A stretch of DNA of 64,000 bases from positions 186,001 through 250,000 of the forward strand of contig JAPLKU010000013.1 in the NCBI GenBank assembly GCA_026387935.1, read 5' to 3'. Numbering within the stretch: the first letter of the stretch is position 1; each line of letters begins with the position of its first letter. The position numbers were made by a program, and so were the translations under genes. This document shows positions 1-64,000 of this stretch, piece after piece. The notes under the pieces were generated by a model, which searched no databases, had not been told where the DNA came from, and saw only the letters and a program-made list of their open reading frames with translations. This stretch comes from Gemmatimonadota bacterium (GTDB lineage: Bacteria; Gemmatimonadota; Gemmatimonadetes; Gemmatimonadales; Gemmatimonadaceae).

Positions 1-836
1 GATCCGCAACGCTCGACGCACTGCTTGGAACTCCAGCCGCATTCGACGAGCGGATTCACGCCGCGCGCGGGCAGGTTGGCCAGCTTCACGCGGCGAAGCG
101 CCTCCGTGAACTGTTGCACGGCAGCGAGATTCGCGAGTCGCACCGCACGGGTGACAAGCGCGTGCAGGATGCGTACTCGCTCCGCTGCATGCCGCAGGTG
201 CATGGACCTGCGTGGGACGCCATCAGCTTCGCGAAGGGATTGTACGAGCGTGAAATCAACGCGACGACCGATAATCCGCTTGTATTCGATGATGGCACGG
301 TCATTTCTGGCGGCAACTTCCACGGTCAGGTCGGTGGTATGGCCGCCGACGTGCTCGCGATTGCACTGACCAACCTCGCGACGATGTCCGAGCGGCGTAT
401 CGACCGGTTGACGCATCCTGACATGAACGAAGGCTTGTCGCCGTTTCTCGCACATTCGCCCGGACTGCACTCGGGCTACATGATGGGGCAGGTGACGGCG
501 GCGGCGCTCGCGAGCGAGTGTAAGGTGCTCAGTCACCCCGCGAGCGTCGATTCGATTCCCACCGGCGCGGGCAAGGAAGATTTCGTGCCAATGGCCATGG
601 GCGCGGCCACCAAGCTCCGTCGCGTGGTGAGCAATGTGCGCTACGTGATCGCCATTGAGCTGATGTGCGCCGTGCAGGGCATTGAGTTCCGGCGACCGCT
701 CAAATCATCGCCGTTGCTCGAAGAAGTGGTTCTCCGCGTTCGGAAAATCGTGCCAACGCTCGGCCCTGATCGTGCGCTCGCCGGCGATTTTGCGGCGCTC
801 GCCGACGCCATCAGCCGGGGTGAATTCATTGTCTAG
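1..836 (+). CDS. hutH: Histidine ammonia-lyase, C-terminal part (5' end outside window)
   Basis: Histidine ammonia-lyase deaminates L-histidine to trans-urocanate in the cytoplasm, the first step of histidine degradation. The window opens inside the gene: the frame is open from base 3, and about 277 C-terminal residues of a family that is usually about 500 long are visible. The Ala-Ser-Gly triad that forms the MIO electrophile lies upstream and cannot be checked. The visible part is diagnostic: [32 protein letters not shown] and [14 protein letters not shown] appear in family order. The stop (834-836) lies 15 bases inside the proposed hutU frame, so the two genes are probably translationally coupled. 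Confidence 0.96.
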
Positions 837-2511
837 CGCCACATCAGGCACCGAGTCGCCGCATCAGTCGCGCGTGGTCCGTGCGCCGCGCGGATCCACT
901 TTGTCGTGCAAAGGATGGGCACAGGAAGCCGCCCTCCGCATGCTGATGAACAATCTTGACCCCGAGGTGGCCGAGCGGCCCGAAGACCTCGTGGTGTATG
1001 GCGGCACAGGGAAGGCCGCTCGCAACTGGGAGTCGTTCGACGCGATAGTGAAGGCGCTGCGCGCACTCGAGAACGATGAAACGTTGCTGGTGCAGAGCGG
1101 CAAACCGGTCGCCGTGTTCAAAACATTCGCGCATTCCCCCAGGGTGCTGATCGCGAACTCGAACCTTGTTGGCCGCTGGGCCACCTGGGAGAAGTTCCGT
1201 GAGCTCGAGCGCGCCGGGTTGATGATGTATGGCCAGATGACCGCGGGCTCGTGGATCTACATCGGCTCGCAGGGCATCGTGCAGGGCACCTATGAGACGT
1301 TCGGTGCCATGGCCGATCAACATTTCGGCGGCTCGCTCGCTGGGCGATTGATTGTCACCGCCGGACTTGGCGGCATGGGCGGCGCGCAGCCGCTCGCCGC
1401 CACCATGCAGGGCGCCGCGATGCTCGCCGTTGAAGTGGACGAATCGCGTATTGATAAGCGCCTCGCCACGAAATACTGCGACATGAAGACCGCCTCGCTT
1501 GACGAAGCGCTCGCCTGGCTCGATGCGGCGTGCAAGGAAAAACGTGCGCTCTCGGTGGCGCTGCTTGGCAATGCGGCCGACGTGCTGCCCGAACTCGTGC
1601 GTCGCGGCATTACACCTGACGTCGTGACCGACCAAACGAGTGCGCACGACATGCTGAACGGCTATGTGCCGGCGGGGATGCCGCTCGCTGACGCCGAACG
1701 GCTGCGCGTGAGCGATCCGACGGAGTATCTGACGCGTTCCACCGCGTCGGTCGTCGCGCATGTGCGCGCCATGCGCGCGATGCAGGACCGCGGCGCACGG
1801 GCGGTGGATTACGGCAACAACATCCGTACTGTGGCGTTTGACGCCGGCCTCACCGACGCGTTCAAGATTCCAGGCTTCGTGCCCGAGTACGTCCGCCCGC
1901 TCTTCTGCGAAGGAAAGGGACCGTTCCGCTGGGCCGCCCTCTCCGGCGATCCCAAGGATATCGCACGACTCGATGATCTCGTGCTCTCGCTTTTTCCGAA
2001 CGACACGCATTTGCGCACCTGGATTGAGCAGGCGAAGGCCAAGATCCGGTTTCAGGGACTCCCCGCGCGCATCTGCTGGCTCGGCCAGGGTGATCGCGCG
2101 AAGTTCGGCCTGGCCATCAACGACCTCGTCGCGAGTGGTGGCGTCAGTGCGCCGATCGCCATCGGTCGGGATCACCTCGACACCGGCAGCGTGGCGTCAC
2201 CCTTCCGTGAAACAGAAGGCATGAAGGACGGAACCGACGGTGTTGCTGATTGGCCAATTCTGAACGCGTTGCTCAACGTCGCGAGCGGGGCAAGTTGGGT
2301 GAGCTTTCATCATGGCGGCGGTGTGGGCATCGGCAACTCGTTGCACGCGGGGCAGGTGATCGTGGCGGACGGCACGCCTGAGATGCGCGAGCGGCTGCAG
2401 CGCGTGCTCACGAACGATCCGGGCATCGGCGTCGCGCGGCACGCGGACGCAGGCTACCAGATCGCGAAGGACACGGCCAGGCGCACGGGTATCAATATCC
2501 CGATGCAGTAG
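820..2511 (+). CDS. hutU: Urocanate hydratase
   Basis: Urocanase converts urocanate to 4-imidazolone-5-propionate using tightly bound NAD+; it is step two of the hut pathway. With the GTG at 820 the protein is 563 residues, close to the usual 555-560. A TTG at 829 is an alternative, with a GGGG run about eight bases before it. The frame stays open back to 682, but that would overlap hutH by 150 bases and make the protein too long. Visible signatures are [12 protein letters not shown] near residue 185 (NAD binding), [24 protein letters not shown], and [13 protein letters not shown], whose Cys419 matches the essential Cys410 of the Pseudomonas enzyme. [11 protein letters not shown] follows near the C-terminus. 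Confidence 0.97.
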
Positions 2512-2522
2512 GATCGTGTAGG

Positions 2523-3536
2523 ATGCTTTCCAAGCGCTTCAAGCCCTGGCATCTCGTCCCGTTCTCAATTCGCTACGCGAAACTGAGATTCACGCGGCGG
2601 CCGGTGCTCGTCCACTTCGAAGTCACCATGCGCTGCAATGCGCGGTGCGATTTCTGCGACTACTGGAAAACAGATGCGGGCGCAAAGGCGACGGAGCTGA
2701 AGTCGTTCGCCGATGCCGCGCGCCACTTCAGGCCGATGATGATCACCTTTACGGGTGGCGAGCCGCTGCTGCGGCCAGACCTCGAGGAAGTGATCGCCGC
2801 GGTTGGCCGCGCGGCGCCAATCACCTGGATGAGTGTGATTACGCACGGGGCAATGCTCACCGTTCCGCGCGCACAGTCGCTGTGGGACGCGGGGCTCGCG
2901 CAGTTTGCCGTGTCGCTCGACTTCCTCGATGAACGGCATGACGAAGGGCGGGGGATTCCCGGACTCGCGGCCAAGATTCTCCGCACGGTTCCCGAACTCA
3001 CCGCGCGCGGAATGACCGTCCGGTTCAACACGGTCATCAAGCGCGAGAACCTGGATGACATTCTTCCGATCGTCAGGCGCGCCGCCGCGATTGGAGCGGG
3101 GGTGAATCTCTCCGTGTACACGGATTTCAAGAATGGCAACCGCGCCCATCTGATCGATGATCTGCCGCGGCTGCAAGCGCTCGTCAACGAACTGCTCGCC
3201 TACAAACGCCGGAACCGCGGCGTGATCAGTAATTCCGACTGGTACATCGAGAACATCCCGGCCTACCTGCGTGGTGAAATCACGGAGCCGTGCCGCTCCG
3301 GCGAAACCACGATCCACATTGATCCGGTTGGGATGGTTCGGCGTTGCCCGGATTTCCCGGCTGATTCGCACTGGTCCGAGTACAAGGGCTTTGCCCCCAT
3401 CAAGTGCAACGCCTGCTATTACGCCTGCCGCGGCGAGGCGCAGGCCCCGCTGACCATTTCGCGCTTTCGCGACCTTGCCGGCTCCACGACCAGCCCCCAC
3501 GGACTGGCTGAAACCACTCCTGGGGCCGCATCGTAG
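2523..3536 (+). CDS. Radical SAM protein with C-terminal cysteine-rich (SPASM-like) region
   Basis: This is a 337-residue radical SAM enzyme of unknown substrate. The S-adenosylmethionine cluster motif CNARCDFC puts the three ligands at Cys38, Cys42 and Cys45, followed by the GGEP motif (TFTGGEPLLRPD). The last 80 residues hold five more cysteines (EPCRSGE, RRCPDFP, IKCNACYYAC), a pattern like SPASM or twitch domains that bind auxiliary Fe-S clusters. The gene starts 11 bases after hutU, and its upstream stop codon is part of TAGGAT, a possible -10 element. It lies between hutU and hutI in the same direction, so co-expression with histidine degradation is likely. Radical SAM enzymes are not part of the known hut pathway, and no function is proposed. 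Confidence 0.9.
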   Translation: MLSKRFKPWHLVPFSIRYAKLRFTRRPVLVHFEVTMRCNARCDFCDYWKTDAGAKATELKSFADAARHFRPMMITFTGGEPLLRPDLEEVIAAVGRAAPITWMSVITHGAMLTVPRAQSLWDAGLAQFAVSLDFLDERHDEGRGIPGLAAKILRTVPELTARGMTVRFNTVIKRENLDDILPIVRRAAAIGAGVNLSVYTDFKNGNRAHLIDDLPRLQALVNELLAYKRRNRGVISNSDWYIENIPAYLRGEITEPCRSGETTIHIDPVGMVRRCPDFPADSHWSEYKGFAPIKCNACYYACRGEAQAPLTISRFRDLAGSTTSPHGLAETTPGAAS

Positions 3537-3544
3537 GATCCCCC

Positions 3545-4210
3545 ATGCAGGCCGCTACCTCCCCAAGCGTTGTCGTCGCACCCACGGTCCCCGGAGCGCC
3601 AGGCACCGTGACGGTTACGCTGCCGAGCGCCCCGACCACGCGCACCGAAATGCGCGCGCTCGCCGCGCATCGGTCCGAAGTCAGCAGTCAGCTCAACAAC
3701 GTCACGAGCCGCCGAAACGACATCGCCCGGCAGGTGACTTCGGCAACCGGCGCAGGCAAGGCGGGACTCGAGACTCGCCTCGCCGTGCTGGACAAGCGGC
3801 TTGTCGAACTGGAGAATGACCTTGCCGTGACGGGTGCGGCGCAAGCCAATGCGCGCGGCGCAGCCGCGGGGTACACCGAGGATCCGTCCCCGGGGCCGGG
3901 CAACAACGACCCATCCGCCGGACAGGTCACGGCGATGGCGATCGTGTTCTTCTTGGCGGTGCTCATGCCGCTCTCCATCGCGTTCGCCACCCGGCTCGTG
4001 CGGCGTGGGTCGAAGCAGGCGGCAGAACGAGCCTCGCCCGAAATCCTCCAGCGGCTCGACCGCATGGAGGAGGGGATCGAAGCGGTTGCGATCGAAATCG
4101 AGCGTATCTCCGAAGGCCAGCGTTTTGTCACGCGCCTCCTGGGCGAAGGCGCGGCGCAACCCATCGCGCTCAAGCAGGGTGAACCAGCCGCAGTAGACGG
4201 TCGCTCGTAA
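3545..4210 (+). CDS. Unknown coiled-coil protein with one membrane segment
   Basis: I do not recognise the family of this 221-residue protein. Residues 1-30 are rich in Pro, Val and Thr. Residues 34-97 have heptad-like charged helices (RSEVSSQLNNVTSRRND, LETRLAVLDKRLVELEND). Residues 105-127 are a Gly/Pro linker. Residues 128-149 (around TAMAIVFFLAVLMPLSIAFA) form one strong transmembrane helix followed by RLVRRG, which suggests the C-terminus is cytoplasmic. Residues 163-200 are a second amphipathic helix (LDRMEEGIEAVAIEIERISE). There is no signal peptide. The gene starts eight bases after the radical SAM gene and 29 bases before hutI, so it appears to be a hut-operon passenger. A scaffold role is possible but is a guess. 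Confidence 0.75.
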   Translation: MQAATSPSVVVAPTVPGAPGTVTVTLPSAPTTRTEMRALAAHRSEVSSQLNNVTSRRNDIARQVTSATGAGKAGLETRLAVLDKRLVELENDLAVTGAAQANARGAAAGYTEDPSPGPGNNDPSAGQVTAMAIVFFLAVLMPLSIAFATRLVRRGSKQAAERASPEILQRLDRMEEGIEAVAIEIERISEGQRFVTRLLGEGAAQPIALKQGEPAAVDGRS

Positions 4211-4224
4211 GGCGGTTCCGGGCT

Positions 4225-4230
4225 TAGATT
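4225..4230 (+). promoter_or_regulatory. Putative -10 element TAGATT before hutI
   Basis: The hexamer TAGATT lies nine bases before the hutI start, in the short gap after the coiled-coil gene. The same hexamer occurs before recA, alaS, hflX, hrcA and both tRNA genes. No -35 box is obvious. If used, it gives hutI its own promoter with almost no leader. Confidence 0.45.
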
Positions 4231-4239
4231 GAGCATCGC

Positions 4240-5538
4240 ATGCCGACGCTCTTCGTCAACGCCTCACAAATCGTTACCTGCGCCGGCCCCGCGCGAGCAC
4301 GCCGCGGCGCCGAGATGCGTGATATGCAGGTGCTCTCTGACGGGGCCGTGGTGGTCGACGCTGGCAAAGTGATTGCCACGGGCCCGCAAGCCGACCTGGC
4401 ACGCCAATATCCGAACGCCTCGCAGATCGACTGCGCCCGCGGCGTCCTCACGCCCGGCCTCGTCGATTCACACACGCACGGGATTTTTGGCAAGCCGCGC
4501 CACGCGGAGCAGGAACTCCGCGCCTCCGGCGTCGGCTACATGGAGATCGCCAAGCAGGGCGGGGGGATTCACGGCTCCGTCCGCGATCTCCGTTCGCGCA
4601 GCGAGGACGAACTCTTTCACCTCGCGCTCGGCCGCATCAGACGCCTTGCCGCGCATGGCACCACCACGCTCGAACTCAAGAGCGGCTACGGCCTGTCGCT
4701 CGAAGACGAGCTGAAGTCGCTCAGGGTGATCCGCCGTCTCGCCGCGGCCAGCCCGCTCCGAATTATTGCGACCTTTCTCGGCGCACACGAAATCCCGTTG
4801 GAATTCCGCGCCACGCCACGTACCCGCGACGAGTACGTCGCGCTGATCGTGAACGAAATGATCCCGCGCGTCGCGGCCGAATCGCTCGCGACATTTGCCG
4901 ACATTTTCTGCGAGCCGGGCGTCTACACCCTCGCGGAATCACGACACATTCTCACCGCGGCCCGCGGCGCAGGACTCGGCATTAAGCTCCACGCCGACGA
5001 ACTCGAGCCAGGTGGCGGCGCTGAACTGGCCGCTGAGCTTGGAGCGACGAGCGCCGATCATCTCGCGGCGGTGTCTGATGGCGGGATCAAGGCCCTGGCG
5101 GGCGCCGGAACGGTTGCCACCCTTCTCCCCGGAACCATGATGTTCCTGGGGCGCACCAAGCAGGCTCCTGCCCGGGCGTTTATTGACGCCGGCGCAGCCG
5201 TCGCCCTGGCCACCGACTTCAATCCGGGCACCTCGCCGACGGTCAATTTCCCACTGATGCTCACCCTGGCCGTGAGCCAGCTCCATCTGTCGGTTGCCGA
5301 AGCGGTAACAGCCGCCACCGTGAACGGCGCCGCCGCCCTCGGATTGGCCCACGAAACAGGCCAAATCGCCCCCGGAATGTCGGCCGATCTGGCGCTCTTC
5401 GACATTGGGGATATTCGGGAGCTCCCGTACTGGTACGGCGACCACCGGTGCGCCCGGTCCTGGGTCCGTGGAATCGCTTGTCACGACCCCGGCGCGGACG
5501 GTAACTTTACCCTTCTTCAGCCAGCATCGGCGATCTAA
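4240..5538 (+). CDS. hutI: Imidazolonepropionase
   Basis: HutI is a metal-dependent amidohydrolase that opens 4-imidazolone-5-propionate to N-formimino-L-glutamate, step three of histidine degradation. The 432-residue length is normal. The metal-binding VDSHTHG motif puts His78 and His80 in the barrel, LKSGYGLSLEDE follows, LHADELEPGGGAELA is the hut-type second motif, and ATDFNPGTSP holds the conserved Asp. The C-terminal GQIAPGMSADLALFD is the amidohydrolase composite domain. hutH, hutU and hutI are in pathway order, interrupted by two genes of unknown role. No hutG or hutF (fate of formiminoglutamate) is visible in the window. Confidence 0.97.
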   Translation: MPTLFVNASQIVTCAGPARARRGAEMRDMQVLSDGAVVVDAGKVIATGPQADLARQYPNASQIDCARGVLTPGLVDSHTHGIFGKPRHAEQELRASGVGYMEIAKQGGGIHGSVRDLRSRSEDELFHLALGRIRRLAAHGTTTLELKSGYGLSLEDELKSLRVIRRLAAASPLRIIATFLGAHEIPLEFRATPRTRDEYVALIVNEMIPRVAAESLATFADIFCEPGVYTLAESRHILTAARGAGLGIKLHADELEPGGGAELAAELGATSADHLAAVSDGGIKALAGAGTVATLLPGTMMFLGRTKQAPARAFIDAGAAVALATDFNPGTSPTVNFPLMLTLAVSQLHLSVAEAVTAATVNGAAALGLAHETGQIAPGMSADLALFDIGDIRELPYWYGDHRCARSWVRGIACHDPGADGNFTLLQPASAI

Positions 5539-5575
5539 TCAGTACCATTGCCGTTCCGGTCCCTCGTCGCTTCCA

Positions 5576-5852
5576 ATGGCCAACGTTCCTGCCCTAAAGA
5601 AAAAGGCTGCAGACTTCGAGGCGAAGAAGCAGGTCGACAAGGCCATTGCAGCGGATTCTCCAGCGCGCGCTCAATGAGTCGGGCATTGGCGACGAGCAAC
5701 TCCTTGGGGTGCTCTATTTGCTCGCCTACATCCACGAATCACCGGCCAAGCACGCCGAAGCGAAGACGTACTACGAGCGCGTCTTTGCCGTGGACATCCA
5801 GTTCCGCGACGTGGGCGACCGATTGAACGCCGTGGACAAGGCTACAAAGTGA
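5576..5852 (+). pseudogene. Remnant of a TPR protein: N-terminal and C-terminal ends joined out of frame
   Basis: The ATG at 5576 opens a 34-codon frame (MANVPALKKKAADFEAKKQ...) that looks like the N-terminus of a tetratricopeptide protein and ends at TGA 5675-5677. An overlapping frame from the TTG at 5646 to 5852 (ALNESGIGDEQLLGVLYLLA ... AKTYYERVFAVDIQFRDV) looks like the last TPR unit and tail of the same kind of protein. The bulk of a TPR array seems to be missing between the two, and the junction is out of frame. The stop overlaps the next gene's GTG. The downstream part could still be made as a 68-residue peptide. Decay by internal deletion between repeats is the simplest reading. Confidence 0.55.
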
Positions 5853-6853
5853 CCATCGACGCGCGACTCCAGACGCCCGTTGCGCCGGCGTTGCTCGAGA
5901 TTCAAGAACCCGTGCGCGCCAAACTCGCGCGCGTGCCCGACGAACTCTGGCGCATTGTCAAAGCTGATGAGATGATCATCGCTGCCGCGAATGCGCACTT
6001 GCGCGGGATGAAGGGAAAGATGTTCCGCCCCACGCTGCTCCTGCTCGCCAGTGAACTCGAGGGAGCGGCAGATGGTCGGGAATGCGCGCTTGCGGCCGTC
6101 GCCGAGCTCGTGCACCTCGCCAGCGTCGTGCATGACGACTGCGTCGACCACTCGAACGTGCGGCGCGGCCAGCCGACGATCAACGCGCTCTTTTCGCACC
6201 AGATCGCGGTGATCATGGGCGATTATCTCTACTCGAAGGCGCTTGCCGAGCTCGTACGCCTCGGCGATCTCGAGCCCCTGCGCGCCTTCACGGCCGCATC
6301 GAATGACATGACACTCGGCGAGATGCGCCAGTTGTCGTCGTATGATGCGTTGAGCTTCACCGAAGGCGATTACTGGCAGCTCATTCACGCCAAGACAGCC
6401 TCGCTGCTGGGCGCCGCCTGTGAGGTGGGCGCGTTGTGCGGCGCCGCCGAGCATCGTGCCGCCATGCGCCGCTACGGTGAGCAGCTGGGCATGGCATTTC
6501 AGGTGGCCGATGACCTCCTCGACTACACCGAGGTCGAGTCTGTGATCGGCAAGCCGAGCGGCAATGACCTGCGCGAGCACAAGGTGACGTTGCCGCTGAT
6601 TGCCGCACTGCCGCAGATGTCGCGGGCGCAGCGCGCCACGGTGGATGGCCTCTTTGCGAATCCCACGCCGCATGACACCGAAATTGCCGATGTTGTGGCG
6701 ATCGTCACGGAATGTGGAGGCATCGAATACGCCCGCAGCCGTGGCGAGGAGTTCGCCGAGCAGGCCGACGCGGCGCTCCAGCCCGTTCCGGCTTCCGCAG
6801 CGCGCCAGTCGCTGGCCGACGCGCTGACCTACGTGATCAACCGCCGGTCGTAA
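5849..6853 (+). CDS. Polyprenyl diphosphate synthase
   Basis: This is a trans-isoprenyl diphosphate synthase that condenses isopentenyl diphosphate onto an allylic primer to make long-chain prenyl diphosphates, for quinone side chains or other terpenoids. The protein has 334 residues. Both Asp-rich motifs are present, DDCVD at residues 96-100 and DDLLD at 221-225, together with GKMFRP (the substrate-binding Lys/Arg patch), RRGQPT and IHAKTASLL. The GTG start overlaps the stop of the broken TPR gene (GTGA). The family (OctB/HepB/GGPP type) is certain, but chain length cannot be read with confidence from the sequence. Confidence 0.93.
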   Translation: MTIDARLQTPVAPALLEIQEPVRAKLARVPDELWRIVKADEMIIAAANAHLRGMKGKMFRPTLLLLASELEGAADGRECALAAVAELVHLASVVHDDCVDHSNVRRGQPTINALFSHQIAVIMGDYLYSKALAELVRLGDLEPLRAFTAASNDMTLGEMRQLSSYDALSFTEGDYWQLIHAKTASLLGAACEVGALCGAAEHRAAMRRYGEQLGMAFQVADDLLDYTEVESVIGKPSGNDLREHKVTLPLIAALPQMSRAQRATVDGLFANPTPHDTEIADVVAIVTECGGIEYARSRGEEFAEQADAALQPVPASAARQSLADALTYVINRRS

Positions 6854-6855
6854 AA

Positions 6856-7137
6856 ATGGTGACCAAAGGATCGTCTAAATACAGGCCGGGGTATCATCTC
6901 GCGGTGCTCTCCGCCGGCTTTGTCGCCGGTGGCCTGCTCAACGCCGCTGCCCGGAAGTGGCTCCCGTCGGGGGCCGTAAAGGAGTTTCTGACCACCGGTG
7001 TGACCCCGTCTATTGGCCACCTCGACCTCGACCTCGTTATCTTCACCTTTGGGATTGGGCCGGTCGCAATGGACGTATCGCTGCTGAGCCTGGTCGGAGT
7101 CCTGATTGCGTACCTGATCGCTCGCTCGCTTTTCTAG
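6856..7137 (+). CDS. Small membrane protein, DUF4321-like
   Basis: This 93-residue protein has two hydrophobic segments, about residues 14-31 and 72-92 (MDVSLLSLVGVLIAYLIARS). A region between them (GVTPSIGHLDLDLVIFTFGI) is typical of DUF4321 proteins, whose function is unknown. The start is ATG 6856, two bases after the polyprenyl synthase stop; GTG 6859 is an alternative. It lies between the prenyl synthase and tatA in one operon, so a membrane role linked to either neighbour is possible. Family assignment is from memory of the pattern. Confidence 0.75.
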   Translation: MVTKGSSKYRPGYHLAVLSAGFVAGGLLNAAARKWLPSGAVKEFLTTGVTPSIGHLDLDLVIFTFGIGPVAMDVSLLSLVGVLIAYLIARSLF

Positions 7138-7156
7138 GCCGTTCAAGGAGGCCGAC

Positions 7157-7387
7157 ATGTTTGGCATGGGACCGATGGAGATGTTTCTCGCGCTCGTCGT
7201 GGTGCTCCTCCTCTTCGGAGCGAAACGCATCCCGGAGATCGCCGGCTCGTTCGGCAAAGGGATCCGCGAGTTCAAGCGGAACATGAGCGATGTGTCCAAG
7301 GAGATTCAGCAGCCGCAGCAGGGCGAGTCGCTGCCGCCCGTCAAGCGCGAGGAAGCCGCGCCCGTGGAGCCGAAACGACTGCTGTAG
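7157..7387 (+). CDS. tatA: Sec-independent (Tat) translocase subunit TatA
   Basis: TatA forms the pore of the twin-arginine pathway that exports folded proteins across the inner membrane. The 76-residue protein has the classic layout: a short periplasmic N-terminus (MFGMGPMEM), one membrane helix (FLALVVVLLLFG), the hinge GAKRIPEIAGSFGKG, an amphipathic helix and a polar tail rich in Gln, Glu and Pro. AAGGAGG, about five bases before the ATG, is one of the strongest ribosome-binding sites in the window. tatC is not present here. A possible client, the molybdenum hydroxylase at 21-24 kb, carries a twin-arginine motif. Confidence 0.95.
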   Translation: MFGMGPMEMFLALVVVLLLFGAKRIPEIAGSFGKGIREFKRNMSDVSKEIQQPQQGESLPPVKREEAAPVEPKRLL

Positions 7388-7427
7388 GAGTGGGTGTAGC
7401 TCGCAGTTAGTTGGCAGCAAAAACAGA

Positions 7428-7457
7428 AACGGCGGCCCGAAAGTTCGGGCCGCCGTT
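7428..7457. terminator. Bidirectional intrinsic terminator between tatA and the PpiD-like gene
   Basis: A perfect 14-bp inverted repeat (AACGGCGGCCCGAA at 7428-7441, complement at 7444-7457) with a two-base centre lies between convergent genes. Read on the minus strand, the hairpin is followed by a T-rich run (TTTCTGTTTTTG). On the plus strand the tail is weaker (CTGCTTACG). Confidence 0.85.
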
Positions 7458-7490
7458 CTGCTTACGTAACGAATTGCTTCCGGCGACGCG

Positions 7491-9320
7491 CTACGTCGTC
7501 GCGCGCCGCTGCATCGCGTTGACGTCCTTCCGGTGATCCGTGATCTTCGCTGCGCGGCGGAGATTCTCGATGTACATCCGCACCTTCTGGTCGCGCATCG
7601 AGTTGGTCACCTGCAGTCGCTGCGTTGCCTTCTGCGCCTGGAACTTGGTGCTGTCCGTCTGCACGCGCTTGTCCACGCGAATCACGAAGAGCGCGTTATC
7701 CGTACGAATCGGCTCGCTGATGTCGCCCACCGGCAGCGTCATGGCGGCACCACTCACTTCAGTGACAAACCCAAAGGCGGCGATCGGCGTGCTGCGGGCG
7801 AAGGGGCCTTCCTTCTCTACCGGTCGGCCAAGCGTCTTGGCGGCGGCTTCAAGCGTCGAGCCTGCGGCGGCCTTGGCCAGCTCTTTCGCCTTTGGCAACT
7901 CCGAATCGAGCGCCTTCTGGCGGGCGACAGCTTCGCGGATTTCTTCCTTCACGTCGGCGAGCGCAGGAACGCCACTGTGCCGAATGGAGTCGAGGCGAAC
8001 GAGATAGTAGCCGGCGTCGTCGTCGAACAAGTCGCTTGACTCGCCCACTTTCGGGCCGCCAAACGCCCAGGCGCTCACGCTCGGAACTTGACGCCCGAGG
8101 TAGTTGGCTGGCTGGCCTTCGGTGACGCGGATGCTCGAGACCAGCAGACTCATCTTCTTCGCCGCCGAGTCGAACGCAGGCGCGGTCAGCGCGCCTGCCG
8201 CTGACTTCGCCAACTGGTCGGCCTGACGGTCGGTGCGCGTGGCCGACGAATCACCCTGCTTGACGAGCTTAAGGATGTGGTGCGCAAAGACCGTATCAGC
8301 GGTGCGCTTGTCCACGCGAATGACGTGGTAGCCGTAGTCCGACTTGATCGGCTGCGACACGGTGCCCACCGCGAGCGAGTACATCGCGTCGTTCACCGGC
8401 TTCACATACGTGTTCTTGACGCTGCGACCGAGGTCACCGCCCTTGGAACCGGACACGGAGTCGTCGGATTCACGCTGGGCGACGTCATCGAACTTGGCGC
8501 CATTCGCGATTTCGGCGCGGATGGCCGTGATTTTCTTCAGCGTTTCAGCAGAATCGGCAGCAGTCGGACGGCGCGAAATCGTGACGATCGAGAGCGCCGC
8601 GGTGCCCGGACGATCGAAATCTTTCTTGTGCGAGTTGAAGTACGCGCTGATCTCCGCGTCCGTCACCTTGTCCTTGTCGGCTTTTGTCGCCACCGGCTTG
8701 AACGACACGTAGCTCACCGACGCCGAGTCGTGTGTGTCGCGATAGATCGTCCAGAGTCGCGCGTCGCTCATGTACACGTCGCCGGCGATCTGCTGGAAGA
8801 GCTTCTGCTTGGGGATTTCTGAGCGGAAATAATTCTCAAGATTCACCAGGATGCCTTGCTGCCGCGCGGCAGGGCTGGCAAGGAAGCGCTGGTACTTGGC
8901 CGGGTCGAACCGTCCGTCCGTCTGGAGGTCCGCAAGGTTCTGGAACTGGGGCGGGGGGTTGTACCGAGCCATGTCCACAATCTCCTGATCGGAGACGCGA
9001 ATGCCGCGACGCTGGTATTCGTCGTCGAGGAGAATCTGGCTCACGAGTTCGTTGTAGGCCTGGTCCTCTGCCTGGCGACGCTCGTCCAGTGTGAGCGCAT
9101 GACCCTGCTGTTGCTCTTGCTGTTGAGCGAACTGCTGAGTGGCTCCAAGCCAGACGGTATACAGGACATCGCGGCCGTTCACCGTGGCGACCGCAGTGGT
9201 CGTCGTGACGGGACTGCGGCCAAGCAGGCCAGAGGTCTGGGCGAAGAGGAATCCGCCCACGAAGACCACGGCGATGATGATCCAGATATATGCGGCTTTA
9301 GCCCGCATTTGCTGCAGCAC
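7491..9320 (-). CDS. PpiD/SurA-like membrane-anchored peptidyl-prolyl isomerase
   Basis: This 609-residue periplasmic folding factor is anchored by one N-terminal helix (residues 11-28, YIWIIIAVVFVGGFLFAQ). Residues 35-230 form a SurA-N-like chaperone region, rich in Gln near 65-75. Residues about 235-350 are a parvulin rotamase domain; FDDVAQRESDDS, GGDLG and VSQPIKSDYGYHVIRVDKR are its hallmarks. A second, degenerate parvulin-like repeat follows (GESSDLFDDDAGYYLVRLD). The GTG start at 9320 is preferred because AGGAG lies seven bases before it; an ATG at 9308 would be too far from that site. The gene stands alone between divergent and convergent neighbours. Its role in outer-membrane protein folding is inferred from the family. 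Confidence 0.92.
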   Translation of the reverse strand: MLQQMRAKAAYIWIIIAVVFVGGFLFAQTSGLLGRSPVTTTTAVATVNGRDVLYTVWLGATQQFAQQQEQQQGHALTLDERRQAEDQAYNELVSQILLDDEYQRRGIRVSDQEIVDMARYNPPPQFQNLADLQTDGRFDPAKYQRFLASPAARQQGILVNLENYFRSEIPKQKLFQQIAGDVYMSDARLWTIYRDTHDSASVSYVSFKPVATKADKDKVTDAEISAYFNSHKKDFDRPGTAALSIVTISRRPTAADSAETLKKITAIRAEIANGAKFDDVAQRESDDSVSGSKGGDLGRSVKNTYVKPVNDAMYSLAVGTVSQPIKSDYGYHVIRVDKRTADTVFAHHILKLVKQGDSSATRTDRQADQLAKSAAGALTAPAFDSAAKKMSLLVSSIRVTEGQPANYLGRQVPSVSAWAFGGPKVGESSDLFDDDAGYYLVRLDSIRHSGVPALADVKEEIREAVARQKALDSELPKAKELAKAAAGSTLEAAAKTLGRPVEKEGPFARSTPIAAFGFVTEVSGAAMTLPVGDISEPIRTDNALFVIRVDKRVQTDSTKFQAQKATQRLQVTNSMRDQKVRMYIENLRRAAKITDHRKDVNAMQRRATT

Positions 9321-9463
9321 GGCAAAACTCCTGGCTGGTAGTAACGGGGCACCGAGAGGCCCGGAAAAGGCCCTCAGACCGAGCCTATAAGGTTACCGGC
9401 CGCTGGCCCCTAAAATCAAGAGACAGCACGACTTCTGATTGACGAGGTTCTTCGAGGTTACTT

Positions 9464-11224
9464 ATGTTGATAGACCCTCGTATAGGGTGTACCCCCTTTT
9501 TCCCGGTGGACCCCCTGGCGCCATCACGGCTGGACGAGCTCAAAAAGCGCTTCGAGGAAAACCCTCGGCGCTTCTTTGCGCCCCTCGCCAACGAGTACCG
9601 GAAAGCGGGTGACTTGGACCAAGCCATCGCCTTGTGCCAAGAGCACTTGGATGGTCAGGCCGGCAACATGAATGGCCATGTGGTCTATGGCCAGGCGCTC
9701 TTCGATGCCGGCCGGTACGACGAAGCCGAAGCCACCTTTGGCACCGCACTCACCCTCGATCCTGAAAACCTCATCGCCCTGCGTCACCTCGGCGATATCG
9801 CTCGGACCAATCACGACGCGCCCAAGGCGCTCGACTGGTACACGCGTGTTCTCGATGCGGATCCGCGCAACGACGAGATCCTTGCCTTCATACAAGAACT
9901 GAAGCTCCTGGCGGTTGTGCCGCCCCCGCGCGAGCCAACACCCGCGACGCCAATTGTCGTCGAATCGGCCACGCCGCGCACGACGAAGGCCGTCCCGGAA
10001 ACGCACGATGGCAGGACGATTGAAATCACTCCCGTCCAGCGGCCCTCACTCGGCGGCACGACTCCAATCGCGCCGATCGATCCGGTGCCGTCGCCCGACG
10101 CACCGAAGCGCATGTCGTTGCTCGACATGCCGATTGACCTTGGCGGGGTAGGTGACTCGGGGATTGGCGCGGGACTCGATGCGATGCCCGCGGAGCCGAT
10201 GACCGTGCCGGCGGCGATTGAGCTCGACGACGGTCTCGGCTGGGATATGGGCAGCATTGACCTGACGCCGTCGTCAGGCTCGGCTTCCGAAAAGCCCGCC
10301 GCGCCCGCCGAAACGCCGCAAGTGTTCGTGACAGAAACAATGGCTGAGCTTTACCTGCAGCAGGGCTTCCGCGACGAGGCGCTGCAGGTGTACCGGCAGC
10401 TCGCCGAGCAGAATCCAAACGACGCGTCCATAGGCGAACGTATCCAGCATCTTGAGAGTGGCGACCGCGCGAGTATGTCGTTCGAGGCCGTCACGGATTA
10501 CGCGATAGATGTCGCGCCGGGAACCGACTGGATGACCATGATGGATGAACCGGCCGCAGCGGTTGAGCCTGACGCAGCGCTGGCCTTCGAAGCACTGCCA
10601 CTCATGGATTCGTTCGCGGCCGCGCCGCAGGGCGTTTCAACGGATTTGTCGCTCGAGGCCATTGAGCTTCCGGCAGAAGTGCCGCAGGTCAGCTATGCGA
10701 CTCCGACGCCGGTTGCGGTGGTTCCATCTCTTTCAGTGCCGCCGAGCGTAGCCGTGGCGCAGTCGGCACGCGCATTCTTTGCTTCGTTGGCGCAGCGCCG
10801 TGTCGTACGTCGCGAGGGCACACCGGTGGTCGCCGGTGAAGCCGTTCCCGAGCCGAGTGCGTTGGGCGGATCGATCGATGGATTGTTTGGCTCCGGATCG
10901 TCCGATGCTGACGACGCAATGGGTCGCGCACTGGCGACGGCCGTGGGATCGGTGGATACAGCCCCGATCCGTGGGAAGCCGACGCAGGCGGCGGTCTCCG
11001 AGTTGACGCTGGATTCGGTATTCCGCAGCGAATCGGCGATGCGATCGAGCGGGCCGGTTCGGCAGTCGTCGGTGCTCAAGTTCGACCAATTCTTCGCGAC
11101 GGAGGCGCCCGCAGAGGAGCCAGCAGCGCCCGCCGCCGATGCCCGCGACGCAGGGCTTGATTCCGGCTCGCCTACCGACGATGCGCAGTTCAACTCATGG
11201 CTGCAGGGATTGAAGGACCAATGA
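9464..11224 (+). CDS. TPR-repeat protein
   Basis: The 586-residue protein has at least three N-terminal TPR helical pairs (about residues 25-145; DLDQAIALCQEHLDG, YDEAEATFGTALTLDPEN, APKALDWYTRVLDADP). A long Pro/Ala/Asp-rich low-complexity linker follows. A further TPR unit lies near residues 290-330 (MAELYLQQGFRDEALQVYRQ), then a second disordered tail. There is no signal peptide or membrane helix. The ATG at 9464 is the annotated start; GTG 9506 (VDPLAPSRLDELKK) is a credible alternative because the first 14 residues do not look TPR-like. The last codon overlaps the aroQ start (ATGA), so the two are coupled. Function unknown; TPRs indicate a protein-interaction scaffold. Confidence 0.85.
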   Translation: MLIDPRIGCTPFFPVDPLAPSRLDELKKRFEENPRRFFAPLANEYRKAGDLDQAIALCQEHLDGQAGNMNGHVVYGQALFDAGRYDEAEATFGTALTLDPENLIALRHLGDIARTNHDAPKALDWYTRVLDADPRNDEILAFIQELKLLAVVPPPREPTPATPIVVESATPRTTKAVPETHDGRTIEITPVQRPSLGGTTPIAPIDPVPSPDAPKRMSLLDMPIDLGGVGDSGIGAGLDAMPAEPMTVPAAIELDDGLGWDMGSIDLTPSSGSASEKPAAPAETPQVFVTETMAELYLQQGFRDEALQVYRQLAEQNPNDASIGERIQHLESGDRASMSFEAVTDYAIDVAPGTDWMTMMDEPAAAVEPDAALAFEALPLMDSFAAAPQGVSTDLSLEAIELPAEVPQVSYATPTPVAVVPSLSVPPSVAVAQSARAFFASLAQRRVVRREGTPVVAGEAVPEPSALGGSIDGLFGSGSSDADDAMGRALATAVGSVDTAPIRGKPTQAAVSELTLDSVFRSESAMRSSGPVRQSSVLKFDQFFATEAPAEEPAAPAADARDAGLDSGSPTDDAQFNSWLQGLKDQ

Positions 11225-11700
11225 GAATCGCCGTTCTGAATGGACCGAACCTCAATCTGCTGGGCACTCGCGAGCCGGAGATTTACGGCACGACGACCCT
11301 CGCAGAGATTGAAGCGCGCCTGCACGAGGTGTCGATGGGGCTCAACGTCGAGCTCGTATTCGCACAGTTTAATCATGAAGGCGATCTGATCGACACGATT
11401 CACGCGCTCGGTGGTCGCGCGCCGGCGCCCGGTGTGGCGCCGGAGTTGCGCGCCAAGGCCAATGGCGCGCTCGTGAATGCCGGCGCTTGGACGCACACAT
11501 CGCTCGCGCTGCGCGACGCGCTGAGTGGCGTGGCGTTGCCCTATGTTGAAGTGCACCTCTCGAACATTTTTGCGCGGGAACCCGAACGCCGGCATTCGGT
11601 GCTCGCGAGCGGCGCGCGCGGCGTGGTGTGCGGGCTGGGCGCGGTCGGCTACGAACTCGCACTCGGCGGTCTCGTCGCACAGCTGCGCGCCGCGAAGTAG
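11221..11700 (+). CDS. aroQ: 3-dehydroquinate dehydratase, type II
   Basis: AroQ removes water from 3-dehydroquinate to give 3-dehydroshikimate in the shikimate pathway; type II enzymes form dodecamers. Signatures are VLNGPNLNLLGTREPEIYG with catalytic Tyr22, FNHEGDLIDTIH, NAGAWTHTS and VEVHLSN with the catalytic His. At 159 residues it is about 12 longer than usual. The excess is an Ala/Pro/Arg-rich insert at residues 64-80 (GGRAPAPGVAPELRAKAN) between NHEG and NAGA, where other enzymes have a short turn. The ATG overlaps the TPR gene's stop. Confidence 0.95.
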   Translation: MRIAVLNGPNLNLLGTREPEIYGTTTLAEIEARLHEVSMGLNVELVFAQFNHEGDLIDTIHALGGRAPAPGVAPELRAKANGALVNAGAWTHTSLALRDALSGVALPYVEVHLSNIFAREPERRHSVLASGARGVVCGLGAVGYELALGGLVAQLRAAK

Positions 11701-11703
11701 GCG

Positions 11704-12807
11704 GTGGAGGTGCGCAGCGCGAGAGACCCACGCGACGCCCGGCTGGCACGCCTCCGGGCGTCGCTCGAAGAGGCCGGCCTCGACGCGATTCTCGTGTCGT
11801 CACGCGCAAACACCAGGTACCTCACGGGGTTCACGGGCACGAGCTCGATGCTCGTCGTTGCAAAGCACGAGACAATCCTGATTACCGATTTCCGCTATCG
11901 CACGCAGGCGCGCACCGAGTGTGCGGCGGTCGCGCAGGTGGAGGTCGAGGGTGTGTCACTCTGGGGACGGCTCTGGAATGTGCTGCCCAAGGTGCAAGGG
12001 GTGGTGTGCGTCGGATTCGAGTCCGCGCACCTGCTGCACGGGGACTACCAGCGGCTCGTGGAGACCGGCATCCGCTGGAGTTGGCGTGCGACGAGCAACG
12101 TTATCGAAGCGCTGCGCGAGCCCAAGGACGAATCCGAGATGGTGCACATCCGCGCGGCGGTTGCCATCGCGGAAGAGGCGCTCACGAAGACGATTCCTGA
12201 AATCGCGCCCGGCTTCACCGAACTCGAGGTGGGGGCCAATCTGGAGCGGCGTCTGCGCGAACTCGGGAGTGAGTGGCACCCCTTCGAGACGATCGTTGCG
12301 AGCGGCGAGCGGTCGGCGCTGCCCCATGCGCGGTGCTCACAGCGCGCGTTGCGCAACGGGGACTTCATTATTGTGGACTTCGGAGCGATTTCTGGGGGGT
12401 ACTGCTCGGACATCACGCGCACCTTTGTGCTCGGCAAGGCCGACGGCGCCCAGCGTGAGGCGTATGACATCGTGCGGGAGGCCAATGCCACCGCGTCGTC
12501 AGGCGTGCGGGCCGGGATGCGTGGCCGCGATGCTGACGCACTGGCGCGCGACTACATCGAGCGACGGGGATTGGGTGCCGAGTTCGGCCACTCGCTCGGC
12601 CATGGGATTGGCCTGGAGGTGCATGAGGCGCCGCGGCTCGCCAAGACCGTGGACATGCCGCTTCCGCTTGGCTCGGTGGTCACGATTGAGCCAGGGATCT
12701 ACAGGGAAGGGTGGGGTGGAATCCGGATCGAGGATGACGTGCATTTGACGGCCGAAGGTCCGGTCCTTTTGACGTCGATTTCCCGAGATTTACAGGAACT
12801 GGGTTAG
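11704..12807 (+). CDS. M24-family aminopeptidase (Xaa-Pro peptidase type)
   Basis: This 367-residue metallopeptidase is of the creatinase/prolidase fold and probably releases N-terminal residues before proline. Residues 1-130 form the creatinase N-domain (ANTRYLTGFTG). The five metal ligands of the M24 core are all visible: the Asp of IIVDFGA, the Asp of SDITRTF, the His of GHSLGHGIGLEVHE, the Glu of TIEPGIY and the Glu of RIEDDVHL. The GTG start lies four bases after aroQ. A gene of this type before accB-accC, and often before efp, is common in bacteria. No efp is present here. Confidence 0.92.
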   Translation: MEVRSARDPRDARLARLRASLEEAGLDAILVSSRANTRYLTGFTGTSSMLVVAKHETILITDFRYRTQARTECAAVAQVEVEGVSLWGRLWNVLPKVQGVVCVGFESAHLLHGDYQRLVETGIRWSWRATSNVIEALREPKDESEMVHIRAAVAIAEEALTKTIPEIAPGFTELEVGANLERRLRELGSEWHPFETIVASGERSALPHARCSQRALRNGDFIIVDFGAISGGYCSDITRTFVLGKADGAQREAYDIVREANATASSGVRAGMRGRDADALARDYIERRGLGAEFGHSLGHGIGLEVHEAPRLAKTVDMPLPLGSVVTIEPGIYREGWGGIRIEDDVHLTAEGPVLLTSISRDLQELG

Positions 12808-12812
12808 CCAAG

Positions 12813-12848
12813 TCCGCAAGGGGTCGAATTGGGCCACATTCTTGCGGA
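12813..12848 (+). other. Inverted repeat in the pepP-accB gap
   Basis: TCCGCAAG (12813-12820) and CTTGCGGA (12841-12848) are perfect complements separated by 20 bases, just after the M24 peptidase stop. No T-run follows. It could be a weak terminator or an operator for the accB unit; neither can be decided from the sequence. Confidence 0.35.
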
Positions 12849-12926
12849 ACGTGCCCACATCATGCAGCATCGTGGTGCATCTTTCCGAATCATGTTTTCC
12901 GCACCTTCACCTAACTCCACCTCCGG

Positions 12927-13424
12927 ATGCTCGACCTTCGCTATGTAAAGAAGCTTGTGGAAATGCTCGATGAGTCGTCGCTCGACGCCATTGAGATCTC
13001 CACGGAGAAGGGACTGAAGATTCGGGTCAGCAAAGCGACCGGCCCTTACGCCGTCGCGACCCCGCCCCAGGCGATTCCGGCAGTGGCGCAGATGCCGGCC
13101 ATGGAATACCACGCGAGTCCAGCCGCTGCTGTACCCGCGCAGCTGGAGCCCGCCCCACCCGCCGCCAAGGCAGCGTCGAACCTCGCCGAGGTAAAGTCGC
13201 CGATGGTGGGCACGTACTACGGAGCGCCTGAGCCGACGGCGAGCCCGTTCATTACGGTCGGGTCGCGCGTGACCAAGGGGCAGGTGCTCTGCATCATCGA
13301 AGCCATGAAGATCATGAACGAAATCGAGTCCGAGCATGCCGGCGTTGTGAAGGAGATCAACGGCACCGACGCGCACCCGGTGGAGTTTGGTCAGGTGCTG
13401 TTCCGAATCGACCCCAATGGCTGA
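12927..13424 (+). CDS. accB: Biotin carboxyl carrier protein of acetyl-CoA carboxylase
   Basis: BCCP carries the biotin that is carboxylated by AccC and then passes CO2 to acetyl-CoA, the first step of fatty-acid synthesis. The protein has 165 residues: an N-terminal helical domain (LRYVKKLVEMLDESSLDAIEI), a Pro/Ala-rich flexible linker at about 40-85 and the biotinyl domain from 86. The biotin attachment site is EAMKIMNEI with Lys128, and SPMVGTYYGAP holds the family-specific thumb region. The stop overlaps the next gene by eight bases. accC follows after that one intervening gene. Confidence 0.96.
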   Translation: MLDLRYVKKLVEMLDESSLDAIEISTEKGLKIRVSKATGPYAVATPPQAIPAVAQMPAMEYHASPAAAVPAQLEPAPPAAKAASNLAEVKSPMVGTYYGAPEPTASPFITVGSRVTKGQVLCIIEAMKIMNEIESEHAGVVKEINGTDAHPVEFGQVLFRIDPNG

Positions 13425-13908
13425 TCCCACCGCGGGCGGCGCAGCACCGGGAGTCCCGGGCACGCCACCAGCGGCTCCTGCGCCCACCGGCGCTCCGGCT
13501 GCCGCTCCGGCCGCCAGCGCGCCGGTGCTCCGCTCGAGCACCATCCAACCTCCGCCGCGCGCCACGCAGGCAGTTCCTGCGGCAGCCGCACCGGTTGGGC
13601 CGCCGTACAACTACAAGCTCGTGTTGCAACAGATGGTGCAGCAGAACGCCTCCGACTTGCACCTCAAGGTCGGGCGCCCGCCCACGATTCGCATCGACGG
13701 CGAGCTCGATCTTATCGAGGAAGGAACGGTCGAGTACGGAATGCAGAGCTTCGACCAGTCGCTCATGAATTGGTATTCGAAGGGCGTGATCTCGTATGAG
13801 AGTGCGCTCTTTTATGCGTCGAGTCCGAGCGAGTTCGCACTGCCGGTGCAGGGCATCGCCGGCGCGAGCGATACGACCTTCGATCATGTCAAGCAGGATG
13901 CGCGGTAG
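13417..13908 (+). CDS. PilT-derived protein lacking the entire ATPase core
   Basis: This 163-residue reading frame sits between accB and accC and overlaps the accB stop by eight bases. Residues 1-62 are Ala/Pro-rich. Residues 66-100 (MVQQNASDLHLKVGRPPTIR, IDGELDLI) match the start of the N-terminal domain of the twitching-motility ATPase PilT. From residue 101 the sequence jumps straight to the extreme C-terminus of PilT (YGMQSFDQSLMNWYSKGVIS, ASSPSEFALPVQGI). Walker A, the Asp box, Walker B and the His box are all absent; about 250 residues seem to be missing. The frame is maintained across the junction. It cannot be a motor. It may be a deletion product still translated, or an adaptor that kept PilT contact surfaces. 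Confidence 0.7.
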   Translation: MADPTAGGAAPGVPGTPPAAPAPTGAPAAAPAASAPVLRSSTIQPPPRATQAVPAAAAPVGPPYNYKLVLQQMVQQNASDLHLKVGRPPTIRIDGELDLIEEGTVEYGMQSFDQSLMNWYSKGVISYESALFYASSPSEFALPVQGIAGASDTTFDHVKQDAR

Positions 13909-13989
13909 ACGGTCGCCGGTCGCACAACAACTCCCGTCGAGCGTTTCCTGTCGCCAGTCGCCGTTTAACGACACTGCCTCTCTATTTCA

Positions 13990-15342
13990 TTGTTCAAGAA
14001 GATTCTGATTGCCAATCGCGGTGAAATCGCCCTCCGGGTGATTCGCGCAGCGCGTGAAATGGGTATCGAAACGGTGGCCGTCTATTCTGAGGCTGACCGT
14101 GAATCGCTGCATGTGCGCTTCGCCGATGACGATGTGTGCATCGGGCCGCCGCCGTCGCGCGAGAGTTACCTCAAGATTCCGCGCATCATTGCCGCCGCCG
14201 AGATTACCGGCGCCGATGCGATTCATCCGGGGTACGGATTTCTTTCCGAGAACGCGGAGTTCGCCGAGACGTGCGCCAAGTCGGGCATCACGTTTATTGG
14301 GCCGACGCCGACGCAGATTCGGATGATGGGCGACAAGGCCACCGCTCGGCGCACGATGGCCGAGTGTGGGGTGCCGGTGGTGCCAGGCACGCCGGGCCCG
14401 GTGGAGACGGTTGAAGAGGCGATGGAATTCGCCGCAACGGTTGGGTTCCCGGTCATCATCAAAGCCGCAGCCGGTGGCGGTGGACGCGGCATGCGCATTG
14501 CCCGCGATGTGGATGAGTTCGCGAAGAGCTTTTCCACCGCGAAGGCCGAAGCCATGGCGGCGTTCAACAATGATTCCGTCTATGTCGAGAAGTACCTCGA
14601 TCGTCCGCGTCATATCGAGTTCCAGATACTCGGTGATTCGCAGGGCAACGTCATTCACCTCGGCGAGCGCGACTGCTCCATTCAGCGCCGCCACCAGAAA
14701 CTGATCGAAGAAGCGCCGAGTCCGGTGATGACACCGGCCCTGCGCGAGAAGATGGGCGAAGCGGCGGTGCGCGGCGCCAAGGCCATCAACTATGTGGGCG
14801 CCGGGACAGTGGAAATGCTGCTCGATGAAGATGGATCATTCTTCTTCATGGAGATGAACACGCGTATTCAGGTGGAACATCCCGTGACCGAGATGCTGAC
14901 CGGCGTGGACTTGCTCAAGGAGCAGATTCGCGTGGCCGCTGGTGAAGAGATGCGTGTGAAACAGACACCGCCACTCGTCGGACATGTGATGGAATGCCGC
15001 ATCAACGCGGAGGATCCGGCAAAGAACTTCCTGCCCTCACCGGGAAAGATTGACGTCTTTCATCCGCCGGGCGGGAATGGCATTCGCGTGGATACCCACG
15101 TGTACGCGGGCTACACCGTGCCGCAGTACTACGACTCGATGATCGCGAAACTCATCGTGCATGGACGGGACCGAGAAGAGGCGCTCGCCAAGATGCGGCT
15201 GGCGCTGGATACCTTCATCGTGCAGGGCGTTCAGACCACCATTCCGTTTTTGCGGCGGGTGATGGACGATCCAGGGTTTGTTGCGGGCAAGTTCCATACG
15301 AAGTTTTTGGAACGGGAAGGCGCGCACCTCGTGAAGGGGTAA
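13990..15342 (+). CDS. accC: Biotin carboxylase subunit of acetyl-CoA carboxylase
   Basis: AccC uses ATP and bicarbonate to carboxylate the biotin on AccB. The 450-residue length is standard. It starts at a TTG (13990); the next residues ([20 protein letters not shown]) are the family's usual N-terminus, so this rare start is well supported. The ATP-grasp fold is complete: [13 protein letters not shown] glycine loop, [20 protein letters not shown], the catalytic stretch [16 protein letters not shown], and [11 protein letters not shown]. An 81-base gap separates it from the PilT-derived gene and contains no clear promoter. Confidence 0.97.
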
Positions 15343-15350
15343 CGACGGCG

Positions 15351-15585
15351 ACGGGTGCCGTACGGCGGGAGGTGCGCAGGCTCCAAATCGGATCCGGCGT
15401 TTCCACGGGGCTCCGCGTCGACGCCCAGGTGGCGAGTGCCTGGTCCATCTCTGCGCCTGTCATCCCACTACGGTGGGGATTGGCTCCGTCGGGCATGCCG
15501 TCATTTTCGCGTCAATCGCACCGTGTTCTCCCCATCCCCACCGCCCCGGTACCCTGTACCTCCCGCCGTAACGGCACCCGTCCCC
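15351..15585. repeat. Dispersed GC-rich repeat, inverted pair (copy A)
   Basis: The 314-base gap between accC and ftsK is flanked by two copies of one sequence in opposite orientation. The plus-strand copy is at 15351-15380 (GGGTGCCGTACGGCGGGAGG). The minus-strand copy is at about 15526-15585 (GGGTGCCGTTACGGCGGGAG, extended by a G-rich tail). About 145 bases lie between them. Related copies occur near 26.9, 41.1, 48.3 and 53.4 kb. The layout resembles a REP or MITE element; no transposase is nearby. Confidence 0.6.
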
Positions 15586-15645
15586 GGTTTTGTCGGCGCG
15601 TGACCCATCCCGCACTTGAGTAGTCAAATACTGAGCCCTCCTTTC

Positions 15646-15651
15646 TATAGA
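15646..15651 (+). promoter_or_regulatory. Putative -10 element TATAGA before ftsK
   Basis: TATAGA lies five bases before the ftsK ATG, the same tight spacing as the TAGATT hexamers before hflX and hrcA. There is no Shine-Dalgarno site, so the message may be leaderless. Confidence 0.35.
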
Positions 15652-15656
15652 GCCGC

Positions 15657-18215
15657 ATGCCACGAGCCGCCGCAAAAGCCGAATCCAAGCCATTCCGTCG
15701 GGCCAAGCCGGTCTCCGCGCCCGAACCGGCGGCCCCGACCCCGGAGCAGTTCGCCAAACTTGAGCGGCGTCTCCGCCTGAAGAGCGAAGTGCTCGGGATC
15801 GGGCTCCTGCTCGGATCGCTTTTCATCGCCGGCTCGCTGCTCGCAGGCGGCGCAGTCGAAAATCAGGGCTGCTCGACCACGACCAGTATTTTCGGCCCCG
15901 TCGGTTCGTGCCTCCGCGTATCGCTGCTCTTTGTTTTCGGCGCCCTCGCGGCTGCCATCGTTCCGCTGATCCCCGCCGTCCACGCGCTCAAACTCCTCGG
16001 CCGCATTCCTGCGAGTGAGGACAAGCGCTGGCTGTTCTTTACGATTGGCCTGACGGCGATCGTGCCGGTGACTGCCGCCGTCGCCCGCGGCGCCGTGCTC
16101 AACGCATCGCAGCTCGATCCGATTTCCGGCTTCACCGGTAGCTTCGTCGCCTACTACCTCGTGAAGGCCATCGGACTCGGCGGTGCCTGGGTGATTGTCG
16201 CCCTCGGCTTCAGCGGCCTCATGGCCGCGACGCTCGCCTGGAATCCAATTCGCCTGCTGCTCGGCAATCGGTCGGCGCATGTGCATCCGAAAGCGAAGGT
16301 AGTTGACGCGGAGATGCTGGGCGCGATCGCTTCAGTCCTCGCGCCTGTTGCCGCCAAGGCGCTGTCAAAAGCAGAGGTCCTTGAGCCGAAGTCGTCCGAG
16401 ATGCCCGCGATTGACCCGGCCATGTTCGAGAGCATCGGCTCCGCGACGTCCTCCGATGACGGTGCCCTCTCAGAGGCCGTTGTATCCGGTGCAACCCCCG
16501 ACGAATCTCCGGTTATTCCAGACACCGCCGTAAAAGCCAGTCGCAAGAAGCAATCAAAAGCCGACAAGACCGCCGCGAATGACGCTGCAGTGGTCGCCGC
16601 GATCGTCGCCGGCGCCAATCCGGCCGAAGCGATGGTGGACGAGCTGTTGCCGCCACTTGACCTGCTGACCGCCGGGAAGCCGAAGGGTGCTGATGTGAAG
16701 TCGGCGTCGCTCGACGTCATGGGGCAGAAGCTCATGGATGCGCTGCGCACGTTCAAGGTTTCCGGCATTCTCACCGGCCGCACGAGTGGCCCGACCGTCA
16801 CGCAGTTTGAAATCGAGCCGTCGCCTGGCGTGAAGGTGCGCCAATTCGCGAACCTCGCGAACGATCTCGCGCTCGCCATGCGCGCGCCGAGCATTCGCAT
16901 TGTGGCACCGATTCCTGGAAAAGGCGCTGTGGGTGTTGAAGTGCCCAATCCGACTCCTGAAATCGTGATGTTCCGCGACATGCTCGATTCGCGGGACTAC
17001 GAACAGACGCCGCGCGCATTACCCATCGCGCTCGGTCGCGACCTCGAAGGCAAGCCTGTCATTGCCGATCTGGCGAAGATGCCGCATCTGCTCATTGCCG
17101 GTGCGACGGGCAGCGGCAAGTCGGTCTGCGTGAACACGATTGTCACGTCGCTCATCTACCGACACACGCCCAAGACGCTGCGCTTCCTGATGGTCGATCC
17201 GAAGATGGTTGAACTCAGTGTGTACAACGTGCTGCCGCACCAGCGCCACAAGGTGGTTACCGACAACCGTGACGCCGCGGCGCTGCTCAAGTGGGCCGTG
17301 CTCGAGATGCACGACCGCTACACGCTGCTGGCGGCCAATGGCTCGCGCAACATTCAGGACTTCAACGAAAAAGTTCGTGGCGGCGCGTCGCTCCGGAAGC
17401 CGAAGGATCCGACGATTGGCGCCGAGGATCTCACCTACAAGGGTGGAATCCTGCCGTACATCGTCGTGGTGATTGACGAGCTGGCCGACCTCATGATGAC
17501 CTGCGCCGCCGAAGTGGAAACACCGCTGGCGATGCTCGCGCAGAAGGCGCGTGCGATTGGCATCCATCTCATTCTCGCGACGCAGCGGCCGAGCGTGAAC
17601 GTCATTACCGGTCTCATCAAGGCGAACTTCCCGAGCCGCATTGCCTTCCGTGTGGCTTCGCAGATTGATTCGCGCACGATTCTCGACGGCATGGGCGCCG
17701 AGTCGTTGCTGGGCAATGGCGACATGCTCTTCATCCCGCCGGGCAAGAGTGAGCCGGCGCGATTGCAGGGTGCGTATCTGCCGAATGAGGACACCGAAAA
17801 ACTGATGGCCTGGTACGGCGACCGTCGGAGCTCACGAAAGGCCGCGCTTGAAGCGCAGGGCGTCATGGTGTCCGACTCGATGTCCGAGGACGACATCATC
17901 GCTCGCGTGCGCGCGCACGAGGCGGCAGAGGCCGGTGCGGCCGACGACGCGAGCGTGGACGATTCGGATCGCGACAAGCTGTTCCGCGAAGCGGCGGAGG
18001 TGTGCATCCAGAATCAGGGTGGATCGACGTCGTTGCTACAGCGGAGGCTCAAGGTTGGGTATGGCCGCGCGGCGCGTATCATCGACCAGCTCCACATGGC
18101 CGGTGTGCTCGGACCGCCGGACGGGTCCAGGCCGCGCGATGTGCTCGCTGGGCTCGATGATATGGATCGCATCTGTCGACCGTCGGCGGAAGCGGGCGCT
18201 GGCGTCGCGGCGTAA
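15657..18215 (+). CDS. ftsK: DNA translocase FtsK/SpoIIIE
   Basis: FtsK is a septum-anchored hexameric motor that pumps chromosome ends apart during division. The 852-residue protein begins with a basic tail and four membrane helices (about residues 45-205). A variable acidic linker (to about 330) comes next, then the motor. Walker A is GATGSGKSVCVN near residue 482, Walker B is VVVIDELADLMM near 605, and LATQRPSVNVITGLIKANFP is a highly conserved motor segment. The C-terminal gamma winged helix is complete (GGSTSLLQRRLKVGYGRAAR), so KOPS-type sequence reading is likely. The ATG at 15657 gives a normal N-terminus. Confidence 0.97.
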   Translation: MPRAAAKAESKPFRRAKPVSAPEPAAPTPEQFAKLERRLRLKSEVLGIGLLLGSLFIAGSLLAGGAVENQGCSTTTSIFGPVGSCLRVSLLFVFGALAAAIVPLIPAVHALKLLGRIPASEDKRWLFFTIGLTAIVPVTAAVARGAVLNASQLDPISGFTGSFVAYYLVKAIGLGGAWVIVALGFSGLMAATLAWNPIRLLLGNRSAHVHPKAKVVDAEMLGAIASVLAPVAAKALSKAEVLEPKSSEMPAIDPAMFESIGSATSSDDGALSEAVVSGATPDESPVIPDTAVKASRKKQSKADKTAANDAAVVAAIVAGANPAEAMVDELLPPLDLLTAGKPKGADVKSASLDVMGQKLMDALRTFKVSGILTGRTSGPTVTQFEIEPSPGVKVRQFANLANDLALAMRAPSIRIVAPIPGKGAVGVEVPNPTPEIVMFRDMLDSRDYEQTPRALPIALGRDLEGKPVIADLAKMPHLLIAGATGSGKSVCVNTIVTSLIYRHTPKTLRFLMVDPKMVELSVYNVLPHQRHKVVTDNRDAAALLKWAVLEMHDRYTLLAANGSRNIQDFNEKVRGGASLRKPKDPTIGAEDLTYKGGILPYIVVVIDELADLMMTCAAEVETPLAMLAQKARAIGIHLILATQRPSVNVITGLIKANFPSRIAFRVASQIDSRTILDGMGAESLLGNGDMLFIPPGKSEPARLQGAYLPNEDTEKLMAWYGDRRSSRKAALEAQGVMVSDSMSEDDIIARVRAHEAAEAGAADDASVDDSDRDKLFREAAEVCIQNQGGSTSLLQRRLKVGYGRAARIIDQLHMAGVLGPPDGSRPRDVLAGLDDMDRICRPSAEAGAGVAA

Positions 18216-18623
18216 GTGAGTCGCGAACGCGACGATCATCGCCGCATCGGTGAATCGCGAACCGAGCCGCATCCCGTAACTCGATGGGTTGCGGTCGGCC
18301 GCGATCCCGCTCGCCATCATTGAGCATGCCGACGTGACGCCGGGCGCGCCGGTTCTCTGGCCGGTGCAAGCGTGAATCTTTCCGCCGCGAGACCTCGTCC
18401 TCGGGCTCGGTGGTCACGTTCCCGGCTGGCGTGTTCGGCGCGGCACTCACCAATCGCCTGATGGTTGGGATTGGGCGGATCCGCAGTTCGCCCGATCTCT
18501 GGCAACAGCTGTTCTGTAATCCGGAATCGCGGGCCTGGCGGCGTACTTCGAACCGCGTGAATTCGGTACCGGTTGCAATAATCCGGTAGTACACCGACCG
18601 CCGAACGCGTTCACCGTTCGCGC
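18216..18623. other. 408-base region without a recognisable gene
   Basis: No intact gene can be supported between ftsK and the YraN-like gene. A stretch at about 18400-18590 reads on the plus strand as a protein-like segment (SVVTFPAGVFGAALTNRLMV ...) but lacks a start and a family match, so it may be a decayed gene. No clear promoter or terminator is visible. Confidence 0.4.
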
Positions 18624-18995
18624 ATGACAAAAGCAACCAACGATTTCGGAGAACTCGGCGAACGCATCGCCGCCCGCTGGTTGGAGCGTGGCGGTTACCG
18701 GGTTCTCGCACGCCGCTTCCGCGCAGGACGGCGTGACATTGACCTCGTAGTGGAGCGCGATGGCCTCGTGGCCTTCGTCGAGGTCAAGGCGCGCACGGGA
18801 GAACTCTTCGGAGACCCCGTCGAAGCCGTCCACCGGCGCAAACAGCACTCCCTTACGAGGTCAGCCCAGGTCTGGATTGGGCGCCATGGGAGGGATGGGG
18901 AGCACTACCGGTTCGACGTGATCGGCGTGCTCCTCAAGGAACAGAAGGTGTTCGTGCGACATGTGCAGTCGGCGTTTCCGGCTGCCGTGGCCTGA
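18624..18995 (+). CDS. YraN family (UPF0102) nuclease-like protein
   Basis: The protein has 123 residues, a normal length for the YraN family. It belongs to the restriction-endonuclease-like superfamily: GELGERIAARWLERGGYRVL, then GRRDIDLVVERDG and VAFVEVKART supply the Asp and Glu-x-Lys of the PD-(D/E)XK active site. The cellular role is unknown; family members often lie near rnhB, rsmI or recombination genes, and here recA is next. The ATG at 18624 is the natural start. The 408 bases upstream carry no gene. Confidence 0.88.
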   Translation: MTKATNDFGELGERIAARWLERGGYRVLARRFRAGRRDIDLVVERDGLVAFVEVKARTGELFGDPVEAVHRRKQHSLTRSAQVWIGRHGRDGEHYRFDVIGVLLKEQKVFVRHVQSAFPAAVA

Positions 18996-19303
18996 AAAGA
19001 GGTGACTCGGCGCATGGTTCCGGCCGCAGGGCAGCCTGAATACGCAGAAACTACAACTGCACCAACGACATACAGCGATTGTTGAAAACTTCGCTAAGTC
19101 TATATCTGTGATGTAGTTGGTCTGCGTCTTCTATCTGCCCTGCGGCTTGCGCCTTTGCGATCATCTTCGTACTATGTTCGGTATCGGTTTTTGAACGGTT
19201 TCCGCTCTACTCTGGGGAGTCTGGATGCAATCCGCACCCCCTTCTCCCCAAGGGTAGATTTCTATCCACTGGCGCTGCGATGCGCCGACTTTTCGAGGCC
19301 ACA
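18996..19303 (+). promoter_or_regulatory. recA upstream region with candidate control sites
   Basis: This gap is clearly less GC-rich than the genes around it. CTTC-N7-GTTC at 19165-19179 is one mismatch from the GTTC-N7-GTTC SOS box of alphaproteobacteria, and the same GTTC pairs with GAAC at 19193. TGGGGAG (19213-19219) and CTCCCCA (19244-19250) form a dyad directly upstream of the -10-like TAGATT at 19255-19260. A LexA-type or other operator is plausible, but no lexA gene is in the window to compare with. Confidence 0.4.
19255..19260 (+). promoter_or_regulatory. Putative -10 element TAGATT before recA
   Basis: TAGATT lies 43 bases before the chosen recA ATG (19304), which would give a leader of about 37 bases containing the weak Shine-Dalgarno GAGG. 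The hexamer recurs before six other units in the window. Confidence 0.5.
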
Positions 19304-20356
19304 ATGGCTGCAACCGCCGCGCAGAACGACGAAAAGAAGAAGGCCCTCAACCTCGCGATCGCGCAGATCGAGAAATCCTACGGTCGTGGCGCGATCATGA
19401 AGATGGGCCCCGATGCGCCTAAAATCCGCATCGATTGCATCCCGACGGGCGCCATCAACCTCGATGCCGCGATTGGCGTCGGTGGTATTCCCCGCGGTCG
19501 TATCACCGAGATCTACGGACCGGAGTCGAGCGGCAAGACCACGCTCTGCTTGCACGTTGTCGCCAACGCGCAGCGCGCCGGCGGCACGGCAGCCTTCATC
19601 GACGCTGAGCATGCCCTCGACACTGAGTACGCCGCAAAGCTGGGCGTGGACGTCGAGAAGCTGCTCGTCTCGCAGCCCGATACGGGCGAACAGGCCCTCG
19701 AGATCTGCGAGATCCTCGTGCGCTCGGGCGCGGTGGACGTCATCGTCATCGACTCCGTGGCCGCACTGGTCCCGAAGGCCGAAATCGAAGGCGAGATGGG
19801 CGATTCGCACATGGGGTTGCAGGCGCGCCTAATGAGTCAGGCGCTGCGCAAGCTCACCGGTGCCATCGCCCGCTCGAAGGTGTCGCTGATCTTCATCAAT
19901 CAGCTGCGTGAGAAGATCGGCGTGATGTTCGGTAACCCGGAAACGACGACGGGCGGAAAGGCGCTCAAGTTCTACGCCTCCGTGCGTCTCGACATCCGGC
20001 GCATCGGACCGGTAAAGGATAAGGAAGAAATCATCGGCTCGCACGTTCGTGTGAAAGTCGTGAAGAACAAGGTGGCCCCGCCGTTCAAGCAGGCTGAATT
20101 CGACATCATGTACGCCGAGGGCATTTCGCACTCGTCGCTGCTGGTGGATATCGGCTCGGAGAATGGCATCATCGAGAAGTCGGGCGCCTGGTACAGCTAC
20201 GGCGGCCAGCGCATCGGTCAGGGCCGCGAGAACGCGAAGCTCTTCCTCAAGGACAATCCGGCCGTCATGGCCGAAATCGAGGAGAAGGTGAAGGTCGTGC
20301 TCGGTATCAATAAGGAGGCCATTGTGCCGCCTGATGCGGAGGCAACCGAGGAGTAG
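19304..20356 (+). CDS. recA: Recombinase RecA
   Basis: RecA coats single-stranded DNA, drives strand exchange and triggers LexA self-cleavage. From ATG 19304 the protein is 350 residues; an in-frame ATG at 19280 would add MRRLFEAT, which is not RecA-like, and GAGG lies five bases before 19304. The core is complete: [12 protein letters not shown] (Walker A), [28 protein letters not shown] (Walker B), [20 protein letters not shown] (loop L2) and [12 protein letters not shown]. The acidic C-terminus (ATEE) is present but short. recX follows after a 118-base gap. Confidence 0.98.
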
Positions 20357-20474
20357 GGTATACAGAAGTGGGTAGTACAATGACGCCGGTCGTTCTGTTC
20401 AGTGGTGGGTTGGGGCCCGGAATCCCCGATACCACGACGAATGGTTCGCCCGGCGTCGTTGCGTGAGGGCGAGA

Positions 20475-20936
20475 ATGAAGACGGCCTACAACCACGCCCT
20501 CGACGCGCTCTCCCTCCGCGCGCGCTCTTCATCCGAGCTCGCGCGGTGGCTAAAAGAGCGCGATTACGATCCTGACGAAATCGCGCTGACCATTGAGCGG
20601 CTGCTCGCCAGCGGGCTGCTTGATGACGAGAAGTACGCGACCATGTTTGCGCGCGATCGCCTCGTCAATCGCAAGCTCAGCAAGCGCCGGGTACTCGGCG
20701 AACTTGGCCGTCGTGGAATCACGCGCGAGCTGGCGGCGACGGCAGTGAGCGTGGTGTTCGAAGAGGAGGGTCTCGACGAGGACACCTCGGTGGATGCGGC
20801 GGCCCAGCGAAAGTGGAAGACCCTATCCGCGCTCGATCCAGCTGTCGCCAAGCGACGGCTCTTCGGCTTTCTGGCGCGAAGGGGCTTCGACGGCGACGCC
20901 GTACGTCGTGCCATGGGGCGCATCGCCAACGGATAG
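20475..20936 (+). CDS. recX: Regulatory protein RecX
   Basis: RecX binds the RecA filament and limits its extension. The 153-residue protein has the three-helix tandem repeats of the family: ALDALSLRARSSSELARWLK, then LLDDEKYATMFARDRLVNRK, LSKRRVLGELGRRGI, and a C-terminal repeat FGFLARRGFDGDAVRRAMGR. ATG 20475 is chosen because GAGGGCGAGA precedes it; a GTG at 20463 is also open. The gene follows recA on the same strand. A TACAAT lies near 20378, so a separate promoter is possible. Confidence 0.93.
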   Translation: MKTAYNHALDALSLRARSSSELARWLKERDYDPDEIALTIERLLASGLLDDEKYATMFARDRLVNRKLSKRRVLGELGRRGITRELAATAVSVVFEEEGLDEDTSVDAAAQRKWKTLSALDPAVAKRRLFGFLARRGFDGDAVRRAMGRIANG

Positions 20937-21001
20937 CTGGCGAATGACACCCGGGCGGCGTACTCTCCGAGTATCTGCACTCACTCAGCGGAGCGCCCGT
21001 C

Positions 21002-21478
21002 GTGCCTGTTTCCCTTACACTCAACGGTAAGCCCGTCACGCTCGACACCGGAGACGATCGCCGTCTCCTCTGGGTCCTGCGCGACGACCTCGGACTCACC
21101 GGCAGCAAGTTCGGCTGCGGAATAGGTGCATGCGGAGCGTGCACCGTTCTCATAGACGGCAAAGCCACTCGCTCCTGCATCACCGAGCTGAAAGCGGTCG
21201 CCGGTAAAAAGGTGACGACCATCGAGGGCCTCGCCACCGGCGACAAACTCGCGCCCGTTCAGGAAGCCTTTCTCGATCACCTCGGGTTTCAGTGCGGCTA
21301 CTGCACGAGCGGGATGATCATGACCGGTCAGTCGATCCTCAATGCGAATCCGAAGGCCACGCGCGAGCAGGTCGCCGCGGGGCTCGAACGCAACTTCTGC
21401 CGATGTGGGGCGCAGGTGCGCATCATCGATGCGATTGCAGACGCGGCGAAGGCGCCGACGGCGGGGGCACAGAAATGA
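21002..21478 (+). CDS. Molybdenum hydroxylase, [2Fe-2S] subunit (IorA-type)
   Basis: This is the small electron-transfer subunit of a xanthine-oxidase-family hydroxylase such as isoquinoline 1-oxidoreductase or an aldehyde dehydrogenase. In its 158 residues, the plant-type ferredoxin cluster is held by Cys39, Cys44, Cys47 (FGCGIGACGAC) and Cys59. The second cluster is held by Cys98, Cys101 (QCGYC) and Cys133, Cys135 (FCRCG). The start is a GTG at 21002. The stop overlaps the large-subunit ATG (ATGA). No FAD subunit gene is adjacent, as expected for the two-subunit Ior type. Substrate unknown. Confidence 0.94.
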   Translation: MPVSLTLNGKPVTLDTGDDRRLLWVLRDDLGLTGSKFGCGIGACGACTVLIDGKATRSCITELKAVAGKKVTTIEGLATGDKLAPVQEAFLDHLGFQCGYCTSGMIMTGQSILNANPKATREQVAAGLERNFCRCGAQVRIIDAIADAAKAPTAGAQK

Positions 21479-23796
21479 CCAAACGATCAGATGGTTCGGG
21501 GGCCGCCGCCAAGGGCCGAAGGCAGCGCACACTCTCCGAAGCCGCGGCAGAAGGACGGGCGATTGCCGCGCGCGACGCCGTGGAACGGACCGCGTACGCG
21601 AACGCAGCCGCGCTTGCCAGCCACGACAGCGAGCAGTCCGCCGGCAGCGGCGAGTTCGGGTTTGGCGGCACGATGCGACGCCGCGACTTCGTGAGCCTCA
21701 CGGCAACCGGATTGCTCATCAGCTTCTCGGTGAAGCCGCTTGAAGGAATGGCGCGCGGTCGCTGGAATCCGGCCAACCTTCAGCGTCCGAGTCCCGACTT
21801 CAATGCGTTCGTGCACATCGGTGCGGACGACCGCGTGACGCTGCTCGTTGGCAAGATCGAGATGGGCCAGGGCGTCATGACGTCGCTGCCGCAGATGGCG
21901 GCCGAGGAGTTGAACATCTCCATCGACAAAGTCGACGTCGTCATGGGCGACACCGATCTCTGCCCGTTCGACATGGGCACCTACGGCTCGCTGAGCATTC
22001 TCGCGCTCGGTCCCGTGCTGCGCGCCGCGGCCGCCGAAGGGAAGGCGGTCTTGATGCAGATGGGATCGGTGAAGCTCGGCGTCCCGGTCGACCAACTCGA
22101 AGTCGTCGATGGCATCTTGCGATCGAAGGCCGATCCGTCCAAGCGCGTGAGCTACGGAGCCCTCACAGGCGGAAATCGCATTGAACGGAAGGTCGATGGC
22201 CCAGCCGCCATGGAGCGGGTCGGCGACTTTACGATTATTGGCATCTCCGCGCCGCGCCGCGATGCGCCGGCGAAGGTGACGGGAAAGGCCAAGTACGCTG
22301 GCGACATCATTCCGACTGGCGCATTGCATGCGCGGATTCTACGGGCGCCGGCACATGGGGCCACGCTGAAATCGGTTGATACCTCGAAGGCTGAAGCCTA
22401 CCCGGGCGCACGCGTGGTGCGCGCCGGATCACTCATCGCCGTACTGCACGCGCATCGTGATGAGGCGGACAAGGCGCTGAAGCTGGTCGTCGCTGAATGG
22501 AATCCGTCACCGTCGGTGCTCGACGACAAGAATATTTTCGAGCATCTCGAGAAGCACGCGCCGGCTCCACAGACTGGGCGACCGCGCGGCAACGTGGCTG
22601 AGGGAGAAGCGGCAGCGGCGGACATCGTCGCGACGAAATACCTAAAGGGTTACGTCGCGCATGCGCCAATGGAAACACATTCTGCCGTCACCGAAATCGC
22701 AGCCGACGGCAAAGTCACCGTGTGGGCCGGCACGCAGATGCCATTCGGCGTGCAGAGCCAGGTCGCGCAGGCGCTGCAGCTACCGCCGGCGAAGGTGCGC
22801 GTCATTACGCCGTTCGTCGGTGGTGGCTTTGGTGGAAAGAGTGTGAGCAATCAGGCAATCGAATCGGCTGTGCTTGCCAAGGCGGCGGGTGTTCCCGTTC
22901 GCGTGATCTGGGACCGGAGCGAGGAGTTCTTCTTCGACGGGTTCGACCCCGCGACGGTCGTCAACGTCCGCGCGGGCCTCACGCGCGAGAAGAAAATCAC
23001 CTTCTGGGATTACGAAGTCATTGCCGCCGGTGGCCGCGGGCTGCAGGAGTTCTACGACATTCCGCACCTGCGCACGAACACGCGTGGCACGTGGGGGACG
23101 GGCAGTGGAACACTGCATCCGTTCAACGTCGGGCCGTGGCGCGCGCCGGGTGCCAACGCAAACATCTGGGCGCGCGAGTCGCACATTGACGCACTCGCGG
23201 CAAAAGCCGGAATGGATCCCGTTGAATTCCGCTTCTCGCACCTCGCGGGCAGTGCCCGCATGGCCACGGTGCTTCGCACGGCGGTGGAGAAGTTCGGCTA
23301 CAAGCCGAAGGCACAGGCGGCGAAGCCGGGCCAACGGGCCAACGTCGGGCTCGGCGTGGCGCTTGGCATCGACGCGGGCACCTACGTTGCAGGAATCGCG
23401 CAGGTGAAGCTCGACCGCGCGACTGGCGAAATCACAGTTGAACGCGTTGTGATTGCGCAGGATATGGGAATCGTGGTGAATCCCATTGGCGCCATGCAGC
23501 AGCTCGAAGGCTGCGTCACGCAGGGGCTTGGCTACGTGCTGAGCGAAGAAGTGCGGTTCAAGAACGGTGAAGTACTCGACAAGAACTTCACGACGTACAC
23601 GCTCCCGCGGTTTTCCTGGGTGCCGAAGATCGAGGGGTATCTGATCGCGAACAACGAGTTGCCGCCTCAGGGTGGGGGGGAGCCAGCCATCGTGCTCATG
23701 GGAGCGATGATCGGGAACGCCGTGTTTGACCTGACGGGAGTGCGGCTGACACAGTTGCCGTTTACGAAAGAAAGGGTAAAGGCAGCGCTGGGGTAG
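21475..23796 (+). CDS. Molybdenum hydroxylase, molybdopterin-binding subunit (IorB-type) with Tat signal
   Basis: This large catalytic subunit carries molybdopterin cytosine dinucleotide. From ATG 21475 it is 773 residues. The twin-arginine signal (MRRRDFVSLTATGLLISFSV) begins only at residue 67, after an Ala/Arg-rich stretch. An internal ATG at 21673 would place the signal at the N-terminus as in other IorB proteins, so the true start is uncertain. Aldehyde-oxidase domain motifs include VGKIEMGQGVMTSLPQM, VGGGFGGKSVSNQAIE, WRAPGANANIWA and the C-terminal GGGEPAIVLMGAMIGNAV with the active-site Glu. Export through Tat would place it in the periplasm. The small subunit has no signal, so hitchhiker export is inferred. 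Confidence 0.92.
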   Translation: MTKRSDGSGAAAKGRRQRTLSEAAAEGRAIAARDAVERTAYANAAALASHDSEQSAGSGEFGFGGTMRRRDFVSLTATGLLISFSVKPLEGMARGRWNPANLQRPSPDFNAFVHIGADDRVTLLVGKIEMGQGVMTSLPQMAAEELNISIDKVDVVMGDTDLCPFDMGTYGSLSILALGPVLRAAAAEGKAVLMQMGSVKLGVPVDQLEVVDGILRSKADPSKRVSYGALTGGNRIERKVDGPAAMERVGDFTIIGISAPRRDAPAKVTGKAKYAGDIIPTGALHARILRAPAHGATLKSVDTSKAEAYPGARVVRAGSLIAVLHAHRDEADKALKLVVAEWNPSPSVLDDKNIFEHLEKHAPAPQTGRPRGNVAEGEAAAADIVATKYLKGYVAHAPMETHSAVTEIAADGKVTVWAGTQMPFGVQSQVAQALQLPPAKVRVITPFVGGGFGGKSVSNQAIESAVLAKAAGVPVRVIWDRSEEFFFDGFDPATVVNVRAGLTREKKITFWDYEVIAAGGRGLQEFYDIPHLRTNTRGTWGTGSGTLHPFNVGPWRAPGANANIWARESHIDALAAKAGMDPVEFRFSHLAGSARMATVLRTAVEKFGYKPKAQAAKPGQRANVGLGVALGIDAGTYVAGIAQVKLDRATGEITVERVVIAQDMGIVVNPIGAMQQLEGCVTQGLGYVLSEEVRFKNGEVLDKNFTTYTLPRFSWVPKIEGYLIANNELPPQGGGEPAIVLMGAMIGNAVFDLTGVRLTQLPFTKERVKAALG

Positions 23797-23814
23797 CTGG
23801 GGTAGCTGGGGTAG
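23788..23814 (+). repeat. Three tandem copies of CTGGGGTAG covering the stop codon
   Basis: The nine-base unit CTGGGGTAG is repeated three times. Each copy contains an in-frame TAG, so the molybdenum hydroxylase gene ends in three successive stop codons three codons apart. Replication slippage is the simple cause. Confidence 0.85.
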
Positions 23815-23897
23815 CTGAGGGACTGAGTGCGGGGGCGGTGCTGGGTGCGCGCGGAGCACGCGGCCAGCGTGCCGTAGTCCTAACTCAATGGCACGAT

Positions 23898-23903
23898 TAG
23901 ATT
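23898..23903 (+). promoter_or_regulatory. Putative -10 element TAGATT before alaS
   Basis: TAGATT lies nine bases before the alaS ATG, in the gap after the hydroxylase operon. No Shine-Dalgarno site is present between the hexamer and the start, so a leaderless or nearly leaderless message is likely if it is used. Confidence 0.5.
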
Positions 23904-23912
23904 TCCAGCACT

Positions 23913-26660
23913 ATGGACGCTGCCGAAATCCGCACCCGCTTCCTCAAGTTTTTCGAACGGAATGGCCATGCCATCCGGTCGTCCTCGTCCCTTGTTCCAG
24001 GCGACGACCCGACGCTGCTTTTCACCAACGCTGGAATGGTGCAGTTCAAGCGCGTCTTCCTTGGCATGGAGGCTGCCCCCGATGGCAATCGTCGCGCCAC
24101 GACGAGCCAGAAGTGCGTGCGCGCCGGTGGTAAGCACAACGATCTCGAGCAGGTTGGCCACACGGACCGGCACAACACGTTCTTCGAGATGCTCGGCAAC
24201 TTTTCGTTCGGCGACTACTTCAAGCGCGACGCCATCACGTTTGCGTGGGAGTTCATCACCGGTCCGATAGCGCAGGGCAACCTCGGCATTCCGCCGGAGC
24301 ATCTCCGCGTGAGCGTCTTCCACGAAGACGATGAAGCACGCCAGCTCTGGAAGGAAATCGCCGGCATTCCCGACAGTCGAATTTACGGACTTGGCGCGGC
24401 GGACAATTTCTGGCAGATGGCCGACACCGGGCCGTGCGGCCCGTGCAGTGAGATCTATATCGATCTCTATCACGCCTCGCAGGAATACCGCTTTCCCGCG
24501 GGTGCGAGCGGCGAGTGGGCGGAAAAGGATCGCACCGATTTTTCGACGCAGGCGTTTATCGACGGAGCCGAAGCGGGCCGCTTCCTGGAGTTCTGGAATC
24601 TCGTGTTCATGCAGTTCGACAAGCAGCCCGACGGCACCAACGTCCCGCTGCCGAAGCCGAGTGTGGATACGGGCATGGGCCTGGAGCGGATCACGACGAT
24701 CATGCAGGGCGTGTCGAACAACTTCCACGCCGATCTCTTCGCCACGTACATCGCGAAGGTCGCCGAGTTGGTCAAGCGTCCGTACGATTTCAATCGCTCG
24801 GAGTGCGCCAGCTATCGCGTGATTGCCGACCATGCGCGCGCGGTCGCCTTTCTTCTCGCCGATGGTGTCTTCCCGAGCAACGACGGTCGCGGCTACGTCC
24901 TGCGCCGCATCCTGCGCCGCGCGGTGCGCCACGCCTGGCTGCTCGGCCTGCGCGAGCCCGCGCTCGTGCATGTCGTCGAGCTCGTCATCGCCAACATGCG
25001 CGATGTCTATCCCGAGCTCCACGTGCGTCACAAGCACATTGTCGAGACCACGCGCGCCGAAGAAGAGCGATTCCTTGCCACGATTGACGGCGGCATGGCG
25101 CGCTTCGACGAACTCGCGCCCAAGTCCAACACGCAGGGCTCCACGCACATGCGCGGCTCGATCGCCGGCGAAGATGCGTTCAAGCTTTACGATACGTTCG
25201 GTTTCCCTATCGATCTCACCGAGTTGATGGCGCGCGAGCGTGGTTACCTCGTGGACATCTCGGGATTTGAGGCCGCGCTCGCCGGGCAGCGCAAGCAGTC
25301 GCAGGACGAAAGAAAGTCCAAGAAACTGAGCGTGGTTGCAGATTCCTTTGGTGATGCGTCGCTCTGGGACACGAGCACCTACGCCGCCGCGCAGCAGGCG
25401 TTTGTCGGCTACGACGCCATCGAGGTCGAAACTCACGTCGCGGCAGCGCGCACGCTCGATGACGGTCGTGTTGCGGTCATTCTCAACGACACGCCCTTCT
25501 ATACCGAATCGGGTGGGCAGGTATCCGACACCGGCACGATTGTCGGCGACGGCTGGCTCATGAACGTGGACGATGTGAAGAAGGCCGATGGCCGCGTTGC
25601 TGCAATCGGTGCCATCACCGGCACGCTTGCCATGGGGGCGGTGGTCGCCCGCGTCACGCCGACGCGACGCCGCGATATCACGCGCAATCATACCGCCACG
25701 CATTTGCTGCACGCGGCGCTCCGGAAACTCTTGGGCGAGCACGTGCATCAGGCGGGCAGCGTGGTCGATCCCGAACGGCTCCGGTTTGACTTCACCCACC
25801 ACGGTCCGCTCACGCACGCCGAAGTCGAGAAGGTGGAGCGATGGGTGAACGAGGGAATCTGGCAGAACACCAACGTGCGCACAGTGGAAAAGCCGTACGC
25901 CGACGCGGTGGCGGGTGGAGCGATGGCCCTCTTCGGCGAGAAGTACGGCAGCGTTGTGCGCGTGGTGGAAATCCCGTTCCGTTCCACTGAATTGTGCGGT
26001 GGCACGCACGTCGGCAACACGGGCCAAATCCTGCTCTTTCGCGTGATCAGTGAGACGGGCGTGTCGGCCGGCGTGCGGCGCATTGTCGCGATTACTGGTC
26101 CCAAGGCATTCGAATCGTTGCGCGAGCGCGAGCGTACGCTCGAGCAGATTGCCGAACGCCTTAAGGTGAATATCCACGCGGCGGGCACCGAAGCCGTGGC
26201 GCGCAAGGTCGATCAACTGCTTGCAGAAAAGAAGACGCTCGAGAAGAAGCTCGAAGAAGCCGTGCGGGGCGGAGGAGGCGGGTCGGCAATGCAGGGCATT
26301 CTCGCCTCGGCGAAGGCGGTCGGCGCATGGAGCGTCGTCGCCGGAAAGACCGACGCGAGTGCGCTGCCGGAGCTGCAGACACTCGGCGATGCGATTCGCG
26401 ACCAACTGCCGGCCGGCGTCGGTGTGCTCGGCGGCACGTTCGAGGATGAGAAGGCGACGATCGTCTTTGTCGTGGGCGATACGCTGCGCGCCAAGGGAGT
26501 GTCGGCCGGTGATTTGGTCAAGGGATTCGCGGCCAAGACTGGCGGGCGCGGCGGCGGCAAGCCGCACATGGCGCAGATGGGCGTCGAGCCGGAGAGGATG
26601 GATGCGACGCTGGACGAGGCGAAAGCGTATGTCGCTGACACGTTGGCGCAGGTGTCGTGA
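23913..26660 (+). CDS. alaS: Alanyl-tRNA synthetase
   Basis: AlaRS charges tRNA-Ala and clears mischarged Ser or Gly. The 915-residue protein is full length (usual 870-900). The class II catalytic domain begins with RTRFLKFFERNGH and contains LFTNAGMVQFKRVFLG, SQKCVRAGGKHNDLEQVG and FFEMLGNFSFGDYFK. The editing domain has the zinc ligands HTATH near residue 593 and CGGTH near 695. A coiled-coil and the C-Ala domain with its glycine-rich AAKTGGRGGGKPHMAQMG end the protein. A TAGATT promoter-like hexamer is just upstream. The long open frame on the opposite strand is a GC-codon shadow. Confidence 0.98.
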   Translation: MDAAEIRTRFLKFFERNGHAIRSSSSLVPGDDPTLLFTNAGMVQFKRVFLGMEAAPDGNRRATTSQKCVRAGGKHNDLEQVGHTDRHNTFFEMLGNFSFGDYFKRDAITFAWEFITGPIAQGNLGIPPEHLRVSVFHEDDEARQLWKEIAGIPDSRIYGLGAADNFWQMADTGPCGPCSEIYIDLYHASQEYRFPAGASGEWAEKDRTDFSTQAFIDGAEAGRFLEFWNLVFMQFDKQPDGTNVPLPKPSVDTGMGLERITTIMQGVSNNFHADLFATYIAKVAELVKRPYDFNRSECASYRVIADHARAVAFLLADGVFPSNDGRGYVLRRILRRAVRHAWLLGLREPALVHVVELVIANMRDVYPELHVRHKHIVETTRAEEERFLATIDGGMARFDELAPKSNTQGSTHMRGSIAGEDAFKLYDTFGFPIDLTELMARERGYLVDISGFEAALAGQRKQSQDERKSKKLSVVADSFGDASLWDTSTYAAAQQAFVGYDAIEVETHVAAARTLDDGRVAVILNDTPFYTESGGQVSDTGTIVGDGWLMNVDDVKKADGRVAAIGAITGTLAMGAVVARVTPTRRRDITRNHTATHLLHAALRKLLGEHVHQAGSVVDPERLRFDFTHHGPLTHAEVEKVERWVNEGIWQNTNVRTVEKPYADAVAGGAMALFGEKYGSVVRVVEIPFRSTELCGGTHVGNTGQILLFRVISETGVSAGVRRIVAITGPKAFESLRERERTLEQIAERLKVNIHAAGTEAVARKVDQLLAEKKTLEKKLEEAVRGGGGGSAMQGILASAKAVGAWSVVAGKTDASALPELQTLGDAIRDQLPAGVGVLGGTFEDEKATIVFVVGDTLRAKGVSAGDLVKGFAAKTGGRGGGKPHMAQMGVEPERMDATLDEAKAYVADTLAQVS

Positions 26661-26682
26661 GGCACGTGCAGGTGGTGCGCGC

Positions 26683-26985
26683 GTGATTCCAAGCGGTCTG
26701 TATGATCCGCTCATGAACGCCTGCGATGGCGCACTTGTTCGCGTGCTCGCTTCCGGTGCAACGGAGCGCGCTATGGCGCGCGAATTGTTGGCCGCTGATG
26801 CGTTCGTGACGTTTGCCTTTGAAGCAGCAGCCAACGAGCCCAGTACAATTGTTCAGCGTGCAGACGCGGCGATGCGCCGCATCTCGAGTAGTTCGGTTCG
26901 GTTTCTGGATGGTGGCGCAGTGTCGTTCCCCGTTCCCGCTCCCAGTCCCGCGCACCTCCCCCCGTACCGGCACCCCTCGCCATGA
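26683..26985 (+). CDS. Small protein of unknown function ending in repeat-encoded residues
   Basis: This 100-residue frame starts at a GTG (26683) between alaS and gmhA. Its stop overlaps the gmhA start (ATGA), which argues that it is translated. Residues 1-75 are helical and ordinary in composition (LMNACDGALVRVLASGATER, AMARELLAADAFVTFAFEAA). Residues 81-100 (VPAPSPAHLPPYRHPSP at the end) are encoded by a copy of the dispersed GC-rich repeat. No family is recognised. It is probably a small soluble protein whose original C-terminus was replaced or extended. Confidence 0.6.
   Translation: MIPSGLYDPLMNACDGALVRVLASGATERAMARELLAADAFVTFAFEAAANEPSTIVQRADAAMRRISSSSVRFLDGGAVSFPVPAPSPAHLPPYRHPSP
26924..26979 (-). 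repeat. Dispersed GC-rich repeat (copy B)
   Basis: Read on the minus strand this is GGGTGCCGGTACGGGGGGAG followed by GTGCGCGGG and a G-rich tail, very close to copies A and D. It encodes the tail of the small protein upstream of gmhA and ends three bases before the gmhA start. Confidence 0.6.
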
Positions 26986-27548
26986 CCGATCTCGTCGCTC
27001 ATCTCCGCGACCTCTCCGCGCTCGCTGCGAAGTCTGCTGATACTTTGGGTCCGTCCATCGAGAAGGCGGCTGGTATGGTGCAGGCGACAGTTGATCGCGG
27101 CGGGACGCTGTTCTTCTGCGGCAATGGCGGCAGCGCGGCCGATGCCCAGCACCTGAGCACGGAGTACGTCGTGCGCTACCAGCGTGAGCGCCGTGCCATC
27201 GCCGCCATTGCGCTCACCGTTGATACTTCGTTGATCACGGCCGCCGCGAACGATTACTCGTTCGATATGATCTTTGCGCGCCAGATCGAAGCGCTCGGCA
27301 AGCCGGGCGATCTGCTTGTGATGCACACGACGAGCGGGAAATCGGCCAACCTGCTCCGCGCGGCAGAGGCGGCGAAGCAAAAGGGTGTCGCGACGCTGGC
27401 ACTCTCTGCGAAGGGTGGCGGGCCGATCGCAGCACTTGTCGATCATTGCATTGTGATTCCGACTGACCGAACTGACCGCGCCCAGGAACTGCAGCTTGCC
27501 ATTCAGCATGCGATTTGCGATCAGATTGACGCGAAGGCGGCGCGATGA
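26982..27548 (+). CDS. gmhA: Phosphoheptose isomerase (SIS domain)
   Basis: GmhA converts sedoheptulose 7-phosphate to D-glycero-D-manno-heptose 7-phosphate, the first step towards the ADP-heptose of LPS inner core. The 188-residue protein is one SIS domain with the phosphosugar loop FFCGNGGSAADAQHLSTEY, LTVDTSLITAAANDYSFD and the second loop HTTSGKSANLLRA; QELQLAIQHAICD near the end carries conserved active-site residues. It is coupled by ATGA overlaps to both neighbours. The heptose-7-phosphate kinase gene lies at 38.2 kb, so the pathway is split between loci. It supports a diderm cell. Confidence 0.92.
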   Translation: MTDLVAHLRDLSALAAKSADTLGPSIEKAAGMVQATVDRGGTLFFCGNGGSAADAQHLSTEYVVRYQRERRAIAAIALTVDTSLITAAANDYSFDMIFARQIEALGKPGDLLVMHTTSGKSANLLRAAEAAKQKGVATLALSAKGGGPIAALVDHCIVIPTDRTDRAQELQLAIQHAICDQIDAKAAR

Positions 27549-28414
27549 ATCCGTTCTCGCTGCAGGGTAAGCGCGCGCTCGTGACTGGTGGCACCCGCGG
27601 CATTGGCGCGGCGTGCAGCCGCCTGCTCGCGCGCGCGGGCGCCGATGTGTGCGTGGGCTACCGCTCACGGCACAACGAAGCCGCAGTCATGCGCGCCGAA
27701 CTCACCGCACTCGGTGTGAAGGGCGCCTCGCTCGCGGCGGATATTGGTTCGAGTGCTGGCGCGCAGGCGCTCGTGGACCACGCCGTTCGTGAGCTCGGCG
27801 GTCTCGACATTCTCATTCACTCGGCGGGCATCTGGCCAGTCGAAGAAGTTGCCGTGCACGAGATGACGGATGAACGCTGGGCGCGCACGATGCGCGAGAA
27901 CGTGGACGCGATGTTCTTCGTCTCCCGCGCGGCGGCCCGCGCGATGATGGCGGCGCGGGCGCGGGCGCTCGGAGCGGCGGGATCGATGCGCGCGAGCGGA
28001 AGCACTCCGCGCGTGGGGATCGCGAGCGTGAACGGTGACCCGGCCACTACACCGCATAGCGGCGGCCGCATCGTGCATGTCGCCTCCACCGCCGGGCAGC
28101 GTGGCGAGTCTATGCACGCCGATTATGGCGCAAGCAAGGGTGCGATGATTTCGTTTGTGAAGTCCATGGCGCCTGAACTCGCCCCGTACGACATCACGGT
28201 GAATGCCGTCGCGCCAGGTTGGGTGGATACGGAAATGTGCGACACGCCATTCGCGAATGGTGGCAAGGAGCGCATCGCAGCGGGAATCCCGGTGGGGCGC
28301 ATCGCTACTCCTCACGACATTGCGTTCCCGATTGTCGCACTCTGTTTTGACGGTGCGCGGCATATCACGGGCGAGATCGTGAATGTGAACGGCGGTTCAG
28401 TCCTCGCAGGCTGA
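27545..28414 (+). CDS. Short-chain dehydrogenase/reductase with an internal insertion
   Basis: This 289-residue NAD(P)-dependent oxidoreductase is of the FabG-like classical SDR type. The nucleotide motif TGGTRGIG is at residues 14-21, NSAG-equivalent HSAG follows, and the catalytic Ser is in VASTAGQ (about 181) with Tyr194 and Lys198 in YGASK. PGWVDTEM and the C-terminal GEIVNVNGGSVLAG are typical. Compared with ordinary 245-residue members, residues about 138-172 (ARALGAAGSMRASGSTPRVG and on) are an extra Ala/Gly/Ser/Arg-rich loop between helix alpha-E and strand beta-5. It is coupled to gmhA by an ATGA overlap. Substrate unknown. Confidence 0.9.
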   Translation: MNPFSLQGKRALVTGGTRGIGAACSRLLARAGADVCVGYRSRHNEAAVMRAELTALGVKGASLAADIGSSAGAQALVDHAVRELGGLDILIHSAGIWPVEEVAVHEMTDERWARTMRENVDAMFFVSRAAARAMMAARARALGAAGSMRASGSTPRVGIASVNGDPATTPHSGGRIVHVASTAGQRGESMHADYGASKGAMISFVKSMAPELAPYDITVNAVAPGWVDTEMCDTPFANGGKERIAAGIPVGRIATPHDIAFPIVALCFDGARHITGEIVNVNGGSVLAG

Positions 28415-28431
28415 TCCACCGAGCATCGCCT

Positions 28432-29790
28432 GTGAGTGCGCTCAATCCGCCGCCGGAAGTTCTCGAGATCGCTGCGCGCCTCCGGCGCGCCGGATTCGAG
28501 GCCTGGTGCGTCGGTGGCGCCGTCCGCGATGCGCTGGTTGGCCACGCGCATCTTGATTGGGACTTGGCGACGAGCGCGAAGCCGGAGGAGGTGAAGGCTG
28601 TCTTCAAGCGCGTCATCCCTGTTGGTGTGGAGTTCGGGACCGTAGGTGTGTTCGGCTCGGGCGGCGATGTCATGCACGAGGTCACGACCTTCCGCAAGGA
28701 TGTGACCGCTGACGGCCGACACGCGGTGGTCCAGTTCGGCGTATCGCTCGATGATGATCTCGCCCGGCGCGACTTCACGATCAATGCCATCGCCTACAAT
28801 CCCGACACCGGAGAGCTGCGCGATCCCTTTGACGGTCGCACTGACCTGAGACGCGGGATCGTGCGCGCCGTTGGCGTGGCCGAGGAGCGATTCACTGAGG
28901 ATCGGTTGCGGGCGCTGCGCGGGATTCGCTTTGCGTCGCGCTTCGGATTCAACATCGAGCCAACGACGTGGGCGGCGATCAAGGCATCAGCGCCGCACCT
29001 GGGGCGGTTGTCGGCCGAGCGCGTGAAGCAGGAACTCGAAAAGACGATGCAGCAGGTGGAGCGGCCGAGCGTGGCACTCGAGTGGTGGAGAGAGTGCGGG
29101 GCGCTCGCGGCGTTGGTGCCGTCGATTGCTGCTGCACCGGTGGAGCGATTCAGGGCGCTGGATGTTCTGATGCTGGGGACGGGGGCCGTACTGGGCGCGC
29201 TTGCTGCGGAGGCGCGGCGTGCGGAGGCAGAATCGGGGACACTTGATCGGCTTTCCATGCTGTTCTTCGGTGATGAGCCAAGCACAGTCGAGCAGGCGAC
29301 AAAGGCGCTGAAGTTCTCCAACTACGACGCCAGTTGGATTGTCGCGATGGCACGCGCACGCCGCGACGTGGGTGCGGCGATCGACGCGGTATTCGAGTCA
29401 CGCGACGCTGAGCCGGCGCAAATCCGGCGGTGGGTGGCAACGGTTGGGCGCACGCGGACAGATGCGTTCTGTCGCCTGAATGGGGCCTTGCACCTCGCGC
29501 GCGTGTCCACGCTGGACCCGAAGAGCGGGGGCATCGTGCCCGACGCGGCAGTTGTCGCGCGCCTCGACGCGTTTCGCGCGCTCGCCGTGGAGATTGCCTT
29601 TCGCGATCCGATTGAAATGGCGGACCTTGCCGTGGATGGCGAGGATCTGCGGTCGGCCGGGGTTCCCGCAGGGCCCGCGATGGGCCGAGTTCTCAAGTTG
29701 CTGCTCGAGCGAGTGATCGAGAATCCGGCTGAGAATACGGTGGCGACACTGACCGCGGCAGCGAAAGCGCTGGCGGGAGCGAACGCGTGA
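28432..29790 (+). CDS. cca: CCA tRNA nucleotidyltransferase / poly(A) polymerase family
   Basis: This class II nucleotidyltransferase adds or repairs the CCA end of tRNAs. The protein has 452 residues from a GTG start. The catalytic head has VGGAVRDALVG and DWDLATSAKP with the two metal-binding Asp residues. DDDLARRDFTINAIAYNP, FDGRTDLRRGIVRAVG and EDRLRALRGIRFASRFGF follow in family order. The C-terminal half is helical and less conserved. I cannot tell a full CCA-adding enzyme from an A-adding or poly(A) polymerase member by eye. The stop overlaps the ZIP transporter GTG. Confidence 0.92.
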   Translation: MSALNPPPEVLEIAARLRRAGFEAWCVGGAVRDALVGHAHLDWDLATSAKPEEVKAVFKRVIPVGVEFGTVGVFGSGGDVMHEVTTFRKDVTADGRHAVVQFGVSLDDDLARRDFTINAIAYNPDTGELRDPFDGRTDLRRGIVRAVGVAEERFTEDRLRALRGIRFASRFGFNIEPTTWAAIKASAPHLGRLSAERVKQELEKTMQQVERPSVALEWWRECGALAALVPSIAAAPVERFRALDVLMLGTGAVLGALAAEARRAEAESGTLDRLSMLFFGDEPSTVEQATKALKFSNYDASWIVAMARARRDVGAAIDAVFESRDAEPAQIRRWVATVGRTRTDAFCRLNGALHLARVSTLDPKSGGIVPDAAVVARLDAFRALAVEIAFRDPIEMADLAVDGEDLRSAGVPAGPAMGRVLKLLLERVIENPAENTVATLTAAAKALAGANA

Positions 29791-30500
29791 GGTCCGCACT
29801 TGTTTACGCCGCACTCGCGGCTCTCGCCAACGTGGCCGGCGCGCTGGTTCTGACGACGCGCGCGTCGTGGAGCCGACGGTCGCTCGAGTTTCTCCTCGCG
29901 CTGTCTGCCGGCTTTCTCGTGGCCGTCTCGCTCGGTGAACTCGTTCCCGCATCGATCGCACAGAACGGTGCCATTGCCGGTTGGTGGATGCTCGGCGGGT
30001 TTGTGCTCGTGCATCTCACGCAGCACGCGCTGGTGCGGCATTTTCATTTTGGAGAAGAAACCCATACGGTGGCGCCCGAGGTCGGCGTGAGCGCGCTCGT
30101 CGGGCTCATGCTGCACACCTTCGTTGATGGCGTCGCGATCGCGGCATCGTACGCGGTAAATGATCGGATGGGCTTTCTCGTGCTCCTGGCCATCGTGCTG
30201 CACAAGCTTCCCGAAGGGCTCGCGATTGGATCGCTCTTTATCGCGACGGGCCGCTCGGTAAAGGCTGCCATTGGCGCAGCGGCCGCGCTCGGTGTGGCGA
30301 CGGTGCTTGGCGCTGCGCTCGTCTCGCCTGTGCCGTTCATCGCGCAGCACGGTTTGGCGCTATCGGCCGGCGTGACGCTCTACGTCGGCGGATCGAACCT
30401 GATTCCCGAGTTTCAGGGGAAGAATGGATGGTCGCACAACGCATGGTTCTTCGCGGGTGTAGCGGCATACGCGGCCATCGCCTCGCTTCTTCCGCAGTAG
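29787..30500 (+). CDS. ZIP-family divalent metal transporter
   Basis: This 237-residue inner-membrane protein has about eight hydrophobic helices. Helix IV carries HTFVDGVAIAASY and helix V carries HKLPEGLAIGSLF; these His, Asp and Glu residues form the binuclear metal site of ZIP proteins, which import zinc and sometimes iron or manganese. A His-containing loop (HLTQHALVRHFHFGEETH) lies between helices III and IV. GTG start, four-base overlap with cca. The metal preferred cannot be read from the sequence. Confidence 0.92.
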   Translation: MRSALVYAALAALANVAGALVLTTRASWSRRSLEFLLALSAGFLVAVSLGELVPASIAQNGAIAGWWMLGGFVLVHLTQHALVRHFHFGEETHTVAPEVGVSALVGLMLHTFVDGVAIAASYAVNDRMGFLVLLAIVLHKLPEGLAIGSLFIATGRSVKAAIGAAAALGVATVLGAALVSPVPFIAQHGLALSAGVTLYVGGSNLIPEFQGKNGWSHNAWFFAGVAAYAAIASLLPQ

Positions 30501-30512
30501 GACGGCAATCGC

Positions 30513-31616
30513 GTGACACTCGCGATCGTCCACGACTGGCTGGTGACTGCCGGCGGAGGAGAGAATGTTCTTTCCGAGGCGCTGAAAGCCTTTCCTGGGA
30601 CGCCGGTGCACACGCTCATTGATAAGATGAGCGCCGAGGATCATGCGCGCCTCGGGATATCGCAAGCGCATACGACGGCACTGCAGCGTGTGCCGGGTAT
30701 TGAACGGAGCTATCGGAGTTGGTTGCCACTCATGCCGGCGGCCATGCGCACGCTCGACGTCCGGGCTGCTGATACGGTGCTAAGTATTTCGCATGCCGTG
30801 GCCAAGGCACCGCGTGTGCGGGACGACCAGCGCCTGCTCTGTCTCTGCCTTTCGCCTATGCGCTACGCCTGGGATCTGCGTGACCAGTACCTGTCGGAGA
30901 GCGGGCTCGACCGCGGCGTAAAGGGTGCGATGGCGCGCGCGCTGCTGCGTTACATGCGCGAGTGGGATCTCTCAACGAGCGGGCGCGTGAACGAGTACGC
31001 GGCCATCTCGAAGTTCATCGCGGATCGTATTAGACGCGCGTACGGTCGGGAGAGCCGGGTGATATATCCGCCGGTGGACACGGAGTTCTTCACGCCAGGT
31101 GGCGCGCGCGGCGACTATTATGTCACGGCGTCGCGGTTCGTGCCCTATAAGCATGTCGAGCTCATCGTGCGCGCCTTCGGCGCCGATGGGCCGCGCCGGC
31201 TGATCGTTGTGGGTGATGGACCGGATGACGCCAAGGTGCGCGCCGCGGGCGGGCCGAACGTCACGTTCGCTGGGCGCGCGAATCGTGAGGAGCTACGCAC
31301 TCTGCTGCGCTGCGCGAAGGCATTCGTGTTTGCCGCGGAGGAGGATTTCGGAATTGCGCCGGTCGAGGCGCAGGCGTGCGGCCTCCCCGTGATCGCGTAC
31401 GGAAAGGGTGGGGCACTCGAAACCATCGTCGGCGATGGATCCGCCGCGCAGACCGGCGTGTTCTTTGCCGAGCAGACGGTCGAGTCGATTCATGACGCCC
31501 TGCGGCGGTTTGAGTCGACGCCGATTACCGTAGAGGCCTGTCGCGCAAACGCCGAGCGGTTTGCGGCTGCGCGGTTTCGGACCGAACTGACGGCTTGGGT
31601 GAACGCGCACAACTGA
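30513..31616 (+). CDS. Glycosyltransferase, GT4 type
   Basis: This 367-residue GT-B fold enzyme probably transfers a sugar from a nucleotide donor to an envelope glycan or lipid acceptor. The N-domain has IVHDWLVTAGGGENVL with its glycine-rich acceptor loop, and the middle has YAAISKFIADRIRRAYGR and VIYPPVDTEFF. The donor-binding C-domain has YYVTASRFVPYKHVELIVRA, GDGPDD and the E-x7-E motif in EEDFGIAPVEAQACGLPVIA. The GTG start is 12 bases after the ZIP gene. It closes an operon that includes gmhA, but a direct LPS role is only suggested by that link. Confidence 0.92.
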   Translation: MTLAIVHDWLVTAGGGENVLSEALKAFPGTPVHTLIDKMSAEDHARLGISQAHTTALQRVPGIERSYRSWLPLMPAAMRTLDVRAADTVLSISHAVAKAPRVRDDQRLLCLCLSPMRYAWDLRDQYLSESGLDRGVKGAMARALLRYMREWDLSTSGRVNEYAAISKFIADRIRRAYGRESRVIYPPVDTEFFTPGGARGDYYVTASRFVPYKHVELIVRAFGADGPRRLIVVGDGPDDAKVRAAGGPNVTFAGRANREELRTLLRCAKAFVFAAEEDFGIAPVEAQACGLPVIAYGKGGALETIVGDGSAAQTGVFFAEQTVESIHDALRRFESTPITVEACRANAERFAAARFRTELTAWVNAHN

Positions 31617-31780
31617 TGTCGCCGGCGCAAACCGGGTGACGGCTGTTGGAGAATGCGTTCGCGACGCTCGACATGGCATTTGCCGATGGCAAAGGCTCCA
31701 TCCGAACCGGAGTATTGTGTTGGTATTCGGTGCCCTATTGTTCGTACGGAGTTTGATGGCCGAGCTGATGAGGCTTCGCC

Positions 31781-31867
31781 ATGTGTGATCTGCCCATTCT
31801 GTTTGGCATTATGCTCGCGACGCTCGGCGGCGGCCTGTGGCTCTCGTGGCAAAGCGAGGCGCCCTAG
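31781..31867 (+). CDS. Possible 28-residue membrane peptide
   Basis: ATG 31781 opens a 28-codon frame with one hydrophobic helix (ILFGIMLATLGGGLWLSW) and a short polar tail ending QSEAP. GAGG lies seven bases before the ATG, a good ribosome-binding site for this genome. There is no known family. It may be a real small membrane protein or chance. Confidence 0.25.
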   Translation: MCDLPILFGIMLATLGGGLWLSWQSEAP

Positions 31868-31920
31868 AAGAATCGACCCAAGGACGGCTGACACCGACCG
31901 GATTTCGTACGAGCAGGGCC

Positions 31921-31926
31921 TATCTT
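31921..31926 (+). promoter_or_regulatory. Putative -10 element TATCTT before rarA
   Basis: TATCTT lies seven bases before the rarA ATG, with no Shine-Dalgarno site in between. The position matches the TAGATT hexamers before hflX and hrcA. Confidence 0.3.
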
Positions 31927-31933
31927 TCAGTTC

Positions 31934-33289
31934 ATGGCCCGCGCCAAGCCCCAACCAAAACAACCGTCCGTCTTTGAGCCCATCGCTGGCCGCGCGCCCC
32001 TCGCGGCGCGCATGAGGCCGCGCACGCTCGACGAAGTGGTCGGCCAGCAACAGATCCTCGGCCCGGGCCGCGCGCTTCGCCAGGCCATCGAGAGCGGCGA
32101 CACGGGCTCTATTCTCTTCTGGGGGCCGCCGGGCTCCGGCAAGACCACCATCGCGCGCGTCATCGCCCACTATGCCAAGGGCGAGTTCGTCCCGTTTTCG
32201 GCAGTGACCGAGGGCGTGCAACGCATTCGCGAGGTAGTCGCAGAGGCCGAAAAGCGACTCGTGTTCGGCCAGCGAACCGTCATCTTCATTGATGAGATCC
32301 ACCGTTTCAATCGGGGCCAGCAGGACGCGCTGTTGCCGCATGTGGAGGCGGGGCTGCTCACGCTGATTGGCGCGACCACGGAGAATCCGAGCTTCGAGAT
32401 CAATGGCGCACTGCTTTCCCGGATGCGCGTGTTCGTGCTTGAGGCGCTGGCGCCCGCTGATATTGCATCACTTCTGAGACGTGCGCTCACCGACCCAATG
32501 CACGGGCTGGGTGAGGACGGTGTCACTGCAAACGATGACGCCGTCGAACTGCTTGCGACCGAGGCCGACGGCGATGCGCGCCGCGCGTTGACGGTGCTCG
32601 AGGCGGCCGCGACACTTGCCGGCAGCGCTCGCGCCAACGGTGGCGAGGCAGTTATCACGAGGGAGATCGTCCGCGAGGCCGCGCAACTCCGCTTTGCGCA
32701 CTACGACAAAAGCGGAGAGCAGCACTATGGAATGATCAGCGCCTATCACAAGGCGCTGCGTGGCAGCGACGCGAATGGCAGTCTCTATTGGCTCGCCCGC
32801 ATGATCCAGGGCGGGGAAGATCCGCTCTACATACTACGTCGCATGATTCGGCTGGCCACGGAAGACATCGGCCTCGCCGATCCGCGCGCGCTCGAAGTGA
32901 CCATTGCCGCGCGCGACGCGTACCAGCAACTCGGTTCACCTGAAGGGGAACTCGCGATCGCCGAGGCATGCGTGTATCTGGCGACGGCACCCAAGAGCAA
33001 TCGCGTGTATGTGGCGTGGAAGGCGGCGATGGACGCGGCCACGGCTACGCCGGCCGCTCAGGTGCCGAAGCACATCCGGAACGCCGTCACCAACCTTATG
33101 AAGGACCTCAAGTACGGCGCGGGCTACCAGTACGCGCACGACGTGCCGGAGGCGTATGTCCCGCAGGAGTACATGCCTGACGAGGTGAAGGAACGCGACT
33201 TCTATGTGCCGGGCGACTTCGGCTTTGAGAAGGACATCGCAAAGCGGATGGCCTGGTGGGCGGAGCTCCGCCGAAAGTCGGCAGAATAG
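31934..33289 (+). CDS. rarA: Replication-associated recombination ATPase RarA (MgsA)
   Basis: RarA is a AAA+ ATPase related to clamp loaders that acts at stalled forks. The 451-residue protein shows LAARMRPRTLDEVVGQQQIL, Walker A GPPGSGKTT at about residues 65-73, Walker B VIFIDEIHRFNRGQQDALLP and the family-specific LIGATTENPSFEINGALLSR. The C-terminal tetramerisation region has SAYHKALRGSDANGSLYWLA, MIQGGEDPLYILRRMIRLA and KYGAGYQYAHD. The ATG is preceded only by a promoter-like TATCTT. Confidence 0.96.
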   Translation: MARAKPQPKQPSVFEPIAGRAPLAARMRPRTLDEVVGQQQILGPGRALRQAIESGDTGSILFWGPPGSGKTTIARVIAHYAKGEFVPFSAVTEGVQRIREVVAEAEKRLVFGQRTVIFIDEIHRFNRGQQDALLPHVEAGLLTLIGATTENPSFEINGALLSRMRVFVLEALAPADIASLLRRALTDPMHGLGEDGVTANDDAVELLATEADGDARRALTVLEAAATLAGSARANGGEAVITREIVREAAQLRFAHYDKSGEQHYGMISAYHKALRGSDANGSLYWLARMIQGGEDPLYILRRMIRLATEDIGLADPRALEVTIAARDAYQQLGSPEGELAIAEACVYLATAPKSNRVYVAWKAAMDAATATPAAQVPKHIRNAVTNLMKDLKYGAGYQYAHDVPEAYVPQEYMPDEVKERDFYVPGDFGFEKDIAKRMAWWAELRRKSAE

Positions 33290-33348
33290 GGGGAGGGCAT
33301 TTTGTGGTTCGCCGGGGTACAATCCGTGATGCACACGTCTTCCGTCCA

Positions 33349-33834
33349 ATGAAATCGTTTATTCGCACGACCGCGATCATCGCTGCTGCCGGAGTCGTCA
33401 TGCTCAGCGCTGGCTGTGCCACGCTCGGCCGTCAGGCCTTTCGCGCGCCGACGGTGGAGCTGCGGGACATTCGCATCCGCGGTATCGGACTCGACGGCGG
33501 TACGCTCGATCTGGTGCTCGATGTGTTCAATCCAAACGAGTTTCGGATGGACGCCACGCGGCTCACCTACACGCTCGTCGCCGACACAACGGTTGTCGCG
33601 ACCGGCGCGGTTACAAAGCGAGTGACGCTACTCAACCGCGCGCGCAGCGAAGTGCTGCTGCCGGTGAGCTTCTCCATGAAGGAGCTTATGGGTGTGGCGC
33701 AGGTGATGCTCAAGAAAGGAAGCGTGGATTACACCGTGAAGGGCGAAGTCACGCTGGACTCGCCGTTCGGTTCCATGACTCGGCCGTTTGAAGGGAAGGC
33801 GCGATTGGACAACTCGCAGCTGATGCCGCGGTAG
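33349..33834 (+). CDS. Lipoprotein with a LEA type-2 / WHy domain
   Basis: This 161-residue secreted lipoprotein has a signal peptide at residues 1-22, and the lipobox LSAGC puts the lipidated Cys at 23. The rest is one beta-rich domain of the LEA14/WHy kind: VELRDIRIRGIGLDGGTLDL, VLDVFNPNEFRMDATRLTYT (the NPNXF core), then GEVTLDSPFGSMTRPFEGKA. Such proteins are often linked to outer-membrane or stress functions, but none is proven. ATG 33349 is the start; TACAAT at 33319 is a credible -10 element with a leader of about 20-25 bases. Confidence 0.88.
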   Translation: MKSFIRTTAIIAAAGVVMLSAGCATLGRQAFRAPTVELRDIRIRGIGLDGGTLDLVLDVFNPNEFRMDATRLTYTLVADTTVVATGAVTKRVTLLNRARSEVLLPVSFSMKELMGVAQVMLKKGSVDYTVKGEVTLDSPFGSMTRPFEGKARLDNSQLMPR

Positions 33835-33922
33835 GGTAGGGCCGGTCGCAGCGCCGCGACGAAGGTGAGCGGTGCTGCGCGGCTGACGGCCCGCTACATG
33901 GTGGTGGAGAGCATGCAGTTCT

Positions 33923-33947
33923 GCTTCCCCGAAGCGAGGAAGGGGAA
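33923..33947. terminator. Possible terminator hairpin between convergent genes
   Basis: CTTCCCC (33923-33929) and GGGGAAG (33941-33947) form a seven-base stem with an 11-base loop, 12 bases past the fabF stop on the minus strand and 89 bases past the lipoprotein stop on the plus strand. There is no T-run, so this is tentative. Confidence 0.35.
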
Positions 33948-33958
33948 GATCCAGATGA

Positions 33959-35206
33959 CTACTCGCTGAATCTTCGGAAGATCACGGTGGCATTGGTGCC
34001 ACCGAAGCCAAACGAATTCGACATTGTTGCATCGAACGCAGCGGTTCTGCTGTGATGTGGCACGCAATCGAGGCCGATGGCCGGGTCGAGAACATCGAGA
34101 TTGATGGTGGGCGGAATCAGGCCGCGCTGCATGGCCAGAATACTGATGATCGCCTCGGCCGCGCCGGCCGCGCCGGTGAGGTGGCCCGTCATCGACTTCG
34201 TAGATGACACAGGAGTCGTGGCCGCGTGTGCACCAAACACCGCGCGAATCGCATTGGCTTCCGCCACGTCACCAATCGGCGTTGAAGTGGCATGCGCATT
34301 GATGTAGCCGATGTCGGCCGGTTCGAGCTCTGCATCGGCGAGCGCTAAACGCATGCAGCGCTGGGCGCTCTCGTGCTCAGGCGGCGGGGCGGTCAGGTGC
34401 GACGCGTCCGCCGTGGCCCCGTAGCCGGCGAGCTCGGCGTGAATCGTGGCGCCTCGCTGGCGTGCGTGCTCGAGCTCCTCAACGACGAGCACGCCGGCGC
34501 CTTCGCCGAGCACAAATCCATCGCGCCCCGCATCGAAGGGACGACTGGCTTGCTGAGGTTCATCGTTGCGCGTCGAAAGCGCCCGCAGTGCGTTGAATCC
34601 AGCGACGCACATGAATCCGATAGGAGCTTCGGCGCCGCCGGCAAGAATGACATCGGCGTCGCCCCGTTGAATGACATGGAGCGCCTCGCCGAGCGCATGG
34701 GAGCTCGTAGCGCACGCCGAATTTGTTGCCCAGTTGGGACCCTTGAAGCCGTGCCGGATGGAGACGTAGCTCCCGGCCACGTTGATCAGCAGCTGGAGAA
34801 TGAAAAACGGACTTACGCTTTGTGCGCCCGAGTCGCCCGCCGCCAGAATGGCACCCGCCACGGACTGTAGTCCGCCAACGCATGACCCGATGATCACGCC
34901 GGCGCGATACGGATCACCGTTGCCCACCGCAAAGCCGGAATCGTGAATCGCCATTTCGGCTGCGGCGGCGGCAAACTGCTGGTACCGATCCATTCGCCGC
35001 GCCTGCTTGCGATCAACAAAGTTCTCGGCGTTGAAGTCGCGCACCTCGCCGGCAAACCGGGTCTGCACGCTGCTCGCGTCGAATAGCGTGATGGGGCCAA
35101 TGCCGCTCCGGCCATGGGCGAGCGCATCCCAGCTCGCCTCGAGACCAGTGCCACAGGGCGTGATGAGGCCCATGCCGGTGATCACGGCGCGGCGGCGGTT
35201 TGTCAT
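33959..35206 (-). CDS. fabF: Beta-ketoacyl-ACP synthase II
   Basis: FabF condenses malonyl-ACP with a growing acyl-ACP in fatty-acid elongation. From ATG 35206 the protein is 415 residues, the normal length, and begins with the usual [15 protein letters not shown]. The catalytic Cys lies in [19 protein letters not shown]. The two His residues of the triad are in [19 protein letters not shown] and [17 protein letters not shown], and [14 protein letters not shown] closes the fold. The frame stays open for 157 further codons upstream, but that part has no resemblance to the family and was not included. It is transcribed alone against its neighbours; no acpP or fabG is beside it. Confidence 0.95.
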
Positions 35207-35739
35207 CGAGATGAGGGGGGTATGCACGCGTTGAACTACTCGGGATTGAACCAAGTGGCCTCCGAATGGGCGCAGGTCGTCAGCCCCAATATGAACCGAG
35301 CGGTAGGTATGCACTTCACGGTACCCGGCCGTAGGAGCGCGATCAAGCCATCCTCCCGAGGTGACACGTGGAGACTCTTCCCAAGCCACCCAATCGCTGA
35401 GTGCCACTGCCGGCTCACCAGCGAAATCGGCAAAAGCCGATTCCAGTGTTGCGGCGTCGAGGGCGGCGAGACGGCGGACAGTACCAGCGTTGCTCCGAAT
35501 GCTCTGTGACGGAGAAACATACTGAACGAGGTAGGCCATGGCAGGACGCACGTTGGGCCACGAATACTCCAACGTTGCCCATCGCATGAATCCCCAGACG
35601 CCGCGCGCTGCAAATAGCAGCGCGGTGGGAAGGAACTCGCGCCAGTCCTTTGCGCAGGCGCCATTGATTCGCCGCATTCACAAGCCGCAGCGACTTCCGG
35701 AGCGACCAGCGGCAAGGGAAGCGGCGCTAGATTCCTTAC
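35207..35739. other. 533-base region between divergent fabF and hflX
   Basis: No gene is assigned. The minus strand is open in frame with fabF for 157 codons ([20 protein letters not shown] and neighbours look protein-like), so either a fabF extension or a decayed fragment may be present. The only recognised control site is the hflX TAGATT at the right end. Confidence 0.4.
35728..35733 (+). promoter_or_regulatory. Putative -10 element TAGATT before hflX
   Basis: TAGATT lies exactly six bases before the hflX GTG. Transcription would start at or next to the start codon, so the mRNA would be leaderless. hrcA has the same hexamer at the same distance. Confidence 0.5.
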
Positions 35740-37086
35740 GTGGCCAAAGAAATCATCGACCTCGTCGCTCCGCAGGAACGCGCTGTGCTCGTCGGCGCGC
35801 CGCTCAAGCGCAGCAACGCCAAGCATCTTGTGGAGGAACACCTCCGCGAGCTCGAGCGCCTCGCCGACACCGCCGGTGCCAAGATCATTGGTGAACTAAC
35901 GCAGCAAGTCGATCGCCCCGACTCGGCCACCTACATCGGCAAGGGGAAGGTTGACGAGCTCAAGATCATGGTTGAAGAGAAGGACGCGACCCTCGTCATT
36001 TTCGACGACGAACTGACCCCTGCGCAGGGCAAGAATCTCGAAGAGGCCATCGGCAAGCGGGTCATCGACCGCGCCGAACTCATTCTCGACATCTTCGCCG
36101 TCCGCGCGCGCAGCGCCGAAGCCAAGATGCAGGTGGAACTGGCGCAGCTGGAATACTCGCTGCCGCGCCTCACGCGCATGTGGACCCACCTCGAGAAGTT
36201 CCGCGGTGGCATTGGCGTTCGCGGCCCTGGCGAAACGCAGCTCGAAACCGACCGCCGGCTCATCGGGCAGCGCATCAAGGTGCTCAAGGACCGCCTGCAC
36301 GAGGTCACGCGATCCCGCGAGGTTCAGCGCAAGAGTCGGCGCGCGGCGTTCCGTGTGTCGCTCGTGGGTTACACCAATGCAGGCAAGAGTTCGCTGCTTC
36401 GATCGCTGGTGCGCTTGGGCAACGCCGCGGGCCACAGTGCTGCCGAGGACAAGGGCGCCGACATCTTTGTCGAAGACCGCCTCTTCGCCACCCTCGACCC
36501 GCTCACGCGCGACGTGTCGCTCGGCCATGGCGGCACACCGCTCGTCGTCACCGACACCGTGGGTTTCATTCGCAAGCTGCCTCACCACCTGGTGGCGAGC
36601 TTTCGCGCCACTCTCGAGGAAGTGCGCGAGGCCGATCTGCTGCTCCATGTGATCGACGCCGGCAGCCCCACCTGGGAAGAGCAGCGTCTCGTCGTGGACG
36701 AGGTGCTCGCCGAGCTCGAGGTGCACGACCGGCCCGTGCTGCACGTGTTCAACAAAATCGACCGACTCGATGCCGCAGGCCTCGCCGGCCTACGCGAGCG
36801 CATGGGTAACCTGTTGCCCGGTTCGGTATTCGCGAGCGCGGTGGCGCCGCATGGCGTCGATCCGCTGATCGCGGCGCTGCGCACGGCCATGGAGCGGTCA
36901 CGGCCCATCGTGCGGCTACGCGTGCCGGCCGCGGAAGGGAAGCTGCTCGCTGAGATTCACCGGGGCGCGCAGGTGGTGGAGAGCGCGAACGATGAAGAGA
37001 CGGGCGACGTGCTGCTCAGCGTGCGGGCGGATGCGGCCGAAATTGGGAGGTGGGAGCGGTGGGTGAACGCCGGCGCCGTGGCCTGA
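35740..37086 (+). CDS. hflX: Ribosome-associated GTPase HflX
   Basis: HflX splits stalled or heat-damaged 70S ribosomes. The protein has 448 residues. The N-terminal HflX domain has TYIGKGKVDELK, VIFDDELTPAQGKNLEEAIG and RVIDRAELILDIFAVRARS. The middle has GIGVRGPGETQLETDRRLI. The GTPase domain has G1 GYTNAGKSSLL near residue 210, G3 DTVGFIRKLPHHLVASF and G4 FNKIDRLD. The GTG start is supported by the TAGATT six bases upstream and by absence of other good starts. The C-terminal 100 residues contain an extra domain of unknown role. tRNA genes follow on the other strand. Confidence 0.96.
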   Translation: MAKEIIDLVAPQERAVLVGAPLKRSNAKHLVEEHLRELERLADTAGAKIIGELTQQVDRPDSATYIGKGKVDELKIMVEEKDATLVIFDDELTPAQGKNLEEAIGKRVIDRAELILDIFAVRARSAEAKMQVELAQLEYSLPRLTRMWTHLEKFRGGIGVRGPGETQLETDRRLIGQRIKVLKDRLHEVTRSREVQRKSRRAAFRVSLVGYTNAGKSSLLRSLVRLGNAAGHSAAEDKGADIFVEDRLFATLDPLTRDVSLGHGGTPLVVTDTVGFIRKLPHHLVASFRATLEEVREADLLLHVIDAGSPTWEEQRLVVDEVLAELEVHDRPVLHVFNKIDRLDAAGLAGLRERMGNLLPGSVFASAVAPHGVDPLIAALRTAMERSRPIVRLRVPAAEGKLLAEIHRGAQVVESANDEETGDVLLSVRADAAEIGRWERWVNAGAVA

Positions 37087-37099
37087 GCGGCGCTCGAGA

Positions 37100-37126
37100 G
37101 TCGCTCCAGAAGTCGGTACGGCGACC
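37100..37126 (+). repeat. Short repeat GTCGCTCCAGAAG... (copy 2)
   Basis: The 27-base sequence begins GTCGCTCCAGAAG and ends GGCGACC, 14 bases after the hflX stop. Similar sequences follow obg (42709) and dnaJ (47445). The ends GTCGC and GCGAC are complementary. Confidence 0.4.
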
Positions 37127-37200
37127 GGTGCTGCTCTCGGCGCGGGCGGCGCTCGCTCCACTGCTCGAGGCGGCCAAGGAGGAAACTGTTTTACCGAAAG

Positions 37201-37274
37201 TGGGCGCCAAGGGACTCGAACCCCTGACCTCTGCTGTGTGAAAGCAGCGCTCTAACCAGCTGAGCTAGGCGCCC
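37201..37274 (-). tRNA. tRNA-Val (anticodon CAC)
   Basis: The minus strand folds into a complete 74-nt cloverleaf. The acceptor arm is GGGCGCC with GGCGCCC and discriminator A. The D arm is GCTC/GAGC. The anticodon stem CTGCT/AGCAG encloses loop TTCACAC, so the anticodon is CAC, reading GUG valine codons. The T arm is AGGGG TTCGAGT CCCTT with one G-T pair. CCA is not encoded, so the CCA enzyme in this window would be needed. Confidence 0.95.
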
Positions 37275-37292
37275 GTTGTACTGTGTCCAACA

Positions 37293-37298
37293 AATCTA
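37293..37298 (-). promoter_or_regulatory. Putative -10 element TAGATT for tRNA-Val
   Basis: On the minus strand TAGATT lies 18 bases before the mature 5' end of tRNA-Val, a normal distance for a -10 box plus a short 5' leader. Confidence 0.55.
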
Positions 37299-37321
37299 AA
37301 TGGGCGCCGTGCACCCCGAAA

Positions 37322-37393
37322 TGGGCCCTGATGGGGTCGAACCATCGCGCGTTGGATTATGAGTCCACTGCTCTACCGCTGAGCTAAGGGCCC
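37322..37393 (-). tRNA. tRNA-Met (anticodon CAT, elongator type)
   Basis: The minus strand gives a 72-nt cloverleaf: acceptor GGGCCCT/AGGGCCC with A discriminator, D arm GCTC/GAGC, anticodon loop CTCATAA (anticodon CAT) and T arm GATGG TTCGACC CCATC. The G1-C72 pair excludes the initiator. An isoleucine tRNA with lysidine cannot be fully excluded. The outermost anticodon-stem pair (27-43) is a G-A mismatch, which is unusual. CCA is not encoded. Confidence 0.93.
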
Positions 37394-37406
37394 GGCTTCG
37401 CCAGAG

Positions 37407-37412
37407 AATCTA
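37407..37412 (-). promoter_or_regulatory. Putative -10 element TAGATT for tRNA-Met
   Basis: On the minus strand TAGATT lies 13 bases before the mature 5' end of tRNA-Met, which implies a pre-tRNA leader of about seven bases. It is the second tRNA in this pair with the same hexamer. Confidence 0.55.
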
Positions 37413-37532
37413 ACGCGGCTTTTGAGCTATGCGCTCGGGCGGATAGGCAACGTACCTCCACGCGCCGCCGTTCGTGGCCATCTGGACGGCCGCGGCGAGG
37501 ACCGCAGCGCTTCGGCGTGAATACGAGCCAAG

Positions 37533-37820
37533 CTAGACACCTTCCGTCACCAGCAGCTTCGCGATCGTCGTCTTCTTGCGGATCTCCTTGAACGGCTTGT
37601 ACTCCGGCGAGTCGAACCACGCCTTCACTTGAACGACGCTGTCGAACTGGATGATCGTCAGCCGCTTCGGCGCCCAGTCGCCCTCGAGAATCTCAATAGC
37701 GCCGCCGCGGGCGATGTATTTGCCGCCGTACTGTGCGACAGTGGCCGGCGCGCCCACGGCGTATGCCTTGAATCCCTCGGGATCGGTGACTTCAACGTTG
37801 GCGACAAAAAAGGCGGGCAT
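37533..37820 (-). CDS. DUF1330 family protein
   Basis: This 95-residue protein is of the dimeric alpha/beta-barrel superfamily (DUF1330, function unknown). AFFVANVEVTDPEGFKAYAV, GGKYIARGG, EGDWAPKRLTIIQFDSV and AWFDSPEYKPF are the family's conserved steps in order. The ATG has GGAG seven bases before it. TAATTT about 40 bases upstream is a possible -10. It stands alone between the tRNA pair and a frameshifted gene on the other strand. Confidence 0.9.
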   Translation of the reverse strand: MPAFFVANVEVTDPEGFKAYAVGAPATVAQYGGKYIARGGAIEILEGDWAPKRLTIIQFDSVVQVKAWFDSPEYKPFKEIRKKTTIAKLLVTEGV

Positions 37821-37934
37821 CAGACGGGCTCCGATTTGGGGAGTGGAGTAAACAAATTACCGCATTCGCCGCGCGCAGTGAAAACATCTTCCACGCAACC
37901 GATTGATTGCGGCGCCTAGCCCGCGGGGGATCTC

Positions 37935-38170
37935 GTGGACTGGATGCAAACGGTTGATTCAACTTGGCCGGAGATGCGCGTTGGCTTCTCAGAACTCCGC
38001 CACGAGCTTAACACGAGCTGTACCACGAATTTGCCAGCTGTCGTCAGGAAATGGAGGCGATGGAACTGCGCCTCTCTTCGAAAATCGACGACAAGTTGGC
38101 AGGGTTGCTCAAGTGGCCGTTCCTGTTCTGGCTCGGGACGATGGCTGTGGTGCTCCTCGGGCGACGGTAG
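37935..38170 (+). pseudogene. Frameshifted gene for a small coiled-coil protein with a C-terminal membrane helix
   Basis: The frame from GTG 37935 reads a helical segment (EMRVGFSELRHELN) up to about 38014. The sequence then continues sensibly only in another frame: ELYHEFASCRQEMEAMELRL, then KIDDKLAGLLKWPFLFWLGT, a membrane helix and a stop at 38170. The joined product would be about 78 residues with helical heptads and one C-terminal membrane anchor, a common small-protein type. A single indel near 38012 explains it. Sequencing error is possible. A short start at an internal ATG could still give the membrane part. Confidence 0.55.
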
Positions 38171-38208
38171 GGGCAAGTTCGCTGCAAACGCGGCAAGCTA
38201 AACCCTGC

Positions 38209-38214
38209 TAGTTT
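38209..38214 (+). promoter_or_regulatory. Putative -10 element TAGTTT before the heptose kinase gene
   Basis: TAGTTT lies three bases before GTG 38218 and six before GTG 38221. The six-base spacing equals that of hflX and hrcA, which favours GTG 38221 as the start of a leaderless message. Confidence 0.3.
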
Positions 38215-38217
38215 GCT

Positions 38218-39222
38218 GTGGTGCCGAGCGAACTGATCCCCCGCAAGCGCCTCGAATCGCTGCTGACCGCCGCCCGCGGGAAGCACGTCGTCGTTGTCGG
38301 AGACGCGATGCTCGACGTCTACCTCCGCGGTGACGTCGATCGCGTATCCCCCGAAGCGCCTGTTGCCGTTGTCCGTGTCACGGATCGCAAATACGCCCTC
38401 GGTGGCGCCGCCAATGTGGCGCAGAATGTCATCGCTGCCGGCGCGCGCGTGGATCTCGTCGCGGCCATCGGCAACGACGAACACGCCAAGCAGGTTCGCG
38501 AGATGCTGCGCGCACTCGGCGCCGACTCCGGCGGCCTGGTCGCGACCGATCGCCCGACCACCACCAAGACCCGCGTAGTCGCCCGTTCGCAGCAGTTGCT
38601 GCGCGTTGATGAAGAACGTGACGACGATCTCTCCGTCGGTGATCTCGCGCAGGTAACGGCTGCTGCGCTCAAGGCCCTCGCGCACGCTGATGCGCTTGTG
38701 TTCGAGGACTACAACAAGGGCGTGCTCGTCGAGTCGCTGATTGCCGAACTGATCACGGCCGCACGCGCGCGGAAGATCCCGATTGTCGTGGACCCCAAGT
38801 ACAAGAACTTCTTCGTCTACAAGGGCGCAACGGTGTTCAAGCCGAACCGTCGCGAACTCGAATCCGCGCTCGGCGCGGCCGTCGACGTGGACCACGACGC
38901 GAATCTGCCGAGTGTGGTGGAGCGGCTCGGCGCGGACTCGCTGTTGCTCACGCTGAGCGAGCGCGGCATGGCGTTGATTGAACGTGGGACGAAGGGCGTG
39001 CATCGCATTCCAACCACGGCGCGCGAGGTGTATGACGTGGTCGGCGCAGGTGACACGGTCACCGCGTACCTCGCCGCGATGCTTGCCGCCGGCGCGACGC
39101 CACTCGAGGCGGCCATCGTCGCGAACTTCGCGGCCGGCGTCGAAGTAGGGAAGAGTGGCGCGGCGACGGTGTCGCCTGCCGAGATTCTTGCCGCGTTCGA
39201 CGATCATAGCGCGAGCAGCTAG
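38218..39222 (+). CDS. D-glycero-beta-D-manno-heptose-7-phosphate kinase (RfaE domain I)
   Basis: This PfkB-family sugar kinase phosphorylates heptose 7-phosphate at C1 on the way to ADP-heptose. The 334-residue length corresponds to the kinase half of HldE alone (HldA/RfaE1 type); the cytidylyltransferase-like half is absent and must be encoded elsewhere. Motifs are VVVGDAMLDVYLRGDVDRVS, GGAANVAQNVIAAGA, the catalytic loop GAGDTVTAYLAA, and DPKYKNFFVYKGATVFKPN. Two GTG codons in a row (38218, 38221) are possible starts. With gmhA at 27 kb it supports LPS heptose synthesis. Confidence 0.92.
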   Translation: MVPSELIPRKRLESLLTAARGKHVVVVGDAMLDVYLRGDVDRVSPEAPVAVVRVTDRKYALGGAANVAQNVIAAGARVDLVAAIGNDEHAKQVREMLRALGADSGGLVATDRPTTTKTRVVARSQQLLRVDEERDDDLSVGDLAQVTAAALKALAHADALVFEDYNKGVLVESLIAELITAARARKIPIVVDPKYKNFFVYKGATVFKPNRRELESALGAAVDVDHDANLPSVVERLGADSLLLTLSERGMALIERGTKGVHRIPTTAREVYDVVGAGDTVTAYLAAMLAAGATPLEAAIVANFAAGVEVGKSGAATVSPAEILAAFDDHSASS

Positions 39223-39224
39223 TC

Positions 39225-40238
39225 ATGCAAGGCGCGCGCGAAATCTCCGTTGATGTCGAGGTCACCCGCGCCGACGTGATCGAATCACGCCACCGCGTGC
39301 ATGCCGCGGTGATTGGTGACGACGATTCGCTGACGGACTTCGCACGCGAGTCAGGCCTCGTCACCATGTGGCGCTCCTGCTCGAAGCTCTTTCAGGTGCT
39401 GCCCTTTCTCGCAAGCGGCGGGTTCGATCAACTCGGGTGGGGCAGTGAACAACTCGCACTCTCCTGTGCCTCGCATGGCGGCGAGCCCGAGCACGTCGCG
39501 CTCGCAGCGCGCATGCTCGACTCCATCGGACTCGAAGAAGGCGATCTCGCCTGCGGGCCGCACGAGCCACTCTCGGCTCGCGGCGTGAAAATGGCGCGCG
39601 AACTCGGCACCCCCTGGACACGACTGCATAACAATTGTTCGGGCAAGCATGCGTCGATGCTCGCGCGCGCCTTTACCGCCGGTTGGCCCACGGGCGGTTA
39701 TGAGCGCGCCGACCACGCGGTGCAGCGCGCCTGCCTTGATGAGGTGGCGTCGTGGAGTGGCGTGTCCACGGATGACATGCCGATTGGCGTTGATGGCTGC
39801 GGTGTGACGGTGATGGCGCTGCCGCTCGATCGCATGGCGCTCGCCTATGCGCGGTGGGGCCGCGCGGTGGAAGCGGCCGATGAGTTGCCGTCGCGCACGG
39901 CGGCGGCGATTCGCGCGCATCCGCATCTGCTGGGTGGCACCGATCGGTTTGACACCGTGCTCATCGAAGAGACCAAGGGCGCGATCATCTCCAAGGTCGG
40001 CGCTGAGGGCGTGCACTGCGCCACCGTGCCGGCGATGGGGATTGGCGTGGCAATCAAGGTGGAAGACGGCACCATTCGCGCCCAGCACATCGCGCTGCTC
40101 CGGGTACTGCAGCAGGTGGGCGCGTTGCCGCACGTGCTACCGCCTCGGCTCGCCGAGTGGACGCACCGCGCGATCCGCAATACGCGCGGGGAGATTGTGG
40201 GCGAAGTGCGCGCGGCGATGAGTCAGCTGCCGGAGTAG
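39225..40238 (+). CDS. Asparaginase, Asparaginase_II (Rhizobium-type) family
   Basis: This 337-residue cytoplasmic amidohydrolase is of the family related to the Rhizobium etli enzyme (PF06089), not to the E. coli AnsA/AnsB fold. VEVTRADVIESRHRVHAAVI at the start, NNCSGKHASMLA with the active-site Ser/Lys/Cys region, VDGCGVTVMALPL and AKVG-like ISKVGAEGVHCA are characteristic. The start is an ATG two bases after the heptose kinase stop, so the two are co-transcribed although unrelated in function. Asparagine hydrolysis is inferred from the family. Confidence 0.88.
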   Translation: MQGAREISVDVEVTRADVIESRHRVHAAVIGDDDSLTDFARESGLVTMWRSCSKLFQVLPFLASGGFDQLGWGSEQLALSCASHGGEPEHVALAARMLDSIGLEEGDLACGPHEPLSARGVKMARELGTPWTRLHNNCSGKHASMLARAFTAGWPTGGYERADHAVQRACLDEVASWSGVSTDDMPIGVDGCGVTVMALPLDRMALAYARWGRAVEAADELPSRTAAAIRAHPHLLGGTDRFDTVLIEETKGAIISKVGAEGVHCATVPAMGIGVAIKVEDGTIRAQHIALLRVLQQVGALPHVLPPRLAEWTHRAIRNTRGEIVGEVRAAMSQLPE

Positions 40239-40281
40239 GTCCCTCCGACGTTCGCTGTTGGCGACACGCGGCGCAGTTGTG

Positions 40282-40824
40282 CTACTTGGACGCGGTCACG
40301 GCGAGTGGCTTGAACTGCAGCTGCGTCACGTGGGTGCCCGGCTTGCCGAAGGAGGATGCAAACTGCCAATCCTTCGCCGCGATGTTGAGGCATGACGTCA
40401 CCACGTTGCCAGCGAGTGAAGTCCACTGTGCTTGCTCCACTCGCACAATGGTGGACCCGATCACACTCATGAAGACGGACCAGCTCACCGTGCCGGCCAG
40501 GTATGGATCGATTGCGCGGCCTTGCGCGAAGCAGTGCGACCTGACGGTGAGTACGTGGAGCGAGTCGCGCATGCGCACCGATCCAACGAGATACCCCGTG
40601 CCTAGGCGGTTCACGATCTGATTCGCCGTTTGCGCGGCATCGATCAGCGAATCGGCAGTGCGTTGTTGCTGCTGTCGGAAATCGGATTGCGACAGCGTCG
40701 TGCCCGCCGGCGGCACGCGCGCCCCCGCGTGTGGCGCGGCATCACGGCCACATGCAGTGACACATGCCAGCGCGATGAGGGCGAGGTTGGATATACTGAC
40801 GGAGTTGAAATGAACGGATGGCAT
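40282..40824 (-). CDS. Putative lipoprotein of unknown function
   Basis: This is a 180-residue exported protein. The first 20 residues form a signal (SISNLALIALACVTAC) with a lipobox ending in Cys at about 25. The mature part has a Gln-rich helix (SDFRQQQQRTADSLIDAAQT) and no recognised domain. The ATG at 40824 is conventional, but the only strong ribosome-binding site (AGGAGG) is 18 bases before it. In-frame ATC and ATT codons at 9 and 12 bases from that site could be the true start. The much longer open frame upstream is a shadow of the divergent gene. The start-to-start gap to that gene is 43 bases. Confidence 0.7.
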   Translation of the reverse strand: MPSVHFNSVSISNLALIALACVTACGRDAAPHAGARVPPAGTTLSQSDFRQQQQRTADSLIDAAQTANQIVNRLGTGYLVGSVRMRDSLHVLTVRSHCFAQGRAIDPYLAGTVSWSVFMSVIGSTIVRVEQAQWTSLAGNVVTSCLNIAAKDWQFASSFGKPGTHVTQLQFKPLAVTASK

Positions 40825-40867
40825 CGCAATGATTTGTTGATTCCTCCTACCCCGGAAACGCAGTATC

Positions 40868-41614
40868 GTGCGCAACGAACGAATCGAGAAACAAACCATA
40901 CTCGACACACTCGATGCTGCGACGGCGGCACTTGTCCGGCTGTCCGCGCGGATCACGGCGGGGAATGAGGAATCGGTGCGTGCAGGGCTCGCCGCGTGTG
41001 CGGCTGTACCAACGCCCGCGCGCTGGATCGAAGAGTTGGTGCTGCAGTCGTACTTGTTCGCCGGGTTTCCGCGGGCGCTGAATGCAGCACGGGAGTGGAG
41101 ACGAACTATTGCACAGACGGGTACAGCGGGAGCTAAGCGGGAACAGGAAGGGGATGGGGAACGGGGCGGTCCCTCCCCTTCGTTGCCTCCGGAGAACCCA
41201 GTACCACCGCTGGCACCGGCACCCATTCCCGGTAGTGAGAGCTACGCTGATCTCTACAATTGGCGCATCCGTGGCGAAGAAACGTGCGCAACGGTCTACG
41301 GCGGTATGTACGAGAAGCTCAGGGGCAACATCCGGCAGTTGCATCCGCAGCTCGACGAATGGATGATTGTCGAGGGATACGGGAAGGTTTTGTCACGCCA
41401 GGGATTAGATTTGCCAAGGCGGGAGTTGTGCATCGTGGCGGCCTGCGTGGCCGCGCAGCAGGATCGGCAGTTGCATTCGCATCTTCATGGCGCGCTGAAT
41501 GCCGGCGCATCACGGAAGGCGGTGGATGCAACGCTCGTCGCCATTCGCGAAGTCGTCCCCGAAGGAGCGCTGGTGACCGCAACGCTTCTGTGGAATCGAG
41601 TCAAAGGGAAATAA
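40868..41614 (+). CDS. Carboxymuconolactone decarboxylase / AhpD-like protein with a repeat-encoded insert
   Basis: The 248-residue protein is related to the carboxymuconolactone decarboxylase family. Residues 1-80 (ARWIEELVLQSYLFAGFPRA, LNAAREW) and 125-248 (LYNWRIRGEETCATVYGGMY, RQGLDLPRRELCIVAACVAA, QLHSHLHGALNAGASRKAVD) match the usual helical pattern, with His-x-His in the C-terminal half. The canonical AhpD Cys-x-x-Cys pair is absent. Residues about 84-122 (GERGGPSPSLPPENPVPPLA and flanks) are low-complexity and are encoded by an inverted pair of the dispersed GC-rich repeat; other members have a short linker there. The start is a GTG. Activity unknown. Confidence 0.82.
   Translation: MRNERIEKQTILDTLDAATAALVRLSARITAGNEESVRAGLAACAAVPTPARWIEELVLQSYLFAGFPRALNAAREWRRTIAQTGTAGAKREQEGDGERGGPSPSLPPENPVPPLAPAPIPGSESYADLYNWRIRGEETCATVYGGMYEKLRGNIRQLHPQLDEWMIVEGYGKVLSRQGLDLPRRELCIVAACVAAQQDRQLHSHLHGALNAGASRKAVDATLVAIREVVPEGALVTATLLWNRVKGK
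41117..41232. repeat. Dispersed GC-rich repeat inside a coding sequence (copy C, inverted pair)
   Basis: A plus-strand unit (41117-41170; GGGTACAGCGGGAG then a GGGGATGGGGA tail) and a minus-strand unit (41196-41232; GGGTGCCGGTGCCAGCGG when read on that strand) lie about 25 bases apart. The segment is in frame with the host gene and adds about 39 codons. Confidence 0.5.
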
Positions 41615-41674
41615 TGCTTCCCGTGCTCGCCGTTATCCCAGTGATCCTCGCGTCATCCTCCTTATCCCACGTCT

Positions 41675-42685
41675 GTGTTTATTGATCTTGTTCGCATCCA
41701 TGTTGTCGCCGGTACGGGTGGTTCCGGCTGCACCTCATTCCGTCGTGAGTGGCGCATGCCCATGGGCGGCCCCGACGGCGGCGATGGCGGTCGTGGCGGC
41801 GACATCATCATCAAGGGCGACTCCAACCTCGCGACGCTGCTCGACTTCACCTACCGCGACAAGTGGACCGGTGGCCGCGGTGAGCATGGCATGGGCAACG
41901 ACAAGACGGGTCGCTCCGGCGATTCCATCACGATGCCCGTCCCGCTCGGTACGATCATCAAGGATTTCAATACCGGCGAAGTGATCTGTGAAGTCATCGA
42001 GCATGGCGAGGAGATTGTCATCGCCAAGGGCGGCCGCGGTGGTAAGGGCAATGCGTTTTTCGTGACCGCCACGCACCAGGCGCCGCGCGAGTGGCAGCCG
42101 GGCGAGGAAGGGCAGGAGCGCCATCTCGAACTCGAGCTGAAGCTCATTGCCGATATCGGGCTCGTCGGGCAGCCCAACGCAGGCAAGTCGACGTTGCTCT
42201 CAGTCGTGAGCGCCGCGCGTCCGAAAATTGCCGACTACCCGTTCACGACACTCTCGCCGAACCTCGGTGTGGTGCAGATGTCCGGCAGCCGCACGTTCGT
42301 CATCGCCGACATTCCCGGCATCATCGAAGGCGCGCACGAGGGGAAGGGACTCGGGCTCACGTTCCTCCGGCATATCGAGCGCACGCGGATTCTCGCGTTC
42401 CTGATTCCGATTGATGCGATGGATTGGCAGGAGGAGTACGACAAGCTGCGCGCCGAAGTTGGACTGTACTCCGCCGAGTTGGCCGCGCGGCCGCACTGTG
42501 TGGTGTTCACAAAGTTGGATCTCATGGGCGAGGACTACACGCCGGAGATCACGACGCAGGGCGCGTTCGCGATGTTCTCGATTTCGGCGGCCGGGCGACT
42601 TGGGCTGGACAAGCTCAAGGATGGGCTCTGGACGAAGATTCTTGAGATCAAGAAGGCGTCGGGTGCGATCGTTTCGCGTGCGTAG
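41675..42685 (+). CDS. obg: GTPase Obg (CgtA)
   Basis: Obg is an essential GTPase for large-subunit assembly and stress control. The 336-residue protein begins at a GTG and has the glycine-rich Obg domain (GTGGSGCTSFRREWRMPMGG, GDGGRGGDIII), then the G domain: G1 GLVGQPNAGKSTLLS near residue 165, switch region IADYPFTTLSPNLGV, G3 DIPGIIEGAHEGKGLG and G4 FTKLDLMG. It lacks the long C-terminal OCT or acidic tail seen in some lineages and ends soon after the G domain. TTATCC lies seven bases before the GTG. Confidence 0.96.
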   Translation: MFIDLVRIHVVAGTGGSGCTSFRREWRMPMGGPDGGDGGRGGDIIIKGDSNLATLLDFTYRDKWTGGRGEHGMGNDKTGRSGDSITMPVPLGTIIKDFNTGEVICEVIEHGEEIVIAKGGRGGKGNAFFVTATHQAPREWQPGEEGQERHLELELKLIADIGLVGQPNAGKSTLLSVVSAARPKIADYPFTTLSPNLGVVQMSGSRTFVIADIPGIIEGAHEGKGLGLTFLRHIERTRILAFLIPIDAMDWQEEYDKLRAEVGLYSAELAARPHCVVFTKLDLMGEDYTPEITTQGAFAMFSISAAGRLGLDKLKDGLWTKILEIKKASGAIVSRA

Positions 42686-42708
42686 GTTCGCGGTTCCCGC
42701 TCGCCCTG

Positions 42709-42735
42709 TCGCTCCGGGAGTCGCTCCGGCGATCC
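42709..42735 (+). repeat. Short repeat GTCGCTCCGGGAG... (copy 1)
   Basis: The 27-base sequence GTCGCTCCGGGAG...GGCGATCC follows the obg stop by 23 bases and resembles the copies after hflX and dnaJ. Confidence 0.4.
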
Positions 42736-42748
42736 CGAGGGAGAGTTT

Positions 42749-43792
42749 GTGAGCCGAGTGAAAGGTTTCGATGGGTCGCCTGACGCGATCCCCGATCGCG
42801 TCTTGCGCGCCGTAGTTGATGGCGCCGGGAGCGGGGCAGGGTCCGCGACGGCGACTCATCGAAAGCTCGAATCCGCCGCCCAAGGTTGGCCGAGGGGTCG
42901 CGAGCGGGCCCTGCCAGCGACCGTGCGCGAGCTGAGGGCCCGCGATCTCCCGGCTTGTCTATCCGCGCTGCAGCGCGAAACACCCACCAAGCTGTACGCC
43001 ATCGGCGACACCGAACTGTTGGCCCAGGCTCCTGAATGGCTCGTAGCGATCGTCGGCACCCGCGAGGCCACTCCATACGGGCTTCGGGTAGCCAAGGCGC
43101 TAGCGCGAGCCTTTGCGGAGGCCGGGGCCGTTATCGTCTCGGGGCTGGCGCGGGGTATCGACTCGGCCGCCCATGAAGGGGCGCTCGAGGCAGGGGGAAA
43201 GACCATCGCGGTGCTTGGGACCGGTGTGGATGTACCCTATCCGGCCGGCAATCGGACTCTGCATGGCCGCATCGCGGCGACCGGGTTGGTCCTGTCGGAG
43301 AGCGAGCCTGGCCGCGCGGCGTTTGCCGGCTGTTTTCCCCGGCGAAACCGGATCATCGCTGCCCTTTCCCAGGCCACCATTGTGGTCGAGGCTGGGCACA
43401 AATCCGGGGCCCTGAACACCGCTTCACTGGCCACGGAAATCGGCCGGACGGTGGCCTGTGTTCCGGGCATGATCGACATCCCGCGGGCCGCCGGCTCGAA
43501 CCATCTGCTGCGGGATGGGGCTCATTTTGTCGCCTCAGTTGACGACGCGCTCGCCCTGCTCAAGCTGTCGCGAAATGATACAGCTCGGCGACCGGAGATG
43601 GGTGCCAATGAGGCGGAACTCTGGGATTGCTTGGGGAGTGGCCCGGCACAGGTTGACGCGCTTGCCAGTCGGTCAGGGCTTGGGATCAGGCAGGTGCTCG
43701 AGGCCGTCAGCCGGTTGGAGGTAGCGGGGCTGGTGGCCCGGTCGATCAACGGCGAAATCGGGCGGGCTGTGCTTGAAGTTGGGGCGGTCTGA
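42749..43792 (+). CDS. dprA: DNA processing protein DprA
   Basis: DprA protects incoming single-stranded DNA during transformation and loads RecA. The protein has 347 residues from a GTG preceded by GAGGGAGAG. The Rossmann-like core is intact: VAIVGTREATPYGLRVAKAL, IVSGLARGIDSAAHEGALEA, TIAVLGTGVDVPYPAGNRTL, FPRRNRIIAALSQATIVVEA and GALNTASLATEIGR. A C-terminal winged-helix domain follows (AQVDALASRSGLGIRQVLEA). The N-terminal 50 residues are low-complexity (GAGSGAGSATATH) and no SAM-like domain is obvious. The presence of dprA suggests natural competence, but no com genes are in the window. Confidence 0.95.
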   Translation: MSRVKGFDGSPDAIPDRVLRAVVDGAGSGAGSATATHRKLESAAQGWPRGRERALPATVRELRARDLPACLSALQRETPTKLYAIGDTELLAQAPEWLVAIVGTREATPYGLRVAKALARAFAEAGAVIVSGLARGIDSAAHEGALEAGGKTIAVLGTGVDVPYPAGNRTLHGRIAATGLVLSESEPGRAAFAGCFPRRNRIIAALSQATIVVEAGHKSGALNTASLATEIGRTVACVPGMIDIPRAAGSNHLLRDGAHFVASVDDALALLKLSRNDTARRPEMGANEAELWDCLGSGPAQVDALASRSGLGIRQVLEAVSRLEVAGLVARSINGEIGRAVLEVGAV

Positions 43793-43829
43793 TGGCCTTC
43801 ATCAAGCACCCATGCTTGCCACAGACCGT

Positions 43830-43925
43830 TTCGAATCTTCTGATAAAGTCAGTTCTTGATGACATTGGTAATCTGTTGCAGTGTAATGATTTGAGAAATC
43901 ACTTTAAGTCATTCTCAACTACCGT
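43830..43925. promoter_or_regulatory. AT-rich island with a 28-nt dyad before hemW
   Basis: In a region of otherwise very high GC, about 95 bases are close to 60% A+T by eye. They contain a near-perfect dyad at 43891-43918: arms TTGAGAA and TTCTCAA, inner arms ACTT and AAGT around a central T. Overlapping it is TGATTT-GAG-AAATCA (43887-43901). The size fits an operator for a dimeric regulator of the hemW unit. There is no T-run, so a terminator is less likely. Confidence 0.4.
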
Positions 43926-43979
43926 CGCTGGGCTTTCGGCGTGGTCTGATGCCAGCCTTTCGCGGCGACGCCCGTACCC

Positions 43980-45089
43980 ATGAGCGAGATCAAGCACCTG
44001 TACGTGCACGTCCCGTTCTGCGGACGCCGTTGCAGCTACTGCGATTTCTCGATCGCGGTCCGAAAGGACGTACCAGCTGAGGAGTTTTCCACATCGCTTC
44101 AAGTCGAGCTGGTCCGCCGCACCAAGCTCGGCCAGGTCGGCCAACTCGACACCCTCTATTTCGGCGGCGGCACCCCGTCCAAGCTTGGTCCGACCGGCGT
44201 TCAAGGCCTGCTGAACCGGCTGCAGGCTGGCGGCGTTGGCCTGGCGCCCGGCGCCGAGGTGACGCTCGAGGCCAACCCGGAGGATGTGTCGGCGGAGGCG
44301 GTTTCGGCCTGGCGGGAGGCCGGGGTCAACCGGCTGTCCCTCGGGGTCCAGTCATTCAGTCCCGATGCGCTGACCTGGATGCACCGGACCCACGACGCGG
44401 CGCAGGCGGCCGCCGCCGTCGGGATCGCCCGGAATGCCGGCCTGAACAACATCTCGATCGACCTGATCTACGCCATCCCCGACCGCATCAACCGGTCCTG
44501 GGCTGACGACCTCGCCCGTGCCATCGACCTCGGCCCGGACCACCTCTCGGTCTATGGCCTGACCGTCGAGCCGCGCACGCCGCTGGGCAAGTGGACCGCC
44601 AGGGGCACTGAGGTCGCACAGGATGAGGATCGCTCGGCCGACGAGTTCCTGGCAGGCAATCTCGCCCTCACGAAGGCAGGGTATGAGCACTACGAGGTCT
44701 CCAGCTACGCCCTGCCCGGCCGCCGCAGCCGCCACAACTCGGCCTATTGGCGCCGCGTGGCCTACCTCGGACTCGGCCCGTCAGCCCACTCGTTTGATGG
44801 CACCACTCGGCGCTGGAACACGTCGGCGCTGGCCGCTTGGGAGCGAGAACTGGCCGACGGAAAGGACCCAAAGGGCGGCGAAGAGCGGCTGACCGACCAG
44901 CAGGCAGCAGAGGAGCGGCTGTACTTGGGGCTCCGCACCGATGCCGGCGCTCAGCTAACGGGAGCGAGTCTTGCCGCAGCCCGCGCGTGGGTGGCGCACC
45001 GCTGGGCGACGGAGGAACGCGGGCGGGTGAGGCTCACGGCCGAGGGTTGGCTAAGGCTCGATGCGCTGGCTGGTGCGCTGACGGCGTAG
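43980..45089 (+). CDS. hemW: Heme chaperone HemW (coproporphyrinogen III oxidase-like radical SAM)
   Basis: HemW is a radical SAM protein that binds and inserts heme; older records call it an oxygen-independent coproporphyrinogen oxidase. The 369-residue protein has the cluster motif CGRRCSYCDF at residues about 15-22, without the extra upstream Cys seen in true HemN. FGGGTPSKLG, EANPEDVSAEAVSAWREAGV, NRLSLGVQSF and IDLIYAIPDR follow. The HemN C-terminal domain with HNSAYWRR and LGLGPSAHSF is present. The upstream gap holds an AT-rich dyad. No strong ribosome-binding site. Confidence 0.93.
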   Translation: MSEIKHLYVHVPFCGRRCSYCDFSIAVRKDVPAEEFSTSLQVELVRRTKLGQVGQLDTLYFGGGTPSKLGPTGVQGLLNRLQAGGVGLAPGAEVTLEANPEDVSAEAVSAWREAGVNRLSLGVQSFSPDALTWMHRTHDAAQAAAAVGIARNAGLNNISIDLIYAIPDRINRSWADDLARAIDLGPDHLSVYGLTVEPRTPLGKWTARGTEVAQDEDRSADEFLAGNLALTKAGYEHYEVSSYALPGRRSRHNSAYWRRVAYLGLGPSAHSFDGTTRRWNTSALAAWERELADGKDPKGGEERLTDQQAAEERLYLGLRTDAGAQLTGASLAAARAWVAHRWATEERGRVRLTAEGWLRLDALAGALTA

Positions 45090-45215
45090 CGTACGGAATG
45101 TCGCGGCAGGCGACCCATCGAATTCTGGAATCCCAGCAGGGCGCCTTCCCTCGGGGTCGCCGAAGTGACGTCCAGAGCGACCCGCAGCGCGAGGTCGTAG
45201 GAGCGGAATCAGGGC

Positions 45216-45221
45216 TAGATT
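45216..45221 (+). promoter_or_regulatory. Putative -10 element TAGATT before hrcA
   Basis: TAGATT lies exactly six bases before the hrcA GTG, identical in sequence and spacing to hflX. No CIRCE operator (TTAGCACTC-N9-GAGTGCTAA) is present in the 138-base gap. Confidence 0.5.
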
Positions 45222-45227
45222 TCCTCC

Positions 45228-46274
45228 GTGGCCAGCCTTGAACTCAACCACCGCGAACGTCAGGTCCTCGCCGCCGTCATCCGCTCGTACGTCGAGACGG
45301 CTGAACCGGCGGGCTCGCGCACTGTTTCGCGTCGTTTCGGACTCGGCGTCAGTCCCGCCACGATCCGCAACACGATGAGTGATCTGGAAGAGAAGGGTTT
45401 CCTCTTCCATCCGCACACCTCAGCTGGCCGCATCCCTACCGACAAGGCATACCGCGTCTACGTCGACGAACTCATGAAGGTCTCGCCGCTCGATCGTGCG
45501 CAGAGCGAGCGCTTGAGCGCCGAGATCACTCAGGGCACCGCGACACTGGAGAGCATCCTTCGTCGCGCGGCACAGTCCCTCGGTGTGCTTACGCAGGAGC
45601 TCGGCGTCGCCCTCGGGCCTCGCCTCGACGACACGATCCTCTCGCGCCTCGAACTCGTTCGATTGTCCTCTGAGCGCCTGATGCTCGTGCTCTCGCTTCG
45701 CGGTGGGGCGGTGCGCACCATCTTCATCGAAGTGCGTGGCGTCATCGGCGACGATGCACTCGCCGAAGTGCAAATCGTGCTGAACGAACGTCTCGCCGGC
45801 CTCACGCTCTCGGCCATTCGCGCGACACTCGGCGAACGCCTGCGGGATACCGGCGCGACGACCGGTGGAACCGAACTGCTCAACATCTTTCTACAGGAAG
45901 GGGATCAGCTGTTCGACATGCCGTCGCCGTCCGAGGGAGATTCCGTCGTGCTCGGCCAGGCGTCAGTGCTTGCCGATCAGCCCGAGTTTGCGACCGGCGA
46001 TCGACTGCGCAGTGTGATCGAGCTCACGGAAACGCGGACCGAACTCGCGCAGTTGCTGCGCAGTCGCAAGCAGTCTGCCGGTGTGCAGATCACGATTGGG
46101 TCCGAGCATGGTGCCGCGCTCCCGGCCGGCCTCACGGTCGTGACGGCAGAGTACACGGCCGGTTCGCTGCAGGGCGTCATCGGCGTGATTGGCCCGACGC
46201 GCATGCCGTATGAAAAGATTATTTCGCTTGTGTCGCACACTTCTTCCCTAGTGACTGAATTGCTCGATGGCTGA
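45228..46274 (+). CDS. hrcA: Heat-inducible transcription repressor HrcA
   Basis: HrcA represses class I heat-shock genes by binding CIRCE, with GroEL as co-factor. In its 348 residues, the N-terminal winged helix has [40 protein letters not shown] and the wing [20 protein letters not shown]. The GAF-like core has [11 protein letters not shown] and, near the end, [20 protein letters not shown]. The GTG start follows TAGATT by six bases. It overlaps dnaJ by eight bases. No CIRCE site is seen here, so its targets (groESL and others) must lie elsewhere. Confidence 0.95.
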
Positions 46275-47403
46275 TTTTTACGAAACGCTCGGCGTCGCCC
46301 GTGGCGCGTCGGACGACGATATCAAGCAGGCCTACCGTCGTCTCGCGATGCAGTGGCATCCCGACAAGAATGGCGGGAGCAAGGAGTCCGAGGAGAAGTT
46401 CAAGGAAGTCACTGAGGCGTACGACGTGCTGCGCGATCCGCAGAAGCGCGCCGCATTCGATCGCTACGGCGAGGCGGGCCTCAAGGGCGGCGGTGGCCAG
46501 CAGTACCATCACGTCGATCTCTCCGACGCGCTCAACATCTTCATGCGCGACTTCGGCCTTGGCGATCTCTTCGCGCAGGCCGGCGGCGGCAGTCAGGGCG
46601 GCCGCGGCGGTCCGCGCGGCGGAGCCGACATTAAAGTCGATCTCAAACTCTCGCTCGCCGAAGTGGCAACCGGCGTCACGAAGAGCGTCAAGATCAAACT
46701 GCTCGACCCCTGCGAACGGTGCGGGGGATCCGGCGCTGAAGCAGGAACGCGACCCAAGCGTTGCACTACCTGCGCCGGGGCGGGTGAAGTACGCCGCTCG
46801 CAGCGTTCATTCTTCGGACAGTTCGTGAGTGTGGCGCCCTGTCCAACGTGCAGCGGTGAAGGCGTGATGGTTGCGTCGCCGTGCAAGTCGTGCCGAGGCG
46901 AAGGGCGTCAGCGCGGCGATCATACGATTCCTATTGAAGTGCCCGCTGGTGTCGCGACGGGGCAGTACATGCACCTGCGCGGCGTGGGCAATGCGGGCAC
47001 GCGCAGTGGTCCGCGCGGCGACATTCTCGTCATGTTTGACGTGGGCGAAGATGAACGCTTCGAGCGCGACGGCGAAGACCTCTTCACCGAAGTGCTGATC
47101 TCGTTTCCGCAGGCGGTAACGGGCGCCGATGTGGAAGTGCCGGGAATCCTCGCGCCGATTTCACTGCGCGTGCCGGCCGGAACACAGAGCGGCCAGATGT
47201 TCGCCGTACGCGGGCGCGGATTGCCGCGCGTGAACGCGAGTGGGGCGGGTGATATGCACGTGCGCGTGCAGGTGTGGACGCCGACGGAGCTGTCGTCCGA
47301 CGAAAAGCAGGCAGTCGAAGCGTTGGATGCCGTGCTCGCCGCGCCGCCGGAGCGCAGGGGCAAAGGGTTCTGGCAGAAAATGAAAGAAGTGCTCGGGGCG
47401 TAG
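46267..47403 (+). CDS. dnaJ: Chaperone DnaJ
   Basis: DnaJ delivers clients to DnaK and stimulates its ATPase. The 378-residue protein has an N-terminal J domain with HPDKN, a short Gly-rich region ([14 protein letters not shown]), then the zinc region with four repeats ([32 protein letters not shown]) and the C-terminal beta domains ([20 protein letters not shown]). All eight zinc ligands are present. dnaK and grpE are not adjacent; dnaJ is instead between hrcA and prmA. Eight-base overlap with hrcA. Confidence 0.97.
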
Positions 47404-47444
47404 TGCAGCGACTTGCCATAGCCGCGAGCTCGTCTGCGCAGCAG

Positions 47445-47471
47445 GTCGCTCCAGAAGCGAAGCCAGCGATC
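47445..47471 (+). repeat. Short repeat GTCGCTCCAGAAG... (copy 3)
   Basis: GTCGCTCCAGAAG is identical for 13 bases to the copy after hflX and is followed by CGAAGCCAGCGATC. It lies 42 bases past the dnaJ stop and just before prmA. Confidence 0.4.
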
Positions 47472-47485
47472 AGGCGCGCGCACCG

Positions 47486-48388
47486 ATGACGCCGGACGCT
47501 GGAGTACGCCTGTCGATCACGCCAACTGCTGATCGAGGCGACGAAGTTGCCGTCGCGTTGTTTGCCGCCGGCGCAGAAGCGCTGCAGGAACTCAACGGCG
47601 CGCTGGTCACGAACGTTGCGAGCGACGACATCGCGCACGCGTTGAGCGCAGCGGCACTCGTCGTTGATCCCGGCGCGGCAATCGAAACGTCCGAAACGCC
47701 AAACATCGACTGGTCCACCGCGTGGCGCGCGCAGATTCGCGCGCACACGGTCGGATTGCTCACCGTGAGTCCGCCCTGGCTCGCCGCACCATTCCTGCCG
47801 GCGCGGACAATCGTGATCGAGCCCGCGATGGCGTTCGGCACGGGCGATCACGAAACCACCCGCGGCGTGCTCATGCTTATGCAGGATGAAGTGCGCGCCG
47901 GTGATACGGTCGCCGACCTCGGTGCCGGCAGCGCGGTGCTGGCGATCGCTGCAGCCAAGCTTGGTGCAACGAAGGTCTTCGCTATCGAGAACGATCCCGA
48001 CGCGATCGGCAACGCCGAAGAGAATGTCGAGGCCAATGACGTTGGTGGACGCGTGCAGGTGCTCGAAGGCGATGCGAAACTGTTTCTGCCGCTCGTCGCG
48101 CCGGTGCGCGTGGTGCTCGCGAACATCATCTCTGCAGTGATTCGTGAACTGCTGCCAGTGATAGAACGCTCACTCGCGTCGGACGGTGTCGCCATTTTCT
48201 CCGGCATGCTGGTCGCTGAGCGTGAGACGATGAAGGCCGTGTTCACCGAGGCCGGCTGGACGGTGGGTGCTGAGCAGGCGGAAGGGGAGTGGTGGACATG
48301 CACGGTGCAACGACGGGAACGGATGCCGGTACGGCGGGATGGGCACGGTGCCGGGCAGGGAATGGGAGACGGGAATCCCGGGTTGTGA
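47486..48388 (+). CDS. prmA: Ribosomal protein L11 methyltransferase
   Basis: PrmA trimethylates ribosomal protein L11 using SAM. The 300-residue protein has an N-terminal substrate-recognition domain (to about residue 95), then PAMAFGTGDHETTRGVLMLM, SAM motif I VADLGAGSAVLAIAAAKLGA, FAIENDPDAIGNAEENVEAN and the VLANIISAVIRELLP catalytic region. Residues 276-300 (RMPVRRDGHGAGQGMGDGNP) are foreign to the family and come from a dispersed-repeat copy; the fold should end near EWWTCTVQ. The stop overlaps the rsmE GTG. Confidence 0.94.
   Translation: MTPDAGVRLSITPTADRGDEVAVALFAAGAEALQELNGALVTNVASDDIAHALSAAALVVDPGAAIETSETPNIDWSTAWRAQIRAHTVGLLTVSPPWLAAPFLPARTIVIEPAMAFGTGDHETTRGVLMLMQDEVRAGDTVADLGAGSAVLAIAAAKLGATKVFAIENDPDAIGNAEENVEANDVGGRVQVLEGDAKLFLPLVAPVRVVLANIISAVIRELLPVIERSLASDGVAIFSGMLVAERETMKAVFTEAGWTVGAEQAEGEWWTCTVQRRERMPVRRDGHGAGQGMGDGNPGL
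48311..48382 (+). repeat. Dispersed GC-rich repeat at the prmA 3' end (copy D)
   Basis: The core ATGCCGGTACGGCGGGAT, then GGGCACGGTGCCGGG and GGGAATGGGAG, matches the minus-strand unit of copy A almost base for base. It encodes the last 25 residues of PrmA and ends two bases before the rsmE start. Confidence 0.6.
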
Positions 48389-49191
48389 GCACCCCTACCT
48401 TCGTCACCACAGAGCCCTTCGTCGCTGGGCGGCAGGTCACGCTCGGCGAGGATGAAGCGCATCACATCCGCGTGCGGCGGCTCGATATCGGCACGCGAGT
48501 CGCGTTGTTGGACGGGCAGGGAACGCGCGGCGCCGGCACTCTGGTACGACTCGCAAAGCGCAATGCGACGGTCGAAGTGGACGCGGTTGATACCGAGCCG
48601 GCGCTGCGCCCGATTCATCTGCTGCTTCCAATTGCAGAAAAAGAGCGCATGCTCTGGCTGGCGGAGAAAGCCGCGGAGCTCGGCGCATCGAGCTGGCGCC
48701 CGGTGCAGTTCCGTCGCTCAAAGAGCGTCGCGGCGAAGGGTGAGGGGCCGATGTTTACGCAGAAGGTGAGTGCGCGGATGGCGGCGGCGCTCGAGCAGTC
48801 GGGAAACGCGTGGCTTCCCGTGATTCATCCCGAAGCCACCGTCGAGCGCGCCGTCGCAGCAGCTCCGGGCGGGTTGCGCGTACTGCTCGATGCGGGTGGC
48901 GTGGCGTTCGCGCAGATGGCGGCGCTGCGCGCAATGGCCGGTGGTGGCGCTCCCGGTAGCGGTGGCGATGCAGGCGGTTCTCGTGCGGCCGCCGACAGTA
49001 CTGGCGCGGGGGACGAACTGTTGCCGACGTCGCTTACGATTGCCGTTGGCCCCGAGGGCGGGATCGAAGACGACGAATTGCAGCGCTTCGTCGATGCCGG
49101 ATTCCTGCGCGCATCAATCGGCTCGACGATCCTTCGTTTTGAAACAGCGGCTATCGCCGCGCTAGGCATCGCGCGGTCAGTGACTGCGTAG
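48385..49191 (+). CDS. rsmE: 16S rRNA m3U1498 methyltransferase
   Basis: RsmE is a SPOUT-fold methyltransferase for U1498 of 16S rRNA. The 268-residue protein starts at a GTG that overlaps the prmA stop (GTGA). The PUA-like N-domain has LGEDEAHHIRVRRLDIGTRV; LLLPIAEKERMLWLAEKAAE, RMAAALEQSGNAWLPVI and the knot motifs AVGPEGGIEDDEL and ILRFETAAIAAL are diagnostic. Residues about 184-215 (GGGAPGSGGDAGGSRAAADS and on) are a Gly/Ala/Ser loop not seen in typical members. Confidence 0.94.
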   Translation: MSTPTFVTTEPFVAGRQVTLGEDEAHHIRVRRLDIGTRVALLDGQGTRGAGTLVRLAKRNATVEVDAVDTEPALRPIHLLLPIAEKERMLWLAEKAAELGASSWRPVQFRRSKSVAAKGEGPMFTQKVSARMAAALEQSGNAWLPVIHPEATVERAVAAAPGGLRVLLDAGGVAFAQMAALRAMAGGGAPGSGGDAGGSRAAADSTGAGDELLPTSLTIAVGPEGGIEDDELQRFVDAGFLRASIGSTILRFETAAIAALGIARSVTA

Positions 49192-49222
49192 GGACGTTTC
49201 CTCTTTTGCGCTGGAGTTCGTG

Positions 49223-49564
49223 ATGTCCGCGTCCTGCCTCTTCTGCAAGATCGTAGCTGGTGAAATTCCCACGACGAAAGTCCTCGAGTCGCCGAACTGC
49301 CTTGCCTTCCGCGACATCGGGCCCAAGGCGCCGACGCATGTGCTGGTGATTCCGAAGAAGCACTACACGTCCCTCAACGATCTCGATGATCCGGCGCTGG
49401 CCGGTGAGCTGCTCACGATGGCGCGCGACATTGCGAAGTCTGAGGGACGCGCAGACGCCGGCTATCGCATCGTGGTCAATACGAACGCCGACGGCGGGCA
49501 GACGGTGTTCCATCTGCACGTGCACGTCCTTGGTGGGCGTGCGATGAAGTGGCCGCCGGGGTAG
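49223..49564 (+). CDS. HIT-family nucleotide-binding protein
   Basis: This 113-residue histidine-triad hydrolase acts on nucleoside phosphoramidates or dinucleotides. CLFCKIVAGEIPTTKVLES is the usual N-terminus, and the catalytic triad motif is HLHVHVLGGR. ATG 49223 has GGAG about six bases upstream; a GTG immediately before it would add one residue. It ends the hrcA-dnaJ-prmA-rsmE run. Confidence 0.95.
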   Translation: MSASCLFCKIVAGEIPTTKVLESPNCLAFRDIGPKAPTHVLVIPKKHYTSLNDLDDPALAGELLTMARDIAKSEGRADAGYRIVVNTNADGGQTVFHLHVHVLGGRAMKWPPG

Positions 49565-49625
49565 TCGCTCCGCGGTCCGTGTAGCGCACGGAACGCGCGA
49601 AAACGGTGCACGGTGCTTCCTGGGT

Positions 49626-49980
49626 TTGCGCTTCCGGTCGCTGAGATTTTTGCGCGGCCGTATTAGCTCCTGTAGGATCAAGCTCGCGCGCCTCGTCGCC
49701 CTCGGGCTGGTTCCCGCACTTCTCACGGCCCAGGACATTCGAGACAGTTCAGGCGTGCGCATTGCGCGCTACAACGCGAGCGCCTCCCAAACGGATCGCG
49801 ATTTTGTGGAAACCGAGGCGATGCGTGGCCCGTCGCGGGGCGTACCTAGCCGAGGAGATGAGCGCGTCGGGGTGTACCGGTTGGTCCGCAGGCGAGTTCC
49901 CTGATCGCGTGCGGCAGGCCCTGCAGAGCGACCACGATCGTGAACAGCAGCGAATGCAGAAGCGGGCGGACTCTCCGTGA
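49626..49980 (+). pseudogene. Remnant of a secreted-protein gene
   Basis: In the 431-base gap before sdhB, one frame encodes a signal-peptide-like stretch (KLARLVALGLVPALLTAQ) followed by DIRDSSGVRIARY. This resembles the start of large exported beta-propeller-type proteins of the group; the frame soon loses protein-like character and stops at 49904. Another frame (YLAEEMSASGCTGWSAGEF, then a charged helix) stays open to 49980. No full domain remains. I read this as a decayed and partly deleted gene; chance is possible. Confidence 0.3.
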
Positions 49981-49990
49981 GCCCGCCCGC
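49962..49990. terminator. Possible terminator downstream of sdhB
   Basis: GCGGGCGG (49962-49969) and CCGCCCGC (49983-49990) form a GC-rich stem with a 13-base loop. On the plus strand it is followed by GTTGTTTACTT. It lies six bases past the sdhB stop on the minus strand, where the tail has no T-run. It may serve either direction. Confidence 0.5.
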
Positions 49991-49995
49991 GTTGT

Positions 49996-50772
49996 TTACT
50001 TCTCTTTCCGTCGACTGAAAATCTGAACCAGCTGTCCGAGCGGATCGAAGTACTCATCCGCCACGCGTTCCTTGAGCGGAATGATCGCATTATCGGTGAT
50101 CTGAATGTGCTCCGGGCACACCTCTGTGCAGCACTTCGTGATGTTGCACAGGCCAATCCCGAAATCCTTCTTCAGTGCCGGCACGCGATCACCAGTGTCG
50201 AGCGGATGCATTTCGAGCGCCGCCGCGTACAACAGGAAGCGCGGGCCGATGAACTCGTCGTGCATGTGATGGTCACGCAGCACGTGACAGACGTCCTGGC
50301 ACAGGAAGCACTCGATGCACTTCCGGTATTCCTGAACGCGATCTGAATCCGCCTGCTGGATGCGCCACGTCCCATCCGGCGCATCCGGCGCGCGCGGCAC
50401 GAACTTCAGGATCTTTTTCTTGACTTCAAAGTTCCACGACACGTCCGTCACGAGATCCTTCACGTGCGGAAACGCACGCATTGGCTCCACTGTGACCGGC
50501 TCATTCGCCGGCAGCTGATCGAGGCGCGTCATGCACATGAGCTTCGGCTTGCCGTTGATCTCCGCCGAGCACGATCCGCATTTGCCGGCTTTGCAGTTCC
50601 AGCGGCAGGCGAGGTCGTTGGCCTGTTCGGCCTGGATCTGGTGCACGACGTCGAGTACCACCATGCCGTCGGTGACCGTCGCTTCGTAGTCCTTGAACGC
50701 ACCCGTGCCGCGCTCGCCGCGCCAGAGGCTGAACGTCTGCTTGCGCGTACCCGAGTCAGTCATGGTCGACAT
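49996..50772 (-). CDS. sdhB: Succinate dehydrogenase iron-sulfur subunit
   Basis: SdhB passes electrons from SdhA flavin through three Fe-S clusters to quinone. The 258-residue protein has the [2Fe-2S] motif CRWNCKAGKCGSC with a later Cys, the [4Fe-4S] motif CIECFLCQDVC, and CNITKCCTEVCP for the [3Fe-4S] cluster. The start MSTMTDSG overlaps the sdhA stop by one base (TAATG); the second Met at 50763 is an alternative. It is the last gene of the sdhC-sdhA-sdhB operon. Confidence 0.96.
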   Translation of the reverse strand: MSTMTDSGTRKQTFSLWRGERGTGAFKDYEATVTDGMVVLDVVHQIQAEQANDLACRWNCKAGKCGSCSAEINGKPKLMCMTRLDQLPANEPVTVEPMRAFPHVKDLVTDVSWNFEVKKKILKFVPRAPDAPDGTWRIQQADSDRVQEYRKCIECFLCQDVCHVLRDHHMHDEFIGPRFLLYAAALEMHPLDTGDRVPALKKDFGIGLCNITKCCTEVCPEHIQITDNAIIPLKERVADEYFDPLGQLVQIFSRRKEK

Positions 50773-52601
50773 TACTTGTTCTCCTCAACGACTTCCTTGA
50801 GGTGGGCAGGCATTTCGGGAATGGGCTGACGTGTGAGTTGCATTTCGCCGTCGGTGCCCTTGGTGATCAGGAGATTGAACGATCCGAATGCCGGATCCTT
50901 TTCTGGGTAGTCATCGCGGAAATGTCCACCACGACTTTCTTTGCGCTCGATCGCACAGCGTGTGATCGCCTCTGACACCGTGAGCAGATTCGGTAGGTCG
51001 AGCGCCGTGTGCCAGCCAGGGTTGTATTCGCGATTGCCGAGCACGGCCACGTTGGCCGCCTTCTTCTTCAGGCCCTGAATCGTGGCGAGCGCCGTTTCCA
51101 TTTCGTCCTGCAGTCGCACAATGCCGACGTTGGCCTGCATCGAATCCTGCAGCGCTTCCTGTACCTGGTAGGGACCATCCGCGTTCGCGGCGCGAGCGAA
51201 GGGCGCAATCGCAGCGGCTTCAGCTGCAGCTGCCTGCTTGGGATCGATGGTGACCTTCGGATTCTCTTTCGCGAACTTGGCTGCGAACTCACCGGCGCGC
51301 TTACCGAACACGATGAGGTCGGAGAGGGAGTTGCCGCCCAACCGATTCGCGCCATGCAGCCCGGCAGCAACTTCGCCACAAGCGAAGAGGCCAGGCACCG
51401 TCGTCATCTGTGTATCGCCGTCCACGCGAACGCCGCCCATCACGTAATGGGTGGTGGGGCCGATTTCCATCGGCTGCTTCGTGATGTCCATGTTCGCGAG
51501 CTGCATGAACTGGTGGTACATCGACGGCAGCTTGCGCTTGATGTGCGCTTCGGCGTTCGGAAGCCTCTCCTTGATCCATGCGATATCGAGGAAGGCGCCG
51601 CCATGTGGTGAACCGCGGCCGGCCTTCACTTCAATGTTGATCATGCGCGCCACGTGATCGCGCGTAAGCAACTCCGGTGGGCGGCGCGAGTTCTTGTCGC
51701 CCTGCGTGTACTTCCATCCCTCTTCCGGATTGTCCGCCGTGGACGATTTGTAGTTCTCCGGAATGTTGTCGAACATGAAGCGCTTGCCTTCGCTGTTCTT
51801 CAGGATGCCGCCTTCGCCGCGCACGCCCTCGGTCACCAGGATGCCGCGCACCGACGGAGGCCAGATCATGCCCGTGGGATGGAACTGCACAAACTCCATG
51901 TCCTGCAGCGCAGCACCGGCGTGATACGCGAGTGACTGGCCGTCGCCCGTGTACTCCCACGAGTTGGACGTGATCTTGTATGCGCGGCCGATGCCGCCGG
52001 TGGCCATCACGACGGCAGGCGCCTTGAAGAGCTTGAAGTGGCCGCGGTCGCGATCGTACGCGAATGCGCCAGCGATGCGATCGCCGTCCTTGAGCAGCGT
52101 GAGCACCGTCACTTCCATGTGCACGTCGATACCCTGATGCACGCCATGGTCTTGCAGCGTGCGAATCATCTCGAGGCCGGTGCGGTCGCCCGTGTGTGCG
52201 AGTCGTGGATACCGGTGTCCGCCGAAGTTGCGCTGCAGAATGCGGCCGTCAGGCGTACGATCGAACAGCGCGCCCCAGGCCTCGAGTTCCTTCACCCGAT
52301 CGGGCGCTTCTTTTGCATGCAACTCGGCCATGCGCCAGTTGTTCAGATACTGGCCGCCGCGCATTGTGTCGGCGAAGTGCACGCGCCAGCTATCGCGATC
52401 GTCCACGTTGCCCATCGCCGCGGCCATGCCACCTTCGGCCATGACGGTGTGCGCCTTGCCAAGGAGTGACTTGGTAATGAGCCCCACGCGGACGCCGGTG
52501 CCGGCGGCCTCGATGGCGGCGCGCAATCCTGCGCCGCCGGCGCCAATGACAAGCACGTCGTGTTCGACGGTCTCGAAGGTCGAATCAGAGCTGGCAGCCA
52601 T
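50772..52601 (-). CDS. sdhA: Succinate dehydrogenase flavoprotein subunit
   Basis: SdhA oxidises succinate to fumarate with covalently bound FAD. The protein has 609 residues. Visible are VLVIGAGGAGLRAAIEAAGT (FAD binding), KSLLGKAHTVMAEGGMAAAM (the histidine for FAD attachment), QFHPTGMIWPPSVRG, EGVRGEGGILKNSEGKRFMF, THYVMGGVRVDGDTQMTTVP and GLHGANRLGGNSLSDLIVFG. It is adjacent to sdhC and sdhB without gaps. Together with the anchor type it resembles mycobacterial Sdh1. Confidence 0.97.
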   Translation of the reverse strand: MAASSDSTFETVEHDVLVIGAGGAGLRAAIEAAGTGVRVGLITKSLLGKAHTVMAEGGMAAAMGNVDDRDSWRVHFADTMRGGQYLNNWRMAELHAKEAPDRVKELEAWGALFDRTPDGRILQRNFGGHRYPRLAHTGDRTGLEMIRTLQDHGVHQGIDVHMEVTVLTLLKDGDRIAGAFAYDRDRGHFKLFKAPAVVMATGGIGRAYKITSNSWEYTGDGQSLAYHAGAALQDMEFVQFHPTGMIWPPSVRGILVTEGVRGEGGILKNSEGKRFMFDNIPENYKSSTADNPEEGWKYTQGDKNSRRPPELLTRDHVARMINIEVKAGRGSPHGGAFLDIAWIKERLPNAEAHIKRKLPSMYHQFMQLANMDITKQPMEIGPTTHYVMGGVRVDGDTQMTTVPGLFACGEVAAGLHGANRLGGNSLSDLIVFGKRAGEFAAKFAKENPKVTIDPKQAAAAEAAAIAPFARAANADGPYQVQEALQDSMQANVGIVRLQDEMETALATIQGLKKKAANVAVLGNREYNPGWHTALDLPNLLTVSEAITRCAIERKESRGGHFRDDYPEKDPAFGSFNLLITKGTDGEMQLTRQPIPEMPAHLKEVVEENK

Positions 52602-53393
52602 TTAGAAAAGTCTCCAGTCCGTGATGTAGCCACCCGCCACCATCCGGATATAGAAATCCGTGAAGGCCACGCTGAACATGGACCACTTGGCAAGTGTGCC
52701 GTGCCGCGCGTTGAGGCGCGAGCACTGTGTGTAGCAGGCCGCGCGAATCGGCTGGCCGGTGAGGCGATCCTTGAACCCGCCGACGATGTGGCGCAGCGAG
52801 TGACAGCCGAGCGTGTAACTGGCGATGAGGGCGACATTCGCCCACATGATGAGCGTACCGACGCCGACACCGAAATGCAGATTGCCGTTATCGAGCCACC
52901 AGAAGCCCTTCCACGCATCCCAGGCGAGCATGACGATGAAAATCAGCGCGATGTACATCGCGTAGCGGTGAAGGTTCTGCAGCCAGTTGGGAAAGGGGCG
53001 TTCGCCCCGGTACGTTTTGCGTGCTTCGCCTACGGCGCAGGCAGCGGGATCAGCCCAGAAGCCCTTGTAGTACGCGCCGCGATAGTAGTAACAGGTGAAC
53101 CGGAAGAGTCCCGGGAAGGGCAGGATGATCAGCGCGGGATAGAAGACAATTTCTGGCCACCATGCCGGCCGCGGACCAAACCACGCGTGCTCAGTGGGAC
53201 CCCAAATCTCAGGCGCATGAAAGGGCGAGAAATACGGGCCCCAGGTGTAGCCGGAGTTCTGCAGCGCCGACCACGTTCCGTAGATCAGGAAGGTGCTGAA
53301 TGCGATCAGGACCGTGAGGGGAGAAATCCACCACAGGTCGCGTCGGAGAGTCTCGGCGAATGACCGTTGGACGGGCAGCGATGAATGGGTCAT
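52602..53393 (-). CDS. sdhC: Succinate dehydrogenase membrane anchor, mycobacterial Sdh1-like
   Basis: This 263-residue anchor has about five membrane helices (near 22-40, 83-100, 143-160, 176-195, 236-253). It is unlike the short SdhC/SdhD pair of E. coli: GLFRFTCYYYRGAYYKGFWA, DPAACAVGEARK, QNLHRYAMYIA and YTLGCHSLRHIVGG recall the Rv0249c-type subunit. Candidate ligands are Cys101, Cys119, His142, Cys197, His198, His202, Cys220 and Cys224. For the mycobacterial relative a membrane-embedded Rieske-type cluster instead of heme has been reported; by homology this may hold here. TATATT lies five bases before the ATG. Confidence 0.9.
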   Translation of the reverse strand: MTHSSLPVQRSFAETLRRDLWWISPLTVLIAFSTFLIYGTWSALQNSGYTWGPYFSPFHAPEIWGPTEHAWFGPRPAWWPEIVFYPALIILPFPGLFRFTCYYYRGAYYKGFWADPAACAVGEARKTYRGERPFPNWLQNLHRYAMYIALIFIVMLAWDAWKGFWWLDNGNLHFGVGVGTLIMWANVALIASYTLGCHSLRHIVGGFKDRLTGQPIRAACYTQCSRLNARHGTLAKWSMFSVAFTDFYIRMVAGGYITDWRLF

Positions 53394-53398
53394 ACATC

Positions 53399-53404
53399 AA
53401 TATA
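53399..53404 (-). promoter_or_regulatory. Putative -10 element TATATT before the sdh operon
   Basis: On the minus strand TATATT lies five bases before the sdhC ATG. There is no Shine-Dalgarno site, so the operon message may begin at or near its start codon. Confidence 0.4.
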
Positions 53405-53408
53405 GAAG

Positions 53409-53500
53409 AGGGTGAGTATTGGGATGGGTGCGGGGAGTGTTTCAGGGACGGGTGCGGGTACCGTGCACCTCCCGCCGCACCCTCACCCATTCCCGCAGTT
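53409..53500. repeat. Dispersed GC-rich repeat between sdhC and mutS2 (copy E)
   Basis: The minus strand of 53445-53500 reads GGGTGCGGCGGGAGGTGCAC then GGTACCCGCACCCGTCCC, matching the family core. The plus strand of 53409-53436 (GGGATGGGTGCGGGGAG) is a shorter unit in the opposite sense. The copy fills most of the gap between divergent sdhC and mutS2. Confidence 0.55.
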
Positions 53501-53545
53501 AACTGCGTATCTTCTACGGCTGCTATGAGTCTCCCCCGCGCCTAA

Positions 53546-56008
53546 ATGCTTCCCGCCGCCGATGCCCACGCGCTCGGCGCGCTGCAGTTCCACCGTGTCC
53601 TGGATGCAGTCGCCGGCTTCGCGTCCACGCCACTCGGTGCCGATGCGGTTCGCGCGCTGGAACCTCGGAGCGCACCGGGTCATGACACAGACGCCCGCCG
53701 TGCCATTGCCGATGAGCACAGTCGTGTGGAGGCTATGCGCCGCATTGCTGGCAACGACGAGGGGTGGCCTTCGCAGCCCATCCCGAATCTCGCAATTGCG
53801 CTGACGCGGCTTGAACTGCCCGGTGCTGTCTGGACGGCGCTCGAACTGCGCGAGGCCATCACGCTGCTCTCGTCGTCGCGCACGGAACTCAGCGCGTTTC
53901 GCGGAGCAAGGCAGAGAGAACTCGATGTGCACGCGCTTGAGGGACTGGCGGTGTCGCTGCTCTCCGATGCGGCCCTCGAACAGTCCCTCGATCGAATCGT
54001 CGATGACGCCGGTGTCGTGCGCGACGGCGCTTCGAGCGAGCTGAAAAAGATTCGCAAGCAACTCCGCGGCGCCGAAGCAGAACTGATTCGCCTGCTCGAG
54101 CGTGTGATCACCAAGCTCGAATCGCATCACCGCGTGGACGACGGGTCCGTCACCATGCGCAACGGCCGCTGGGTGGTTCCGGTACGCCGGGAAGGCCGCG
54201 GTTCCATTGGCGGTATTGTGCATGACACCTCCGCTAGCGGCGCGACGGTCTTCGTCGAGCCGCCAGCGGCCGTCGAGTTCGGCAATCGTATTCGCGAGTT
54301 GGAGTACGCCGAAGTTCGTGAGGTCGAACGGATTCTCGCCGAGATCACGGACGAGTTGCGGCCGAAAGCGGAGTTCCTCTCCGCCACACTCGAGGCGCTG
54401 ATCGCGCTCGACTCGCTGTACGCGCGCGCGCGGTTCGCCGAACGGTACCGCTGCGCCGGTGCGGTGTTCGCGGAGGAAGCGGCGGGGTTCTCAATCGTCG
54501 AGGGCCGCCACCCGCTGCTCGTGGTGAAGAATCCCGAGACGGTGGTGCCCTTTGCGCTCGAGATGCTGCCGGCGGAACACACGTTGCTCGTCAGCGGTCC
54601 GAACACGGGTGGCAAGACGGTGCTCCTGAAGGCCGTCGCGTTGCTCTCACTCATGGCGCAGGCCGGCATCCCCGCGACGGTGGCCCCCGGCTCAACGCTC
54701 GCGCTGTTTGATCGCGTGTTCGCCGACATCGGTGACGAGCAGTCCATCGAGGCCTCGCTCTCCACCTTCAGCGGACACGTTCGCAATCTCATCGAGATTG
54801 TCACCCAGGCGACGCCCGCTTCGCTCGTCCTCGCCGACGAGCTTGGTTCTGGCACCGATCCCAACGAAGGTGCCGCACTCGGTGCCGCGATTCTGGAGTC
54901 CCTCACCCGCCGTGGCGTCACCACGGTGGCCACGACGCACCTCGGCGCGCTCAAGGAACTCGCGCTCGAAGTGCCCGGCGTGGTGAACGCGTCGCTGCAG
55001 TTTGACGAAGCCGCGCTCGCGCCGACGTATCGTCTCCTGAAGGGAATCCCCGGCCGCTCGTACGGACTCAGCATTGCCCGGCGGCTCTCCATGCCAGCGG
55101 CGATTCTGGAGAACGCCGAGCGTCGGGTGCCAGAAGCGGAACGCAACGCGGCCGCGCTCATCGAGGACCTCGAAACGCGCCAGCGTGCGCTCGATCAGCG
55201 TGAAGTGGACGCCGACCATCGTGAGGAGAGTTACCGGGAGCGCGCAGACAAGGTGCTCTCGCGCGAGCAGGCGATTCGTGCGAGGGAACGCGAGATTGAG
55301 CGCGATGCGCGTGAGCAGTCGCGGAAGTACGTCCTCGAAGCGCGAAAGGAGATCGAGGCGGCAATCGCGGCCGTTCGTGACGCCGGCGCACGAAGCGGTT
55401 TGCACGCCGGAGCGGCGCGCGAAGTGACTGACGCGGCTTCCGGTGCTCGACGGTTGGCCGAGAGTCTGCTCGCCAGCGAGCGCGACGCGGTGAAGGCGAT
55501 TGACGCCCAGGAAGAGGCGGATCATGCGATTGGTGCCGATGAACGGGGGCGCGAAGTGCGCGTCGGTGACTATGTGCGCGTCGCCTCGTTCGGTGGCGCT
55601 ACGGCTCAGGTGATCGAAACGCGCAACGACGCGATTGTGGTGATGATGGGTTCCGTGCGCACGAGCGTCGCCCCGAATGGCGTGCGGATTCTGCCACGCC
55701 GCCAGGCGGAGAAGCTGTTGGCCGTGGCCGCTGCCGGCGACCCGGTCACCTACGGCGATCACAACGCCAAGCACGAAGTGGATATGCGCGGGTTGCGTAT
55801 TTCCGAGATTGACGGCGCGGTGCAGGGGGCAATTGACGACGCCATTCGCGCCGACCTGCCGTCGGTGCGGCTGATTCATGGAAAGGGAACAGGTGCGCTG
55901 CGCGATCGCGTCAGCCAGATGCTTTCTGATGATGCTCGGGTGCGCAGTTTTCGGATTGGCGCGTGGAATGAAGGCGGCGCTGGCGTGACCGTGGTGGAGT
56001 TCGCGTGA
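53546..56008 (+). CDS. mutS2: MutS2 endonuclease / ribosome-rescue ATPase
   Basis: This 820-residue MutS-family ATPase with a C-terminal Smr domain is implicated in suppressing recombination and in splitting collided ribosomes. There is no mismatch-recognition domain I. The core has VHDTSASGATVFVEPPAAVE, Walker A SGPNTGGKTVLLKAVAL at about residues 350-358, SLSTFSGHVRNL and Walker B LVLADELGSGTDPNEGAAL. Residues about 530-630 are a charged coiled coil. The Smr domain from about 745 has VDMRGLRISEIDGAVQ and IHGKGTGALRDRV; the LDLR motif is here VDMR. The stop overlaps the dnaG start. Confidence 0.95.
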   Translation: MLPAADAHALGALQFHRVLDAVAGFASTPLGADAVRALEPRSAPGHDTDARRAIADEHSRVEAMRRIAGNDEGWPSQPIPNLAIALTRLELPGAVWTALELREAITLLSSSRTELSAFRGARQRELDVHALEGLAVSLLSDAALEQSLDRIVDDAGVVRDGASSELKKIRKQLRGAEAELIRLLERVITKLESHHRVDDGSVTMRNGRWVVPVRREGRGSIGGIVHDTSASGATVFVEPPAAVEFGNRIRELEYAEVREVERILAEITDELRPKAEFLSATLEALIALDSLYARARFAERYRCAGAVFAEEAAGFSIVEGRHPLLVVKNPETVVPFALEMLPAEHTLLVSGPNTGGKTVLLKAVALLSLMAQAGIPATVAPGSTLALFDRVFADIGDEQSIEASLSTFSGHVRNLIEIVTQATPASLVLADELGSGTDPNEGAALGAAILESLTRRGVTTVATTHLGALKELALEVPGVVNASLQFDEAALAPTYRLLKGIPGRSYGLSIARRLSMPAAILENAERRVPEAERNAAALIEDLETRQRALDQREVDADHREESYRERADKVLSREQAIRAREREIERDAREQSRKYVLEARKEIEAAIAAVRDAGARSGLHAGAAREVTDAASGARRLAESLLASERDAVKAIDAQEEADHAIGADERGREVRVGDYVRVASFGGATAQVIETRNDAIVVMMGSVRTSVAPNGVRILPRRQAEKLLAVAAAGDPVTYGDHNAKHEVDMRGLRISEIDGAVQGAIDDAIRADLPSVRLIHGKGTGALRDRVSQMLSDDARVRSFRIGAWNEGGAGVTVVEFA

Positions 56009-57888
56009 TACCCGACGAAGTCATCGAACAGGTGCAGAGCGCGGCCGACATCGTCGCGATCATCGGCGAGCATGTGAAGCTCAAGAAGGTGGGCTCGGTA
56101 TTCCGCGGGCCCTGCCCATTCCATCAAGGCACGAACGCCAACTTCTCCGTGGTGCCGCGCGGTGGGTATCACTGTTTTGTCTGCCACGAGAAAGGCTCCG
56201 TCTTCACCTTCGTCCAGAAACGCCTCGGGATGAACTTCGCGGAGGCCGTCAAGTACGTCGGCGAGAAGTCGGGCATCGAAGTGCGCGAGGTGCAGCGCAA
56301 GCGCGAGGGCCCCGACCCGCGTGAGCCCCTCTGGGAGATCATGGCGACCGCCTCGGCCTGGTTCCGCACGACCCTCTGGGAGAGCGACGCCGGTGCGCAG
56401 GCGCGTGAGTACCTCGCCAAACGAAAGGTCTCGCGCGAAACCGCCGACAAATTCGGTCTTGGCTATGCGCCGCACGAAATCGGCTTGATGCGTGGCTACC
56501 TGAGCGGGCTCGGGTTCAGCGACGAACGCTTGCTCGACGTGGGCCTGCTCGTGAAGCGGGAGGAGCAGGACGAGCCGCGTCCGCGTTTTCGCGACCGCCT
56601 CATCTTCCCGATTCTCGACGCCGCGGCGCACACGGTTGGGTTCGGCGGACGCCTGCTCGGGCCGGGCGAGCCGAAGTACCTGAACTCGTCGGAGAGCAGC
56701 GTCTTCTCGAAAGGACGCTTGCTCTACAACTACTCGTCAGCGCGGCATGCCATTCGTCGAGCAGAACGCGTGGTCCTGGTGGAGGGATACTTCGACGTGG
56801 TCCGCATGGTGGACGCCGGCCTCGAAGAGGTGGTCGCGCCGATGGGCACGGCCCTCACCGATGACCAAGCCGATCTCATCGCGAGGAGTGCTACGACGGT
56901 GTTTCTCCTCTATGACTCTGACGCGCCCGGGCAGAAGGCGAGCTTTCGGTCGGCGGATGTGCTGCTCTCGCGCGGCGTCACCGTGCGCATGGTGACACTG
57001 CCAGAGGGTGAGGACCCCGACACGTTCGTGCAGCGCCATGGCGGCGCCGCTATGGAAAAACTGCTCGACCAGGCGCTTGATGTGTTTGATCGCAAAGTGC
57101 AGTTACTGGAGCGCGGCGGATGGTTTGCCGATCTCCAACGGAAGCGTCGCGCCCTCGATCGGCTCATGCCGACCATTCGCGCGACGACAGACCCGATCAC
57201 TCGCGACCTCTATTTGGCACGGACCGCGCAAGCGGCTGGAATTGAGCGCGATGTCCTCGTGCGCGAACTTGAGCTGCTGCCGCGGCGCGCACGCGGGCGG
57301 CCCGCACCACCCGCGCCCGCGCCATCCCTCAGGCCAGGTGGCATCGCACCGCGCCATTCGCCCGAACTCATCGTGCAGGTGGAACATGCGCCTGAGAGTT
57401 CCGCCGAACGCGAGCTCCTGCGCGTGATGATCCTCCACCCTGATCTGGTGGACAAGGTGATCGAGGACGTCGCTCGCGTGGAAACGGACGACACCGTCGA
57501 AACGGAAGAAGCGCTCGAGCCCGTCACCGGGCCTACGCCGGTCGTCCGCGACCCGGTGTACGCAACGATTTTTGCCGAACTCTCGTCCGGCGGCGACCTT
57601 TCAATTGAAGCGCTGGCCGAGCGGCTCGGGCCGCTGGAGAACTCGGTGGTTGAGGAATTGCGCTCGGAACCCGGGGCCGTCGTGGACCCGGCGCGGTCCA
57701 TTTCGGACGCCATCCGGATGCTCAAGGCGCGGGCGCTCCGTGAACGCATTGATGAGCACGCAGGTATGCTCCGGTTAGCGGGCGAGGACGAAAAAAACGC
57801 GCTCCTCAGAAAAACTGAAGCGCTGCGGAAGGAGTTGGCGGCAGTAGGCGGCAGAGATTGGCGCAGCGTACGACGGCTGAACACGTAA
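56005..57888 (+). CDS. dnaG: DNA primase DnaG
   Basis: DnaG makes RNA primers at the replication fork. In its 627 residues, the N-terminal zinc domain has Cys37, His40, Cys57 and Cys60 (CPFHQ and YHCFVC). The TOPRIM core has VVLVEGYFDVVRMVDAGLEE and VFLLYDSDAPGQKASFRSAD with the metal-binding acids. The C-terminal helicase-interaction region is divergent, as usual. The GTG start overlaps the mutS2 stop (GTGA). rpoD, often next to dnaG, is not present. Confidence 0.97.
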   Translation: MIPDEVIEQVQSAADIVAIIGEHVKLKKVGSVFRGPCPFHQGTNANFSVVPRGGYHCFVCHEKGSVFTFVQKRLGMNFAEAVKYVGEKSGIEVREVQRKREGPDPREPLWEIMATASAWFRTTLWESDAGAQAREYLAKRKVSRETADKFGLGYAPHEIGLMRGYLSGLGFSDERLLDVGLLVKREEQDEPRPRFRDRLIFPILDAAAHTVGFGGRLLGPGEPKYLNSSESSVFSKGRLLYNYSSARHAIRRAERVVLVEGYFDVVRMVDAGLEEVVAPMGTALTDDQADLIARSATTVFLLYDSDAPGQKASFRSADVLLSRGVTVRMVTLPEGEDPDTFVQRHGGAAMEKLLDQALDVFDRKVQLLERGGWFADLQRKRRALDRLMPTIRATTDPITRDLYLARTAQAAGIERDVLVRELELLPRRARGRPAPPAPAPSLRPGGIAPRHSPELIVQVEHAPESSAERELLRVMILHPDLVDKVIEDVARVETDDTVETEEALEPVTGPTPVVRDPVYATIFAELSSGGDLSIEALAERLGPLENSVVEELRSEPGAVVDPARSISDAIRMLKARALRERIDEHAGMLRLAGEDEKNALLRKTEALRKELAAVGGRDWRSVRRLNT

Positions 57889-57919
57889 TTATTTCACCAG
57901 CTACACAGGGAGGCAGTAC

Positions 57920-58636
57920 GTGGCGACGGAATTGCAGGCGCTGTTGGCATTGCAGGAAGACGACGTCATTATCCGCGGGCTCGAAGAGCGCCTCGCGCTC
58001 CTGGAACCGCGCATTCGGGAACTCGACGGACGGAGGACGCGGATTCTCGACGCCATCGCGCGGTCGACTGCCGCCGCCGAGGTCGAGGAGAAGAAGCAGG
58101 CGCACCTCCGCGACAGGATTGCCGAGCACAAGCTGCTGATTGAGAAAAACAAGGCGGCGATGGACGTCGTCCAGAACATCAAGATGGCAACGGCTGCCGC
58201 TGCACAGATGGAGCAGGCGATGAAGATTGTCGCCACGGAGGACAGTGATCTCCTTGCGATCAACCGGCGACTCGAAGACGTTCGTGGCTCGCTCGCGAAC
58301 CAGCAGGGTGAACTGGCCGCACTCGAAACCGAGCAGGAAGCTGCGCGCGCCGACGTGGCGGCACAGCAGGGCGTGATTGACGCCGAGATGAACGAGGCGA
58401 TGGCGAAGCGCACGATTGCGGCGAAGGAAGTGGCCGCGTCGCTCCTCGACAAGTACGATCGGATTCGAAAGCGGAAGATGGCCGATGCGGTGTTCGCGAT
58501 GCGCGGGATGTCGTGTGGCAACTGCGATACCGCCATTCCGATGCAACGCCGGCACGTCATGACGTCCACCGAAGCGATTGATCTCTGCGAAGCGTGCGGC
58601 GTGCTGATGTACTTCACGCCGGCGGAAAGGGTTTAA
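57920..58636 (+). CDS. Coiled-coil protein with C-terminal zinc ribbon (CT398/DUF164 type)
   Basis: This 238-residue protein is made of a long antiparallel coiled coil (residues about 5-175; LEERLALLEPRIRELDGRRT and on) and a C-terminal C4 zinc ribbon (GMSCGNCDTAIP, LCEACGVLMYF). The family is widespread next to dnaG or rnhA-type genes. A chlamydial member has been linked to sigma-54 and type III secretion, but no general function is settled. AGGGAGG lies seven bases before the GTG, a strong ribosome-binding site. Confidence 0.9.
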   Translation: MATELQALLALQEDDVIIRGLEERLALLEPRIRELDGRRTRILDAIARSTAAAEVEEKKQAHLRDRIAEHKLLIEKNKAAMDVVQNIKMATAAAAQMEQAMKIVATEDSDLLAINRRLEDVRGSLANQQGELAALETEQEAARADVAAQQGVIDAEMNEAMAKRTIAAKEVAASLLDKYDRIRKRKMADAVFAMRGMSCGNCDTAIPMQRRHVMTSTEAIDLCEACGVLMYFTPAERV

Positions 58637-58644
58637 GAGGGTCC

Positions 58645-60363
58645 TTGAGTTCACGGCGGCGGCCTGACGCCAGATGGGAGCTGGCGGATCCGCCCGATGC
58701 GGCGGCGGCGCAGTCTCTCGCCTCTACGCTATCGTTGCCGTTGGCGCTTTCGCAGCTGTTGGTGACGCGCGGATATGGTGCTGATGGCCGGGCCAAGCGG
58801 TTCCTCCGCCCCTCTCTCGATCAGCTGAGCGATCCATGGCTGCTGGCCGACATGGGCGTCGCCGTCGCGCGACTCTCGGTCGCGATCATGCAACGCGAGA
58901 TCATCCTCGTGCACGGCGACTACGACGTGGACGGGATGTGCTCTACCGCTCTCATCACGCGCTCACTGCGCGCGCTCGGCGCGCAGGTCTCGCCGTTCAT
59001 CCCCGACCGTCAGCGCGACGGTTACGATTTGGGCCCCGCCGGAGTCGAAGCGGCCAAACGCGCTGGCGCCAGAGTCGTCCTGACCTGCGATTGCGGGACG
59101 ACGGCAGTGAAGGCGGGCGACGATCTCGCCGCCGCCGGCATTGACCTCATCATCAGTGATCACCATTTGCCCGGCGCAACGCTGCCGAAGGCGCTCGCGA
59201 TCCTCAATCCCCGGCGCGTGGATGACACGTCGCCCGACAAGGACCTTGCCGCCGTGGGCGTGGCGTTTAAGCTCGCGATGGCGCTCACGAAAGCGCTCGA
59301 TGGCAATGTGAACGTCGTCCTCAACCAGCTCGACCTGGTCGCGCTTGCGACCGTGGCCGACGTCGCACCGCTGCGCGGCGAGAATCGCGTGTTCGTGCGG
59401 CGCGGCCTCGCCCTGATGCGGGAGACGAAAAACCTCGGCCTTCAGGCGCTTATTCGTTCGTCGGGCCTCGATGGCAAAGAGATCACGGCTGGCCGCATCG
59501 GTTTCATTCTCGCGCCGCGTCTCAACGCGCTTGGCCGGATGGATCGTGCGCTGCTCGGCGTGGATCTCCTGCTCGCCGAAGACCAGGAACAGGCGACGAC
59601 CATCGCACGGCACTGTGAGGAGCGAAATCGCGAGCGTCAGGAGCTCGACCGCGCCATTCTCGAAAGCGTCATGCGCCGCGTGGATGCGCTCGACCTCGAC
59701 GACACCTGGGGCATCGCGCTCGCCGACGAAGGCTGGCATCCCGGAGTGATAGGCATCGTTGCGTCGCGCGTGGTCGAACAAACTGGTCGCCCAACCTTTC
59801 TCGTCGCCGTGAACGACGGAGTCGGAAAGGGGTCAGGCCGCTCCATTCCGGCGTTCGACCTGCATGCAGCGCTTGGCGAGTGCTCGGATCTGCTGATCAA
59901 GCATGGCGGGCATCGCGCCGCGGCCGGCCTTACGATTGCTCCTGAACAGATGCCGGCGTTCGCCGAGCGGTTCAATGAAGTGGCACGTGGCCGCCTCACC
60001 GAGCGCGATCTTATGCGAGTCGTACATGTCGATGTGGCGCTGCCCATTTCCGAGGCCACGGCTGAGCTGGAGAAGCTCCTTCGAAACTTTGAGCCGTTCG
60101 GCATCGGTAATCCGGGGCCGACTTTTTCGGCGCATGGCGTTCGCGTTGCGACGTCGGCGGCGAAGATTGGCGCCGACGGCGTGAAGTTCTCCGTTGATGG
60201 TGCCTCCGGCCCGGTGGAGGCCGTGGGGTGGGGGCTCGCGCCGCGCGCGGCGGAACTCGCCGTGGGCAGGAGCGTCGATCTCGCCTATCGCATTGAGCGC
60301 AACGTGTTTCGAGGGATGGAACGCCTGCAGCTCGCGATTCTCGACTTTCGGCCCGCGGCATAG
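58645..60363 (+). CDS. recJ: Single-stranded-DNA-specific exonuclease RecJ
   Basis: RecJ degrades single-stranded DNA 5' to 3' in RecF-pathway repair. From TTG 58645 the protein is 572 residues; this start is nine bases past the preceding stop, with AAGAGGG just before it. The frame is also open from 58594. DHH-family motifs are HGDYDVDGMCSTALI (Asp92, Asp94, Asp96), CDCGTTA, ISDHHLPG and NPRRVDD. The DHHA1 domain has FLVAVNDGVGKGSGRSIPAF and KHGGHRAAAGLTI, and an OB fold ends the protein (FEPFGIGNPGP). Confidence 0.95.
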   Translation: MSSRRRPDARWELADPPDAAAAQSLASTLSLPLALSQLLVTRGYGADGRAKRFLRPSLDQLSDPWLLADMGVAVARLSVAIMQREIILVHGDYDVDGMCSTALITRSLRALGAQVSPFIPDRQRDGYDLGPAGVEAAKRAGARVVLTCDCGTTAVKAGDDLAAAGIDLIISDHHLPGATLPKALAILNPRRVDDTSPDKDLAAVGVAFKLAMALTKALDGNVNVVLNQLDLVALATVADVAPLRGENRVFVRRGLALMRETKNLGLQALIRSSGLDGKEITAGRIGFILAPRLNALGRMDRALLGVDLLLAEDQEQATTIARHCEERNRERQELDRAILESVMRRVDALDLDDTWGIALADEGWHPGVIGIVASRVVEQTGRPTFLVAVNDGVGKGSGRSIPAFDLHAALGECSDLLIKHGGHRAAAGLTIAPEQMPAFAERFNEVARGRLTERDLMRVVHVDVALPISEATAELEKLLRNFEPFGIGNPGPTFSAHGVRVATSAAKIGADGVKFSVDGASGPVEAVGWGLAPRAAELAVGRSVDLAYRIERNVFRGMERLQLAILDFRPAA

Positions 60364-60371
60364 GCCCGCTC

Positions 60372-60893
60372 ATGCGCATCATTGCCGGCGAATGGGGCGG
60401 GCGCACCATCAAGGCGCCAAAGGGCAGGGATGTGCGCCCGACGTCGGATCGTGCGCGCGAAGCGTGGATGAGCATCGTTCATCCCATTCTCGTGGATGCC
60501 CGCGTGCTGGACCTCTTTGCGGGCACTGGTGCCCTGGGCCTCGAAGCCCTCTCTCGCGGTGCGGCGTGGGCGGATTTTGTCGAGCTGTCGCCGCGCACGG
60601 CGCGCAACCTGGAAGAGAACATCGAGGCGTTGGGCGCTGCCGCGCGGTGCAAGGTCATGCTCACGGACGCCGTCGGATTCGCTGCGAATCTTGCCAAGGC
60701 GGGAACGCGCTACGAGGTGGCCTTCGCTGACCCGCCCTACAACAAGGGCCTCGCGGTCGCCGTGGCCGGCCTCTGGCTAGCTGCCCCATTCGCGACGATC
60801 TTCGGGGTTGAGCACGAAGCCACGGTGCCGTTGCCTGCAGGGGGCGACACCCGTCGCTACGGAGATACCGCGATTACGATTTACCGGACCTGA
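60372..60893 (+). CDS. rsmD: 16S rRNA m2G966 methyltransferase
   Basis: RsmD methylates G966 of 16S rRNA. The 173-residue protein has the family opening MRIIAGEWGGRTIKAPKGRD, then RPTSDRAREAWMSI, SAM motif I LDLFAGTGALGLEALSRGA and the catalytic FADPPYNKG near residue 120. The start is an ATG eight bases after recJ. As in many bacteria it precedes coaD. Confidence 0.95.
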   Translation: MRIIAGEWGGRTIKAPKGRDVRPTSDRAREAWMSIVHPILVDARVLDLFAGTGALGLEALSRGAAWADFVELSPRTARNLEENIEALGAAARCKVMLTDAVGFAANLAKAGTRYEVAFADPPYNKGLAVAVAGLWLAAPFATIFGVEHEATVPLPAGGDTRRYGDTAITIYRT

Positions 60894-60894
60894 T

Positions 60895-61380
60895 ATGCCT
60901 ACTGTCGCTCTCTACGCCGGCTCCTTCGATCCGATCACGAATGGCCACACCGACCTGATCCGCAGGAGCCTCGGCTTCGTGGATCGGTTGATTGTGGCCG
61001 TTGCGGTGAACAAGACCAAACAGCCCCTGTTCACGGCCGAAGAACGCCTGTCACTCATCACGACCGCCCTCGCCGAAGAACCGCGCGTCGAGGTGAAGAG
61101 CTTTCAGGGCCTCCTCGTCAACTTCGCGCGCAGGGAGAACGTGCGCATGATCATCCGCGGCCTTCGCGCCATGGGCGATTTCGAGTACGAATATCAGATG
61201 GCCCTGATGAACCGCCATCTGGCGCCGGAGCTGGAGACGGTGTTCATGATTCCGTCACTCGATACTACCCACGTCAGCTCGAGCCTCGTGCGTGAAATCG
61301 CCAAGTTTGGCGGCGATGTCGGGAGCCTGGTCCACCCTGTGGTAGGCGAGGCCCTGAACACCAAGTTCAAGAACGGTTAG
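60895..61380 (+). CDS. coaD: Phosphopantetheine adenylyltransferase
   Basis: CoaD makes dephospho-CoA from 4'-phosphopantetheine and ATP, the penultimate step of CoA synthesis. The 161-residue protein has the T/HxGH nucleotidyltransferase site AGSFDPITNGHTDLIRRS, VAVAVNKTKQPLFTAEER, IIRGLRAMGDFEYEYQMALM and THVSSSLVREIAKFGGDV. ATG 60895 is the start, one base after the rsmD stop; the open frame further upstream overlaps rsmD and is ignored. Confidence 0.97.
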   Translation: MPTVALYAGSFDPITNGHTDLIRRSLGFVDRLIVAVAVNKTKQPLFTAEERLSLITTALAEEPRVEVKSFQGLLVNFARRENVRMIIRGLRAMGDFEYEYQMALMNRHLAPELETVFMIPSLDTTHVSSSLVREIAKFGGDVGSLVHPVVGEALNTKFKNG

Positions 61381-61422
61381 TTACTTTCCCATTCATACTC
61401 TGCTTCCGGGAGCCGTACTCCA

Positions 61423-61755
61423 ATGAGCTTCTCCGTCTCAAAGATGGGCGACGTGACCGTGGTCGAGGTCGAAGGCCAGCTCATCGTCGGCAACCGACAG
61501 GATCTGAAGCAGAAAGTGCTCGATGAAGTGGAGATGGGCGCGAAGAAAGTGCTGATCGACTTCGCGCGCACCGGCTACATCGATAGCTCCGGCCTCGGCG
61601 TCCTCGTGTCGCTCGCCAAGCGAATCCGTGACGCCGGCGGCGAACTCCGCCTCGCCAATCTGCACGACGAACTGCAGACGCTGTTCGAGCTCACGAAGCT
61701 CGACACGCTCTTCCAGATCTCGAAAACCCGCGAGCACGCACTCGAGAGTTTCTAG
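61423..61755 (+). CDS. Anti-sigma factor antagonist, STAS domain
   Basis: This 110-residue STAS protein is of the SpoIIAA/RsbV type. It competes with a sigma factor or other target for the anti-sigma kinase. TGYIDSSGLGVLVSLAKRI holds the phosphorylation site; by alignment with SpoIIAA the target is Ser56. GGGAG, about eight bases before the ATG, is a fair ribosome-binding site. The kinase and the phosphatase follow in the same operon, so the three form a partner-switching module. Confidence 0.93.
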   Translation: MSFSVSKMGDVTVVEVEGQLIVGNRQDLKQKVLDEVEMGAKKVLIDFARTGYIDSSGLGVLVSLAKRIRDAGGELRLANLHDELQTLFELTKLDTLFQISKTREHALESF

Positions 61756-61756
61756 G

Positions 61757-62176
61757 GTGGCGATTGGTGAATCACTGGACTTTCGCATCCCCAGCGACGT
61801 TCAGTACATCGAAGGCGTAGTGGGTGAAGTGGTCGCGCGCTGTCAGGCGCTCGCATTCTCGCGGCGCCACACGGCGCTGAACGTCCCGGTCGCCCTTACC
61901 GAAGCGCTCTCCAACGCGATTCTCCGCGGCAACGGCGACACCGTGGGCCGATCAGTCTCTGTGCGCGTCGAGATCGACGATGTGCAGCTGGTCGCAGAGG
62001 TGCGCGACGACGGCGATGGGTTTGACCTCGACGCCTGTACCGAGGACGCGACGCTTCCGGAAAATGTGATTCGGGAAGATGGGCGCGGCCTGTTTCTGAT
62101 GCAGAAGCTGATGGATCGCGTCGAGCGGTTCCGCGACGGAGGGAACGTCGTCCGGCTTGTCCTCATGCGCGGCTAG
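61757..62176 (+). CDS. Anti-sigma factor / serine kinase (GHKL ATPase, RsbW-like)
   Basis: This 139-residue protein is a HATPase_c domain of the SpoIIAB/RsbW class. ALTEALSNAILRGN is the N box with the catalytic Glu and the Mg-binding Asn; DDGDGFDLD is the G1 box; EDGRGLFLMQKLMDRVE is the G2 region. It should phosphorylate the STAS protein encoded just upstream and bind a partner. The GTG start lies one base after the STAS stop. The expected sigma factor is not encoded nearby. Confidence 0.9.
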   Translation: MAIGESLDFRIPSDVQYIEGVVGEVVARCQALAFSRRHTALNVPVALTEALSNAILRGNGDTVGRSVSVRVEIDDVQLVAEVRDDGDGFDLDACTEDATLPENVIREDGRGLFLMQKLMDRVERFRDGGNVVRLVLMRG

Positions 62177-62181
62177 CCGCC

Positions 62182-63477
62182 ATGGACGAGCTCGAACGCG
62201 CGCGACACGAGATTCGCCTCACGGCCAACGCCCTGGCCGAGAGCTGGGAAGAGATCAATCTTCTCTATTCGATTGGTGAGATTCTCGGCCGTACCGTCAA
62301 TCTCGACGACGCGGCCGGCACCATCCTCAACGAGATTTCGGAAACGGTCGCGGCCGACTTGGGCGCCATCTATGTGCACGACGCCGCCCGCGGTCTGCTT
62401 GTCCCGATTGCTGCAAAAGGTGTCGCGCCGGCCGATGTGGGCTCGGTCCCTATCGACGACACGACGACCATCGTGGCGCAGGTGTTTCGCGAGTCCACTC
62501 CACGCCTTTTCGACCCCACCGATGCTCCGTCGCCTTACGAAGTGCCGGTGCGGCGCGGGCAGACGCTCGGCTTGCCCATTACCTGGTCAACGCCGAAGGG
62601 CAGCATCGGCCTTGGCGTCGTCACGCTCTCTGCGCCGCGATTTGACCGGAACTTCACAGCCGGCGACCTGAAGCTTGTCGCTGCGATTGCGTCGCAGATC
62701 GGGACGGCTATTCAGATCACGCGACTCGTGAAGGCGTCCGTGGCGCAAGAGCGCCTCGAGCATGAGATGCAACTCGCCCACGATCTGCAGATGCGCCTCC
62801 TGCCGTCACCCAGCGTGCTCGCGCCCGAGTGGACGTGCGCGGCGCGCGTGGAGCCGGCACGTTCAGTCGGCGGAGACTTCTACCATCTGTTCAAGCTCAC
62901 CGACGGCCGGATTGGTGTGTTGATCGGCGATGTGTCGAGCCATGGCTATCAAGCCGCACTGATCATGGCGCTGACCATGAGTGCGATGGCGATTCATGCG
63001 CAGAAGGGCGACGATCCGGCAACGACGATTGCGGCGCTGCGCACGACGATTGCCGATGAGCTCAATGAGACGGACATGTTTCTCGCGCTCTGCTACTGTG
63101 TGCTCGACCCCGCGAAGGGTGAAGTGTGCTGGGTGAACGCCGGGCAGCCGCATGCGTTCACCATGACTGCCGACGGAACGCTCACCCGGTTGCCGGCCAC
63201 CGATCCGCCGCTCGGCATGGCGTCGGAGCGCCCGCACCAGGCGACCCGACCGTGGAATGCAGCGACCGACTCGCTCGTGCTCTTCACCGACGGGGTGCCC
63301 GATGCGCGTGACGCGCATGCGAAGACCCTCGGCGAGGCGAAGGTGCTCGAGGTGATCAAAGCGCGCCGAAACGATCAGCCAGAACGCATCGTGGACGGCG
63401 TCTTCGCCTTGCTCGAAGGGCATATGGGCGCTGTGGCTCCGCCGGACGATCAGGCGCTCCTCATCGTTCGCACCTAG
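62182..63477 (+). CDS. GAF-domain PP2C-type phosphatase (RsbU/SpoIIE-like)
   Basis: This 431-residue protein begins with a short helix, then a GAF sensor domain (about residues 25-185), a linker helix (VAQERLEHEMQLAHDLQMRL) and a SpoIIE-type PP2C domain (about 210-430). The metal-binding acids are visible in SVGGDFYHLF, LIGDVSSHGYQAALIM, LVLFTDGVPDARD and PPDDQALLIV. It is expected to dephosphorylate the STAS protein and so switch partners in response to a signal bound by GAF. The signal is unknown. Confidence 0.92.
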   Translation: MDELERARHEIRLTANALAESWEEINLLYSIGEILGRTVNLDDAAGTILNEISETVAADLGAIYVHDAARGLLVPIAAKGVAPADVGSVPIDDTTTIVAQVFRESTPRLFDPTDAPSPYEVPVRRGQTLGLPITWSTPKGSIGLGVVTLSAPRFDRNFTAGDLKLVAAIASQIGTAIQITRLVKASVAQERLEHEMQLAHDLQMRLLPSPSVLAPEWTCAARVEPARSVGGDFYHLFKLTDGRIGVLIGDVSSHGYQAALIMALTMSAMAIHAQKGDDPATTIAALRTTIADELNETDMFLALCYCVLDPAKGEVCWVNAGQPHAFTMTADGTLTRLPATDPPLGMASERPHQATRPWNAATDSLVLFTDGVPDARDAHAKTLGEAKVLEVIKARRNDQPERIVDGVFALLEGHMGAVAPPDDQALLIVRT

Positions 63478-63498
63478 GACACGAAGAGTGGCCGCGTA

Positions 63499-64000
63499 AT
63501 GCCGGCGCCGCGCAAACGATTCGGGCAGCACTTTCTCACCGATCCGCGGATTCTTGCGCGCATCGCTGATGCGCTCGAGATAACGCCGGGCGACAGCGTG
63601 GTCGAGATTGGCCCGGGGCGTGGTGCGCTTACGGAGCCGCTGATTGAGCGAGTGGGCCCCTCGGGACGGCTGACCGTGATTGAGGTGGATCGCGATCTCG
63701 CGACAGCGTTGCGGGCGGGGTACGCGCTGCATCCCGAGTTCACCTTGATCGAGGGCGACGCACTCAAAACACCGTTCGCGCCTGCCGGTGCCAGTGAAGG
63801 CGGCCGCTACCTATTGGTCGGAAATATTCCGTACAACATTACCACGCCGATTCTGTTCAAGGCGCTCGAAGCGCCGCGCGCCGAGCGCATGGTGTTCATG
63901 ATCCAGCGCGAGGTGGCGGAGCGGCTCGCCGCAGCGCCGGCGAGCGAGGCGTACGGCGCGCTCTCAGCGAATGCCCAGGCACTGGCGACGATCGAGATTC
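63499..64000 (+). CDS. rsmA: 16S rRNA A1518/A1519 dimethyltransferase, N-terminal part (3' end outside window)
   Basis: RsmA (KsgA) dimethylates two adenines at the 3' end of 16S rRNA. Only 167 residues are in the window. RKRFGQHFLTDPRILARIAD is the family start, VVEIGPGRGALTEPLIERVG is SAM motif I, VIEVDRDLA is motif II and LVGNIPYNITTPILFK holds the catalytic NIPY motif. The ATG at 63499 is 21 bases after the phosphatase stop. The frame is open to the end of the window. Confidence 0.96.
   Translation, partial: MPAPRKRFGQHFLTDPRILARIADALEITPGDSVVEIGPGRGALTEPLIERVGPSGRLTVIEVDRDLATALRAGYALHPEFTLIEGDALKTPFAPAGASEGGRYLLVGNIPYNITTPILFKALEAPRAERMVFMIQREVAERLAAAPASEAYGALSANAQALATIEI

Follow-up and report, generated by a model that had tools for sequence, protein, structure and literature searches.

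Results and Discussion

Putative Leaderless Promoters in the Window

In the Gemmatimonadota genome studied here, hexamers of the form TANNTT, such as TAGATT, very probably act as sigma-70-type −10 boxes that drive leaderless or near-leaderless mRNAs from roughly 9% of genes, a figure that refers to the strict hexamer after subtraction of the background. The hexamers form a positional peak close to start codons that is absent in controls, and they are conserved in relatives; from these observations we infer recognition of the box by the main sigma factor, the positions at which transcription starts, and translation of the resulting mRNAs without a leader.

The first-pass annotation of the 64-kb stretch of DNA analyzed here (the window) had listed TAGATT ahead of hutI, recA, alaS, hflX, hrcA and, on the minus strand, two tRNA genes, and all seven copies were found (Table 1). 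The six-base distance that it gave between TAGATT and the GTG of hflX and hrcA was reproduced upon re-measurement (6 and 6), as were two of the related hexamers that it placed near starts, TATCTT at 7 bp from rarA and TATATT at 5 bp from the minus-strand gene that it termed sdhC, for which our NCBIfam and Pfam searches returned no match. One further copy, the eighth, at 41406 (+), falls within an open reading frame with a carboxymuconolactone decarboxylase (CMD) domain; the gene caller alone would place this copy outside genes, and we counted the CMD-domain reading frame as a gene instead. The raw count of eight is within chance (the mean of shuffled sequences is 5.1 ± 2.4, and 17 of 100 shuffles reach 8), and it is the placement of the copies that is unusual, with seven of the eight being intergenic when the non-coding share of the window is ~10% (P about 6e-7). 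We note that the CMD-domain reading frame itself (40868–41614) was overlooked by the codon-model gene caller.

Table 1. Putative −10 boxes in the window and the genes that follow them, with spacer lengths and NCBIfam matches.
Feature	Positions	Strand	Spacer or family match
−10 box TAGATT of hutI	4225..4230	+	9 bp to ATG 4240
hutI	4240..5538	+	TIGR01224, E 1.4e-125
−10 box TAGATT of recA, leadered	19255..19260	+	43 bp to conserved start 19304
−10 box TAGATT of alaS	23898..23903	+	9 bp to ATG 23913
alaS	23913..26660	+	TIGR00344, E 1.2e-252
−10 box TATCTT of rarA-type AAA ATPase	31921..31926	+	7 bp to ATG 31934
−10 box TAGATT of hflX, putative leaderless	35728..35733	+	6 bp to GTG 35740
hflX, ribosome rescue GTPase, GTG start	35740..37086	+	NCBIfam TIGR03156, E 6.4e-133
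−10 box TAGATT of tRNA-Val	37293..37298	-	spacer 18 bp
−10 box TAGATT of tRNA-Met	37407..37412	-	spacer 13 bp
−10 box TAGTTT of pfkB/RfaE-domain-I kinase	38209..38214	+	3 bp to GTG 38218, 6 bp to GTG 38221
−10 box TAGATT of hrcA	45216..45221	+	6 bp to GTG 45228
hrcA, GTG start	45228..46274	+	TIGR00331, E 2.9e-86
−10 box TATATT of gene earlier termed sdhC	53399..53404	-	5 bp to ATG 53393

In the mechanism that we propose, the housekeeping (sigma-70-type) polymerase would recognize TANNTT hexamers such as TAGATT as −10 elements, placed 5–10 bp, and most often 6 bp, ahead of the start codon in roughly one gene in ten. Transcription would begin about 7 bp past the box, that is, on or a few bases from the first base of the start codon, such that the mRNAs of hflX and hrcA, with their 6-bp spacers, would have their 5′ ends at the GTG, and those of hutI and alaS, with 9-bp spacers, would carry a leader of zero to a few bases. 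A leaderless mRNA of this kind would be bound by a ribosome carrying the initiator tRNA, with no requirement for a Shine-Dalgarno site, and at recA and the tRNA genes the same box would lie further upstream and give rise to normal 5′ leaders.

To an alternative in which the promoters are real and the mRNAs nonetheless carry short leaders, because the transcript begins farther downstream or the start codons are misannotated, we assign a small though appreciable probability. Spacers of 8–10 bp (hutI, alaS) would indeed allow leaders of 1–4 nt, and the kinase gene of Table 1 has two GTG candidates; however, the 6-bp peak described below matches the usual distance from a −10 box to the transcription start, and alignment supports the starts of hflX (the N-terminus of which was aligned across about 50 relatives), hrcA and alaS.

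Positional Peak in Held-Out Genes

The held-out sample comprised 1.2 Mb of the 2.8-Mb genome, with the window excluded, and its genes were called by a codon-model finder that uses neither promoter nor Shine-Dalgarno signals. Among the 972 held-out genes, the starts of which are gene-caller predictions and in some cases wrong, TANNNT lies 5–10 bp before the start in 110 (vs 22.6 in control windows), TANNTT in 70 (vs 6.5) and TAGATT in 6 (vs 0.7). When operon-first genes are considered, with those of the window included, TANNNT forms a single-base peak at a 6-bp spacer (25 vs 2.6) and totals 65 vs 15.8 over 5–10 bp, and operon-internal genes show a smaller excess as well (16 vs 2.9). In the same genome, ANNNTA and TNNNAT give no comparable peak before starts.

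The peak of TANNNT close to starts that the first-pass annotation proposed as a check is thus borne out: it is sharp at 5–10 bp, with its maximum at 6, in genes outside the window. TAGATT itself has 98 copies in the whole genome vs 43 for the reversed hexamer. Outside the window, 26 of 35 copies are intergenic, with non-coding DNA making up only 9.3%, and none of the TAG-containing permutations of TAGATT pairs such a high count with such a high intergenic share. The intergenic copies (window included) lie mainly 5–9 bp (10 sites) and 33–94 bp (15 sites) from the next start, two groups which we read as putatively leaderless and leadered genes, respectively. Shine-Dalgarno hexamers are enriched equally strongly at the same upstream positions, which suggests that leaderless initiation coexists with other modes, and by strict patterns most genes have neither the box nor a Shine-Dalgarno site upstream. 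The “many mRNAs” that were originally suggested to begin at their start codons would therefore amount, by the strict hexamer, to roughly one gene in ten. The 16S rRNA, which we sought for comparison of the anti-Shine-Dalgarno sequence, is missing from this MAG.

Conservation in Relatives and Control Genomes

Across 61 Gemmatimonadales genomes, TANNTT-N6-ATG occurs 4412 times vs 1317 for TANNTT-N18-ATG, a control that preserves the reading phase (ratio 3.35). The excess of N6 over N18 is found in 60 of the 61 genomes and is 76 vs 11 in the genome of the window, whereas the corresponding counts in 19 genomes outside the order are 4892 vs 4870 (ratio 1.00). The reversed pattern proved to be a poor genome-wide control, and the phase-matched N18 pattern was substituted for it. 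TANNNT shows no peak in GC-matched Burkholderiales (3 vs 5.0 expected) and no excess in gammaproteobacteria (5 vs 6.4 expected). In 200-kb samples of close relatives the signal is weak (8 vs 3.4 in G003, 2 vs 2.9 in G015), the samples, taken from four relatives, being too small for firm distance histograms.

At individual genes, nearly all of the relatives compared have the alaS box 5–10 bp ahead of the start, with the remaining upstream DNA diverged; the box takes the form TAGATT in the genus and mostly TATATT in the family and order. The hrcA genes of relatives carry TAGATT-, TAGTAT-, TAGACT- or TAAATT-type boxes near the start, the pattern within the genus being similar to that of alaS, and only a few close relatives have the hflX box exactly 6 bp before the GTG, as TAGATT (L142, L145, L002) or TAAATT (L143); at these two genes, too, the flanking DNA has diverged. 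The species of the window and two close relatives (L201, L202, L218) share a second short conserved piece, CTAACTC, ahead of the −10 box of alaS.

The leaderless −10 geometry that had been proposed for the box is hence supported by the held-out peak and by its order-wide occurrence and absence in Burkholderiales, but it does not extend to recA, where TAGATT is also conserved in the genus. From its predicted start, recA is a leadered gene: the start at 19304, which is set by alignment of the conserved MAVS and by stop codons that lie in frame a short way upstream in some relatives (e.g., L234), is 43 bp past the box, and the ATG is preceded by GAGG, a Shine-Dalgarno site. We note also that members of the genus share a short stretch, roughly TAGATTtcNNctCACGGGCGC, immediately downstream of the recA −10 box (19255–19303; L232–L243), which may be a site of regulation within the leader.

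Shape of the Motif and the −35 Signal

At the peak, T occupies the fifth position of the hexamer in 66% of cases (31% in background hexamers) and G almost never does, which defines the motif class as TANNTT. This revises the initial designation of TAGATT as the −10 box, as TAGCTT, TAACTT, TATCTT and TATTTT are equally common. An EM motif fit returned a TANNTT-like box and a Shine-Dalgarno-like box, but its background weight fell to zero, and its proportions were thus discarded. The base composition shows no sign of an extended −10 element (TGN preceding the box). TTG is found at a spacing of exactly 17 bp in 10 of 102 leaderless-type promoters, vs an expectation of ~1.6 at any one position (P about 3e-4 when corrected for the positions considered), and most sites lack it. 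The first-pass observation that no −35 partner is evident holds at hflX and hrcA in the window, where a −35 signal is absent, but not for this genome-wide minority. By eye, TTGAC lies upstream of the box in some relatives' hrcA.

These data also bear on whether the hexamer, rather than being a promoter, might act in translation or reflect the codon context beside start codons. A peak at a fixed distance from start codons is what such a signal would produce; however, a TANNNT-type hexamer also precedes 8 of 18 tRNA genes by 6–18 bp, in the absence of any start codon, which favors a promoter, and the same kind of box is found 33–94 bp before other genes. The phase-keeping N18 control lacks the signal, and some boxes are accompanied by TTG at −35 spacing, such that we consider a translational origin very improbable. 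We give still less credence to chance, or to an AT-rich bias just upstream of genes, with which the raw TAGATT count in the window would agree, as this is already disfavored by the excess in held-out genes and by the negative results for ANNNTA, TNNNAT and the GC-matched controls.

Comparison to Known Leaderless Systems

TA-led leaderless genes, in which TANNNT has its first T about 12 bp upstream of the start, have been described as Shine-Dalgarno-independent, mixed with Shine-Dalgarno-led genes and widespread in bacteria, and are best known in Actinobacteria and Deinococcus-Thermus, where they make up >20% of genes (Zheng et al. 2011, PMC3160421). The hexamers described here are alike in that the position of their first T peaks sharply at about 12 bp upstream of starts, above the control, with the addition that the fifth base is also usually T. 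A −10 motif adjoining ORFs has been shown experimentally in Deinococcus, at about 30% of ORFs; in Deinococcus-Thermus there is mostly no −35 element, and expression rises when one is introduced at 17 bp (PMC12340547, 2025). The geometry is the same in the present genome, at roughly 9% of genes by the strict hexamer, an estimate drawn from sequence only. The texts of PMC3160421 and PMC12340547 contain no mention of Gemmatimonad*, although their tables may include a genome of this phylum.

The principle of a leaderless −10 box is therefore already known, and is now documented, at the level of sequence, in Gemmatimonadota. The TAnnnT hexamer of a sigma-70-type promoter is matched here, also before tRNAs. 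The Bacteroidetes promoter is TAnnTTTG with TTG upstream at a longer spacing; it shares with the present boxes a TANNTT(T) core, in which the fifth and sixth bases are T, whereas the weak TTG seen here lies at the ordinary 17-bp spacing. Gemmatimonadota genomes come mostly from uncultured organisms, and their starts are often predicted using Shine-Dalgarno sites; if about a tenth of the genes are leaderless, as is probable, many predicted starts and promoters would be corrected.

Start Codon of hflX across Gemmatimonadota

The start codon of hflX is a more surprising lead than the leaderless boxes themselves. In 35 of 50 non-redundant Gemmatimonadota-type loci (those examined include L001–L025, L042, L142–L170 and L324–L338), the first conserved hflX codon is AUC (19), AUU (12) or AUA (4), hereafter AUH, rather than AUG or GUG. 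In 21 of these 35 genes, an in-frame stop is met within the 19 preceding codons, and none of ATG, GTG and TTG intervenes; in 15 of the 35 the next 19 codons downstream hold no ATG, GTG or TTG either. Mismatch rates at codon positions 1–3 are 0.53/0.32/0.64 after the AUH codon and 0.70/0.72/0.70 before it, from which it follows that codon periodicity begins at this codon. Most AUH-start hflX genes are preceded by a Shine-Dalgarno site, and the AUH start recurs in 12 of 14 further genomes. Predicted initiation of hflX at AUH in most Gemmatimonadota is thus well supported, and we found no description of hflX starting with AUC, AUU or AUA in the literature searched. A non-canonical start kept in evolution has parallels in the AUU of infC and the GTC of sigR (PMC5472188).

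A Shine-Dalgarno site is mostly missing where hflX starts with GTG or ATG, and several of these genes have a −10 box close by. In the genus of the window, hflX starts mostly with GTG or ATG, in several cases with a −10 box directly before. It seems, from this comparison of loci, that the hflX of the window has given up a leadered AUH start and adopted GTG without a leader, in what would be a lineage-specific switch. One could speculate that AUH-start hflX, which encodes a ribosome-splitting GTPase, is subject to start-codon discrimination by IF3, together with IF3 itself, and that the lineage of the window escaped from this through a leaderless GTG, with the promoter moved onto the gene; we regard this scenario as tentative and rather doubtful, and its link to IF3 as conjecture. 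In any case, hflX lends itself to testing whether a ribosome rescue factor is controlled through its start codon, and whether leaderless initiation has taken the place of such control within one family.

Finally, we note some similar apparent starts elsewhere. Two Chloroflexota hflX genes (L049, L060) have an apparent AUA start that follows AGGAGG, and their upstream frame holds no ATG, GTG or TTG. The infC gene of the genome studied here (L321) has an apparent AUU start behind GGAGG, as do those of its genus, and among the infC loci compared (L301–L323) those of other families of the order have CUG or AUU as candidate starts.
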